In this document: one piece after another, positions 1-53,636 of the stretch
Position numbering within the stretch: position 1 is the stretch's first letter
How the letters are laid out: each line of letters starts with the position of its first letter
NCBI GenBank assembly: GCA_947453295.1
Contig: CANGGD010000002.1
Location: 1 to 53,636 of the forward strand
Reading direction: 5' to 3'
Length of the DNA stretch: 53,636 bases
Source: Chitinophagaceae bacterium
Lineage (GTDB): Bacteria; Bacteroidota; Bacteroidia; Chitinophagales; Chitinophagaceae
Made by a program: the position numbers and the translations under genes
The notes under the pieces: model-generated
Told to the model about the DNA's origin: nothing
Seen by the model: the letters and a program-made list of their open reading frames with translations, nothing else
Databases searched by the model: none

Positions 1-139
1 CTCTAAAAACAATACTTGCCATTAAATCATCATTTTCAATCAACTCAACAAATCCTGATCCGTTAATTTTTTTACCACGACGAATCACCTCTTCAGAGCC
101 GTTGTTGTAGATGTGTTTTATGATGTGTGGTAATGCCAA
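1..139 (-). CDS. Partial N-terminus of a SNF2/DEAD-like helicase (truncated by window edge)
   Basis: Minus-strand translation (L/M)ALPHIIKHIYNNGSEEVIRRGKKINGSGFVELIENDDLMASIVFR is open to the window edge. It resembles the N-terminus of Bacteroidota SNF2 helicases. Start would be TTG; not in the supplied ORF list. Confidence 0.45.
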   Translation of the reverse strand, partial: MALPHIIKHIYNNGSEEVIRRGKKINGSGFVELIENDDLMASIVFR

Positions 140-324
140 AATGATTTTTTTAATTATGTACGTAGATATTTTAAATAGCACAAAACACTATAAAAAACAC
201 CTATTGATTTTTTCTGGATAATTCAGGACACGTATATCGTTTGTGAAAAAGCCAATTTGCAAAAGTAAAGAAAAATTACTCAGTATTGTGTTGCGTTTGA
301 AAAGAATGTGGAGAATTAAACGAA

Positions 325-1068
325 TTAAACTTTTGCAGCAATTAGTTTTCCGTCTTTATAAAATGGTAATACGGGAGCCGTGTTATACATTAAACAATGT
401 TGTATGTCTTTTTCAATTCCAAAGGAGGTTAACCTTAGGTAATGAGAGGCTTGTTTTAATTTCATGAATTCAAACAAATCAGGTGCAGCTTCTTGGTATA
501 AACCTAATGCAATTTTTGAGGCGTCGCATTGAATTGAAAATGCATTTTGTATTTTATCAATAACCGCTCCCGCAAATAAGGTGTCTTCAATATTTATTTT
601 ATCCTTCCAGGCAGAACAAGCAAGTAAAATGTTTTTATTTTGTTGTAACAGATAATCACATACTACATCTAAATTTGAAAATGCTCCTGTAATTATTTCT
701 TTTGCGCCATTTGATAATGCCATGTGTAATAACTTAGTACCATTGGTTGTCGTTAAAACTAAAGTTTTTCCTTCTATAAACGATTGTGGATATTCAAAAG
801 GAGAGTTTCCATATTGTAAGCCTTCAGCAACTTTTCCGTCGCGCTCTCCTGCAGTTATTGCACTCATTTGCTTTCCAATTCTTATACATTCATCAACACT
901 ATCTACAGGAATAATTTCTTTAGCGCCATTGTATAAAGCTGTTGAAATAGTTGAAGTAGCTCTTAGTACATCAATAATAACAACTATGCTTGAGCTGATA
1001 TCATACAGATTTAATAAAGCGGGAGAAAGAGATGTATATAAAGATGGTTTTTTTGCTTGATCGCTCAT
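325..1068 (-). CDS. comB: 2-phosphosulfolactate phosphatase family protein (ComB)
   Basis: 247 aa ORF with VVIIDVLRATSTISTAL...AGERDGKVAEGLQYGNSPFEY...TTTNGTKLLHMA, characteristic of the ComB family. Confidence 0.9.
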   Translation of the reverse strand: MSDQAKKPSLYTSLSPALLNLYDISSSIVVIIDVLRATSTISTALYNGAKEIIPVDSVDECIRIGKQMSAITAGERDGKVAEGLQYGNSPFEYPQSFIEGKTLVLTTTNGTKLLHMALSNGAKEIITGAFSNLDVVCDYLLQQNKNILLACSAWKDKINIEDTLFAGAVIDKIQNAFSIQCDASKIALGLYQEAAPDLFEFMKLKQASHYLRLTSFGIEKDIQHCLMYNTAPVLPFYKDGKLIAAKV

Positions 1069-2153
1069 TATTCAAATGGAATTTTTACTATTGTGGCTTT
1101 TATTTGATTATTTCTGATTTTTATATAAATATCATTTCCTAAATGCGAATGACTATTATTTATATAGCCCATTCCTATTGCTTTTCCAAGGCTTGGTGAT
1201 TGTGTTCCAGAAGTTACCCTTCCTATTGTTACTCCTGCTTCATCTGTAATTTCATAATCATGTCGAGGTATTCCCTTTTCAATCATTTCAAAACCCACTA
1301 GTTTCTTTTCAGGGCCATTGGTTTTTTGTTCGAAAAATAATGGGCTACTAGTAAACTCTTTAGTAAATTTTGTAATCCAGCCTAAACCCGCTTCTATAGG
1401 AGAGGTTGTATCATCTATATCGTTTCCATACAAACAAAAGCCCATCTCTAATCTTAACGTATCTCTAGCACCTAAGCCTACTGGTTTTATATCATATTCG
1501 GCACCCGCTTGAAATATTGCATCCCAAATAATTTCTGCATGATTGCTTTCATCTTCAAAATAAATTTCAACACCACCCGCACCCGTATATCCGGTTGCAC
1601 TAATTAACACATTTTCTATACCTGCAAATTTTCCTTTTACAAAAGTGTAATACTTTAAGTTTAGTATATCCATTTCTGTTAGCGATTGGATTACTTTAGT
1701 TGCATTAGGACCTTGTACTGCCAACAATGCTGTTTTAGAAGATATGTTATGCATTTCCACCTGTTGAGAATTGTGATTTGATATCCACTCCCAATCCTTA
1801 TCGATATTGCCTGCATTTACAACCAACATATAAACCTGATTTTCTTCCACACAATAAACCAATAAATCATCAACAATACCGCCGGTATTATTAGGAAGGC
1901 AGCTATATTGAGCCATTCCATTTTTTAATTTAGCGGCATCATTACTTGTAATTCTTTGAATTAAGTCTAAAGCACCGGGGCCCCTTAAAATAAATTCGCC
2001 CATATGGCTCACATCAAAAACACCCACATTTTTTCTAACAGTATGATGTTCTTCATTTATTCCGGCATAAGAAATGGGCATATTAAAACCAGCAAATTCT
2101 GCCATTTTTGCGCCAAGAGTGATATGCTTATTGGTGAAAGGCGTTTGTTTCAT
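1068..2153 (-). CDS. gcvT: Glycine cleavage system aminomethyltransferase
   Basis: 361 aa; [29 protein letters not shown]...[12 protein letters not shown]...[22 protein letters not shown]. Confidence 0.96.
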
Positions 2154-2186
2154 AATAAAAATTGAGCAACAAAAGTAACTTATTTT

Positions 2187-4307
2187 TTACTTTAATAATT
2201 GATACACCAGCAAACTAAATAAATAAGCAAGTCCTGTCATATAAGTCAACTGTACCATTGGCCATTTCCAACTTTTAGTTTCTCTTTTTACAATGGCTAT
2301 TGTGCTCATGCATTGCATCGCCAATACATAAAATATCAATAAAGACAAACCGGTTGCTAATGTATAAACACTTGTTCCATCCTCACGAACTGCCCTATTC
2401 ATTTTATCATGTAGCGTTTTACTGTTTTCATCGGCATCGTCTCCCACACTATATAATGTGGCCATGGTTCCAACAAAAACTTCACGAGCAGCAAATGAAG
2501 CAATTAATGCAATGCCTATTTTCCAATCATAACCAAGCGGCCTAATTACAGGCTCTATCATCTTTCCTAATTCTCCTGCATAAGATTGTTGCAACAGTTC
2601 TGTTTTCTGCTCTCTTATATATTCTATCGAATCTGATGGTTGTTGAATTATTAAAGTTGCATACTTTTTCTTTATCGCATCCATCTTCGCCGTTGGCCCA
2701 AAACTACACAAGCCCCACAACAACAAACTAATAATCAAAATTACTTTTCCTGCATCAAAAATAAATATCCTTGCTTTTTCCAACATGGTGTAAAACATGT
2801 TTTTCCATCTTGGGCTTCTATACACCGGTAGCTCCAAAATAAAAAAACTCTTTTCTTTTATATCAATAAACCATTTCATTACCCACGCTACTATCATTGC
2901 CATAATGGTTCCAAAAAAATACAACCCCATCATTACAATACCCTGTAAACTTATAATCCCAAAATATAATTTTGATGGAATAACCAACGCAATCAGAATT
3001 GTATATACCGGTAATCTCGCGCTACAACTTAATAATGGTGTAATCATTATCGTTAGTAGTCGCTCTTTTTTATTTTCAATATTTCTTGCACTCATTATTG
3101 CTGGCACCGCACAAGCAAATCCGCTTATCATAGGCATTACGCTTTTCCCGTTTAGTCCTACTTTGCGCATAATCCTATCAGTTAAAAAACTTATTCTCGC
3201 CATATACCCGCTATCTTCCAAAACAGTTATTAAACCAAATAAAATCATTATCTGAGGAACAAAAACCATGATGCCGCTTAGTCCAGCTAAAAAACCATTG
3301 ATAAATAAATCACTCAACCAGCCCGCCGGCAAAGTATTTGAAAACCATTGGCCCGCTTCTCCAAATATCATCTCTATCCAACCCATTGGGTATTTTGCTA
3401 TCCAAAAAACACTTTGAAATAGTATAAACAACACCGATAGTAATATGATATACCCCCATCTCTTATGCAATAAAACGTTGTCGATTTTTTCTGTTAACAA
3501 TGATTTCTTCAATGGATCTACTTCAACTACGGCTTGTTGCAGAATATGTTTTATTCTTGCATGGCGCTGCATAATTTCTTCGGCCTGCGTTTTAATGCCA
3601 TTAAATTTATGCGTGCGAATTATAGAACGAATGCTTTCAATTTCTGATGAGGTGAAATTTAAATTTTCATAATTCATTACATAGTGTAGCGACTTATAAT
3701 CTACTGTATCAGGAAACAACGCCTGCATTTCTTCAATAGCCGCCGGTGCCAACATTTTATTATAAATAAAATCTCTGGGCTGTTGTTGTAGTGAAAATTG
3801 AATGGTAGATAGTATCGTTTTTTTTATCTCGTCAACACCCTTTTGCTTTCTTGGATTTACCACTATAATTGGTACGCCCAATTCTATCTCTAACTCATTT
3901 ATGTCAATCTTTATTCCATTTTGTTTGGCAAGATCCATCATAGATAATGCAATAACCACCGGTAGTTTTAAATCTATAATTTGTGTGCAAAACAATAAGT
4001 TTCTTCTTAGGTTACTTGCATCCACCACGAGCAATATCATGTCGGGCTTTACTTCATCATCCTGATTCATCAATACCCTATATGCCACCCACTCATCCGC
4101 CCTCTTGGGGTACAAACTATAAGTGCCCGGAAGATCAATAAAATTTGCGCGAGTAATATCAGATAAATCACAATATCCCGTTTTTTTGTCAACGGTTACC
4201 CCAGGAAAATTTCCAACTTTTTGATGTAGGCCTGTTAATTCATTGAACAAAGAACTTTTGCCACTATTGGGGTTTCCTACTAACGCTATGTTGATTGTCT
4301 TTTTCAA
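2187..4307 (-). CDS. feoB: Ferrous iron transport protein B
   Basis: G-domain NIALVGNPNSGKSSLFNELTG plus polytopic membrane Gate motifs. The ORF track starts at 4325 (TTG); the more FeoB-like start is the TTG at 4307 (MKKTINIALVGNPNSGKS). Confidence 0.95.
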   Translation of the reverse strand: MKKTINIALVGNPNSGKSSLFNELTGLHQKVGNFPGVTVDKKTGYCDLSDITRANFIDLPGTYSLYPKRADEWVAYRVLMNQDDEVKPDMILLVVDASNLRRNLLFCTQIIDLKLPVVIALSMMDLAKQNGIKIDINELEIELGVPIIVVNPRKQKGVDEIKKTILSTIQFSLQQQPRDFIYNKMLAPAAIEEMQALFPDTVDYKSLHYVMNYENLNFTSSEIESIRSIIRTHKFNGIKTQAEEIMQRHARIKHILQQAVVEVDPLKKSLLTEKIDNVLLHKRWGYIILLSVLFILFQSVFWIAKYPMGWIEMIFGEAGQWFSNTLPAGWLSDLFINGFLAGLSGIMVFVPQIMILFGLITVLEDSGYMARISFLTDRIMRKVGLNGKSVMPMISGFACAVPAIMSARNIENKKERLLTIMITPLLSCSARLPVYTILIALVIPSKLYFGIISLQGIVMMGLYFFGTIMAMIVAWVMKWFIDIKEKSFFILELPVYRSPRWKNMFYTMLEKARIFIFDAGKVILIISLLLWGLCSFGPTAKMDAIKKKYATLIIQQPSDSIEYIREQKTELLQQSYAGELGKMIEPVIRPLGYDWKIGIALIASFAAREVFVGTMATLYSVGDDADENSKTLHDKMNRAVREDGTSVYTLATGLSLLIFYVLAMQCMSTIAIVKRETKSWKWPMVQLTYMTGLAYLFSLLVYQLLK

Positions 4308-4439
4308 ATAAATAATTGAACACAAAAATACTCCGATTAAGTTATTTTAATTTACGATTTCAAGAAAGTTGTTGTCAATTTGATAATTGATGCTAATTTT
4401 ATTAATTGAAAAATTACCTTTTTCTAATAAGAATCAAAA

Positions 4440-4874
4440 ATGAAGCTAAAAATTGATAACGAGTCTTTATTTGAAGAGTTTTTTGAACACACTCAACTCA
4501 TTGGAATTATCGCCCCAATTAAAAGCTATCAATTCATTTGGAATATTAACGAACTTCTAGGCTATCAATTCAAAATCAATCATGATTTAGAAATTGGTTC
4601 CATCAGAAAAAAAAGAAATTATTATTTCTCTGTGTATGAGTTTCGCAGTATTGGTTCGGTGGTTACACATTATCTTTATCAAAACCAATACGATGGCGAA
4701 TATTTATTACCTGAATTTAAACACTTAGACTATTTGTGGCTAATTAAAGGCGATGAATTTGGTGCTGATGAAATTGCTGCTCTGCAACAATCATTAAAAA
4801 TGCTACCAATGGTTCAGCTCGTTACTCAAATGGTTACTGAAAAAATAAAAAATAAAGACGCTTTAGTTTTTTAA
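4440..4874 (+). CDS. IPExxxVDY family protein
   Basis: 144 aa; INELLGYQFKINHDLEI...YFSVYEFRSIGS...YLLPEFKHLDYLWLIKG, typical of this Bacteroidota family. Confidence 0.75.
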   Translation: MKLKIDNESLFEEFFEHTQLIGIIAPIKSYQFIWNINELLGYQFKINHDLEIGSIRKKRNYYFSVYEFRSIGSVVTHYLYQNQYDGEYLLPEFKHLDYLWLIKGDEFGADEIAALQQSLKMLPMVQLVTQMVTEKIKNKDALVF

Positions 4875-4885
4875 AAGAATAAAAT

Positions 4886-5116
4886 ATGTGGGTAGAAACA
4901 AATAATCAATTGTATAAGAAATTCTCTTTTAAAGATTTCTCTGAAGCATTTGCCTTTATGACACGCGTTGCCTTTCTTTCAGAAAAATGTAATCATCATC
5001 CCAAGTGGACAAACGTGTACAATTCTGTAGAGATTTGGTTAAGCACTCATGATGCAGGAAATGTAGTTACAGAAAAAGATAAAGAATTAGCAAAAGCAAT
5101 TGATAGCTTAATTTAA
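4886..5116 (+). CDS. 4a-hydroxytetrahydrobiopterin dehydratase (pterin carbinolamine dehydratase)
   Basis: 76 aa; [56 protein letters not shown]. Confidence 0.92.
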
Positions 5117-6168
5117 TTTTTCACTTCAATCGTTTTGTCTTTCTTTTCTGTGAATCTACCAATAGGTTCTATAAAATCGTGGTATCCATTTAATGATAAT
5201 AATTCAACAACTTCCTGAATTGAATTTTCGTCTACGCTAAATAGTAATCCGCCATTGGTTTGAGGATCTGGTAATAAATTAAATGCTTCCATTACATTTA
5301 CTCCTTTTTCAAAACCCGTTTCGGCGCTATAACTATTCCAGTTTCTATACGTTGCGTCTGGAATAATTCTTTGGGCTAAATATTCTTTGGCGCCATCAAT
5401 TATTTTTATTTTGGAATAATATAATTCAGCGGAAAGCCTTGCACCACTAGCCATCTCAATTAAATGGCCCAACAAACCAAAACCAGTTACATCTGTCATT
5501 GCATGTACGCCCTTTATTTTGGCAAGCTTTTCTCCTACCGAATTTAATTGCTTCATTTGTGTTGCCATTACAACTGAATGAGCCTCACTTATACTTTCAC
5601 GTTTTTGTGCGGTTGATAATATTCCTACACCAATGGGTTTGGTAAGAAAAATATAATCTCCTTCTTGTGAAGTGTTGTTTTGTTTTAAATATTCTCTCTG
5701 CGTAATGCCTGTTACAGACAAACCAAAAATTGGTTCTGCGCTGTCAATTGTATGTCCGCCCGCCAATGGAATCCCCGCTTGTTCACAAATCATTTTCGCT
5801 CCCTCTAATACTTGTTGTGCAATCGAAGTCGATAATTTTTCAATAGGCCATCCTAAAATAGCAATTGCCATAATGGGCCTTCCACCCATCGCATATACAT
5901 CACTGATAGCATTGGCAGATGCAATAGCTCCAAAATCTTTCGCATCATCTACTATAGGCATAAAAAAATCGGTTGTTGAAATAATTAATTGATTGCCTCC
6001 AATATCATATACCGCAGCGTCGTCGTTTGTATTGTTTCCTACCAACAAATTATCGTATTGTATTGTCGGTTGTTTCGTTTGTAATATTTCTTGTAAAACC
6101 GAGGGCGCTATTTTACAGCCACAACCCGCGCCTTTTGAAAAGGATGTAAGTCTAATTTTTTCTTCCAT
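5113..6168 (-). CDS. selD: Selenide, water dikinase
   Basis: 351 aa; [15 protein letters not shown] catalytic motif (Cys form), [34 protein letters not shown]. Confidence 0.95.
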
Positions 6169-6170
6169 AT

Positions 6171-7214
6171 TTATATCAATTGTAAAATTTCTGCGTTTTT
6201 TTCAACGTCTATATTTGAGGCAAAATGTTTTACTATTTTCTGACCCGCCTCTTCTCTTTTATTCAAAGCTTGTAAATATGTTTTATCATAATACTGCAGT
6301 AAAATAATAAAAGCCTCTCTTATATTATTTTCTTTAAAATAGCCTACTGTTATTTTAGTTTCATTGGGTCCTAATCTTTTCTGTATTCGAAGCGTGGCAT
6401 CTATCAAAGATTGATTATCTAATTCACCGTATTCTTTAATGATATAATTTAGGCGTTCTTCAAAAGGTATATCTATAAAGTGAAGGATAGAAGATCTCAT
6501 CGTTTTCCAAAAAGAGTGAGGAATATTAATGGTACCAATTCTTTGACTTTCATCCTCTATCCAAAATGTAGTTTCAATTCCAGCTCTTATGGTATTGCTC
6601 AATTCAATCGCTAACTTATTTTCAAACATTTCTTGTGTGGGTTGTGGTTGTTGACCAATTCCACCAAAGGCCGAACCCTTGTGATTAGCAATTGCTTCTA
6701 AATCAATTATATTTTGTTGTACTGATTGTAGTGATTTTAATAATGCGGTTTTTGAACTACCGGTATAACCACCCAAAACTTTCATTTTATAGGAGAGTGT
6801 AAGTTGATTTAATACCCAATTTCTAAATGATTTATATCCACCCGCAAGAACATACACCTCATATCCATAAAGCTCTAAAAGCCACGATACGCCTGCACTT
6901 CTCATACCTCCGCGCCAACAATGAACTATTATTTTTTTAGAAAGATAATTTTGATATTTTAATTCGGACTCAACAAGCTCAACCATTGTTTTCATTTTCA
7001 CGCCAAAAAATTCTAATCCTAATTTTATTGCAGGTTGCTTACCTTGTTGCTTATACGCTGTACCCACAATTCTTCTTTCCTCATCTGTAAACAAAGGAAG
7101 ATTAAATGCTGTTGGAATGTGTGCATGTGAAAACTCGCCGGGACTTCTTACATCAAAAACAGGTGTTTCTTGATGATGTTGAATAAGCTCCGATATTGAA
7201 ATTTTTTTAGCCAT
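6171..7214 (-). CDS. mnmH: tRNA 2-selenouridine synthase
   Basis: Rhodanese domain with [33 protein letters not shown], then P-loop-like [14 protein letters not shown]. Adjacent to selD. Confidence 0.95.
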
Positions 7215-8832
7215 TCATAGATGTCAAAAATTCTGCATTGTCTTTTGTTCCCTTCATGTTTTTTAGTAGAACATTTATGGCTTCTTCTGGATTCATATCT
7301 GCCATATGTTTACGCAATACCCACATGCGTTGGAAAGTGTCTTTATCTAATAATAAATCATCTCTTCTTGTTGAAGAAGACACAATATCAATTGCAGGGT
7401 AAATTCTTTTGTTAGATAGTTTTCTTTCAAGCTGTAATTCCATATTACCGGTTCCCTTAAACTCTTCAAAAATCACTTCATCCATTTTACTTCCTGTTTC
7501 TACCAATGCAGTAGCAATAATCGTAAGCGATCCCCCGTTTTCTATTTTTCTTGCAGCTCCAAAAAACTGTTTTGGTTTTTGCATTGCGTTTGCTTCAACC
7601 CCTCCAGACAAAACCTTTCCACTTGATGGCGCAACGGTATTATGTGCTCTCGCTAAACGAGTAATTGAATCTAATAAAATAACCACATCATGACCACACT
7701 CAACCAATCTTTTTGCTTTTTGCAATGCTATAGTAGAAACCTTTACATGTTTTTCTGCTGGCTCATCAAAAGTAGATGCAATAACTTCTGCCTTTACGCT
7801 TCTTTCCATATCCGTTACCTCTTCTGGTCTTTCATCAACCAACACAATCATTAAATAACACTCAGGATGATTTTCTGCAATGGCATTGGCTAGCTCTTTT
7901 AATAACATTGTTTTTCCTGTTTTGGGCTGAGCTACAATTAACCCCCTTTGTCCCTTTCCAATAGGAGTAAACAAATCCATTATTCTTGTACTATAGTGAT
8001 CCGACTTTGTTGTTAAATTTAATCTTTCAAATGGAAATAACGGTGTTAAGTAGTCGAAAGGTACGCGATCTCTTACCTCTTCCGGACTTTTTCCATTAAT
8101 GGTTTCAACTTTCAATAATGCAAAATATTTTTCTCCTTCTTTCGGAGGACGAACAGATCCATAAACGGTATCGCCAGTCTTTAAACCAAATAATTTTATT
8201 TGAGAGGGTGAAACATAAACATCATCAGGGCTAGATAAATAATTGTAATCGCTGCTTCTTAAAAAGCCATATCCATCAGGCATCATTTCTAAAACACCTT
8301 CTCCTAAAACTATACCATCAAACTCAATATTAAATACCGGTTCTTTTTTGTTTTGATGAAAAGTACGCGGCTCTCTTGTTGCTTGTTGCTCTGTTGATAC
8401 TTCTGGTTGTTGCTGTTGTTGATCTTCAGCTTGCAGCATTTGTGCAATTGCAGCAGGAACACTCGTTTGTTCATTAGTTATTGGAGCTAGTATTTCTTCT
8501 TCGGGTTGCTCTTCTTCTTTTTGTTTTTTTATAGGCGCCTTCTTTTTTATCGAAGTTGTGGTTTTTTTAGTTTCTTCTTCCAGTATTAGTTCTTGTTGAA
8601 CAGGTGCTTCTGTAATTTCTTGCTCTTTTTCGGCTCCCTTTATAATTCTTTTACGCTTAGGCTTTTCTCCTTCTGGTTGATTTTTTTCTTTTGTCATGTT
8701 GTTTTGTTTTTCTATAATAGCCAAAATCAAATCTTTTCTAGCTAGTTTTTTTGTATTGGAAACATTTAATTGATCGGCTATATCCACCAATTCGGGAATG
8801 AGTAAATCATTCAGTTGAGATACTTCGTACAT
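7207..8832 (-). CDS. rho: Transcription termination factor Rho with a disordered N-terminal insertion
   Basis: [47 protein letters not shown]; long E/K/Q-rich N-terminal segment. Confidence 0.97.
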
Positions 8833-9190
8833 AATTTTTTGAGATAAATATTATCAATCACTTAGATAGATTATAAATTGACGTTGAAATTTTTTTGATG
8901 ATGGATGAAGAATTCTTATTGAAGGGTTTATTTTGGTATGTCTTTCTAATTCTTTCCGATGCAATAATAAGGAGTATTTTTTAAATTAACCCATCTTTTT
9001 CATAATTAATTATCATGATTAAAGTTTATTTAGTTAAGTGGCCTGGTTTAAATAACCTATCTTTACACTATTCTGCGGCACAAAGCCGGTTTTATTGATA
9101 ATATTATTTCCCAATAAGCGCTTTTTTAGCAACCTCTTTTGATGATGAAGATAAACTTCATTTCCGCATTCATTTTTTAATTTATTTATT

Positions 9191-10441
9191 TTGTTATTCA
9201 AAGATTTAGAAATCATTAAGCCCATTCTTGATGCGGTTCATTCTGAAGGCTACACATCACCCACGCCTATTCAAGAAAAAGCAATTCCTCATATTTTGTC
9301 GGGAAAGGATTTATTGGGTTGCGCCCAAACAGGAACCGGAAAAACGGCAGCATTTGCTATTCCAATCTTGCAGTTATTAAGTAAGCCCTATGCTCAAACT
9401 CCGGGCGAACAAAATATTAGGGCTTTAATATTAACTCCCACCAGAGAATTAGCTATTCAAATTGAAGAAAGCTTTAAGGCTTATGGCAAAAATCTTCGAC
9501 TCAAACACCTCGTTGTATTTGGCGGTGTTAGCCAGGTTCCTCAAACCAATGCACTTCATAGAGGAACAGACATTCTTGTTGCAACACCAGGAAGATTGCT
9601 TGATTTAATGAGTCAGGGGTATATTAATTTAAATAAAATTGAATTATTTGTTTTGGATGAAGCGGACAGAATGTTAGACATGGGATTTGTACATGATGTT
9701 AAAAAAGTTATTACAAAACTTCCACAGAAAAGACAAACGCTTTTTTTCTCAGCTACTATGCCAAATGAAATACAATCTTTGGCTAACGCAATTCTTAATA
9801 ACCCAATTAAAGTAGAAGTAACGCCCGTTTCTTCTACCGCAGATACAATAAATCAATTGATATATTTTGTTGATAAAGACAATAAAAAATCTCTGTTGTC
9901 TTTTATTTTAGCAGATAAAACAATTCAGTCGGCTCTCGTTTTTACACGCACCAAACATGGCGCAGATAAGGTTGTAAAAGATTTATTAAAAATTGGTGTC
10001 AAATCTGAAGCAATCCATGGAAACAAATCTCAAAACGCCAGACAGCGAGCACTTAGTAATTTTAAAGATAGAACTACAAGGGTTTTGGTGGCCACAGATA
10101 TTGCAGCAAGAGGAATTGATGTTGATGAGCTTTCTCACGTTATTAATTATGAATTGCCTAATGTTCCAGAAACGTATGTACATAGAATCGGAAGAACAGG
10201 AAGAGCGGGATTAAATGGAGTTGCCTTTTCTTTTTGTGAGCATGAAGAGTTGCCTTATTTAAAAGATATTCAAAAGCTCATTGGAAAAGAAATCAAAGTA
10301 AATCAAGATCACCCCTATCACACACATATGGTTGTTCCTACCAAAGGGGGTGCTATTATAAAAAACCATTCTAAACCAAATAATCAACAAAAATTTAAAC
10401 CAAAGAAAAAAGAATATTTTTCTAGACAAAAATCAAATTAA
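9191..10441 (+). CDS. DEAD-box ATP-dependent RNA helicase (RhlE-like)
   Basis: [45 protein letters not shown]; starts at TTG. Confidence 0.94.
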
Positions 10442-10490
10442 GCAACAAATCATTACTTCAATTTTTATCTTTGCTATTAAATAATTAATC

Positions 10491-11933
10491 ATGTTTAACA
10501 AAAGAACCAGAATTAAAGAATTATTAAAATCAAACTCGGTTGATTTTGAAACTACCGTAATGGGTTGGGTTAGAACTTTTAGAAACAATCAATTTATTGC
10601 AGTTAATGATGGTAGCACAAATAATAATTTACAAATTGTAGTGGCTTTGGGAATGTTAGATGATTCTACACTTAAAAGAATTACTACCGGGGCTTGCATA
10701 AAAGCAACAGGTAAAATCATAGCGTCTTTGGGTAAAGGACAAAAAGTGGAATTAACTGCTGATTCTATTGAAATTCTAGGAGATAGTGACGCAGAAAAAT
10801 TTCCACTTCAACCTAAAAAACATAGTCTTGAATTTTTGAGAGAAATTGCGCATTTAAGATTTAGAACAAATACGTTTGGTGCAATTTTTAGAGTTCGCCA
10901 TTCTTTAGCTTTTGCTATTCACGATTTTTTTAATAAAAAAGGGTTTGTGTATTTACACACGCCAATTATTACTGCAAGTGATGCAGAAGGCGCTGGTGAA
11001 ATGTTTAAAGTAACTACTTTTCCTTTAGACGGAACCGCTCCTAAAAGCGATGATGGCTCTATTAATTTTAAAGATGATTTTTTTGGTCGTAGTACAAACC
11101 TTACCGTTAGCGGACAATTGGAAGGAGAATTAGCAGCTATGGCTTTTAGTGATATTTATACCTTTGGTCCAACTTTTCGTGCAGAAAACAGCAACACCAC
11201 AAGACATCTAGCTGAGTTTTGGATGATTGAGCCAGAAATGGCTTTTAGTGATTTAGAAGACAACATGAATCTTGCTGAAGAATTTATAAAGCATATTATC
11301 AAATACGCTTTGGATAACAATAGAGAAGATCTGGAATTTTTATCACAAAGACTTGAGGAGGAAGAAAAACAAAAACCTCAAATAGAAAGAAGTGAAATGG
11401 GCTTATTGGAAAAACTTGATTTTGTAATAAATAATGATTTTGAAAGAATAACCTATACCGAAGCAATTGAAATTTTAAAAGAATGTTCTCACAATAAAAA
11501 AAAGAAGTTCCAATATATAATTGATAAATGGGGAATTGATTTACAAAGCGAACACGAAAGATATTTAGTGGAGAAGCATTTTAAAAAGCCGGTAATACTT
11601 ACTAACTATCCAAAAGAAATAAAAGCTTTCTACATGAGGCAGAATGACGATGGGAAAACAGTTGCTGCTATGGATATTCTTGCTCCTGGTATTGGAGAAA
11701 TTGTTGGCGGTTCTCAAAGAGAGGAGCGTTTGGAAAAACTAACACAACGCATGAACGAAATGCATATTCCAACCGAAGAGCTTGATTGGTATTTAGACAC
11801 AAGAAGATTTGGCGCTTGTCCTCATGCCGGATTTGGATTAGGTTTTGAAAGAATTGTACAGTTTGTAACAGGTATGGGAAATATAAGAGACGTAATTCCT
11901 TTTCCTAGATATCCAAAAAGCGCTTCCTTTTAA
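10491..11933 (+). CDS. asnS: Asparaginyl-tRNA synthetase
   Basis: 480 aa class II aa[50 protein letters not shown]-term [28 protein letters not shown]. Confidence 0.97.
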
Positions 11934-11954
11934 TAAAACAAAAGCGGCCTTATT

Positions 11955-12467
11955 TTATTTATTTGATTTTTTGAAAATCGGAACCGTACTACAAGGTTCT
12001 CCAAACATAATGCTTTTTGCAATGGGCATTAATTTATTTGTAATTAATAAATAAGCCTCTTCAGGAATTGGATTTTCGCCACAACCCTTTACTACTATTC
12101 TTTGATCAATGTAAGTATGAAAATCTATTTTGTTTATATTTTCAATTAATATTTTATTTTTTACTTCTTCTGTTGTGCCCATCATAACGCTTACGGATAT
12201 AGGTAATAAAACAGATGAAATTAACATATACGCCCACATCGGAATAATAGCATCTGCGGAACAGGTAACGGCAATAATTTTATTTTTATATTTTTCAAGG
12301 TCTATTTCTTTCAATTGCTGGCGAAACTCTTTCTCTTTTAATATTAAGCCCATAAATAAATAATCCTTGATATCAAAAATCTCAACATTTTCCGATGGTA
12401 GATATTTTTCTAAATTAATAGTAATAATACCACTTTCGGTTATTTTGTTTTTTAATTCTTCTGACAT
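11955..12467 (-). CDS. DUF2480 family protein
   Basis: 170 aa; GIITINLEKYLP...FDIKDYLFMGLILKEKEFRQQL...DAIIPMWAYMLI. Confidence 0.8.
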   Translation of the reverse strand: MSEELKNKITESGIITINLEKYLPSENVEIFDIKDYLFMGLILKEKEFRQQLKEIDLEKYKNKIIAVTCSADAIIPMWAYMLISSVLLPISVSVMMGTTEEVKNKILIENINKIDFHTYIDQRIVVKGCGENPIPEEAYLLITNKLMPIAKSIMFGEPCSTVPIFKKSNK

Positions 12468-12484
12468 GTTGTAAAAATAAAATA

Positions 12485-12509
12485 AAAACCGGCCATAAAA
12501 GCCGGTTTT
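12485..12509 (-). terminator. Rho-independent terminator of ppiD-like gene
   Basis: Perfect 9-bp arms AAAACCGGC/GCCGGTTTT with a 7-nt loop. On the minus strand it follows the 12542 stop and is followed by TTTTATTTTATTTT. Confidence 0.8.
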
Positions 12510-12541
12510 AAAACAAATTTAAAATTGATAATAGTTATTGT

Positions 12542-14674
12542 TTAGAAATGCTTACTTCTTTCGTCTACTATATCTGCTTGTTTTTTTAATCCTTCATACC
12601 ATCCATTAATTTGGCTTCTTATCGTTCCTAATTTAGTGGCTGCATTTTGTGCGATAACTTCTGGACTAGACGCTGGTTTTGTTTGAATTGAGTTTATTTT
12701 TATTAAATACACTCCCGATGTTCCTTCAATTGCTGGTGAAGCTTTTGTTTGATATGTTTTATTAAATGCGGCTCCAATCATTTTAGACTCCATACCAACA
12801 CCATTAATAATTTGTGAGTTAAAATAAATGGTTGAATCTGCACCAGCCATTTGAATTGTTTTTCCATAAGCAGAAGCTGCGCTTTCTAATGTTGGATTTT
12901 GTCCTATTTTTTTACTGATTATTTCTGCTTTTTTCTTGTTTCTAATAATCGCTTCACAACCAGATCTTGCTGTTGCGGTATCTTGTGTACCCTTTTCAAA
13001 AACTTTATCTAAAACAACAACAACAAATTGATCTCCTAAACTAAACGGCTCACTTACATCGCCCACCTTAGCTTCAAATGCCCATTTTACTATTGATCTC
13101 GCATCTTTAAGCACTCCAATACTATAATCATTTTCCTTTACTAATGAAGGTACAGCGTTTAAGCTCTTACCATTTTTTTCGATGAATTTTTCTAATCCGG
13201 CTTTTGTTTTTTCTGCTGATGCTTTTGTTGCCTCTAAACTTGATTTTCCAACAGTTTCGTCTGACACAATTATTTCTTTTCCAACCGAAGCAATTTTATA
13301 TGCAGGTTTAAAATCTTTTTGAGAGACTATATCTATAATGTGATAACCAAATTGTGTTTTAACCACACCTTTTGAACCTGTTGTTTTATTGAAACAAAAA
13401 TCATTAAACTCTGTTACCATTGTTCCATATCCAAATGTTCCTAAATCTCCACCTTTTATTTTACTACCTTGATCCGTAGAATATTGTAATGCTAAACCTG
13501 TAAAATCTCCACCTTTTGTGATAACATTATAAATACTATCAGCAAGTTTTTTAGCAGAAGAATCAGACATTAATTCTTTTCCTGTTGATGGATCATTAGT
13601 TCCAATTAAAATGTGTCTTGCTCTTACACTGTCAGGTAGTTGTTTTACGCCCAATAATTTTGAAATTAAATAATTTCCTTTATCAACATATGGACCATAA
13701 ACAACACCAGCAGGTAATTTAGCTAGTGTATCAATTGAACTATTATTAATTTTTGATTTTGGTAAATACTCATCTACAAAGTCTACGCTAGATAAATTTC
13801 TTGCAACAAACGCTTTTGAATTAGTATCTGTTTCAAATGAAGGTTTAATTTGATCTAACATTTGCTTTGTTGTTGCACTATCTGTTGAACTAGGAAGTTG
13901 ACTAAAAGAAACATATGAAATATTTCTTCCTGCTTCTTGTTTAAACAACTCTTTGTTTTTATTTACATATTCAGCAACATCATCACCTGTTACTTTTACT
14001 TTATCATCTGGAATTTCTGAATAAGGTATTGCCACATAAGAAATGGTTGAAAATGTTTCTGATTCTTTTTGCTCTTTATCTTTTAACCATGAAGGGTAAT
14101 AAGCGCTTGATGATAATAATGCAGAATATTTTGCAACTGTTGTGTTTAATTTTAGAGGATCTATTATTTGAGAATTTACAGAAGCTCTTTGTTCGCCTTT
14201 TAGCTTTTTAATATTATTTAAAGCTGTTTGTGCTTTTGAAACATCTAATTTTCCTGTTAATGAATCTTTTAATGCTTGCTCCTGTAAAAAAGGATTGTTT
14301 TGTTCATTACTTAATAATATGTATGATAACTCTTTAGACGTAAAACTTATTCCTAAATTTTCTGCTTCTTTAAAAAAGATTTTCTCTGCAACTAATTGAT
14401 CCCATATTCTATCTCTCAATTGATATGTTTCTTGGCCTGATGGTCTCTGTCCATATCTTTGCTCTTGCATATCTTCAGCTTCTTTAACTTTACTATTAAA
14501 AGTTGCTAATTCTATTTTTTCTCCATTAACACTACCTACATTATTTGAAAGAGAACCAAATAACTTATTTCCTCCTTGCTTCGCATCCATTAAAATAAAA
14601 CTTATTAAACTTAATGCTATTACAATAATAACTATTGCGGCACCTTTTTCACGAATACTTTGAATAATTTGCAT
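12542..14674 (-). CDS. Peptidylprolyl isomerase with SurA N-terminal domain (PpiD-like)
   Basis: 710 aa; N-terminal TM (MQIIQSIREKGAAIVIIVIALSLISFILMD); parvulin domain RARHILIG...GGDFTGLALQYSTDQGSKIKGGDLGTFGYGTMVTEFNDFCF. Confidence 0.92.
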   Translation of the reverse strand: MQIIQSIREKGAAIVIIVIALSLISFILMDAKQGGNKLFGSLSNNVGSVNGEKIELATFNSKVKEAEDMQEQRYGQRPSGQETYQLRDRIWDQLVAEKIFFKEAENLGISFTSKELSYILLSNEQNNPFLQEQALKDSLTGKLDVSKAQTALNNIKKLKGEQRASVNSQIIDPLKLNTTVAKYSALLSSSAYYPSWLKDKEQKESETFSTISYVAIPYSEIPDDKVKVTGDDVAEYVNKNKELFKQEAGRNISYVSFSQLPSSTDSATTKQMLDQIKPSFETDTNSKAFVARNLSSVDFVDEYLPKSKINNSSIDTLAKLPAGVVYGPYVDKGNYLISKLLGVKQLPDSVRARHILIGTNDPSTGKELMSDSSAKKLADSIYNVITKGGDFTGLALQYSTDQGSKIKGGDLGTFGYGTMVTEFNDFCFNKTTGSKGVVKTQFGYHIIDIVSQKDFKPAYKIASVGKEIIVSDETVGKSSLEATKASAEKTKAGLEKFIEKNGKSLNAVPSLVKENDYSIGVLKDARSIVKWAFEAKVGDVSEPFSLGDQFVVVVLDKVFEKGTQDTATARSGCEAIIRNKKKAEIISKKIGQNPTLESAASAYGKTIQMAGADSTIYFNSQIINGVGMESKMIGAAFNKTYQTKASPAIEGTSGVYLIKINSIQTKPASSPEVIAQNAATKLGTIRSQINGWYEGLKKQADIVDERSKHF

Positions 14675-15148
14675 AATAATTTTTTAAAAAATTTAGGTTG
14701 GCAAAAATAAGATAAAAAAAGGTATTAACAAACTGTGGATAAATGACATAGTGTGATTTTTTTTACCAACAACAAAATTGTTAATATTTCAATTTTATGT
14801 TGAAAACCCTTGTTTTAATAAATTTTAATTGGTTAAATAAAGTTGATAATAATATAAATATTATAATTTATTTTAAAATATACTTCAACTTAAATAACTT
14901 TTACAAAATATTTCAACAATTTTATTTTGATGAAAAATTAAATTTTATCCACTGATTATTTTATGCACAATTTTTAAAAAATCTTTATAAAAACTAAAAA
15001 TAGATAGATATTTTTGTTGTTTACTTGTTAATATCTGTGGAAAACAATAATAAATATTATAATAAAATAAATTTATGCTAGTTTTTCCACTTATTAACAC
15101 CCCTAATAATAATAAGACTATTAAATAAATAAAGTATTAATACATATT
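14675..15148. other. Putative chromosomal replication origin (oriC)
   Basis: Very AT-rich 474-bp divergent intergenic region. TGTGGATAA (14734-14742) is an exact DnaA box. Near matches: TTATCCACT 14945-14953, TTATGCACA 14961-14969, TGTGGAAAA 15036-15044, TTTTCCACT 15083-15091. TAATAATAATAAG run at 15104-15116. mnmG and parS-like sites lie nearby. Confidence 0.65.
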
Positions 15149-16147
15149 ATGGTAGATATACACAATGAAAGTTTTATAAAAAATCAAATTGATAATATAG
15201 GATTTTACAATATTGAAATTGATCCAACACTAAATCTATTTGAAGAAATTAGTAATTTAAAAAAAGAAAAAAATGCAATTATTCTTGCTCATTATTATCA
15301 AGACGCTGAAATACAAGAAATAGCAGATTATCTCGGAGATAGTTTAGGTTTATCTCAAAAGGCAGCTAATACGAATGCAGATATAATATTATTTGCTGGA
15401 GTACATTTTATGGCAGAAACTGCAAAGATTCTTAATCCCACCAAAAAGGTACTAATACCAGATTTAAAAGCTGGCTGCTCTTTAAGTGATTCTACACCTA
15501 CTGCTGAATTTAAAAAGTTTATAAATAATTATCCAAATCATATAGTTATTTCATACATAAATTGTAGTGCTGAAATAAAAGCTTTAAGTGATATAATTTG
15601 TACTTCTTCTAATGCTATTAAAATAGTTGAAAGTTTACCTAAAACACAACCAATAATTTTTGCACCAGATAAAAATTTAGGCAATTACATTAATAAAGTA
15701 ACAGGTAGAAACATGATTTTATGGAATGGATCTTGTATGGTTCATGAAATTTTTAATTTAGAAAAATTAATAAAATTAAAAATTCGACATCCAAAAGCTC
15801 AACTAATCTCACATCCAGAGTGTGAAGAAGAAATATTAGCTATCTCAGACTATATAGGAAGCACTACAGAGCTTTTAAGATATACACAACATAATCCTTC
15901 AAAAGAATTTATAATAGCAACAGAGGCAGGAATACTACATCAAATGCAAAAGTTAAATCCAAATAAAACTTTTATACCAGGACCAAACAACACAATTTGT
16001 GCTTGTAATGAATGTCCTTTCATGAAATTAAATACTTTAGAGAAAATTTATATTACATTAAAATATGAATTACCAGAAATTAATTTAGATAATGAATTAA
16101 TAAATAAAGCTATAATACCTATTAAAAGAATGCTTGAATTAAGCTAA
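15149..16147 (+). CDS. nadA: Quinolinate synthase
   Basis: 332 aa; [74 protein letters not shown]. Confidence 0.97.
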
Positions 16148-16168
16148 ATTGCTTCTAAATATTTCATT

Positions 16169-17416
16169 TTGTTCATTACAAAACATAAAGTTTTTTTATT
16201 ACAAGTATTAAAATATACAATTACTGCATTCGGTGGTCCGCAATCACATTTAGCTTCAATTTTTAAAAATTTTACAAAAAACAAAGATTATTATTCAACA
16301 TCTGAAATAATTGAACTTAATAATTTATGCCTAATTCTACCAGGCGCTACTAGCACTCAATTAATTACCTTACTTGGCTATAAAAAAGGTGGTTTTAAAT
16401 TAGCTATACTCACTTTTTTAATTTGGATTATACCTGCATGTTTTCTAATGGGATTATTATCTTTCTTTATTTTAAATGAAAATAATTCATCAATAATAAT
16501 TAAAAATCTAAAATTTATTCAACCAATGGCTATTGGTTTTCTATTATTTTCAACATACACAATTTTTAAGGTATCAATTAAAAATATTACATCATTAGTT
16601 ATTTTTATAATTGGCTTTTTTTTTACTTTAACTTTTTTCAAAACACCGTGGATAATACCAATTTTAATACTACTATCGGTTATAATTTCAATTTTTACTC
16701 AAAAACAAGAATTTGAAAAAACTAAAACCACCAGAAAAAAAGTAAACTATAAATTTTTATTTTTATTCCTAGGAATTTTTATATTATCAGGATACTTAAG
16801 TGAAAGATCTAGAGTGAATTCCTGGGAGAACAGAAAAATATTTAATTTGTTTGAGAATTTTTACAGATTTGGTAGTATAGTTTTTGGAGGAGGAGATGTT
16901 TTAATACCACTTATGATTGATCAATATATAGAAAGACCAACCACCCATAAACAATCAATTAATAAAGCAGAATCAATAAAATTAAATAAAGAGACTATTC
17001 TTAATGGATACGGTATAGTAAAAGCTATACCTGGTCCAATATTCTCTATTTCATCCTTTATTGGAGGAATAAGCCTTTCTGATAAAGGGAAATTAATGCA
17101 AGTATTAGGATGTATTATAGCATCTATTGCAATTTTTATTCCTAGTTTTTTAATTATTTTATTTGTTTATCCTTTTTGGGAGAATATTAAATTTAATAAC
17201 TTAATTATTAAGTCAACACAAGGTATTAACGCAGTTGTTGTAGGAATAATGCTTGCCAGTGCGGCTTATTTATTAAAAACAGGTAATTATAATATAAATT
17301 ATCCTTCAATTATAAATATTATAATAATTTTCTCTACTTTTTTTTTATTAATCAAAACAAAAACACCCCCATCATTAATAGTTCTTCTTTGTATTGTATT
17401 AGGACTAATATTTTAA
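16169..17416 (+). CDS. chrA: Chromate transporter family protein (two-domain, long-chain CHR)
   Basis: 415 aa polytopic protein; ITAFGGPQSHLA...LCLILPGATSTQLITLLGY and second half FGSIVFGGGDVLIPLM...VKAIPGPIFSISSFIGG; TTG start. Confidence 0.9.
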   Translation: MFITKHKVFLLQVLKYTITAFGGPQSHLASIFKNFTKNKDYYSTSEIIELNNLCLILPGATSTQLITLLGYKKGGFKLAILTFLIWIIPACFLMGLLSFFILNENNSSIIIKNLKFIQPMAIGFLLFSTYTIFKVSIKNITSLVIFIIGFFFTLTFFKTPWIIPILILLSVIISIFTQKQEFEKTKTTRKKVNYKFLFLFLGIFILSGYLSERSRVNSWENRKIFNLFENFYRFGSIVFGGGDVLIPLMIDQYIERPTTHKQSINKAESIKLNKETILNGYGIVKAIPGPIFSISSFIGGISLSDKGKLMQVLGCIIASIAIFIPSFLIILFVYPFWENIKFNNLIIKSTQGINAVVVGIMLASAAYLLKTGNYNINYPSIINIIIIFSTFFLLIKTKTPPSLIVLLCIVLGLIF

Positions 17417-17982
17417 CTATAATATCTATTATTTATAATTATTTCTTCAATACAATTAGGCACAAGATATTTAATAGATTTTTTTTCTTTTATTTGTTTT
17501 CTAATAAAAGTTGATGAGATTTCAATAATTGGAGTATTAAAAAAGGTAGAACTCTCATTAATTAATTCAATTTTTTCAAAGCCCAATCTTTTATATATAT
17601 AAATAAAATAATTATTTAATATATAATCAACATTATACCAGTTTTTTATATTAGTGTAGCTATCGCTTCCCATAATTATTACAAACTCTTTGTTGGGGTA
17701 CCTATCTGAAAGGTGCATCAATGTAATTGATGTATATGATGGAGTAGGTAAAGAAAATTCGATATTACTAGCCTTTAATTTATTATTATCCTCAATGGCT
17801 GTTTTTATTAAATTTAATCTATGGTTTTTATTCAATAAGCTATTTTTACTTTTTTCTGGATTTTGAGGAGACAAAACAAACCAGATCTCTTTTAAATCAG
17901 AGTTTTCTAACATATAATTAGCTATAATTAAATGTCCAGTATGAATTGGGTTAAAAGAACCGAAAAATAAACCAATTTTCAT
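17413..17982 (-). CDS. nadD: Nicotinate-nucleotide adenylyltransferase
   Basis: 189 aa; KIGLFFGSFNPIHTGHLIIANYML, SPQNPEKSKNSLL, ISSTFIRKQIKEKKSIKYLVP. Confidence 0.96.
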   Translation of the reverse strand: MKIGLFFGSFNPIHTGHLIIANYMLENSDLKEIWFVLSPQNPEKSKNSLLNKNHRLNLIKTAIEDNNKLKASNIEFSLPTPSYTSITLMHLSDRYPNKEFVIIMGSDSYTNIKNWYNVDYILNNYFIYIYKRLGFEKIELINESSTFFNTPIIEISSTFIRKQIKEKKSIKYLVPNCIEEIIINNRYYS

Positions 17983-17999
17983 GTTTGCTTTATTAAAAA

Positions 18000-18230
18000 C
18001 TATATTTTTTGTTCAACTATAATTGACTCTGCTTCATTTAATCTTAAGCTAAGTTTATATCCAGCAACAATAACTGAAATTGGATCTTTCAAAGGCGCCA
18101 CCTTCAAAACAATAATTTCTTCTCCTGGTATACAACCCATTTCCATGAGTTTTAAATATATTTCTTCATTTTCAAACGATCTAATTATTGCCGGCACTCC
18201 AATTTCAATTTCTGATAATCGTTTATACAT
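18000..18230 (-). CDS. feoA: FeoA-domain protein (ferrous iron transport protein A)
   Basis: MYKRLSEIEIGVPAIIRSFENEEIYLKLMEMGCIPGEEIIVLKVAPLKDPISVIVAGYKLSLRLNEAESIIV. ORF track start 18263; Met at 18230 fits FeoA better. Confidence 0.88.
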   Translation of the reverse strand: MYKRLSEIEIGVPAIIRSFENEEIYLKLMEMGCIPGEEIIVLKVAPLKDPISVIVAGYKLSLRLNEAESIIVEQKI

Positions 18231-18262
18231 TAATTTTAAATTTGAACAACAAAGATAAATCA

Positions 18263-18718
18263 ATGCTAGCTGAACTATTTAATGATAAAACTAACACTAC
18301 TAATATTAGTTTTAATTTTTTAAAACCAATTACACTCAAAGAAAGAAACAGACTAAAAAAATACATTAAATCTCTTTTCAAAAAAGAGTCTAAATCACTA
18401 AACTCTTTATCATTAGTTTTTTGCTCTGATAAATACCTCTTAAATATTAATAAAGAGTTCCTAAATCATAATTATTACACAGATATAATAACATTTGATC
18501 TAAGTACCGATACTAATTTGATAGACGCTGAGATTTATATAAGTATCGAAAGAGTTAAAGAGAATGCAAAAACCTTCAAATCAACGATTAAAACAGAATT
18601 ACACAGAGTAATATTCCATGGTGTTTTGCATCTGTGTGGTTATCAAGATAAATCACAATCACAAAAGACAATAATGAGAAACAAAGAAGACCAGGCCCTA
18701 AAAAAATATTTTAACTGA
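18263..18718 (+). CDS. ybeY: Endoribonuclease/rRNA maturation factor YbeY
   Basis: Metal motif HRVIFHGVLHLCGYQDKS. Internal ATG at 18263 (MLAELFND) preferred over the ORF start 18188. Confidence 0.93.
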   Translation: MLAELFNDKTNTTNISFNFLKPITLKERNRLKKYIKSLFKKESKSLNSLSLVFCSDKYLLNINKEFLNHNYYTDIITFDLSTDTNLIDAEIYISIERVKENAKTFKSTIKTELHRVIFHGVLHLCGYQDKSQSQKTIMRNKEDQALKKYFN

Positions 18719-18723
18719 TCCAT

Positions 18724-18739
18724 TGTTCCACGTGGAACA
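18724..18739. promoter_or_regulatory. parS: parS-like ParB binding site 1
   Basis: Perfect 16-bp palindrome TGTTCCACGTGGAACA, matching the parS consensus TGTTNCACGTGNAACA. Confidence 0.75.
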
Positions 18740-18764
18740 GTTTGTTGAAACCCAATTTAATCTA

Positions 18765-18780
18765 GGTTTCACGTGGAACA
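18765..18780. promoter_or_regulatory. parS: parS-like ParB binding site 2
   Basis: GGTTTCACGTGGAACA; one mismatch to TGTTNCACGTGNAACA. Centre is 41 bp from site 1. Confidence 0.65.
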
Positions 18781-18821
18781 TAAAGTACTAATAAATACAA
18801 CCACCATATCTTTGCATCGCA

Positions 18822-20690
18822 ATGTTTAAAAATTATGACATAATAGTAGTTGGGGCCGGGCATGCAGGCTGTGAAGCGGCAGCGGCGGCAGCAAATTTGG
18901 GCTCCAAGGTATTGTTAATTACAATGAATCTGCAAACAATTGCACAAATGAGTTGTAATCCTGCAATGGGAGGTATAGCAAAAGGCCAACTGGTTAAAGA
19001 AATTGATGCGTTAGGAGGGTATAGTGGAATAGTAACCGACAAAAGTATGATTCAGTTTAGAATGCTGAATAGATCAAAGGGTCCAGCAATGTGGAGTCCG
19101 AGAGCTCAAAACGACAGAATGCTTTTTGCGGCTACTTGGAGAGAAATGTTAGAGAACACTCAGAATGTAGATTTTTATCAAGACACTGTAAATCAATTAA
19201 TTATAGAAAAAGAACAGGTAAAAGGAGTTATAACAGGTTTAGGACACGAAATATATTCTAAGTCGGTTGTTTTGACAAATGGCACTTTCTTAAACGGGAT
19301 AATACATATTGGAGAAAAAAATTTTATTGGAGGAAGGGTTGCCGAAAAGGCCTCATTTGGAATAACAGAACAACTTTTAAATTTTGGTTTTGAAAGCGCA
19401 AGATTAAAAACAGGGACTCCGCCAAGAATAGACGGTAGAAGTTTAGATTATTCTAAAATGGAAGAACAAAAAGGTGACGAGGATATAGTCGGCTTTAGTT
19501 ATCTTGAAAAACCTAATTTAAAACCTAAAAACCAAAAAAGCTGTTGGATTACTTACACAAATTCAGCTGTACATGATACATTAAAAACGGGATTTGAATC
19601 AAGCCCTATGTTTCAAGGAAGAATCCAAGGCACTGGACCAAGATATTGTCCAAGTATTGAAGACAAAATCACCAGATTTTCAGAAAGAGATAGACATCAA
19701 TTGTTTGTAGAACCAGAAGGTTGGAATACTATAGAAATTTACGTTAATGGCTTTTCAACTAGCTTATCCGAAGAAACTCAATATCAAGCACTTAGATTGG
19801 TTCCTGGTTTTGAAAATTGTAGATTTTTTAGACCAGGATATGCAATTGAATATGACTTTTTCCCCCCAACCCAATTAAACTTTAACCTAGAAACAAAAAA
19901 TATAAAAAACTTGTTTTTTGCAGGACAAATAAATGGTACTACAGGTTATGAAGAAGCTGCGTGTCAAGGAATTATGGCAGGAATAAACGCACATCAAATT
20001 ACAAAAAATCTAGATGCGTTTATCCTTAAAAGAAGCGAGGCTTATATTGGGGTGTTAATTGATGATTTAATAAACAAAGGAACTGATGAGCCTTATAGAA
20101 TGTTTACAAGTAGGGCTGAACATAGAACACTTTTAAGACAGGATAATGCGGATTTAAGATTAACGGAAAAGAGTTTTAAGCTTGGATTAGCAAAGGAAAA
20201 CAGAATGTCTTTGGTAGATAAGAAAAGCAAAGGCGTTGTTTTTATAAAGGAGCTATTAAGTAAAACAAGTATAGAACCAAATGTTATCAATGATTATTTG
20301 GTTAGCATTGGTGCTTCAATAATTTCAAATAAACAAAAAGCAGATCAATTATTATTAAGGCCAGGAGTTGTTTTACAATCACTTATAAAAAACGATAAAA
20401 ACCTTAGTGTAAACCTTTCTGATTATGATGAAGATGTAATAGAACAAACAGAAATACAAATAAAATATGATACTTATATAGAAAAAGAAAAAGAGATGAT
20501 TGAAAAAATAAATCAACTAGAAGATTTATTAATACCAAAAGAGTTTAATTATGAAAAAATAAATTCTCTTAGTAATGAAGCTAAACAAAAATTAAAAAAA
20601 ATTCTACCTCAAACTCTTGGACAAGCATCAAGAATATCAGGTGTAAATCCAAGCGACATACAAATATTAATGTTATTTATGGGAAGGTAA
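18822..20690 (+). CDS. mnmG: tRNA uridine-5-carboxymethylaminomethyl(34) synthesis enzyme MnmG
   Basis: 622 aa; IIVVGAGHAGCEAAAAAANLG, MSCNPAMGGIAKGQLVKEIDALGG, GTPPRIDGRSLDY, GQINGTTGYEEAACQG. Confidence 0.98.
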   Translation: MFKNYDIIVVGAGHAGCEAAAAAANLGSKVLLITMNLQTIAQMSCNPAMGGIAKGQLVKEIDALGGYSGIVTDKSMIQFRMLNRSKGPAMWSPRAQNDRMLFAATWREMLENTQNVDFYQDTVNQLIIEKEQVKGVITGLGHEIYSKSVVLTNGTFLNGIIHIGEKNFIGGRVAEKASFGITEQLLNFGFESARLKTGTPPRIDGRSLDYSKMEEQKGDEDIVGFSYLEKPNLKPKNQKSCWITYTNSAVHDTLKTGFESSPMFQGRIQGTGPRYCPSIEDKITRFSERDRHQLFVEPEGWNTIEIYVNGFSTSLSEETQYQALRLVPGFENCRFFRPGYAIEYDFFPPTQLNFNLETKNIKNLFFAGQINGTTGYEEAACQGIMAGINAHQITKNLDAFILKRSEAYIGVLIDDLINKGTDEPYRMFTSRAEHRTLLRQDNADLRLTEKSFKLGLAKENRMSLVDKKSKGVVFIKELLSKTSIEPNVINDYLVSIGASIISNKQKADQLLLRPGVVLQSLIKNDKNLSVNLSDYDEDVIEQTEIQIKYDTYIEKEKEMIEKINQLEDLLIPKEFNYEKINSLSNEAKQKLKKILPQTLGQASRISGVNPSDIQILMLFMGR

Positions 20691-20701
20691 TATCAAAAAC
20701 A

Positions 20702-21604
20702 TCAATAACCGTAACCACTAAAAATATCAGTGAGAGTTCTTAAAGAAGTAGAAACTTTAATGGTATTAAAATAAAAGACATCATTATTTTTTCCAAAACC
20801 TCTTCTGTCTCCAATTGTTTTAGCAATGTTTACATTCTTATTTCTAAAAGCTAAACTAGCAGCTAAGGTATTGTTTCCAAATTTTTCCGCTGCAATATAA
20901 GTTTTGCTTACATCATCAAGATAATCGGTGAAAATTTTATTATAAGTAAATTCATAATTTATAGAAAAATCGGGATTAAAAGAAAACCTCAATCCTCCAC
21001 CAAAAGGAACCGAAAATTGATAGAGTGAATAATTTTTTCTGTCTGGAAATTCTGCCATTCCCTGTCCTTCAGTGTGAAGTGGCTTTAGAAAAACCTTGAC
21101 ATTATCATCATCATAAGTATAAGGATTAAAATGATAAACACCTGCCCCAATAAAAACATATGGACTTATGTTAAAATCATAATTATAAACACCAAGTTTT
21201 CTAGATAATAAAGACAGCTCATCGTCTTCTGTAATAATTTCGTTTTTCCAGATATGGTTAAGAAAGTGATACTCACAAACACCACTTAATTGAACAATAT
21301 TACTCCAAAAGCTTAGGTTTCTAGCAACTAATTCCGGGTCTTTATTTTTTTTGTCGTCACCATATACCTTTCCAAACTGTAAACTACTTCTATAGGTTAA
21401 ATAAGGCAAACGGCTATAATTAGTATATTTCAAATCCAATCCAAAAGATGGCAACATTCTTTTAAAAGGACTAGTATTTTCAACAAGGTCACCGTTATAA
21501 GAGCTAGTTCCTATATTAATACCAATTTTAGCCATATCAATAAATTGACAAAAACTAGTAAAAGATACCAAACAAAAAAATTGAATAAAATAAACTTTTT
21601 TCAT
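20702..21604 (-). CDS. DUF6089 family / outer-membrane beta-barrel protein
   Basis: Signal peptide; KIGINIGTSSYNGDLV...LDLKYTNYSRLPYLTYRSSLQFGKVYGDD...AGVYHFNP. Confidence 0.75.
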   Translation of the reverse strand: MKKVYFIQFFCLVSFTSFCQFIDMAKIGINIGTSSYNGDLVENTSPFKRMLPSFGLDLKYTNYSRLPYLTYRSSLQFGKVYGDDKKNKDPELVARNLSFWSNIVQLSGVCEYHFLNHIWKNEIITEDDELSLLSRKLGVYNYDFNISPYVFIGAGVYHFNPYTYDDDNVKVFLKPLHTEGQGMAEFPDRKNYSLYQFSVPFGGGLRFSFNPDFSINYEFTYNKIFTDYLDDVSKTYIAAEKFGNNTLAASLAFRNKNVNIAKTIGDRRGFGKNNDVFYFNTIKVSTSLRTLTDIFSGYGY

Positions 21605-21723
21605 GAATTAAAACGACTTAACAAATGTATGTAATTTTATTAATTTTATAATTAATCAAAAATCAATGAAAAGAATATTGTTTATTATGACTAATCTCAT
21701 TTAACAATTCGCATAATATCATA

Positions 21724-21755
21724 AAAGCCATGATATTTTATGATATCATGGCTTT
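21724..21755 (-). terminator. Hairpin terminator downstream of ssb
   Basis: 13-bp perfect arms AAAGCCATGATAT/ATATCATGGCTTT with 6-nt loop, immediately 3' of ssb on the minus strand. Confidence 0.75.
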
Positions 21756-21768
21756 ATTCAAATAACCA

Positions 21769-22110
21769 CTAATTTGAACTTGAACTTAATAATAAAATTT
21801 CATTTACCTGAATTTCAGTAAAATACTTTTTTATCCCTTGTTTATCTTGGTAATCCTTAGTAATTAATTTTCCCTCAATAACTACTTCAGAGCCTTTATT
21901 TAAGTATTTGCCTGCAATATCGGCAACCTTACCCCAAGCAACCAAATTGTGCCATTGAGTTTCTTTTACTTTTTCACCTTTATTGTTGGTATAAACCTCA
22001 TTTGTCGCAAGTGAAAACTTAACTAGCTTTTTTCCTGTTTCGGTTGTTTTAATTTCTGGATTTTTTCCTAGATTTCCGATTAACTGTACTTTGTTTCTTA
22101 ATGAATACAT
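21769..22110 (-). CDS. ssb: Single-stranded DNA-binding protein
   Basis: 113 aa OB-fold; LRNKVQLIGNLGKNPEIKTTETGKKLVKFSLATNE...TQWHNLVAWGKVADIAGKYLNKGSEVVIEGKL. Confidence 0.95.
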   Translation of the reverse strand: MYSLRNKVQLIGNLGKNPEIKTTETGKKLVKFSLATNEVYTNNKGEKVKETQWHNLVAWGKVADIAGKYLNKGSEVVIEGKLITKDYQDKQGIKKYFTEIQVNEILLLSSSSN

Positions 22111-22297
22111 GATTTAATTTTTTTAGTTTAATAAATAATATTTCAATAATTAACAGGCGCCTTGATAATTATGCAGCAAATATCATTGCTATAAAAAATC
22201 ATATTCGGTATTATTCATTTGTTTATGAAAAAAAACATTTGTAAATGATTAAAAAACGCAAAAATTTAAAAACATCATAAATAAATTAGCAATAAAA

Positions 22298-22660
22298 ATG
22301 TTAACAGAAACTAAGCATTGCCAATATTGTAACAAAGTAATAAAAGGAAGAAGCGATAAAAAGTTTTGCAATGACTACTGTAGAAATTATTTCAACAACA
22401 AGTTAAATGGCGTTAATAATAATAACATAAGAACAATCAATAATTATTTAGGAAAAAACAGAAGAATTTTAAATGAAGAACTATTACCTGAAGAACAAAT
22501 GAATAAAATAAAAAAAAGCAAATTGCTTGAGAAGGGCTTTAATTTTAAATTCTTCACAAATACAAAGAAAAATAAACAGGGATCAATTTATTATTTCTGT
22601 TATGACATTGGATATTTGTTACTAGATGAGAACTGGATGGTGGTTATTAGAGAAGAATAA
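22298..22660 (+). CDS. Hypothetical protein with N-terminal zinc-ribbon
   Basis: 120 aa; CQYCNKVIKGRSDKKFCNDYCRNYFNNK (C-x2-C ... C-x3-C). Confidence 0.65.
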   Translation: MLTETKHCQYCNKVIKGRSDKKFCNDYCRNYFNNKLNGVNNNNIRTINNYLGKNRRILNEELLPEEQMNKIKKSKLLEKGFNFKFFTNTKKNKQGSIYYFCYDIGYLLLDENWMVVIREE

Positions 22661-22663
22661 AAC

Positions 22664-23158
22664 CTATCTGCAAAATTTTGAAATTAATTTTTTATGTTGA
22701 GGGTATTTTTTAATTAAATCTTTTCTGTTTGCGAGCTCAAAATCATTAAAATCAAATCCCGGAGAAACGGTGCAGCCTACAAAAGAAAAACTGCTATTCT
22801 TTAAAGGCACACTAGCAAACCAACAGTTAGCGGGAACTACATATTGAAACAACTCGCCTTCTTTAAAGTTATTTCCAAGTTTAACGGTTTCCATTTCTCC
22901 ACTTTCATTTATGATATAAATTAAAAGCACACCTCCGCTATAAAAGTGCCAACACTCATCGCTTTTTATTTTATGAAATGCAGAGAAATCGCCCTTCTCT
23001 AATAAAAAATAAATAGAGGTTGACAGAAATCGCTTTCCCTTAAATCTTTTAGGAAGCCCACTTTTTTTTATTGATTCACTGCTTTTGTATGTCTCTTTGT
23101 ACCAACCACCTTCTGGGTGTGGCATCAAACTATAATAATCAATTAATTCGTTTTTCAT
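22664..23158 (-). CDS. Cupin domain-containing protein (DUF985-like)
   Basis: 164 aa; YYSLMPHPEGGWYKETYKS...STSIYFLLEKGDFSAFHKIKSDECWHFYSGGVLLIY...CTVSPGFDFNDFELA. Confidence 0.9.
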   Translation of the reverse strand: MKNELIDYYSLMPHPEGGWYKETYKSSESIKKSGLPKRFKGKRFLSTSIYFLLEKGDFSAFHKIKSDECWHFYSGGVLLIYIINESGEMETVKLGNNFKEGELFQYVVPANCWFASVPLKNSSFSFVGCTVSPGFDFNDFELANRKDLIKKYPQHKKLISKFCR

Positions 23159-23164
23159 ATTAAA

Positions 23165-23806
23165 CTATAAATCATCAAATTCATATACCGGATCAATTTT
23201 ATCACCAGGGCTCATTTCACAAACAGTTTTTATTATCCCATCATTTAATCCGTATACCCAACCATGAAGATGGGGTCTCAAATCGTTTTTCCATGCCTTT
23301 TGAATTACTGATGTTTTTGAAAGATTTAATATCTGTTCTTTTACATTTAATTCTACAAGTTTGTTGGTTTTATTTTCATCTGTTGTTTCTGATTCTATTT
23401 CTATTTGGTGAAACTTATATAAATCTTTAATGCTTCTCAACCAATTATTAATAATTCCTAAAGAGTGTTTGTCCATTGCTGCTTTTACACCCCCACAACC
23501 ATAATGACCACAAACAATAACATGCTTCACCTTTAAAAAATTAATTGCATATTCTAAAACACTATGTAAGTTAACATCGGTATCAATAACCAGGTTTGCA
23601 ATGTTTCTATGCACGAAAATTTCTCCGGGTTGAGTACCTGTAATTTTATCAGCAGGCACCCTACTGTCGCTGCATCCAATCCAAAGAAATTCAGGAGTTT
23701 GAATATGCGCTAATCTTGAAAAAAAATCAGGGTCTTTTTTTATTTCTTCGGTTGCCCATTCTTTATTTGCTGCTAATAATTTTTCGTATGAGTTAATGTT
23801 TTCCAT
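23165..23806 (-). CDS. can: Beta-carbonic anhydrase
   Basis: 213 aa; WIGCSDSRVPADKITGTQPGEIFVHRNIANLV, VIVCGHYGCGGVKAA. Confidence 0.96.
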   Translation of the reverse strand: MENINSYEKLLAANKEWATEEIKKDPDFFSRLAHIQTPEFLWIGCSDSRVPADKITGTQPGEIFVHRNIANLVIDTDVNLHSVLEYAINFLKVKHVIVCGHYGCGGVKAAMDKHSLGIINNWLRSIKDLYKFHQIEIESETTDENKTNKLVELNVKEQILNLSKTSVIQKAWKNDLRPHLHGWVYGLNDGIIKTVCEMSPGDKIDPVYEFDDL

Positions 23807-23815
23807 TTATTTATA

Positions 23816-24571
23816 TTAAATGTTAAGACCTCCACAAGCGCTAATTGTTTGACCTGTAACATAACTACTTAATTCGCTCGCTAAAAAAAGACACACATTA
23901 GCTATATCTTCTGCGCTAGCAAATTTTCCTAAAGGGATTGATGATTTATATTTATCAGCGCCTTCTCCATCTTTCAAATAGTTCGTCATATCTGTTTCTA
24001 CAAATCCAGGAGCTATTGCATTGCATCTAATGTTTCTGCTTCCTAATTCTTTAGCAACACTTTTGGTAAAACCAATTACTCCCGCTTTGCTTGCAGCATA
24101 ACTACTTTGTCCGGCGTTTCCCATTTCTCCAATAACGCTACTCATATTAATAATGCTGCCAGACTTTGCTTTCATCATTGGTTTGATAACTTGCTTCGTC
24201 ATATAAAAAACTCCATTAAGATTAACGTTTATCACCTCGTTCCACTGTTCGGGCGTCATTCTCAATAATAAATTATCTTTAGATATACCGGCATTATTTA
24301 CACAGATATCAATATTTCCAAACGCTGTAAGCACTTCGTTTACAAAAGTCTCGCAGGCATCGTAATCAGATGCATTACTTTGATACGCTTTGGCTTTTAC
24401 GCCCATACTTTCTAATTTTTCCACTAAAACAGTTGCTTTTTCTGCACTTTTTTCACTAACAAAACTAAAAGCAATGTTTGCGCCTTGTTCAGCAAATTTA
24501 AGAGCAACAGCTTCGCCAATTCCTCTTGATGCACCTGTAATAATTGCTACCTTTCCTTCCAAAAGTTTCAT
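23816..24571 (-). CDS. fabG: 3-oxoacyl-[acyl-carrier-protein] reductase
   Basis: SDR with TGASRGIG, NNAG, YAASKAG; C-term SSYVTGQTISACGGLNI. Confidence 0.95.
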   Translation of the reverse strand: MKLLEGKVAIITGASRGIGEAVALKFAEQGANIAFSFVSEKSAEKATVLVEKLESMGVKAKAYQSNASDYDACETFVNEVLTAFGNIDICVNNAGISKDNLLLRMTPEQWNEVINVNLNGVFYMTKQVIKPMMKAKSGSIINMSSVIGEMGNAGQSSYAASKAGVIGFTKSVAKELGSRNIRCNAIAPGFVETDMTNYLKDGEGADKYKSSIPLGKFASAEDIANVCLFLASELSSYVTGQTISACGGLNI

Positions 24572-24625
24572 ATAATATTAAGTTTGTTTTTTGCAAAAGT
24601 AGTATTGAACCACCATAAAAAATCA

Positions 24626-26140
24626 TTATTGTGATTTTATCATTTCCAAAATTTCATCAACAATTTTTCTATCGTTTGATAATCTTGGGATTTTGTGTTG
24701 CCCACCAAATTGATTTCTATTCTTAAGCCAAAAAGCAAAAGAGCCTTTTTCTAAAACAACGACTTTTGGTAAACTCAATGCTATGTCTTTATGTCGCTTT
24801 GCTTCATAGTCGCTATTAAATGATTTTAAGGCTTCATCTAATTCGAAAATAAATTGATTTAAATTATCCGGTTTCATTTCAAATTCAATTAACCACTCAT
24901 GAGCGCCATTATTATTGGAAGAAAAATAAACAGGAGCAACAGTATAATCTAATACCAATGAATCTGTTTTTTTTGAAGCAATCGCAATCGCATTATCGGT
25001 GTTATCAACAATTACCTCTTCTCCAAAAGCATTAATATAGTGTTTTAATCTTCCTGTTATTTTTATCTTATATGGATTTAGTGAACAAAATTGAATCGTG
25101 TCTCCAACCAAATAGCGCCAAAGGCCGCCATTGGTGCTAATAATTAGAGCATAGTTTTTACCAATGATAATTTTGTCAAGCCCAAAGGTTTTAGGAAATT
25201 TTTTTCCGTATTCCTCAATGGGCATAAACTCATAAAAAATCCCATGTTCTGTAAATAAAGTCATCCCCTCTTCATTAGCGTTTTCTTGTCCGGCAAAAAA
25301 GCCTTCGCTAGCATTATATATTTCAACATAATTAATAGGTGCTCCGATAATTTTTTCAAATTGTTCACGATATGGAACAAAAGAAACGCCACCATTTATA
25401 TAAAGTTCCAGATTAGGCCAAACCTCTTTAATTGATTTTTTTTGTTTGATTTCTAAAATTCTTTTAAGTAACAATAACGTCCAAGTGGGAACACCAGCAA
25501 TTGAGGTGACATTTTCATCTGAAGTAGCTAAAGCAAGCTTCTCTATTTTTTGTTCCCAATCATCAAGAAGCGCAACACTTAGTTGTGGAGTTCTAAGCCA
25601 ATGACCCCAAAAGGGTGTGTTTTGCATTAGAACGGCACTTAAATCACCATATTGAATGTCTTCATTATGATGATTAATTTGATGCGAACCTCCAACGACT
25701 AGGCCTTTTCCTGTTAAAAGGTCGCTATCGGGAAAGTTTTTATAATAACTTGATAACACATCTTTACTGGCTCTAAAATGATTTTCAACTAGACTTTCTT
25801 CACTAACAGGAATAAATTTGCTTTTATTGCTCGTGGTTCCGCTGCTTTTAGCAAACCATTTAATAGGCGTGTTCCAAAGTACGTTTTCTTCGCCATCAAG
25901 CATACTTTGTATGTAGGGTTGTATATCTTCATATTCGTGAACAGGCACCTTTGATTTAAATGCTTTGACGGAAAAAAGTTTTTCAAATTCGTATTTTTTT
26001 CCAAAAACGGTATATTGAGCGGCTGTAACTAAATTTTGAAGTACCTCTCTTTGTTTTTCAACTGGATGGTTTGTCCAATTTTTAATTTGCCATATACGCG
26101 AGCGGGCAATTTTAGATATTGTAGCGGAGAGCAACTTCAT
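24626..26140 (-). CDS. GH3 auxin-responsive promoter family protein (acyl-adenylate-forming enzyme)
   Basis: 504 aa; KWFAKSSGTTSNKSKFIPVS, NYVEIYNASEGFFAGQ, YALIISTNGGLWRYLVGDTIQF. Confidence 0.9.
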   Translation of the reverse strand: MKLLSATISKIARSRIWQIKNWTNHPVEKQREVLQNLVTAAQYTVFGKKYEFEKLFSVKAFKSKVPVHEYEDIQPYIQSMLDGEENVLWNTPIKWFAKSSGTTSNKSKFIPVSEESLVENHFRASKDVLSSYYKNFPDSDLLTGKGLVVGGSHQINHHNEDIQYGDLSAVLMQNTPFWGHWLRTPQLSVALLDDWEQKIEKLALATSDENVTSIAGVPTWTLLLLKRILEIKQKKSIKEVWPNLELYINGGVSFVPYREQFEKIIGAPINYVEIYNASEGFFAGQENANEEGMTLFTEHGIFYEFMPIEEYGKKFPKTFGLDKIIIGKNYALIISTNGGLWRYLVGDTIQFCSLNPYKIKITGRLKHYINAFGEEVIVDNTDNAIAIASKKTDSLVLDYTVAPVYFSSNNNGAHEWLIEFEMKPDNLNQFIFELDEALKSFNSDYEAKRHKDIALSLPKVVVLEKGSFAFWLKNRNQFGGQHKIPRLSNDRKIVDEILEMIKSQ

Positions 26141-26161
26141 TAATGAAAGATAACGAAATTC

Positions 26162-26932
26162 TTATAAACTTTCTCTTGCTTGGTCGTGCAAATAATCTTT
26201 CCTTTTTAATTCAAAATTCTTACCTAAATATAATCTTCTTACCTGTTCATCACTTGATAATTCCTCAGCTGTTCCATGTTTGAAAATTTTTCCATCGATT
26301 AATAAATAAGCTCTGTCACAAATAGAGAGAGTTTCATTTACATTATGATCTGTAATCAAAATGCCAATATTTTTAAGTTTCAGCTTGGCAATAATTTCTT
26401 GAATATCTTCAACAGCAATAGGATCAACACCGGCAAAGGGTTCATCCAATAAAATAAATTTTGGGTTTACGGCTAACGCTCTAGCAATTTCTGTTCTTCT
26501 TCGCTCTCCTCCACTTAAAGAGTCTCCTATGTTTTTTCGTACTTTTTGTAATCTAAATTCATTGAGTAGGGATTCTAGTTTTTCAAGCTGTTCGTTTTTC
26601 TTTAAATCCGTCATTTCAAGAACAGCAAGAATATTATTTTCAACACTTAGTTTTCTAAAAACGCTTGCCTCTTGAGGTAGATATCCAATGCCCATTTGAG
26701 CTCGCTTATACATGGGAAGTTTTGTAATGTTTAAATCATTCAAAAAAACATCACCCTCATCTGGTCTAATTAATCCAACCACTTGATAAAAAGAAGTTGT
26801 TTTTCCAGCTCCATTTGGACCCAATAAGCCTACAATTTCACCTTGGGTAACTTCAAAAGAAACATTATTTACAACAACCCTGTTATTATATTTTTTTAGA
26901 AGACCTTTTGTATAAATAGTTAGTTTTTTCAT
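26162..26932 (-). CDS. lptB: LPS export ABC transporter ATP-binding protein
   Basis: [62 protein letters not shown]; likely Met at 26932. Confidence 0.95.
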
Positions 26933-27009
26933 ATGCAATAACAAAAATAATTGAAGTTAAGAACTATAATGATTTTAAATGGATTTATCTTTGCAATGAA
27001 TAATTAACA

Positions 27010-27963
27010 ATGAAAGTAACAGATCACATCAGCCAATCAACTAAAACCTTGATCTCTTTTGAAATTCTACCCCCATTAAAAGGTAAAGGAATTCAGTCGT
27101 TATATACACATCTTGATCCCTTAATGGAGTTCAAGCCTTCATTTATTAATGTTACCTATCATAGAAGTGAGCATATATTTAAAAAAAGGGCTGATGGAAG
27201 TTTTGAAAAGGTGGTAATTAGAAAACGCCCAGGGACAGAGTCAATATGTGCATCAATAATGAACAAATACAATGTAGATACTGTGCCACATTTGATTTGT
27301 GGAGGATTTGGAATAAATGAAACAGAAGACGCATTGATAAATTTGAATTATTTAGGGATAGACAATGTATTGGTATTAAGAGGTGATGCCGCAAAAAACG
27401 AAAGTGCCTTTGAACCAGAACCAGGAGGGCATAAATACGCTATTGATTTATTAAAACAGGTAACCAATTTAAACGCAGGTTTATACTTGGAAGAGGATTT
27501 AAAAAACACAAGCAAAACAAAATTTTGTATAGGAGTTGCGGGCTATCCTGAAAAGCATTTTGAAGCACCAAATATGGATGCAGATTTAAAACACTTAAAA
27601 GCAAAAGTTGATGCAGGTGCTGATTATATAATTACACAAATGTTTTTTAATAACGAAAAATACTTCTCATTTGTTAGCGCTTGCAGAGAAATTGGAATTA
27701 ATGTTCCAATTATTCCGGGATTAAAGCCGATTTACAGCAAAAAGCAACTAACAATATTGCCTAAAACCTTTCATATAGACCTTCCAATATCGCTTTCAGA
27801 AGCAGTTATTTCTTGTAAATCTGATGAAGATGTAGAAAAGGTTGGACAAGAATGGCTGTTAGAACAATCAAAAGAATTAAAAAAGGCCGGAGTGCCAGTA
27901 TTACATTATTACACACTTGGAAGACCACAATTAGTGGCTAATGTTGTAAAAGAATTGGTTTAG
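27010..27963 (+). CDS. metF: Methylenetetrahydrofolate reductase
   Basis: 317 aa; SFEILPPLKGKG, VLVLRGDA, GAGADYIITQMFF-like GADYIITQMFFNNEKY, PIIPGLKPI. Confidence 0.95.
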   Translation: MKVTDHISQSTKTLISFEILPPLKGKGIQSLYTHLDPLMEFKPSFINVTYHRSEHIFKKRADGSFEKVVIRKRPGTESICASIMNKYNVDTVPHLICGGFGINETEDALINLNYLGIDNVLVLRGDAAKNESAFEPEPGGHKYAIDLLKQVTNLNAGLYLEEDLKNTSKTKFCIGVAGYPEKHFEAPNMDADLKHLKAKVDAGADYIITQMFFNNEKYFSFVSACREIGINVPIIPGLKPIYSKKQLTILPKTFHIDLPISLSEAVISCKSDEDVEKVGQEWLLEQSKELKKAGVPVLHYYTLGRPQLVANVVKELV

Positions 27964-28017
27964 TGGTATAATATAAATTGGGTTTGTGCGTTTATGTTTT
28001 GAAATAAACCGAACCCT

Positions 28018-28347
28018 ATGCCAAAGAAATCACAACTACAAGAAATTATTATTGTTTCTAATTCAACGTTTACGAATAGACAGTATATAGAAAGTAATTC
28101 TACATCAAAAAACAATCAACAACAAACAAGTGGGGATACTTTAAAACAAGCTTGTTGGAATGGCCTCCTTAAGGAAATGTTGCCAGAATTGTTTATAAAT
28201 CACACATCAGCAAGTCATTTGTTTTTATGGCAAATGAGAGAGTGCAAAAACGTTTTCACGCTAGAGTTGGCAGAAAGTCCATGTGATTTAGAGTTTTCTA
28301 CATCTATAGATCCTTATTGTTTTATGGAATTACAACATTTTAATTAA
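28018..28347 (+). CDS. Hypothetical protein
   Basis: 109 aa ORF with its own strong terminator; no family recognised. Confidence 0.6.
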   Translation: MPKKSQLQEIIIVSNSTFTNRQYIESNSTSKNNQQQTSGDTLKQACWNGLLKEMLPELFINHTSASHLFLWQMRECKNVFTLELAESPCDLEFSTSIDPYCFMELQHFN

Positions 28348-28364
28348 AGAAAAAAAACAGAAAC

Positions 28365-28398
28365 AAAAACCCCCACCATTTAAATGGTGGGGGTTTTT
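28365..28398 (+). terminator. Strong Rho-independent terminator (34-bp perfect palindrome)
   Basis: AAAAACCCCCACCATTTAAATGGTGGGGGTTTTT, 18 bp after the 28347 stop. Confidence 0.9.
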
Positions 28399-28561
28399 AG
28401 TTTTAAAAATCGAAATCAACTTATTAGGTTTCTTAGGAGTAGGATTAAATTATAGTAGGATTATTGGATTTTTTAATTCTTTCATGAAAATAATTGTCTT
28501 TTTAACTAATTGTAATCATCAAATCAAATAACAATAAAAATTGGGTTTTTACACTTGCTTA

Positions 28562-28583
28562 TTATAAGTATTCATACTTATAA
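28562..28583. promoter_or_regulatory. Inverted repeat, candidate operator upstream of paa operon
   Basis: TTATAAGTAT-TC-ATACTTATAA, perfect 10-bp arms. Confidence 0.5.
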
Positions 28584-28585
28584 CC

Positions 28586-28613
28586 TAAAATACTAACAAT
28601 TGTTAGTATTTTA
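28586..28613. promoter_or_regulatory. 28-bp perfect palindrome, candidate TetR/PaaR-type operator upstream of paaA
   Basis: TAAAATACTAACAATTGTTAGTATTTTA, followed by a TAnnTTTG-like -7 element (TATATTTG, 28627-28634). Confidence 0.6.
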
Positions 28614-28652
28614 AAAAAGATATTATTATATTTGAGTTCTAAAAAATGCAAT

Positions 28653-29600
28653 ATGTTTTTACAAGAAGCCGAAAAAACTTTTCAGGAAAAAATAGATAGT
28701 GAAATAAAAATTGAACCCAAAGACTGGATGCCAGAAGCATTTAGAAAAACAAATCTTCGCCAAATTAGTCAGCACGCTCACAGTGAAATTGTCGGCATGC
28801 TACCAGAAGGAAACTGGATAAGTAGAGCACCTTCTTTAAAAAGAAAAGCAATTTTAATAGCAAAAGTACAAGATGAAGCTGGCCATGGTTTGTATTTATA
28901 TTCTGCCGCAGAAACATTGGGTATGAGTAGAGAACAAATGGTTGCAGATCTTAATAGTGGTAAAGCAAAGTACTCCTCAATTTTTAATTATCCTACACTA
29001 ACGTGGGCGGATATGGGAGCAGTTGGATGGCTGGTAGACGGTGCAGCAATCTTAAACCAAGTTATGCTTTGCAGAACATCTTATGGCCCTTATGCTAGAG
29101 CTATGGTTAGAATATGTAAAGAAGAAAGCTTTCATCAAAGACAAGGCTTTGAAATATTATTAATATTAAGCAAAGGATCAAAAGCGCAAAGAGAAATGTG
29201 CCAAGACGCAATTAATCGTTGGTGGTGGCCGAGCCTAATGATGTTTGGACCAAAAGATAGCGAGAGTACAAATAGCGATCAAAGTATAAAATGGAAAATA
29301 AAACGTAAAACCAACGACGAACTAAGACAGCAATTTGTTGATATGATAGCGGAACAAATAAAATTATTAGGTATGACGCTGCCTGATAAAGATTTAAAGT
29401 GGAACGACAAAACAAAACACTATGATTTTGGAGAAATTAATTGGGATGAATTTTGGAATGTAGTTAAAGGAAATGGCCCATGCAATAAAGACCGCTTAAT
29501 AGCAAGAAACAAAGCGCATGATGAAGGTGCTTGGGTAAGAGAAGCAGCAATTGCATTTGCAGAAAAAAGAAAATCTAATATCAATACTAAAGCAGCATAA
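28653..29600 (+). CDS. paaA: 1,2-phenylacetyl-CoA epoxidase subunit A
   Basis: [68 protein letters not shown]. The ORF track uses TTG 28632; ATG 28653 is preferred because the TTG overlaps the putative -7 box. Confidence 0.95.
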
Positions 29601-29601
29601 C

Positions 29602-29967
29602 ATGAATATAAAAATCACAAAATATTATTATGGAGATATTCCGGAAGAAACAACATCATCTCCATCTTCCAAACCTAATACTGTTGATTTAGGCTGGCCC
29701 CTATGGGAGGTTTTTATTAGAAGTAAACAAGGCCTTGATCACAAACACGCAGGCAGCTTGCATGCAGCGGATGCCGCAATGGCAATTGAAAACGCAAGAG
29801 ATGTGTACACGAGAAGACAAGAAGGAATAAGTATTTGGGTAATAGAAAGCAAACATATTCATGCAAGCAATCCAGATGATGCAACAATGTTCTATGAACC
29901 ATCAGCAGATAAAATTTATCGTCACCCAACGTTTTATGATTTGCCTGATGAAATAAAACACATGTGA
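29602..29967 (+). CDS. paaB: 1,2-phenylacetyl-CoA epoxidase subunit B
   Basis: WPLWEVFIRSKQGLDHKHAGSLHAADAAMAIENARDVYTRRQEGISIWVIES; ATG at 29602. Confidence 0.95.
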   Translation: MNIKITKYYYGDIPEETTSSPSSKPNTVDLGWPLWEVFIRSKQGLDHKHAGSLHAADAAMAIENARDVYTRRQEGISIWVIESKHIHASNPDDATMFYEPSADKIYRHPTFYDLPDEIKHM

Positions 29968-29985
29968 TAAAACTTAAAGAATAAA

Positions 29986-30729
29986 ATGATTAACCAAAAA
30001 ACAATTAATGCAACATTGCATTTGGCAGACACCACATTGATTCTTGCTCAAAAAAATAGCGAATGGTGTGCCCATGGTCCTATATTAGAACAAGATATAG
30101 CAATTACTAACATAACGTTAGACCTTATTGGACAATCAAGAATGTTTTATCAATACGCAGCGGAGTTAATTAATGAAGTAGAAAATAAAAACGAAACAGA
30201 AGACACCCTTGCCTATTTCAGAAGTGAAAGAGAATTTAAAAACTTCTTAATTGCAGAACTACCAAATGGAGATTGGGCTCAAACGATACTAAGACAATTC
30301 TTTTTCAGTTGCTTTCATCAATTATTATTTGAAAAACTACAGCATATAGAAGACAAACAAATATCTGCTATTGCTGTTAAGTCATTAAAAGAAATTAATT
30401 ATCATGTAAAATGGAGCAGCGAATGGGTAATAAGATTAGGTGATGGCACATTAGAAAGTCATAGTAGAATGGTTAAGGCAATTGAAATACTTTGGCCATA
30501 TACCGGCGAGTTTTTTAATGCTGAAGAAAATGATTTAATAGAAGTAAAAAAAATAAAATCAAACTGGATACAAAAAATTGAAGCTGTTTTTTTTGAAGCT
30601 AATTTATTAATTCCGGGAAATGTATTTATGCAAACAGGAGGCAAACAAGGGATTCATACAGAACATCTTGGTTATATTTTAACTGAAATGCAATCTCTGC
30701 AAAGAGCCTATCCAGGGTTAGAATGGTAA
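29986..30729 (+). CDS. paaC: Phenylacetyl-CoA epoxidase subunit C
   Basis: LADTTLILAQKNSEWCAHGPILEQDIAITNITLDLIGQSRMFYQYAAEL...RLGDGTLESHSRM...GGKQGIHTEHLGYILTEMQ. Confidence 0.95.
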   Translation: MINQKTINATLHLADTTLILAQKNSEWCAHGPILEQDIAITNITLDLIGQSRMFYQYAAELINEVENKNETEDTLAYFRSEREFKNFLIAELPNGDWAQTILRQFFFSCFHQLLFEKLQHIEDKQISAIAVKSLKEINYHVKWSSEWVIRLGDGTLESHSRMVKAIEILWPYTGEFFNAEENDLIEVKKIKSNWIQKIEAVFFEANLLIPGNVFMQTGGKQGIHTEHLGYILTEMQSLQRAYPGLEW

Positions 30730-30739
30730 AATATATAAA

Positions 30740-31234
30740 TTGATAAATCCCAAAGACCATATATACTCGATCTTAGAAAAAATTTTTGACCCAGAAATTC
30801 CTGTGCTAACAATTATTGATTTAGGTATAGTGAGAGATGTTATTATTATTGACGAGCAAACGATTGAAATAGTAATCACCCCTACTTATTCTGGTTGTCC
30901 TGCCATGGATGTAATTTCTTTTGAAATAAAATTAGCTCTTTTAGAAAGTGGATATAAAAATATAAAAGTAACATATACCTTATCACCAGCATGGACAACC
31001 GATTGGATGAGCGAATCAGGCAAAAGAAAATTATTAGAATATGGGATCGCTCCTCCGAAAAAAAATTCTTCAAGAGTAAATAAAATGCTGTTTGAAGAGG
31101 AAACAAATGTTTCTTGCCCTCAATGTAACTCATCCAACACAAATCAATTAAGCGAATTTGGATCCACTGCTTGTAAGTCATTATACAAATGCAACGATTG
31201 TAATGAAGTGTTCGATTATTTTAAATGTCACTAA
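30740..31234 (+). CDS. paaD: Phenylacetate-CoA oxygenase subunit PaaD (PaaJ, MIP18-like)
   Basis: FDPEIPVLTIIDLGIVRDV...TPTYSGCPAMDVI...SCPQCNSSNTNQLSEFGSTACKSLYKCNDC; TTG start. Confidence 0.93.
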   Translation: MINPKDHIYSILEKIFDPEIPVLTIIDLGIVRDVIIIDEQTIEIVITPTYSGCPAMDVISFEIKLALLESGYKNIKVTYTLSPAWTTDWMSESGKRKLLEYGIAPPKKNSSRVNKMLFEEETNVSCPQCNSSNTNQLSEFGSTACKSLYKCNDCNEVFDYFKCH

Positions 31235-31255
31235 AAAATTTTAATACCAAAAAAC

Positions 31256-32032
31256 ATGTCAACGATTTTATTAGAAATTAAAAATGAAGTAGCGCTTATT
31301 ACCTTAAACAGGCCTGAAAAGTTTAATGCTTTCAATCGAGAAATGGCTTTATTACTTCAAAATAAATTAGACGAATGCGAAGACAATCCTGCCGTTCGAT
31401 GTGTTTATTTAACTGGTAATGGAAAAGCGTTTTGTGCAGGACAAGATTTAGGAGAAGTAACTGGAGATAATCCTGTTACATTTGATAAAATACTTGTAGA
31501 GCATTATAATCCAATTATTACAAGAATAAGAAAAATGAATAAGCCAGTAGTTTGTGCTGTAAACGGAGTTGCTGCTGGAGCAGGAGTTAATATTGCTTTA
31601 AGTTGCGATATTGTTGTTGCATCAGAAACAGCCTCTTTTGTTCAAGCGTTTTCAAAAATCGGTCTAATACCAGATTGCGGAGGAACTTATTTTCTACCAA
31701 GAATTATTGGAATGCAGAAAGCCACTGCTATTATGATGCTGGCAGATAAAGTATCCGCCGAAGAAGCAGAAAAAATGGGAATGATATATAAAGTTTTTTC
31801 AAAAGAAAATTTTTCTGAGGAGTCTGTTGCAATAGCTGTTTCTTTATCGCAAATGCCAACCAAAGCATTAGCATTTACAAAACAAGCCCTAAATGAATCT
31901 TTTAAAAACACCCTTGAAGCACAATTACAATTAGAAGACTCGTTACAATACAAAGCCGCTCATACAAAAGATTATAATGAAGGCGTGTCTGCTTTTTTAG
32001 AAAAAAGAAACCCTAATTTTAAAGGAGAATAA
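31256..32032 (+). CDS. paaG: Enoyl-CoA hydratase/isomerase (PaaG-like)
   Basis: Crotonase fold: GKAFCAGQDLGEV, VNGVAAGAGVNIALSCDIVVAS; position in paa operon. Confidence 0.88.
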   Translation: MSTILLEIKNEVALITLNRPEKFNAFNREMALLLQNKLDECEDNPAVRCVYLTGNGKAFCAGQDLGEVTGDNPVTFDKILVEHYNPIITRIRKMNKPVVCAVNGVAAGAGVNIALSCDIVVASETASFVQAFSKIGLIPDCGGTYFLPRIIGMQKATAIMMLADKVSAEEAEKMGMIYKVFSKENFSEESVAIAVSLSQMPTKALAFTKQALNESFKNTLEAQLQLEDSLQYKAAHTKDYNEGVSAFLEKRNPNFKGE

Positions 32033-32039
32033 TAAACAG

Positions 32040-32453
32040 ATGGAAATAAATCCAAACAGCGTAGTAGACCATATGATGAAACATGATTTGTTTAGTCAAT
32101 GGTTAGGAATTGAAATTATAGAAATTAAAGAAGGCTACAGCAAAATTAAAATGTTGGTAAGGCCAGAAATGATTAATGGATTAGGAATAGTTCATGGCGG
32201 GATAGCTTTTTCATTTGCAGACAGCGCATTTGCATTTGCTTGTAACAACAGAAATAATTTATCTGTTGCATTAGATACTTCAATTAATTTCTTGAAACCA
32301 GTACATGTGGGAGATGAGCTTATTGCTGAAGCAATTGAAATCCATAATGGAAAATCAACAGGGTTATATCATATTAATATTATAAATCAGGACTTGAAAT
32401 CTGTTGCCCTTTTTAAAGGAACTTGTTTTAGAACCAATAAAACGTTGATATAA
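32040..32453 (+). CDS. paaI: Hotdog-fold thioesterase (PaaI-like)
   Basis: MINGLGIVHGGIAFSFADSAFAFACNN...FLKPVHVGDELIAEA. Confidence 0.9.
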   Translation: MEINPNSVVDHMMKHDLFSQWLGIEIIEIKEGYSKIKMLVRPEMINGLGIVHGGIAFSFADSAFAFACNNRNNLSVALDTSINFLKPVHVGDELIAEAIEIHNGKSTGLYHINIINQDLKSVALFKGTCFRTNKTLI

Positions 32454-32456
32454 ATT

Positions 32457-33050
32457 ATGATCTATTCTTTTAAAAATATTATACCTGTAATTCATGAAAG
32501 CTCATTTGTTCATCCACAAGCTTGTGTAACTGGAAATGTAATTATTGGAAAAAATGTTTACATAGGTCCGAGCGCTTCCATTAGGGGAGACTGGGGGCAA
32601 ATTATTATTGAAGATGGTTGTAATATTCAAGAGAACACAACTATTCATATGTTTCCAGGCACTACAGTTATATTAAAAGAGGGGGCTCATATTGGTCACG
32701 GCGCTATTGTTCATGGAGCTATTATTGGAAAAAATTGTATGGTTGGCATGAATGCGGTAGTAATGGATAATGTAGAGCTGGGAGACGAATCAATTGTAGG
32801 AGCGCTTTCCTTTATTAAAGCCAATGAAATATTTGAACCAAGAAGCCTTATTGTAGGCAACCCTGCAAAAAAAATTAAAGAGGTTTCAGACGAAATGATA
32901 AAATGGAAAACTTCCGGAACAGAATTATATCAACAGTTATCAAATCAAATGCATGAGCATTCAAAAGCTTGTGAGCCTTTGAGAACCATTCCATCAAACA
33001 GAACAATTGAATATCCTAACTATAAAACCTGGAATCAAACGAAACAATAA
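32457..33050 (+). CDS. paaY: Gamma-carbonic anhydrase-like LbetaH protein (PaaY-like)
   Basis: Hexapeptide repeats: GNVIIGKNVYIGPSASIRGDWGQIIIEDGCNIQENTTIHMFPG...HIGHGAIVHGAIIGKNCMVGMNAVVMD. Confidence 0.85.
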   Translation: MIYSFKNIIPVIHESSFVHPQACVTGNVIIGKNVYIGPSASIRGDWGQIIIEDGCNIQENTTIHMFPGTTVILKEGAHIGHGAIVHGAIIGKNCMVGMNAVVMDNVELGDESIVGALSFIKANEIFEPRSLIVGNPAKKIKEVSDEMIKWKTSGTELYQQLSNQMHEHSKACEPLRTIPSNRTIEYPNYKTWNQTKQ

Positions 33051-33074
33051 AAAGTTTGGAAGGATTTCTAAAGC

Positions 33075-34289
33075 CTATCTTCTGCTGGCTATTAATAAAT
33101 TTAAGTCTGTGTATTTCAAATCAAATCTTTCGCTTAGGTAAAAATTGGTAAGACTTCCTTTAAATAAATAGATACCACTTCTTATATTCATCTTATGCCA
33201 AATTATATTTTCTATACCCCCGTCTTCACCAGTTTCTAATAGCAAAGGCATCAACACATTGCTAATTGCTTGAGAAGCGGTTCTTGCAAATCCGCTTGGA
33301 ATGTTTGGCACACAATAGTGTATAACATCATATTTTTTAAAAACAGGTTTTTCGTGAGAAGTTACCATACTTGTTTCGAAGCAACCTCCATGATCAATAC
33401 TAACATCTACAATTACCGAACCTGCACGCATGTTGCTTACCATTTCTTCTGAAACCACAACAGGAGTTCTGCCTAGAGCCCCGCTTAATGCGCCAATAGC
33501 AACATCACAACTTTTTAATTGTTTACTTAGTATTTTAGGTTCTAAAACAGAAGTCCACATTCTTACACCAATATTATTTTGTAATCTTTTGAGCCTGTAA
33601 ATACTATTATCAAAAACCTTTACACTAGCACCCATAGCCAACGCGGTTCTTGCTGCATATTCACCAACAATTCCAGCTCCAATAATAATTACCTTAGTTG
33701 GAGGAATTCCACTAATGCCTCCAACTAAAACACCCTTTCCATTATTTGCATTACTTAAATACTGGCCAGCAATTAGCATTACCGCACTGCCAGCAATTTC
33801 ACTCATGCTTCTAACAATTGGATTGTGACCACTATCATCTTTAAGGTTTTCAAAACTAATAGCAGAAACTTTTTTTTCCATCATTTTTTCCAAAATACTT
33901 TTCTTCATGATTGCCATGTGGATTGGAGAAATGATGTGTGTATTTGGATTTAATAGTTCACAATCTTCTTCGCTAACAGGAGCGCTCTTCACAATAATAT
34001 TGCACTTAAAAACGGATTGTTTATCGTAAACGATTTTGGCACCAGCTTCGCTATAATCTTTATCGCTATAATTTGAACCGTTTCCAGCATTTGATTCAAT
34101 ACAAACACGATGTCCGTTTGCAATTAAAACCCCTACTGCATCTGGAGTTAACGCAATTCTATTTTCATTAAATGAAGTTTCTTTTGGAATCCCAATAAGT
34201 AAAGACTCTCCCTTTGGTTTAATATCCAATTTTTCTTCGAGCGTTTCATAAGAAAAAGAGGAACTAATAATTGGTTTGGTTGTTGCCAT
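33075..34289 (-). CDS. ald: Alanine dehydrogenase
   Basis: LLIGIPKETSFNENRIALTPDAVGVLIANGH...VIIIGAGIVGEYAARTALAMGASVKVFDNS. Confidence 0.93.
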   Translation of the reverse strand: MATTKPIISSSFSYETLEEKLDIKPKGESLLIGIPKETSFNENRIALTPDAVGVLIANGHRVCIESNAGNGSNYSDKDYSEAGAKIVYDKQSVFKCNIIVKSAPVSEEDCELLNPNTHIISPIHMAIMKKSILEKMMEKKVSAISFENLKDDSGHNPIVRSMSEIAGSAVMLIAGQYLSNANNGKGVLVGGISGIPPTKVIIIGAGIVGEYAARTALAMGASVKVFDNSIYRLKRLQNNIGVRMWTSVLEPKILSKQLKSCDVAIGALSGALGRTPVVVSEEMVSNMRAGSVIVDVSIDHGGCFETSMVTSHEKPVFKKYDVIHYCVPNIPSGFARTASQAISNVLMPLLLETGEDGGIENIIWHKMNIRSGIYLFKGSLTNFYLSERFDLKYTDLNLLIASRR

Positions 34290-34332
34290 GTTTGTATTAA
34301 ATTGGATGAATGGGTTCGGAATGAATTTAAAT

Positions 34333-34746
34333 TTACAAAATTATTTTCAAGATTCTCTGATTTGTATCAACACTGGTAATATAACAATGAACAGTATTTT
34401 CAGGAAATAAATCTTCGGCACGCTCTGGCCACTCCACAAAACAATAATCTCCAGAATATAAACAATCTTCTACACCAGCCCCTTTCGCTTCGTCAATATT
34501 CTTTAATCTATATAAATCAATATGGTAGATGATTTCTGTAGACGCTAATTTATATTCATTAATAATAGAAAAGGTTGGACTACTGGCATTCTTAATAAGT
34601 CCTAGAGAAGAACAAATCGCATTGATAAAAGTTGTTTTACCTGCCCCCATTTCACCATGAAAAGCAACACACTTTCGATTGCCGATGATATTAATTAGTT
34701 GTACTGCTGCGTTTTTAATTTCTGATAGAGAATAATTCATATCCAT
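34333..34746 (-). CDS. tsaE: tRNA threonylcarbamoyladenosine biosynthesis ATPase TsaE
   Basis: FHGEMGAGKTTFINAICSSLG...SSPTFSIINEY...IYHIDLYRLKN...FVEWPERAEDLFP. Confidence 0.95.
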   Translation of the reverse strand: MDMNYSLSEIKNAAVQLINIIGNRKCVAFHGEMGAGKTTFINAICSSLGLIKNASSPTFSIINEYKLASTEIIYHIDLYRLKNIDEAKGAGVEDCLYSGDYCFVEWPERAEDLFPENTVHCYITSVDTNQRILKIIL

Positions 34747-34808
34747 ATCATAAAGATAATTTCATAATTAGTAATTATTCTACTATTTTAAATAGATATT
34801 TTTGTAAC

Positions 34809-36923
34809 ATGGAAAAAATAGATTGGAAAGTAGAAGGAATGAATTGCAGCAACTGTGCGTTAAGTATCAGTAAGTATTTAGAAAAAAACGGACTTAAAGA
34901 AATAAGAGTAAATCCTATTGATGGAAAAGTTCATTTCGTAAACGAACCCAACAAAGACATTGAACAAATAAAAAAAGGCATTAGTGATTTAGGATATAAG
35001 GTTTATTCAGACAAAAACACAGCTCCACAAAAAACAAAATTTCTTTCTACAATTAAGCAGCGATTATTTTTCACCATTCCCTTTACGGCAATTTTAATGT
35101 TGCACATGTTTCATGGCTGGTTAAATATTCATTGGATTGCAAATCCTTGGATTCAATTACTATTGAGTACTCCTGTTTTCATAATTGGGATTTTGTTTTT
35201 TGGAAAAAGTGCCTTTAAAAGTTTAATGAGCGGAGTGCCTAACATGAACGTATTGGTTGCCTTGGGGTCGACAATGGCCTATGTTTATAGCTTATTTGGT
35301 TTGTTTTATTTTCATAATGAAAAATATATATTTTTCGAAACCTCCGCTTCGATAATCACTTTAGTGTTGCTAGGAAATTATCTTGAAGAAAGAACGAAAG
35401 ACTCTACTCAAAAAGCATTGAAAGCATTAGTGAAATCTCAAAAAGTAATGGCCAACATGATAGCTTTTGATGCTGACCACAAAGAACAAATTTTTTCCAT
35501 TGAAAACACACAATTAAAAACGGGCGATTTAATTCTGATAAAGTCAGGAGAACAGGTGCCTATTGATTGTAAAATATTATGGGGAGAGGCTTCTGTAAAC
35601 GAAGCAATTATTACTGGGGAAAGCATTCCTGTATATAAATCACAAAAGGAATTTTTAATTGGCGGAAGTGTAATTGATAATGGAGTTGTGAAAGCACAAG
35701 TTACCGCCACTGGAGATCAAACCGTATTGTCGGGAATTATTTCAATGGTTGAGGCGGCTCAATCTGAAAAACCGCCAATGCAAAAACTGGCCGATAAAAT
35801 AAGCGCAGTTTTTGTACCTGTTGTTATTGGCATTGCGTTAATTACATTTTTAATAAATTATTTTTTCTTACACTCGCCATTTGATTCTTCTTTAATGAAC
35901 TCAATTGCTGTATTAGTAATTTCTTGTCCTTGTGCTATGGGCTTAGCCACTCCGGCAGCAATTTCAGTGGGGTTAGGAAGAGCTGCAAAAAAAGGAATTG
36001 TGTTTAGAAATGCATCTAGTTTAGAATCATTTAAAACCATTAAACAAATTGTATTTGACAAAACCGGAACGCTAACAACCGGACAATTTATGATACATAA
36101 GTTTGAATCAACAATCGATGAACAGCTATTTAAATCAATTGTATTTTCTCTGGAAAAATATTCTAATCATCCTATTGCAAATGCAATTGTAAAAGAATGG
36201 GCAGGAGTTAATTTTATTAAATGGAAAAAGGTGGAAGAGATAAAGGGCTTAGAAGTAAAAGGAGAAGATCAGGAAGGAAATGTTTTTGAAGTGGGTTCTC
36301 AAAAAATATGGAAAGAAAATCAAGAAAAAAGTGCACACAATATTTATGTATTAAAAAACCAACAATTAATTGGTTGGATTGATGTTAAAGATGAAATAAG
36401 AAAAGAAGCGGCATCTGTAATAGATTGGTTCAATAAAAACAAAATTGAAACAATTATGCTTACTGGTGATTTAAAAGAAAAAGCGGACGATGTGGCCAAC
36501 ACATTAAAAATAAAAACAGTTTTTGCAGAATTTACTCCTTCACAAAAATTGGAAAAAATGGCAGCCCTAAATGCTCAAATGCCTACAGCTATGGTTGGAG
36601 ATGGAATAAACGATGCGCCAGCATTGGCTAAAGCAACACTAGGTATATCTATTAGCGAAGCCTCTCAGCTTGCACTTCAACATGCAGATGTTGTGTTAAT
36701 GAATCAAGGATTAAAAAATTTACCAGAAGCACTTGGCTTAGGAAAGCATACTTTTATTACCATTAAACAAAATCTTATTTGGGCTTTTTCATATAATGTA
36801 GTTGCCATTCCAATTGCGGCAGCAGGATTACTAACACCTACTTTTTCATCCTTAATTATGGGATGCAGCGATGTGATGTTGGCAATTATCTCGTTAAGGT
36901 TATTTGTAAAAAAAGTTTTTTAA
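34809..36923 (+). CDS. copA: Copper-translocating P-type ATPase (CopA-like)
   Basis: HMA motif GMNCSNCALSI; CPCAMGLATP; DKTGTLTTG; GDGINDAPAL. Confidence 0.93.
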   Translation: MEKIDWKVEGMNCSNCALSISKYLEKNGLKEIRVNPIDGKVHFVNEPNKDIEQIKKGISDLGYKVYSDKNTAPQKTKFLSTIKQRLFFTIPFTAILMLHMFHGWLNIHWIANPWIQLLLSTPVFIIGILFFGKSAFKSLMSGVPNMNVLVALGSTMAYVYSLFGLFYFHNEKYIFFETSASIITLVLLGNYLEERTKDSTQKALKALVKSQKVMANMIAFDADHKEQIFSIENTQLKTGDLILIKSGEQVPIDCKILWGEASVNEAIITGESIPVYKSQKEFLIGGSVIDNGVVKAQVTATGDQTVLSGIISMVEAAQSEKPPMQKLADKISAVFVPVVIGIALITFLINYFFLHSPFDSSLMNSIAVLVISCPCAMGLATPAAISVGLGRAAKKGIVFRNASSLESFKTIKQIVFDKTGTLTTGQFMIHKFESTIDEQLFKSIVFSLEKYSNHPIANAIVKEWAGVNFIKWKKVEEIKGLEVKGEDQEGNVFEVGSQKIWKENQEKSAHNIYVLKNQQLIGWIDVKDEIRKEAASVIDWFNKNKIETIMLTGDLKEKADDVANTLKIKTVFAEFTPSQKLEKMAALNAQMPTAMVGDGINDAPALAKATLGISISEASQLALQHADVVLMNQGLKNLPEALGLGKHTFITIKQNLIWAFSYNVVAIPIAAAGLLTPTFSSLIMGCSDVMLAIISLRLFVKKVF

Positions 36924-36941
36924 ATATCACAATACTATTAG

Positions 36942-38864
36942 TTGGAATCAAGCAATACAATATTAAAAAAATACTGGGGTCATAATACATTTAGACCATT
37001 GCAAGAAGAAATTATTAATGCAGTAGTTGCAAAAAAAGATGTATTGGCACTATTACCAACGGGTGGCGGAAAGTCGATTTGTTTTCAAGTACCTGCTATG
37101 ATGATGGATGGTATTTGTTTAGTTATTACTCCTTTGATTGCTTTAATGAAAGATCAAGTAGAAAATTTAAAAAAGAGAGGAATAAACTCATTGGCAATTC
37201 ATACTGGGATGAATTTTTTTGAAGTAAAACAAACGCTACAAAACGCAGCTTATGGAAATTATAAGTTTTTATATTTATCTCCCGAAAGAGTAGAGACAAA
37301 ATTATTTAAAGAATATTTACCAGCTATAAATGTAAGCTTAATAGCTATTGATGAAGCTCATTGTATATCACAATGGGGTTATGATTTCAGGCCGTCCTAT
37401 TTAAAAATTGTAAACCTTAGAGAAGAGCTTCCAAATGTATCAATAATTGCACTAACGGCATCGGCTACTGCAGAAGTTCAAGAAGACATTTCCAAGCAAT
37501 TATTATTTTCTAAAAACAATGAAGTTTTTCAACAATCATTTGCAAGGCCGAACTTGTCTTATAGTGTTTTGGAGCCAGAATCAAAACAATCAAAGCTGAT
37601 TGAAATTCTAAAACAAAATCAAGGAACCTCAATTGTTTATTGTAAAAGCAGAAAACAAACACAACAAATAACAGAGTGGCTGATTCAAAATAAAATAAAT
37701 GCAGATTTTTATCATGCAGGACTATCTAATGAACAAAGGCAACTTAAACAAACGCAATGGATACAAAATAAAATAAGTACAATCGTTTGTACTAATGCTT
37801 TTGGAATGGGAATAGATAAACCAGATGTGCGAACTGTGGTTCATTATAATTTACCAGAAAGCTTAGAAAACTATTATCAAGAAGCAGGAAGAGCAGGAAG
37901 AGATGAACAAAAAGCAACAGCTATTTTATTTTATGAAAAGAAAGAGAAAGAAGCATTATATAACATAAATGAATTAAGATATCCGAATATCAAAAGTTTA
38001 AAAAAGCTCTATATAGATATCATGAATTATCTTCAAATGCCTGCTGGTTCGGGAGAAGGCATTTCAATAAACTTTGATATAGCTACTTTTTCAGAACAAT
38101 TTAAATTAAATATTCTGGAAGTAACCTATGGATTACAGGCTTTAATTCAAGAAGGTTTGTTTTATATTTCTGATGCCACATTTAAACCTTCAACAGTTGT
38201 TTTTAATGTTACAAAAGAAGACCTAAAAACATTTGAGGAAACCCATTCTCATTTAGAACCGATGATTAAATGTCTTTTAAGAAATTATGAAGGAATCTTC
38301 GACTATCCAAGTAGCATATACGAATCTTTATTAGTCAACCAACTAGGCGTTTCAATAGAAGGAGTAAAAAATCAATTATTAGAGTTAAATAAATATTCTA
38401 TAATTAAATACCAACTACAAGCCAATAAATCGCAGTTGTTAATATTGCAAAATAGAATGTATCAGGATGATTTTAAGTTTGATATACAACAAATAGAAAA
38501 AAGGAAAAAAAATCATTCGCAAAAAATAAAAGCAATTATTGAATATGCTGAACTAAAACAATCTTGCAGAGCAAAAACAATTGCCAATTATTTTAATGAT
38601 TCTAGTACAGAAAAATGTGGAGTGTGCGACAATTGTTTAACTTCAACATCATCAGCATTAAATAATAAAAATTTTGATGAAATTTCAAAATTAATTTTAA
38701 ATCTTTTGTCACTTCAAAATTTGAACATAATCGCAATAGAAAATTCATTACATCATATTTCAAAAGAAAAAATAAAAAAAACTATTGAATATTTATTAGC
38801 AGAAGAAAAGATATACGCAGATAAGAATGGTGTGTTTTTAAAAAATAAAGGGACCGAGATATAA
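36942..38864 (+). CDS. recQ: ATP-dependent DNA helicase RecQ
   Basis: LLPTGGGKSICFQVPAMM, AIDEAHCISQWGYDFRPSY, QEAGRAGRDEQKA; Zn cysteines CRAKTIANYFNDSSTEKCGVCDNC; TTG start. Confidence 0.96.
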   Translation: MESSNTILKKYWGHNTFRPLQEEIINAVVAKKDVLALLPTGGGKSICFQVPAMMMDGICLVITPLIALMKDQVENLKKRGINSLAIHTGMNFFEVKQTLQNAAYGNYKFLYLSPERVETKLFKEYLPAINVSLIAIDEAHCISQWGYDFRPSYLKIVNLREELPNVSIIALTASATAEVQEDISKQLLFSKNNEVFQQSFARPNLSYSVLEPESKQSKLIEILKQNQGTSIVYCKSRKQTQQITEWLIQNKINADFYHAGLSNEQRQLKQTQWIQNKISTIVCTNAFGMGIDKPDVRTVVHYNLPESLENYYQEAGRAGRDEQKATAILFYEKKEKEALYNINELRYPNIKSLKKLYIDIMNYLQMPAGSGEGISINFDIATFSEQFKLNILEVTYGLQALIQEGLFYISDATFKPSTVVFNVTKEDLKTFEETHSHLEPMIKCLLRNYEGIFDYPSSIYESLLVNQLGVSIEGVKNQLLELNKYSIIKYQLQANKSQLLILQNRMYQDDFKFDIQQIEKRKKNHSQKIKAIIEYAELKQSCRAKTIANYFNDSSTEKCGVCDNCLTSTSSALNNKNFDEISKLILNLLSLQNLNIIAIENSLHHISKEKIKKTIEYLLAEEKIYADKNGVFLKNKGTEI

Positions 38865-38906
38865 ATCTAGTCCCGTTTTAAAATCCAATATCCTATGAAA
38901 AACCAA
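38850..38906 (-). repeat. Copy A of a 57-nt two-copy hairpin element (putative sRNA/terminator family)
   Basis: GGGACCGAGATATAAATCTAGTCCCGTTTTAAAATCCAATATCCTATGAAAAACCAA; 51/57 identical to 43280-43336. Confidence 0.8.
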
Positions 38907-39123
38907 GACGAAGATAATTAAAGAAATGGCAAGAAAAAAAATCAATAGTTAAAAAATGTGATAGAAAATGTTTTTTAAAATGATTTAAAACAAATGTTGA
39001 AAAAAGAAGCATTATTATGCTTTTTCTTAAAAGATAATCAACAACCTTTAACAAAAGATTTGAGAAATAAAATTGTAATAAAAAAATTGAATGACTAATT
39101 TGTAATCATTAAAACATTTTAAC

Positions 39124-39819
39124 ATGGAAACAAAAACTAAAATCCTATTATGCGAAGACGACACAAATCTTGGTATGGTACTGAAAACTTATCTTGAATT
39201 AAATGATTATTTAGTCACATTAGAAAGAGACGGCAGATTGGGATTGGCTGCTTTTCAAAGAGAAAAATATGACATTTGTTTGTTAGATGTAATGATGCCA
39301 AACATGGACGGATTCACTGTTGCAGAGGCAATTAGAGATATTAATCCAGACGTTCCGCTGTTTTTTTTAAGTGCAAAAACAATGAAAGAAGATATTATAC
39401 AAGGCTATAAATTGGGCGCTGATGATTATATAACTAAACCATTTGATAGCGAGGTGTTATTGCATAAAATAAAAGCTATTCTTAAGAGAAATGAAGAATT
39501 ACACAAAGAAGAAGTAAATGCAGAATACGATTTAGGTAAATATCATTTTAATCCTAGATTAAGAGAATTAATAGTAAATGGAAAAACTCAAGTGTTGTCG
39601 CCTAAAGAAAATGATCTATTAAAAATGTTAGCGGATTTCAAAAACGATTTACTTACCAGGGAGTCTGCGTTAAAAAAAATATGGGGTAGCGATACTTATT
39701 TTAATGGAAGAAGCATGGACGTTTACATTGCAAAATTGAGAAAATATCTAAAAGAAGATGAAAAAATAGAAATTGTAAATATTCACGGCAACGGATTCAG
39801 ATTAGTAATCACTGAATAA
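39124..39819 (+). CDS. OmpR-family response regulator transcription factor
   Basis: Receiver domain ILLCEDDTNLG...LLDVMMPNMDG...LSAKTMKED...GADDYITKPF; winged helix ...LRKYLKEDEKIEIVNIHGNGFRLV. Confidence 0.95.
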   Translation: METKTKILLCEDDTNLGMVLKTYLELNDYLVTLERDGRLGLAAFQREKYDICLLDVMMPNMDGFTVAEAIRDINPDVPLFFLSAKTMKEDIIQGYKLGADDYITKPFDSEVLLHKIKAILKRNEELHKEEVNAEYDLGKYHFNPRLRELIVNGKTQVLSPKENDLLKMLADFKNDLLTRESALKKIWGSDTYFNGRSMDVYIAKLRKYLKEDEKIEIVNIHGNGFRLVITE

Positions 39820-39824
39820 CAATA

Positions 39825-40862
39825 TTAACTACCAAATAAATCATTCATTGTGCCGCCTTTGTGCGGCACTTTTCCTAAATGCCTATAAGCTTTTTCAGTT
39901 GCCTCCCTTCCTCTAGGCGTTCTCATTATAAAGCCCTCTTGTATTAAGAATGGCTCATACACTTCTTCAAGTGTTCCTGTTTCTTCACCAACAGCAGTAG
40001 CAATTGTTGTAATTCCAACAGGTCCGCCTTTAAACTTTTCAATAATTGTACTTAAAATCCTGTTGTCCATTTCATCTAAACCATGCTCATCAACATTTAA
40101 AGCTTTTAAAGAATGTTTTGTTATTTCTAAATCAACAACTCCGGTACCTAATACCTGTGCAAAGTCTCTCACTCTTCTCAATAACCCGTTTGCAATTCTT
40201 GGAGTCCCTCTGCTTCTTCTGGCGATTTCTGCAGCAGCCTCTCCTTTGATTTTAGTTTGTAAAATTCCGGCGCTTCTTAATAAAATATTTTTTAGTGTTT
40301 CAGCATCATAATATTCTAATCTTGATTTTATGCCAAATCTTGAAAGCAAAGGAGCTGTTAGTAATCCACTTCTTGTGGTTGCGCCAATAAGCGTGAAGGG
40401 ATTTAGTGAAAGTTGAACACTTCGCGCATTGGGCCCGCTATCAATCATGATATCAATTTTGAAATCCTCCATTGCCGCATAAAGATACTCTTCTACAACT
40501 GTGCTTAAACGGTGTATTTCATCAATAAACAATACATCATTTGTTTCTAAATTAGTTAAGAGGCCGGCTAAATCTCCTGGCTTTTCAATAACTGGTCCGG
40601 ATGTTTCTTTAATATTCACACCCATTTCATTAGCAACGATTCTTGATAAGGTTGTTTTACCTAAACCCGGAGGTCCATGAAATAAAACATGATCTAATGC
40701 CTCCCCTCTTAATTTGGCAGCTTTTATAAAAATTGTGATGTTTTCTATAATTTGTCCCTGACCACTAAAGTCATTGATAAATCCAGGACGAATATTGTTT
40801 TCAAATTCCTTATCTGGGGCGTGTAAAATTTCCTTTCCGATATTTTGATTCTCTTTGGACAT
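39825..40862 (-). CDS. ruvB: Holliday junction branch migration DNA helicase RuvB
   Basis: [68 protein letters not shown]. Confidence 0.97.
39850..39873 (+). terminator. Terminator of the response-regulator gene embedded in the 3' end of ruvB
   Basis: GTGCCGC-CTTTGT-GCGGCAC followed by TTTT on the + strand. Confidence 0.55.
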
Positions 40863-40934
40863 TTGTATTTTTCTAAGCTATGAAGTTACAAATTAATAGA
40901 GTGAGAATAATTCAATTATGAAAATAGCAGTAAA

Positions 40935-41693
40935 TTAATTAACAGGAATATTAACGCTATGAATTGCGCTAGATATTTCTTTTATTAAACTAGCATCCTT
41001 TTCAATGGCATTTCCAACAACAATAACATCTGCGCCAGATTTACAATTTAAGTAAGCTTTTTCGGGAGTTGTAATTCCTCCTCCTACGATTAATGGAATA
41101 TCGATATTTGAAGAAACACTTTTAATCATTTTTTCCGAAATGGGACGAATAGCTCCACTGCCCGCATCCATATAAATTAGTTTCATACCTAACATTTCGC
41201 CTGCCATAGCTGTGCAAACGGCTATCTCACTTTTGTCTAATGGTAATGGATTGGCATTACTAATATACGACACCGTTGTTGGTGCGCCACCATCTATTAC
41301 CATGTAACCTGTAGGGATAATTTCTAGTCCACTTTGTTTAACAAAAGGCGCCGAGATAACATGTTGACCAATTAGTAATTCTGGGTTTCTCCCACTAATT
41401 AGAGAAAGATATAAAAGGGCGTCGGCGTTTTTAGAAATTTGTGATGGACTTCCAGGAAATAATATTACGGGTATGTTTGTTTTTGATTTAATTAATGATA
41501 TACATTGATTTAAATAATCTGAAACAACCAAGCTTCCACCAACAAAAAAATAATCAACTTTTGCGTCTGCAGACAAATTAATCAGTTGGTTTATATTTTC
41601 ATCGTTCACTTTATCGGGATCAATTAACACAGCAAAAGATTTCTTTTGAAGTGCTTTTCTTTCCAAAATAGAACGATAAATTTCGTTTTTCAT
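40935..41693 (-). CDS. Geranylgeranylglyceryl/heptaprenylglyceryl phosphate synthase (GGGPS family)
   Basis: FAVLIDPDKVNDENINQL...DYFFVGGSLV...PVILFPGSPSQIS...GGGITTPEKAY...VGNAIEKD; likely start Met at 41693. Confidence 0.92.
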   Translation of the reverse strand: MKNEIYRSILERKALQKKSFAVLIDPDKVNDENINQLINLSADAKVDYFFVGGSLVVSDYLNQCISLIKSKTNIPVILFPGSPSQISKNADALLYLSLISGRNPELLIGQHVISAPFVKQSGLEIIPTGYMVIDGGAPTTVSYISNANPLPLDKSEIAVCTAMAGEMLGMKLIYMDAGSGAIRPISEKMIKSVSSNIDIPLIVGGGITTPEKAYLNCKSGADVIVVGNAIEKDASLIKEISSAIHSVNIPVN

Positions 41694-41811
41694 TTTTTCA
41701 AAAACATTTGATGCAAAAATGTACATTTTTTCGCTTATACCGAAATATTAAACGTATTTAAAACTTTAATCATTGAAAAATAGTGATATTTCATCTTAAA
41801 TTTGAAACTAT

Positions 41812-42213
41812 ATGCTTGATATAAGAAAAGAAATCAAATTTAACACAGCAAGAAGCGGTGGAAAGGGAGGCCAAAATGTGAATAAAGTAGAAACAATGGT
41901 GGAAGCCTATTTTCACGTTGCAAAATCTTTATTCTTGACAGACCATCAAAAAACACTCGTATCGAATAAACTCAAAAACCAGATTAATTTAGATGGATTT
42001 TTAATTGTAAAAAGTCAATCGCATAGAACACAATTAGAAAACAAAAAAGAAGCCATTAAGAAGCTGCATCAAAAAATAAAGCTTGCATTAAAAGTAAATC
42101 CGAAAAGAATTGCTACAAAGCCTACAAAATCATCAAACGAAAAAAGAGTTGAAGAAAAAAAGAAACGCTCTAACATAAAGTTGGGAAGAACAAAAGTAAA
42201 GTCGGCAGAATAA
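41812..42213 (+). CDS. arfB: Peptidyl-tRNA hydrolase ArfB-like (GGQ release factor domain)
   Basis: 133 aa; IKFNTARSGGKGGQNVNKVETMVEAYF with a basic C-terminal tail. Confidence 0.88.
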   Translation: MLDIRKEIKFNTARSGGKGGQNVNKVETMVEAYFHVAKSLFLTDHQKTLVSNKLKNQINLDGFLIVKSQSHRTQLENKKEAIKKLHQKIKLALKVNPKRIATKPTKSSNEKRVEEKKKRSNIKLGRTKVKSAE

Positions 42214-42232
42214 AAATTGAAACAATAACACA

Positions 42233-43261
42233 TTGAAACATCTTGTCATAATAGTTCTTTTCTTTATTTCCATTTTTTCAACAAGTTGGATTTTCAAAGA
42301 CAATAAATTAACACAACAACCTCGCATCGAAAAAATCATTCCCAAAAATTGGCCCCAGCCTGTTAAAAACATTTTTGAAAAAAATAGATTGTCAGCAGAT
42401 GGATTTTTTTTAGGAAAAAAATTATTTTATGAAAAGAGGTTAAGTAAAAACAATACAATTAATTGTGGATCTTGTCATCAACAAGAATTTGCCTTTTCAA
42501 ATGCGGGAAAAGATTTTAGCAAAGGTGTAAACAATTCTCTCACTAAAAGAAACGCTCCGGCATTGATTAACATTGCCTGGATGAATCAACTGCATTGGGA
42601 TGGCGCTATCAATCATATTGAAGTTCAGCCATTAGCACCTATAACTGCTAAAAATGAAATGAATGAACAAATGAAAACGATTATTCAAAAATTATCAAAA
42701 GACAAAAACTACCCTGTTTTATTTAAAAAAGCATTTGGTGATACGATAATAAATAGCAAAAGAATTTTAAAGGCATTGGCGCAATTTGTGGGGTCGCTAG
42801 TTTCATCCAACAGCAAGTATGATAAAGCAATGAATGGAAAACTGTTTTTTAATAAAACCGAATTACAAGGCTATCAATTATTTAAATCTAATTGTGCAAG
42901 TTGTCATCCCGAACCATTGTTTACAGATAATGATTTTCACAACAACGGAACGTCATTAAATAGTTTACATGATATAGGATTACAAGGAATCACACATCAA
43001 TCAAAAGACTCTTTAAAATTTAAAGTGCCAACATTGAGAAACATTACTGTAACCTATCCATATATGCATGACGGCTCAATTAAAAACTTGAATTCAATAA
43101 TAGAGCATTATGAAAACAACAATCTTTTAAATCCGATGCTGGATAAAAAACTACAAAGAAAAATTAGTTTTACTAAGCAAGAAAAAAAAGCGCTAATTGA
43201 ATTTCTATTTACGCTTACAGATAATGATTTTTTAAGGAATCGTAGTTTTGCAAAAGAATAA
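42233..43261 (+). CDS. Di-heme cytochrome-c peroxidase
   Basis: Two CxxCH motifs (NCGSCHQQEFAFS, NCASCHPEPLFTD); signal peptide; TTG start. Confidence 0.92.
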   Translation: MKHLVIIVLFFISIFSTSWIFKDNKLTQQPRIEKIIPKNWPQPVKNIFEKNRLSADGFFLGKKLFYEKRLSKNNTINCGSCHQQEFAFSNAGKDFSKGVNNSLTKRNAPALINIAWMNQLHWDGAINHIEVQPLAPITAKNEMNEQMKTIIQKLSKDKNYPVLFKKAFGDTIINSKRILKALAQFVGSLVSSNSKYDKAMNGKLFFNKTELQGYQLFKSNCASCHPEPLFTDNDFHNNGTSLNSLHDIGLQGITHQSKDSLKFKVPTLRNITVTYPYMHDGSIKNLNSIIEHYENNNLLNPMLDKKLQRKISFTKQEKKALIEFLFTLTDNDFLRNRSFAKE

Positions 43262-43279
43262 AATGTTTTAAAATAAAAA

Positions 43280-43336
43280 GGGGCCAAGACAAAAATCTAG
43301 CCCCGCTTTAAAATCCAATATCCTATGAAAAACCAA
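43280..43336 (-). repeat. Copy B of the 57-nt two-copy hairpin element
   Basis: GGGGCCAAGACAAAAATCTAGCCCCGCTTTAAAATCCAATATCCTATGAAAAACCAA; matches 38850-38906. Confidence 0.8.
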
Positions 43337-43431
43337 CACAATATTACATCTATTAATGATAAACGATAAGCCAAGAGAAGCATATCTAATAAGTGAGTTA
43401 TTTTGAACGATAAGCGTGAACAATTCAAAAT

Positions 43432-46400
43432 TTACATGTTTCTACGATATTGTCCACCAACAGCATATAGTGCGTTTGTGATTTCGCCCAGGCTACAATA
43501 TTTTACGGTTTCCATTAGTTCTTCAAACAAGTTGCCATTTTTGATGGCAACATTTTGAATTCTTTTTAGCATTTCAGATTTTTTATCTTGATGCAGTTGT
43601 TTAAAAGTTTCTAATGACGTGATTTGATAATCTTTTTCTTCTTTTGTAGATCGTATAACTTCTGTAGGTAAAATTGTAGGAGAGCCGTCTTTACTTAAAA
43701 AAGTATTTACACCAACGATTGGATATTCGCCAGTATGTTTTAGTGTTTCATAATAAAGACTTTCTTCTTGAATTTTGTTTCTTTGATACATTCTTTCCAT
43801 TGCTCCTAAAACACCGCCTCTCTCTGTAATCCTTTTAAATTCAGTAACCACAGCCTCTTCAACAAGATTCGTTAACTCCTCAATTAAAAAAGAACCTTGC
43901 GTTGGGTTTTCATTTTTTGCAGTGCCAAGCTCTCTGTTAATAATTAACTGAATAGCCATTGCCCTACGAACACTTTCTTCGGTAGGTGTTGTAATAGCCT
44001 CATCGTAAGCGTTAGTATGAAGAGAGTTGCAGTTATCGTAGATTGCATATAGCGCTTGAAGGGTAGTTCTAATGTCATTGAAATCAATTTCTTGAGCATG
44101 TAAACTTCTTCCACTTGTTTGAATATGATATTTTAATTTCTGACTTCTGCTGTTCGCTTTGTATTTTTCTCTCATGGCTTTAGCCCAAATTCTTCTGGCA
44201 ACTCTTCCAATAACACTATATTCAGGATCCATGCCATTGCTAAAAAAGAAAGAAAGATTGGGCGCGAAATCATCAATGTGCATGCCTCTGCTCAAATAAT
44301 ATTCTACGTAAGTAAATCCATTCGATAATGTAAAGGCAAGTTGAGTGATGGGGTTTGCACCGGCCTCAGCAATGTGATATCCGCTTATACTTACACTATA
44401 AAAATTTTCTACTTGATGATTAATAAAATACTGTTGAACATCTCCCATTAGTTTTAATGCAAACTCGGTAGAAAAAATACAAGTGTTTTGTGCTTGGTCT
44501 TCTTTTAAAATATCTGCTTGAACAGTTCCTCTAACTGTTGAAAGCGCTTTCTTTTTTATTTGTAGATAAACATCATTTGGTAACACATCCGCACCACTCA
44601 TTCCTAACAAATGCAAACCTAATCCGTTGTTTCCCTCTGGTAGTTCGGTATTGTATTTTGGTAACAATGAAGCATTAAATTTCTCTGATATAATTTTATT
44701 TACTTCTGCAGTTAAATTATTTTCAATGATATATTTTTCACATTGTTGGTCTATTGCAGCGTTCATAAAAAAAGCTAAAACAATTGGAGCAGGACCATTA
44801 ATAGTCATACTTACAGATGTTTTAGGGTCGCATAAATCAAAGCCGCTGTATAATTTTTTGGCATCATCTACAGAAGCAATACTTACCCCGGCATTACCAA
44901 TTTTTCCATAAATATCTGGACGTAACGCAGGGTCTTCACCATACAGGGTTACGCTATCAAAAGCGGTACTTAATCTTTTTGCCGGTTGCCCTAAACTAAC
45001 ATAATGAAATCTTTTGTTGGTTCGTTCTGGACCGCCCTCGCCAGCAAACATTCTGGTTGGATCTTCGCCTTCTCTTTTTAATGGAAAAACACCAGCAGTG
45101 TATGGAAATTCTCCCGGAACATTTTCCTGTAATTGCCATTTTAAAATGTCGCCCCAGTCTTTATATGTTGGCAAATAAACTTTTGAAAGTTTTGTACCAG
45201 ATAAGCTATTAAAAGTTAAAGGTTGTTTAATGGTTTTATTTCTAACTTGAAATTCGTAGAAATCTTTAGCGTAAACTTCACAGACAGCCGACCAGTTTTC
45301 AATTAATTCAATGTTTTCGGAACTGATTTTTGATTTTGTTTGGTTGATTTGTTTTTGTAAAATATCGTTTAATTCAGGTGAAGAATTATTCAAAATAATT
45401 TCTGTTCCCTTTAATTGATAATATTGACTTGCGCAAACAGATTGATCATAAGTCATTTGATTATACTCTTCAATTTTTTCTCCAATTTCTGCAAGATATC
45501 TCATTCTTTTAGGTGGGATAATTGTAGAAGGAGTTTGAATATCAAGTGAAATGTCCTGAGCTATATTTTTTATAAATTCGATTTTCGTTTTTGTAAATAC
45601 AGTATGGATTATTTTCTCAAACAGCAAATTCATTCCTACGTCATTAAATTGTGCTGCTATAGTTCCAACAATTGGTAATTCTTCATCTTTTGCATCCCAA
45701 ATTTGATGGCTGCGTTTATATTGTTTTCTAATATCATGAAGTGCATCCAGCGCACCAGATTTATCAAACTTATTTAAGCAAATAACATCAGCGTAATCAA
45801 GCATATTAATTTTTTCAAGTTGTGAGGGTGCACCATATTCAGGCGTCATCACATACATGCTTACATTACAATAATCAAGAATAGACGCATCGCTTTGTCC
45901 AACGCCTGCGCTTTCAAGAATAATGAAATCAAAATCAAAAGACTTACAAATATCAATTGCGTCTTGAACGTGTTTGCTTAAAGCTTTATCACTTTCTCTT
46001 GTGGCCAAACTTCTCATATACGCTCTAGGAGAAGAAATTGCATTCATTCTGATTCTGTCTCCCAATAACGCGCCGCCTGTTTTTTTCTTGGATGGATCAA
46101 CAGAAATAACAGCAATGGTTTTGTCGGAAAAAGAATGCAAATACCTTCTAACAAATTCATCTGTTACAGAAGATTTTCCAGCGCCCCCAGTTCCTGTAAT
46201 TCCTAATACAGGAATGTTTTTTGATAAGACCTCTTGTTTATTAATGTTAGTAGTAATACCATTTTCTGCGTTGGATATTAATCTTGCAATTTTTCTTATG
46301 TCTTTTGATTGTGGCAAATACATTGGTTTAGTGTACTCATGATTTTCTTGTAGTTTAAAATCACATTGTTTAACCACATCTTCAATCATTCCTTCTAATC

Positions 46401-46779
46401 CCATTTGTCTACCATCATCAGGTGAATAAATTTTGGTAATTCCATATTGATGAAGGATTTCAATTTCGCTCGGAAGAATAGTACCACCACCACCACCAAA
46501 AATTTTTATGTGACCACAACCATTTTCATCTAACAAGTCCTTCATGTATTTAAAAAACTCTACATGTCCGCCTTGGTAGCTTGTAATGGCAATTCCTTGA
46601 ACATCTTCTTCGATGGCGCATTCTACAATTTCAGCAACACTTCTATTGTGTCCGAGGTGAATGATTTCAGCTCCTTTACTTTGCATAATTCTACGCATGA
46701 TATTGATAGCAGCATCGTGCCCATCGAATAAAGAAGCGGCAGTTACTAATCTAATTGTATGATTTGTTGAGAAGCCCAT
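43432..46779 (-). CDS. icmF: Fused isobutyryl-CoA mutase / methylmalonyl-CoA mutase family protein with internal G-protein domain (IcmF-type)
   Basis: 1115 aa; B12-binding [11 protein letters not shown]...GGGGGTI; MeaB-like [14 protein letters not shown]; mutase large domain [35 protein letters not shown]. Confidence 0.94.
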
Positions 46780-46877
46780 TGTTTAGAAATTTTTGAAAAA
46801 ACCGACAAAAATTCACCCTTTTTTTTATCGCCACAAATTTACAGATAAAAACGTAGTAAAATTCTAAACTAAACTAA

Positions 46878-47633
46878 TTAAGATTTCATAAAAAAGGTAA
46901 GCGAAGCAAATTCTTCAACACTTAATGTTTCGGCCCTTCTATTAAAAATATCTTTTTGCAATTCTTCAGGAGAGAATTGACCCTTTAATGCATTTCGGAG
47001 TGTTTTTCTTCTTTGATTAAAAGCGGTTTTTACTAAAACCCAAAATGCTCTTTCCGATTTTACAACTAATGGGGTTTGTTTTTTTGTTAATCTGATAACA
47101 CCACTCATTACTTTAGGAGGAGGATTAAAACAATCGGGCGCCACATCAAAAAGATATTCAACATCATAATAAGCTTGCATAAAAACGCTTATTACACCAT
47201 ATACTTTTGAACCGGAAGGTGATGCAACCCTTTCAGCTACTTCTTTTTGAAACATACCAATGATAACTGGAACGCTCTCCTTCCAGTCTAAAATTTTAAA
47301 TAAAATTTGAGTAGAAATATTATATGGAAAATTTCCTATTACTGTAAATGGCTCATTGAAGGGCATCTCAATATCTAAAAAACTTTTAGAAATAATTTTG
47401 TCTGCTAGAATTGGATATTGATTTTTTAAATAAACTACTTTTTCTTCATCAAGTTCAACAGCCAAAAAGTTGATGTCTTTAATTTTAATAAGTTCTTTAG
47501 TTAATGCTCCTGCACCTGGTCCAACTTCTACAAGATTATTGAATGAATGCGAAGAGAGGCTTTCTACAATCTTTTGTATGATAGATTCATTTTTTAAAAA
47601 ATGCTGACCAAGAGATTTTTTTAACGTGTACAT
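46878..47633 (-). CDS. rsmA: 16S rRNA (adenine(1518)-N(6)/adenine(1519)-N(6))-dimethyltransferase
   Basis: KKSLGQHFLKNESIIQKIV, LVEVGPGAGALTKEL, VIGNFPYNISTQILFK. Confidence 0.97.
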   Translation of the reverse strand: MYTLKKSLGQHFLKNESIIQKIVESLSSHSFNNLVEVGPGAGALTKELIKIKDINFLAVELDEEKVVYLKNQYPILADKIISKSFLDIEMPFNEPFTVIGNFPYNISTQILFKILDWKESVPVIIGMFQKEVAERVASPSGSKVYGVISVFMQAYYDVEYLFDVAPDCFNPPPKVMSGVIRLTKKQTPLVVKSERAFWVLVKTAFNQRRKTLRNALKGQFSPEELQKDIFNRRAETLSVEEFASLTFFMKS

Positions 47634-47760
47634 TTATGCAAATGTAAGTGAATTGAAACCATTGGTTGACGTATGAAAGAACACTTGCCAATTTGATTTT
47701 AAAGAACTGAATACAAAGCAAAAAATAATATCGTATTTTTACCCCTTAAAGATTTGATTC

Positions 47761-48852
47761 ATGAGTGTAACTTCTGAAATAAAACCCATCATCGGATTTA
47801 CTTGCGGTGATATTAATGGAATAGGGTTAGAATTAATAATAAAAGTGTTAAGCGATAATAGAGTATTGGATATCTGTACTCCTGTTGTGTTTGCAAACAA
47901 CAAAGCCATTAATTTTTACAGAAAAACGCTTCCAGAAACAAATATGAATTTGGCAATTGTAAAAGATTCCACCAAGATTAACCCTAAGCAAATTAATGTA
48001 TTCAATTGTTGGGAAGAAGAAGTGGCAATAACGCCTGGAACAATGAATGATATAGGCGGAAAATATGCAGTTATTAGTCTAACCACTGCAGCAAATGCTT
48101 TAAAGGCGGGCAAGATAGATGGCTTAGTGACCATGCCTATTCATAAAAAGAATATTCAAACATCCGACTTTAATTATACTGGACACACGCCTTATCTTAA
48201 AAAATTATTTGAATTAAGTGATGTGGTGATGTTGATGGTGGCTGCAAATATGAAAATTGGTTTACTAACTGAACATTTGCCAGTGAAAGACGTTTCACAA
48301 GTAATTACAAAAGCTAGTATCATCAGCAAGTTGAACGTGATGAATCAGTCTTTGAAAAAAGATTTTGGAATTACAAAACCTAAAATTGCTGTACTAGGAT
48401 TAAATCCACATGCAGGAGATGAGGGATTAATTGGAAAAGAAGAAATTGAAATCATAAAACCAGCAATAATAGAAGCAAAACAAAAAGATATTTTTTGTTT
48501 TGGGCCTTATAGTGCAGATGCTTTTTTCGCAAGGGGACAGCATGAAAAATTTGATGCAGTACTTGCCTTATATCATGATCAAGGGTTAATACCGTTCAAA
48601 TCTCTTTCTTTGGGAGAAGGAATTAATTATACTGCAGGAATGAAAGCCGTAAGAACATCGCCCGATCATGGAACAGCATTTGATATTGCGGGGAAAGGTA
48701 TTGCAGACGAAACATCTTCTAGACAAGCCTTATATGGGTGTATTGATATTATTAATAATCGAAAAGAGTTTACAACACAAAGATCTAATCCACTCAAAAA
48801 AATGAGTACCGCTATTGTAGCGAATGCGGTTGATGAAAAAATTATAGAATAA
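47761..48852 (+). CDS. pdxA: 4-hydroxythreonine-4-phosphate dehydrogenase
   Basis: IGFTCGDINGIGLELIIK, TGHTPYL, VLGLNPHAGDEGLIGKEE, YHDQGLIPFK, RTSPDHGTAFDIAGKG. Confidence 0.97.
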   Translation: MSVTSEIKPIIGFTCGDINGIGLELIIKVLSDNRVLDICTPVVFANNKAINFYRKTLPETNMNLAIVKDSTKINPKQINVFNCWEEEVAITPGTMNDIGGKYAVISLTTAANALKAGKIDGLVTMPIHKKNIQTSDFNYTGHTPYLKKLFELSDVVMLMVAANMKIGLLTEHLPVKDVSQVITKASIISKLNVMNQSLKKDFGITKPKIAVLGLNPHAGDEGLIGKEEIEIIKPAIIEAKQKDIFCFGPYSADAFFARGQHEKFDAVLALYHDQGLIPFKSLSLGEGINYTAGMKAVRTSPDHGTAFDIAGKGIADETSSRQALYGCIDIINNRKEFTTQRSNPLKKMSTAIVANAVDEKIIE

Positions 48853-48856
48853 TAGA

Positions 48857-49174
48857 TTAAGATTCTATTTGATAATGGATGAGCTTTTCTTTATTTCTAT
48901 CATAAGAATTTATAGCTACAAAAAACTCTTCCAACATTAATTTTCCTTTGTTTGTTATTTTACAAATAGTTAATGGATAGTTTCCTTTAAATTGTTTTGT
49001 AATTATTACATAATCAAATTGCTGAAGTTTATTTAATTGAGTGCTTAAGTTTCCTGCTGTTATTTTTAACTCCTTTTGTATAAACATAAAATCCGCTTCG
49101 CCTTGAATATTCAATAAAGACATGATAGAAAGCCGTGCATTAGAAAGTAAAATTGGATCCAATTCTATGTACAT
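48857..49174 (-). CDS. Winged-helix transcriptional regulator
   Basis: 105 aa; LDPILLSNARLSIMSLLNIQGEADFMFIQKELKITAGNLSTQLNKLQQFDYVIITKQFKGNYPLTICKITNKGKLML. Confidence 0.85.
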   Translation of the reverse strand: MYIELDPILLSNARLSIMSLLNIQGEADFMFIQKELKITAGNLSTQLNKLQQFDYVIITKQFKGNYPLTICKITNKGKLMLEEFFVAINSYDRNKEKLIHYQIES

Positions 49175-49441
49175 AAAACAAAATTATTTGTAAATATAAT
49201 TAGTTTGTTTTTCAAACCAAATTAATTTTAATTCCATAAAGTCATTTGAAAAACAATTACTTATAAAAAAAACCAATTGCTTTTTTTAAAAATATTAAAG
49301 ATAATCAACACGTTAAGTATTATAAAAAAACACAAATCAAAGCTTAGCTTTCATAAAACTTTTACACATTTTTGAATAATAATTTTTTTTTGTGGCTGCA
49401 AATTGTAATTTAGCAGTAGAATTTAATGGGTTAGTAAGTAC

Positions 49442-49475
49442 AAAGGGTCAATAGAAATATTGGCCCTTTTACTTT
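49442..49475 (+). terminator. Orphan intrinsic terminator with GAAA tetraloop (putative sRNA 3' end)
   Basis: AAAGGGTCAATA-GAAA-TATTGGCCCTTT (12-bp stem with one U-G), followed by TACTTTTT; no + strand ORF directly upstream. Confidence 0.65.
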
Positions 49476-49572
49476 TTATCATCTTCAGAAAAATTAGTTT
49501 TAAATTTTTTCTTTTTTACAAAAAAACAATTCAGTTTTTTTTCTTTAATGATTTTGAAATTACATTTACCGA

Positions 49573-50946
49573 ATGAGTAAAACCAAATCATCTTTTTTTT
49601 GTCAGCAATGTGGGTATGAAAGTACAAAGTGGTTGGGCAAATGTCCATCATGTATTCAATGGAATACTTTTGTTGAAGAAGTAATAGTTAAAGGGAATGA
49701 TAAAAATCAAAAAGAAGATTGGAAAGAGTACAGTGGAAATCAAAAAGTAAAAACGGTTTCAATTCACGATGTAAGCAGTGCAGAAGAAAAAAGAATAATC
49801 ACCGAAGACGCTGAGTTAAATAGAGTATTAGGTGGAGGCATCGTGCTTGGGAGTATTGTACTTGTAGCAGGAGAACCTGGCATAGGAAAATCTACTTTGT
49901 TTTTACAAAATGGATTGCAATTAAAAAATATAACTACATTATATATTAGTGGAGAAGAGAGCGAGCAGCAAATTAAAATGAGAGCCAATAGAATTGGAAT
50001 TTCAAATGAACAGTTTTATTTACTTACAGAAACAGATACCAATATTATTTTTAAAGAAATAAAAAAGCTAAAACCACAATTGGTAATTGTAGATTCTATT
50101 CAAACTTTACAATCTCCGTTTGTGGAGTCATCTCCTGGTAGTGTTAGTCAAATTAGAGAAGCCGCCTCTGAATTACAACGATTTGCAAAAGAAACCAATA
50201 TTCCTGTTTTTATGATAGGGCATATCACTAAAGACGGAAATATTGCTGGTCCCAAAATTTTAGAGCATATGGTTGATACCGTATTGCAGTTTGAGGGAGA
50301 CAGGCATTATGCGTATAGAATCTTAAGAACATTAAAAAACAGATTTGGATCTACATCTGAGTTAGGCATTTATGAAATGACTGGAACGGGAATGCGTCCA
50401 GTAGCGAATCCAAGTGAAATATTAATCACACAGAAGGATGATCAACTATCTGGTATAGCCATTGCAGCAACCATGGAAGGCATTCGACCTTTATTAATAG
50501 AAACCCAGGCATTGGTTACTCAAAGTGTATATGGTACACCGCAAAGAACGGTTAGCGGTTTTGATTTAAGAAGACTTCAGTTATTATTAGCAGTTTTAGA
50601 AAAAAGAGGCGGTTTTCATTTTGGTGTGAAAGATGTATTTGTAAATATAGCTGGAGGAATTAAAGTAGAAGACCCCTCCATAGATTTGGCTATTGTTACT
50701 TCATTATTGAGTAGCTATGAAGATATTTCAATTCCCCAAAATATTTGTTTTGCAGGAGAGGTTGGGTTAAGTGGAGAAATAAGAGCTGTAAATAGAATTG
50801 AACAAAGAATTGCAGAAGCAGAAAAACTCGGCTTCGAAAAAATTGTTGTGAGCAAGTACAACTCAAAGTCGCTAGATAAATTAAAATCAAAAATTGAAAT
50901 CATCTCTTTAGGAAAAGTAGAAGAGCTTTGTAATTTATTGTTTTAA
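49573..50946 (+). CDS. radA: DNA repair protein RadA
   Basis: Zn finger CQQCGYESTKWLGKCPSC; LVAGEPGIGKSTLFLQ; KNRFG. Confidence 0.97.
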   Translation: MSKTKSSFFCQQCGYESTKWLGKCPSCIQWNTFVEEVIVKGNDKNQKEDWKEYSGNQKVKTVSIHDVSSAEEKRIITEDAELNRVLGGGIVLGSIVLVAGEPGIGKSTLFLQNGLQLKNITTLYISGEESEQQIKMRANRIGISNEQFYLLTETDTNIIFKEIKKLKPQLVIVDSIQTLQSPFVESSPGSVSQIREAASELQRFAKETNIPVFMIGHITKDGNIAGPKILEHMVDTVLQFEGDRHYAYRILRTLKNRFGSTSELGIYEMTGTGMRPVANPSEILITQKDDQLSGIAIAATMEGIRPLLIETQALVTQSVYGTPQRTVSGFDLRRLQLLLAVLEKRGGFHFGVKDVFVNIAGGIKVEDPSIDLAIVTSLLSSYEDISIPQNICFAGEVGLSGEIRAVNRIEQRIAEAEKLGFEKIVVSKYNSKSLDKLKSKIEIISLGKVEELCNLLF

Positions 50947-50955
50947 ATCGTATCC

Positions 50956-51657
50956 ATGTTTTTATTAGAAACGGTATTAGAAAACGCGCTTCATCTTTTT
51001 TATCCTCATCTATGTGATGGTTGTGGCAATGATCAAATTGCAAAAAATCAAATGCTTTGTTATCGATGTTTGAAAAGATTACCAACAACCAATTTTATTG
51101 ATTTTCCAGATAATAGTGTTGAAAGATTATTCAGAGGAAGATTACCCATTACAATTGGACATAGCGAATATTTTTTTTCGAAAGGAAAACTGATTCAGCA
51201 TTTATTACACCAACTTAAATATAAATCGAATAAAGAAATCGGTTTTTATTTAGGAGAAATGATGGGCCAAACTATTTTACAAAGCAATCGTTTTTTAAAT
51301 CCTGATATCATCATTCCAATGCCAATCAGCAAAGAAAAAGAAATAAAAAGAGGATATAATCAAGCAAATATTATTGCAATGGGCTTGAGTAAAATATTGA
51401 AAATACCAGTTAGCTCATCGTTTATCAGTAAAACACACAATACAGAATCTCAAACAAATAAAAACAGATCAGAAAGATGGAAAAATGTAGAAGGTAGTTT
51501 TGTGATTAATAAAATGGAACAATTAATCAACAAAAGTATTTTACTAATAGATGATGTAATTACAACCGGAGCAACAATAGAAGCATGTGGAAATATGATA
51601 TTAAAAATCCCCGGCACGCAATTAAGTGTGGCTTCTCTTGCCATTGTAACAAAATAA
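50956..51657 (+). CDS. ComF family phosphoribosyltransferase
   Basis: FYPHLCDGCGNDQI...CYRCLKRLP; PRPP motif ILLIDDVITTGATIEACG. Confidence 0.93.
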   Translation: MFLLETVLENALHLFYPHLCDGCGNDQIAKNQMLCYRCLKRLPTTNFIDFPDNSVERLFRGRLPITIGHSEYFFSKGKLIQHLLHQLKYKSNKEIGFYLGEMMGQTILQSNRFLNPDIIIPMPISKEKEIKRGYNQANIIAMGLSKILKIPVSSSFISKTHNTESQTNKNRSERWKNVEGSFVINKMEQLINKSILLIDDVITTGATIEACGNMILKIPGTQLSVASLAIVTK

Positions 51658-51681
51658 AAAATTTAAATCTACATTTGAAAA

Positions 51682-53091
51682 ATGAGAAGGCTATATACAC
51701 AAAGTATTTTCTTACTAATATTATGCTTTATCTTTTTTACTGCATGTAAAAAAGAAGTCTTTACAAACGATTCCAATGCGATGATAACAAAGAGTACAGA
51801 CTCTGTTAAATTCGATACCGTTTTTACTTCAGTAGGCTCTGTTACACAATATTTTAAAATAAGAAATAACAACAATCTTGCTATTCGCATTTCAACAATT
51901 AAGTTAATGGGGGGAGCAACATCACCCTACAAACTTAATATTGATGGAGTATCCAATTCGGAGGTTCGTGATCTTGAATTACCAGCGAATGATAGCATAT
52001 ATGTATTTGTTTCATTAACTATCAACCCAAATAGTAATAGTCTCCCCTTTATTGTTAGTGATAGCATTCTGATTAGCTGGAATGGTAACAATCAATTTGT
52101 GCAACTTGAAGGATACGGACAAAATGCTCATTTTATCAATCATCAAACTATTCATAATGATACAGCCTGGAATAATGATTTGCCTTATGTAATAGTAGGC
52201 CAGTTAAAAATTGACAGCGCCGCAACATTATCATTGCTTCCTGGTTGTAAAATATTTACTCATGCCAATTCAAAAATTTTAGTAAACGGAACATTGTTGG
52301 TGAATGGAGAAAAAAACAAAGAGGTGATTTTTACTGGAGATAGATTAGATGAATATTACAAAGACATACCCGGTAGTTGGCCTGGACTATATTTTAATAC
52401 TTCCAGCAAAAAAAATATTTTAAAATATGCCATTATAAAAAACGCAATCAGAGGAATAGAGGTAAATAATCCATCTGAAACTGCAGATCCAAAATTAACT
52501 ATTCATCAAACAATAATAGACAATGCTATTGAATATGGAATATTTGCACACAATAGCAGTATAGATATTGACAATAGCATTATTTCAAATTGCAAAAATA
52601 ATATTCAGATAGAATTAGGTGGAGTGTATAATTTTACAAATTGCACAGCCGTGGGATATTCAACTAAATTTATATCACACGATAAACCAGTGCTTCAAAC
52701 AAATAATTTTTATGAAGAGAACGGAACAATTTTTAAAAAAGATTTAACCGCCACATTTAAAAATTGTATTTTTTGGGGATCAGGAGGTTTAAATGAAACC
52801 GAAATTTTATTTCAAAAAGAAGAAGGGGCTTTATATCAAGTAACGCTAGAAAACTGTTTGTATAAATCCAATCAGGAGCCGTCTTTTATTAGTATTCTTT
52901 CTTGTATCAATAACCAAAATCCCTCTTTTGATAGTGTGGATGTTTATAATAACTACTTTGATTTTAGAACAACGAAAGACAATACTTCTCCTAATATTAA
53001 TGCAGGAACATCAACTAATTTCTCAAAAGATTTAGACGACAAAATCAGAATGATAGGAATAACTGATATTGGATGTTATGAAAAACAATAA
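51682..53091 (+). CDS. Lipoprotein with right-handed parallel beta-helix region
   Basis: Lipobox ILCFIFFTACKK; repeated polar strands (IIKNAIRGIEVNN...TIIDNAIEYGIFAHNSSIDIDNSIISNCKNNIQIE). Confidence 0.7.
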   Translation: MRRLYTQSIFLLILCFIFFTACKKEVFTNDSNAMITKSTDSVKFDTVFTSVGSVTQYFKIRNNNNLAIRISTIKLMGGATSPYKLNIDGVSNSEVRDLELPANDSIYVFVSLTINPNSNSLPFIVSDSILISWNGNNQFVQLEGYGQNAHFINHQTIHNDTAWNNDLPYVIVGQLKIDSAATLSLLPGCKIFTHANSKILVNGTLLVNGEKNKEVIFTGDRLDEYYKDIPGSWPGLYFNTSSKKNILKYAIIKNAIRGIEVNNPSETADPKLTIHQTIIDNAIEYGIFAHNSSIDIDNSIISNCKNNIQIELGGVYNFTNCTAVGYSTKFISHDKPVLQTNNFYEENGTIFKKDLTATFKNCIFWGSGGLNETEILFQKEEGALYQVTLENCLYKSNQEPSFISILSCINNQNPSFDSVDVYNNYFDFRTTKDNTSPNINAGTSTNFSKDLDDKIRMIGITDIGCYEKQ

Positions 53092-53131
53092 TCAACTTGA
53101 ATAAAGGAAGTTTTTTGTTTTAAATTGCATT

Positions 53132-53636
53132 GTGCAATTCAAAGACATTATAGGACAACATGAAATAAAGAACAAGCTGACTCAACTGTATCAGCAGAAT
53201 AGACTCAGCCATGCATTACTATTTTTAGGAAAAGAGGGCAATGGTTCACTTTCGCTTGCAAGAGCCTTTTCGCAATATATTGTATGTGAAAAAGTAAACG
53301 GCAAATCTAGTAGCTCCGAAGAAGGACCTTCTTTATTTGGAGAGGAAAAAATCATTCCTCAACACGATGAAAATGATTCATGCGGTATTTGTACTGCATG
53401 TCAAAAAGCAAGTAAACTGGTGCATCCAGATATTCATTATTCGTATCCGGCAGTAACCAAAAAATCTGGCGATAAATTACTTTCTTCAGATTATGCTGTA
53501 GAATGGAGAAGCTTCCTTGCGCAACAACCATATGGAAACACCTATGATTGGCTGCAATTCATAAATGCAGAAAATAAACAGGGCAATATTTCTGCTCATG
53601 AGTGTAATGACATCAATAGAAAATTATCTTTAAAAA
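53132..53636 (+). CDS. holB: DNA polymerase III delta'-like subunit (partial, truncated at window edge)
   Basis: GTG start; VQFKDIIGQHEIKNKLTQLYQQNRLSHALLFLGKEGNGSLSLARAFSQYIV...SCGICTACQKASKLVHPDIHYSYP, open to the edge. Confidence 0.8.
   Translation, partial: MQFKDIIGQHEIKNKLTQLYQQNRLSHALLFLGKEGNGSLSLARAFSQYIVCEKVNGKSSSSEEGPSLFGEEKIIPQHDENDSCGICTACQKASKLVHPDIHYSYPAVTKKSGDKLLSSDYAVEWRSFLAQQPYGNTYDWLQFINAENKQGNISAHECNDINRKLSLK

Follow-up and report, generated by a model that had tools for sequence, protein, structure and literature searches.

Our analyses of a 53,636-nucleotide stretch of DNA (hereafter, the window) very probably locate the chromosomal replication origin (oriC) of this uncultured member of the Bacteroidota in the divergent intergenic region between ppiD and nadA (14675..15148, unstranded). 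This assignment is based on the convergence upon this gap of a non-random cluster of DnaA boxes, a single-copy basal unwinding system (BUS) upstream of nadA, a turn in the GC skew and nearby parS sites. The evidence is evidence at the level of sequence, and it consists of the elements themselves, their order, conservation and spacing, the skew turn and the linkage to parS. A sequence-only reading of the window had put forward the same region as a candidate oriC, and this proposal is now supported by the boxes, the BUS, the skew turn (in a complete relative and in the window itself) and the conserved parS sites.

The window represents contig C2 of an assembly of 2.08 Mb in 173 contigs with an estimated completeness of 95.5%. 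Its genes and their nearest named relatives place the organism within the Chitinophagaceae, and its NadA protein exhibits about 70% identity to homologs from Niastella, Ferruginibacter-like metagenome-assembled genomes and Chitinophaga. The gap is 474 bp long and its GC content is 16.5%, in comparison to 31.8% across the window, which bears out the earlier description of an AT-rich divergent intergenic region. It is flanked on the left by a gene for a ppiD/SurA-type peptidyl-prolyl isomerase (12542..14674, minus strand) and on the right by nadA, which encodes quinolinate synthase (15149..16147, plus strand), and both the gene calls and the loci of relatives identify these genes as conserved neighbours. 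The strand layout in the sequence-only reading, in which most genes to the left were on the minus strand and those to the right on the plus strand, is broadly right, except that two left-hand genes, those at 9191-10441 (DEAD-box helicase) and at 10491-11933 (asparaginyl-tRNA synthetase-like), are called on the plus strand. Orthologous ppiD/nadA gaps of approximately 450-830 bp are retained in the genus and the family. The least stable stretches of 100, 200 and 450 bp in the window all fall or begin in the gap, the lowest-stability 100 bp of the entire window being found at 14814..14913 (unstranded), and our guess is that this AT-rich core may serve as a second unwinding element.

The gap contains a cluster of DnaA boxes, and all of those listed in the sequence-only reading (one exact, three with one mismatch and one with two mismatches) were recovered at the positions given there. 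The only exact box of the window, TGTGGATAA, is located at 14734..14742 on the minus strand, where it reads TTATCCACA. Three boxes with a single mismatch are present at 14945..14953 (TTATCCACT, plus strand), which coincides with a box position that is conserved throughout the genus alignment, at 14961..14969 (TTATGCACA, plus strand), identified by the box scan and the genus footprint, and at 15036..15044 (TGTGGAAAA, minus strand), where the genus shows strong conservation of GTGGAAAA. The footprint alignment for the genus reveals many additional conserved box positions in the gap, and several Chitinophaga ppiD/nadA gaps harbour five to nine boxes with at most one mismatch. One could suppose that the gap is an ordinary AT-rich divergent promoter region in which box matches have arisen by chance, as low GC content raises the likelihood of near matches and the consensus of the genus has a readable Bacteroidota-like promoter motif (TAnnTTTG) ahead of ppiD. 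However, dinucleotide shuffles of the 474 bp gap yielded on average only 0.005 exact and 0.17 one-mismatch boxes, and none of 3,000 such shuffles, which share its composition, reached the four boxes (one exact and three with one mismatch) that the gap contains. The intergenic cluster of DnaA boxes is therefore beyond chance, and with the deep conservation of the BUS described below, the conservation and shuffle tests already refute the promoter explanation, whose probability we regard as negligible.

The most diagnostic part of the region is the putative BUS at 15083-15116, in which a pair of weak, overlapping DnaA boxes is followed by a CCCC spacer and a run of DnaA-trios, in the order TTTTCCACT / TTATTAACA (one base being common to both), CCCC and TAATAATAATAAG, leaving 32 bp to nadA. 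Both boxes were recognised by the box scan and by conservation, are on the plus strand and carry two mismatches; the first (TTTTCCACT) occupies 15083..15091 and the second (TTATTAACA), which overlaps it by one base, 15091..15099. The GC spacer (15100..15103, plus strand), seen in the sequence and the genus alignment, is followed by four TAA trios and a G (TAATAATAATAAG, 15104..15116, plus strand; genus consensus TAATAGTAATAGG), which were identified by conservation. The second weak box, the spacer and the trio run were absent from the sequence-only reading. Beyond the trios lies a stretch of 91% AT (15117..15148, plus strand) that stood out in the stability scan and is highly conserved in the genus alignment; this stretch would be the first DNA to unwind and would also form the leader of nadA.

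The BUS is known from Bacillus subtilis and most bacterial origins, where a short spacer separates tandem boxes from three or more trios on one strand; the published rule places these three or more trios no further than 16 bp from a correctly oriented DnaA box, with a peak in the distance from box to first trio at 10-13 bp (PMC8287927). The four trios of the ppiD/nadA gap (15104-15115) begin 12 bp from the first box, the better of the two, and 4 bp from the second, so that both their number and their spacing match these rules. The consensus of the element in the genus is TTTCCACATATTAACAGCCCTAATAGTAATAGG, and its distance to the start of nadA is almost fixed. To determine its distribution, an IUPAC pattern was searched over 71 genomes from the same genus and 48 genomes from other families of the order, with the reversed pattern as a control. 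Exactly one match was found in 60 of the 71 same-genus genomes, and nadA was directly downstream in all of the matches fetched (30/30). The pattern had no match in the 48 genomes from other families, and the reversed control pattern had none in the search. Among the 11 same-genus genomes in which the pattern was not matched, some also lack nadA, which is consistent with assembly gaps. Outside the genus, recognisable versions of the BUS are present upstream of nadA in the named relatives Niastella, Chitinophaga, Hydrotalea, Sediminibacterium, Terrimonas, Foetidibacter and Gynurincola. By the number of its trios, their distance from the boxes and its conserved position in related predicted origins, the element thus appears to be a BUS with DnaA-trios.

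A BUS was also looked for upstream of nadA in the Sphingobacteriaceae and was not found there. In the Sphingobacteriaceae loci (L061-L098), nadA and nadB are arranged divergently in the region upstream of nadA. In Pedobacter, the DnaA boxes upstream of nadA keep to recurrent, fixed positions, but trios were not found among them.

The parS sites provide a further landmark of this region. The sequence-only reading had mentioned parS-like sites within 4 kb of the gap, and these proved to be real: a perfect palindrome, TGTTCCACGTGGAACA, is located at 18724..18739 and an imperfect second site, GGTTTCACGTGGAACA, detected by the motif scan, at 18765..18780 (neither has an assigned strand), both immediately upstream of mnmG. 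The assembly has no perfect match other than the former, which can be regarded as an origin-proximal centromere-like site. Ten genomes of the genus carry parS and nadA on a single contig, and in all of them the two are separated by 3-6 kb; in the complete chromosome of Chitinophaga sp. E66 all three perfect parS sites are located at 5.621-5.622 Mb, 3.5-4.5 kb from nadA. The gap is thus accompanied by origin-proximal parS sites. Pairs of parS sites are found near nadA even in the Sphingobacteriaceae, at a distance of 6.2-6.9 kb, and hence the neighbourhood of origin, nadA and parS may be older than the family Chitinophagaceae.

The direction of genes dominates the raw GC skew of the window, and we have therefore used strand-corrected skew at third codon positions, calculated on sampled stretches. 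Because our own genome of 173 contigs was too fragmented for a chromosome-scale curve, the complete E66 chromosome (6.29 Mb; 40 stretches sampled) was used in its stead. In E66, negative values of the corrected skew prevail between about 2.8 and 5.61 Mb, and positive values prevail from 5.62 Mb, past the start of the record, up to about 2.5 Mb. The skew switches to positive at the nadA locus (5.617 Mb) and back to negative roughly half a chromosome further on, a placement which is as expected for an origin and a terminus. The sequence-only reading had named a skew minimum far from the gap as evidence against its proposal; the skew minimum of this chromosome, the only complete relative sampled, falls at the nadA locus. 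The exact DnaA boxes of E66 are also concentrated here, 11 of the 45 being located within 39 kb (5.598-5.637 Mb) around nadA. Within the window, the corrected skew takes values of -0.126 left of the gap and +0.053 right of it, and a change at 14900 is supported by a permutation test (p of about 0.002); the best-fitting change point is at 19.1 kb, about 4 kb to the right of 14.9 kb, for a curve of 46 genes that has a resolution of a few kb. A long contig from the same-genus genome G089 changes from -0.04 on the left of the locus to +0.04 on the right. The skew is weak in the genus, and in G072 it is flat with no clear turn, so that this genome is not counted as support. The gap thus coincides with a GC-skew turn in E66 and in the window, the turn being weak or absent in G072. 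We have also observed in E66 three exact DnaA boxes exactly 72 bp apart, about 9 kb from its putative oriC (CP079103.1 5625924-5626076), which are perhaps a DnaA-titrating repeat.

The sequence-only reading had regarded a better cluster of DnaA boxes elsewhere as evidence against its proposal, and two loci with more exact boxes do exist in this genome, although neither has a BUS. The first, upstream of mraZ (contig C4, 15067-15167), consists of inverted boxes, two of them exact and one with a single mismatch; nearly fixed box positions, at about -200 to -155 for plus-oriented boxes and near -95 for a minus-oriented one, recur in almost all of the same-genus genomes examined. The second, in the dnaB/pheT intergenic region (contig C24, 7354-7459), has two exact boxes in the same orientation within about 100 bp, and at least two same-oriented boxes are present upstream of dnaB in most same-genus genomes. 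The suggestion that one of these loci is the actual origin can draw on their two exact boxes each, which exceed the number in the ppiD/nadA gap, and on the nearly fixed positions at mraZ. However, neither site contains the BUS pattern, contigs C4 and C24 lack a perfect parS, and the mraZ boxes together span no more than about 100 bp within a divergent promoter region. We have rejected both clusters as origins for want of a BUS or perfect parS, and it is extremely improbable that either is oriC. From their sequence context, they are best read as promoter-region DnaA-binding sites, and control by DnaA of the division-gene operon that begins with mraZ is possible.

The conserved groups of boxes at mraZ and dnaB show that non-origin sites exist in the genus, and the BUS is only 33-66 bp from the start of nadA. 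It could therefore be argued that the boxes of the ppiD/nadA gap constitute a regulatory or titration site for transcription of nadA, ppiD or both, the true origin being elsewhere. Yet the mraZ and dnaB sites are devoid of a BUS, of which there is one per genome; the skew turn, the box density and parS alike indicate nadA; and a role confined to promoters leaves the DnaA-trios unexplained. A purely regulatory function is, in our assessment, highly unlikely, and oriC is the much preferred interpretation of the gap.

The sequence-only reading had noted that this candidate origin is not adjacent to dnaA, of which it saw no copy in the window, and this is borne out. There is no dnaA in the window and none above the family cut-off across the 173-contig assembly, and in relatives dnaA is about 440-890 kb away from the nadA locus (443 kb in G026, 886 kb in G072, about 779 kb around the circle in E66 and 843 kb in Chitinophaga sp. 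YR573). The ppiD/nadA gap is hence outside the class of dnaA-adjacent origins. We have rejected the idea that the organism genuinely lacks dnaA; every relative that is at least 90% complete has a dnaA match, and the absence from our assembly is therefore most likely an assembly gap. In the assemblies of several relatives, dnaA is found about 500 bp or less from a contig end, which suggests that its neighbourhood is hard to assemble. In E66, dnaA matches as two overlapping pieces, one of them with stops (CP079103.1 108266-109650), which is probably due to a frameshift in the record.

The arrangement of these elements suggests how initiation might proceed, with DnaA binding, melting, helicase loading and initiation at the ppiD/nadA gap all proposed by analogy with characterised origins. 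DnaA would occupy the scattered boxes (14734-15044) as well as the overlapping pair at 15083-15099, from which ATP-DnaA would polymerise over the CCCC spacer onto the one-strand trios (15104-15116). The AT-rich DNA toward nadA would then melt, and helicase would be loaded in the melted DNA for both forks, leading to bidirectional replication. The parS sites located 3.6 kb rightward would allow ParB/ParA to separate the new origins. Given the nearly fixed distance between the BUS and the start of nadA across the family, one may also speculate that assembly of DnaA at the origin switches nadA, and thus NAD synthesis, on or off with the replication cycle; together with its conserved boxes at mraZ and dnaB, DnaA would then link replication, division and NAD supply in the Chitinophagaceae. 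We consider this idea rather unlikely.

These results provide a base-level predicted origin map (viz. boxes, BUS, trios and parS) for a common environmental family of the Bacteroidota, in which dnaA is no guide to the location of the origin. The single-copy BUS upstream of nadA constitutes a practical marker for oriC in fragmented metagenome assemblies, and it can be used to orient genomes and to estimate growth rates from the coverage of reads. Among the papers searched, none was found that places the origin of the Chitinophagaceae at nadA, but predictions for complete genomes of the family probably exist in DoriC.

The BUS is present in about 85% of the origins in DoriC, including that of B. 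subtilis (PMC8287927). The ppiD/nadA gap resembles BUS origins of the B. subtilis type in its cluster of boxes, in the short GC-containing spacer beside its tandem boxes, in its trios, of which there are at least three, in the AT-rich DNA beyond them and in the proximity of parS and mnmG/gidA. It differs from them in that it is not beside dnaA and is flanked by ppiD and nadA, and in that the two boxes of its BUS are weak and have one base in common and its trios are TAA rather than the commonest form, TAG. As in E. coli and other gammaproteobacteria, where oriC is beside gidA (mnmG), mnmG is close to the candidate origin, but here it is not adjacent, being located 3.7 kb away beyond nadA, a chrA-like gene and ybeY. 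Within the Bacteroidetes, an oriC distant from dnaA is common, and the predicted oriC of Prevotella intermedia OMA14 is an intergenic region of about 475 bp with multiple DnaA boxes and a skew turn, far from dnaA (PMC4755523). The ppiD/nadA gap is similar to it in size, in its multiple boxes, in the skew turn and in the remoteness of dnaA, whereas the report on that genome names neither a BUS element nor a nadA neighbour (PMC4755523). Both the dnaA-remote origins of Bacteroidetes (PMC4755523) and the widespread BUS (PMC8287927) are thus already known, and the predicted origin between ppiD and nadA is a well-supported new example.

Follow-up and report, generated by a model that had tools for sequence, protein, structure and literature searches.

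The two copies of a repeated hairpin element found in the window, meaning the whole 53,636-nucleotide stretch of Chitinophagaceae contig analysed here, are near certain to be small RNA genes, and they belong to a multicopy family that is well supported by sequence as a sister of the FopS RNAs of Bacteroides, outside Rfam family RF04319 as defined. Sequence comparison establishes the gene anatomy, covariation, conservation and copy number of the family, the ancient position of one copy beside recQ and the resemblance to FopS. Taken together, we think it probable that each copy encodes a trans-acting small RNA (sRNA) of about 65 nt with a sigma-A promoter, a terminator hairpin and a 5' seed that would block AUG-AAA starts in the manner of FopS and GibS. 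Chitinophagaceae is a large environmental family in which RNA regulators are little studied, and this sRNA family has so far been absent from Rfam.

A first-pass annotation of the window described a 57-nt element at 38850-38906 (copy A) and 43280-43336 (copy B), 51/57 identical and with the final 30 nt the same. On re-reading the sequence, these figures hold (6 of 57 positions differ), and a repeat search of the window with up to three mismatches finds the same two places only, against 0.00 in shuffled windows. Both copies are present as described; the element itself is longer, extending into a T tract on one side and into a promoter -7 element on the opposite one. In minus-strand orientation, each copy is made up of a promoter element of the sigma-A type, TAnnTTTG, then a 5' box without pairing, GGTTTTTCATAGGATATTGGAT, that starts a few nt 3' of the -7 element, a short A/T linker, a GC hairpin with GATTTCTATC or similar as its loop region and, as had been noticed, a T tract after the hairpin. 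The features are as follows.

38838-38906, minus strand: copy A, predicted small RNA gene of ~65 nt and recQ-linked orthologue (covariance-model match 38841-38904, 83.7 bits; convergent recQ in many genera)
38909-38916, minus strand: copy A promoter -7 element TATCTTCG, fitting TAnnTTyG at the family spacing
38883-38906, minus strand: copy A 5' box TTGGTTTTTCATAGGATATTGGAT, predicted RNA 5' end and seed (exact in most copies though two mismatches were permitted; aligns with the FopS seed)
38850-38874, minus strand: copy A terminator hairpin (10 covarying pairs in 112 sequences; fold)
38840-38849, minus strand: copy A T tract of the predicted intrinsic terminator, TTTATTTTTT (from sequence)
36942-38864, plus strand: recQ, convergent with copy A (Pfam DEAD, Helicase_C and RecQ_Zn_bind; translation)
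43268-43336, minus strand: copy B, predicted small RNA gene of ~65 nt (covariance-model match 43271-43334, 81.5 bits)
43339-43346, minus strand: copy B promoter -7 element TAATATTG, one mismatch to TAnnTTTG (from sequence)
43313-43336, minus strand: copy B 5' box, the same as that of copy A (sequence search)
43280-43304, minus strand: copy B terminator hairpin (fold; covariation)
43270-43279, minus strand: copy B T tract of the predicted intrinsic terminator, TTTTTATTTT (from sequence)

The recQ product ends K-G-T-E-I-stop at 38864, within the left arm of the copy A hairpin, just as had been annotated. A gene on the plus strand was also considered and rejected, since the peptides that start at ATGAAAAAC are alike in M-K-N alone and differ thereafter.

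The stem arms are GGGAC/GTCCC in copy A and GGGGC/GCCCC in copy B, a change first read as compensatory and as a sign of selection on RNA structure. By itself the A-to-B change is a difference between paralogues; the case for selection is carried by covariation over 112 copies aligned to a covariance model. In that alignment, which was fitted to the structure so that its counts lean in the structure's favour, 10 of 10 hairpin pairs have two-sided changes, the doubly changed cells number 152 against 31 in shuffles, 91.2% of cells are paired (75.1% in shuffles and 31-58% when the structure is slid) and the covariation score is 0.507 against 0.213. The hairpin core with its double changes is also recovered by RNAalifold from a plain MAFFT alignment. 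Together with the T tract, the covarying hairpin would constitute an intrinsic terminator. Upstream of the box, 133 non-redundant regions yield a -7 consensus, TAtcTTtG, at a fixed distance; in 41 of them the strict form TAnnTT[TC]G begins 10-14 nt ahead of the box, and it occurs 3 times elsewhere in the 70-nt upstream stretches. From this fixed spacing, transcription from the housekeeping sigma-A promoter would likely start on or close to the GG of the box, making the box the 5' end of the RNA. As the box was partly chosen by exact search, its invariance was judged from mismatch-tolerant searches. Anatomy and covariation thus agree with the short minus-strand RNA that had been proposed, a putative transcript of 5' conserved segment, hairpin and T tract.

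Two further upstream arrangements were seen in smaller sets. A palindrome, TACC[CA]-N6-[GT]GGTA, lies at one fixed position ~50 nt before the box in 13 of the 133 non-redundant type I copies (L058 and L117, for example) against 0.015 expected in shuffles, and resembles the site of a NarL-type response regulator. At three loci (L018, L027 and L034, with 0.5 expected) the usual promoter is replaced by AAC-N15-18-CGTC, possibly an ECF sigma promoter.

The two copies are the sole ones in the window, and the genome as a whole, a 2.08 Mb draft in 173 contigs, has 8: six have exact boxes, one more is truncated at the edge of a contig, and the last is a variant. Three of these stand in tandem on one contig (C33, locus L004), ~142 nt apart; other genomes likewise have two or three of the sRNA genes in a row, at spacings of ~100-250 nt. 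Copies are carried by 34 of 35 other congeneric genomes, and with up to two mismatches allowed most of the listed matches are exact. An exact 21-mer scan of named genomes returned at least 118 stretches, and those listed bear Chitinophagaceae or broader or older Bacteroidota names. Searching the source genome and its relatives with the covariance model brought further copies with strong covariation: of 120 sampled genomes of the family, whose identity as Chitinophagaceae is judged from the named matches, 92 (74 of 97 genera) match, with 1-14 copies each, and among 296 genomes of the class strong matches are confined to this family. At the level of the order there is one weaker match in another family (G036, E 1e-6) that may be a relative. 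Weak matches outside Chitinophagaceae (E 7e-5 to 1e-3) were set aside, as the four that were read do not share the box. A pattern joining promoter and core, run over 396 genomes, is multi-copy mainly in Chitinophagaceae and in FopS-bearing families; singletons in other groups were rejected, those read having no remainder of the element. Copies are also found on two viral contigs, one of 59 kb with a DNA ligase gene and one of 236 kb with baseplate genes.

The closest known relative is FopS, which in Bacteroides thetaiotaomicron comprises 14 paralogous sRNAs of ~65-70 nt transcribed from sigma-A promoters; the 5' end of FopS base-pairs around the start of susC mRNAs and blocks translation, an effect countered by the RRM protein RbpB, which binds the 5' part of the RNA (PMC11697453). 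FopS has been described as conserved within Bacteroidaceae and as a regulator of glycan uptake. The Chitinophagaceae family shares the sigma-A TAnnTTTG element a few nt upstream of the seed, a predicted length of ~65-70 nt from box to T tract, a 3' intrinsic terminator hairpin, several to many paralogues per genome, copies on phages and, in part, a 5'-end seed, GUUUUUCAUAG..UAUURGAUUU (RF04319; PMC11697453). It differs by a 2-nt insertion in the seed (AUAGGAUAUUGG vs AUAGUAUUAG), by the lack of the AAGGUUAACAAA part in type I, by a different and strongly covarying hairpin and by its bacterial family. A scan of the window element at the Rfam gathering thresholds, a comparison that the first-pass annotation had suggested, was empty. 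When all 4227 families are ranked, RF04319 comes top for both window copies (16.5 and 17.1 bits, aligned nearly end to end), and again for type III (24.8 bits) and type V (28.9 bits), all of these scores being far under its gathering threshold of 56 bits. Against the published FopS seed, GTGTTTTTCATAGTATTAGATTTAAGGTTAACAAA (PMC11697453), the type I box aligns over 22 nt with one 2-nt gap, and 4 of 20000 shuffles align as well; the first two thirds of the seed are common and the last third is absent.

Five subtypes bear on this relationship. Besides type I, there are type II (AGTTTTCATAGGGTACGGATTAAAAA, one copy in the source genome on contig C104), type III (GGTTTTTCATAGGATATGGTTAAAAT), type IV (GGGTTTTCATAAGATAGTAACAAC) and type V (TTTTCATAGGATAAGGTTTAATGGTTAATGG), and all have TTTTCATAGG or TTTTCATAAG in common at the 5' end. 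Type V aligns better with the FopS seed, including the GGTTAA part and with the last third largely present (0 of 20000 shuffles as good), and it shares the further FopS segment TTTAA-GGTTAA. With a locally built FopS model, type V is recovered at weak scores (E about 0.06-0.7) and every type I box is missed; homology between type I and FopS is therefore argued through a chain that runs via type V, along with the common anatomy and the Rfam ranking. FopS-seed loci were also fetched from other genomes of the class, and the two that were tested are both RF04319 by Rfam. The main alternative, which we regard as improbable yet deserving of weight, is a trans-acting sRNA family unrelated to FopS, whose common UUUUUCAUAG arose from pairing with the frequent AUG-AAA-AA start and whose targets differ. 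The insertion and the divergence beyond the seed, the sub-threshold Rfam scores, the lack of a SusC preference in type I (below) and the fact that ATGAAAAA is the most frequent start in the source genome would all suit such convergence. Set against it are a match that is collinear over ~22 nt at nearly equal distance from the same type of promoter, the additional segment shared by type V and the top rank of FopS among 4227 families for four different members.

Some observations on these groups stand on their own. The type V loci (L326, L328-L335, L337, L339, L341, L343, L348, L351 and L363) have a longer 5' region and, in most cases, a terminator-like hairpin of their own; those scanned gave no Rfam match at threshold. 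Type III loci (L212, L222, L232, L234 and others) have in common a motif like CGTTCAC, ~50 nt ahead of the box, where an activator perhaps binds. The Bacteroides FopS 28-mer is present in 20 viral contigs (L398-L417) and also in plasmid collections, on records from Bacteroides, Phocaeicola, Parabacteroides and Prevotella. In Proteobacteria, multicopy sRNAs such as OmrA/OmrB and Qrr are Hfq-dependent paralogues with one invariant seed and differing promoters and 3' parts; they are alike in this multicopy seed design and unrelated in sequence to the Chitinophagaceae sRNA. GibS of Bacteroides, in which a conserved single-stranded 5' portion pairs with translation initiation regions (RF04182; PMC7366714), would be comparable in that 5' portion; it is longer (model of 142 nt) and has two seeds, and the window copies fail to match its model.

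That the RNA is transcribed, pairs and represses, and that an RRM protein might be involved, is what we infer for this family; by analogy with its relatives, the likeliest mechanism is that it blocks translation where genes start with AUG-AAA. The unpaired 5' end, UUUUUCAUAGGAUAUUGG, would be the working part: by pairing across the AUG-AAA start codon region in target mRNAs it would prevent translation initiation, like FopS and GibS in Bacteroides. Since the copies differ in promoter, several signals could then feed into one seed. The seed's complement, CCTATGAAAAA, resembles a start codon in its context. At start regions, type I forms duplexes of modestly better energy than shuffled boxes do (z -1.6 to -2.9), and ~80% of the best duplexes there cover the AUG. 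On a set of 89 SusC genes drawn almost wholly from related genomes, type V reaches z -4.0 with 0 of 150 shuffles as good; the value for type I is z -1.6, which does not improve on its pairing elsewhere. A SusC preference of type I, hinted at with 30 genes, was not upheld with 89 genes and cleaned controls, and the final figures come from a redone gene set because the earlier generic set may include windows touching sRNA loci. A target search of the source genome by duplex energy gave no excess over shuffles, and trinucleotide enrichment before ATG had too few cases. Across 80 genomes, sites of long complementarity included no conserved near-full-complement target, the matches being mostly type V sRNAs and scattered unrelated gene starts.

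The box might instead be mainly a binding site for a protein, for instance an RRM protein like RbpB, with the RNA acting as a decoy or sponge and not by pairing. This is an unlikely reading, although the box is more invariant than pairing with many targets would seem to require, RbpB binds the 5' part of FopS (PMC11697453) and the source genome has two RRM protein genes. Such genes are nearly ubiquitous with or without the sRNA and hence not diagnostic, the same segment has been shown to pair with mRNA in Bacteroides, and the complement of the box looks like a start codon.

Should start-codon pairing be the function, a sister family present in most Chitinophagaceae genomes would make FopS-type control older and broader than is known. 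More tentatively, there could be a Bacteroidota class of "anti-start-codon" RNAs, with at least five subtypes whose 5' core, UUUUCAUAGG or a close variant, is complementary to CCUAUGAAAA, and in which differently regulated copies, some of them phage-borne, tune the translation of many exported proteins with AUG-AAA gene starts. The covariance model, the recQ-linked reference copy and the phage-borne copies offer handles for experiment.

The genomic surroundings bear on the two remaining alternatives. A convergent recQ is adjacent to a copy in many loci and genera, Ferruginibacter among the named ones, at 44-60% protein identity, and a response regulator gene is often near these recQ-linked copies. 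Copy A is read as an orthologue retained since early in Chitinophagaceae. The covariation of all 10 pairs, the promoter at fixed distance and the presence of recQ beside copy A across many genera argue for an ancient gene and not for the end of an insertion sequence or MITE, which had been named as one result that would overturn the RNA reading; the flanks, moreover, differ between copies. The ORF downstream of the sRNA is directed towards it in 69 of 90 copies (median gap 53 nt). The overlap with recQ is thus an instance of a common arrangement, and the hairpin may terminate both the sRNA and the opposite gene. It is very unlikely, on the other hand, that the element yields no RNA itself and is only a bidirectional terminator, REP-like DNA repeat or the end of a mobile element, since a terminator needs neither an invariant 22-nt box nor a promoter at fixed distance. 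Extremely unlikely, too, is a leader or attenuator acting in cis on the gene downstream, which a hairpin and T tract close behind the box might recall, as a same-strand gene lies downstream in 21 of 90 copies only and the hairpin varies while the box stays constant, so that a box-hairpin switch is not kept. As for copy B, its methylmalonyl-CoA mutase neighbour recurs beside the sRNA at two other loci, L151 and L030.
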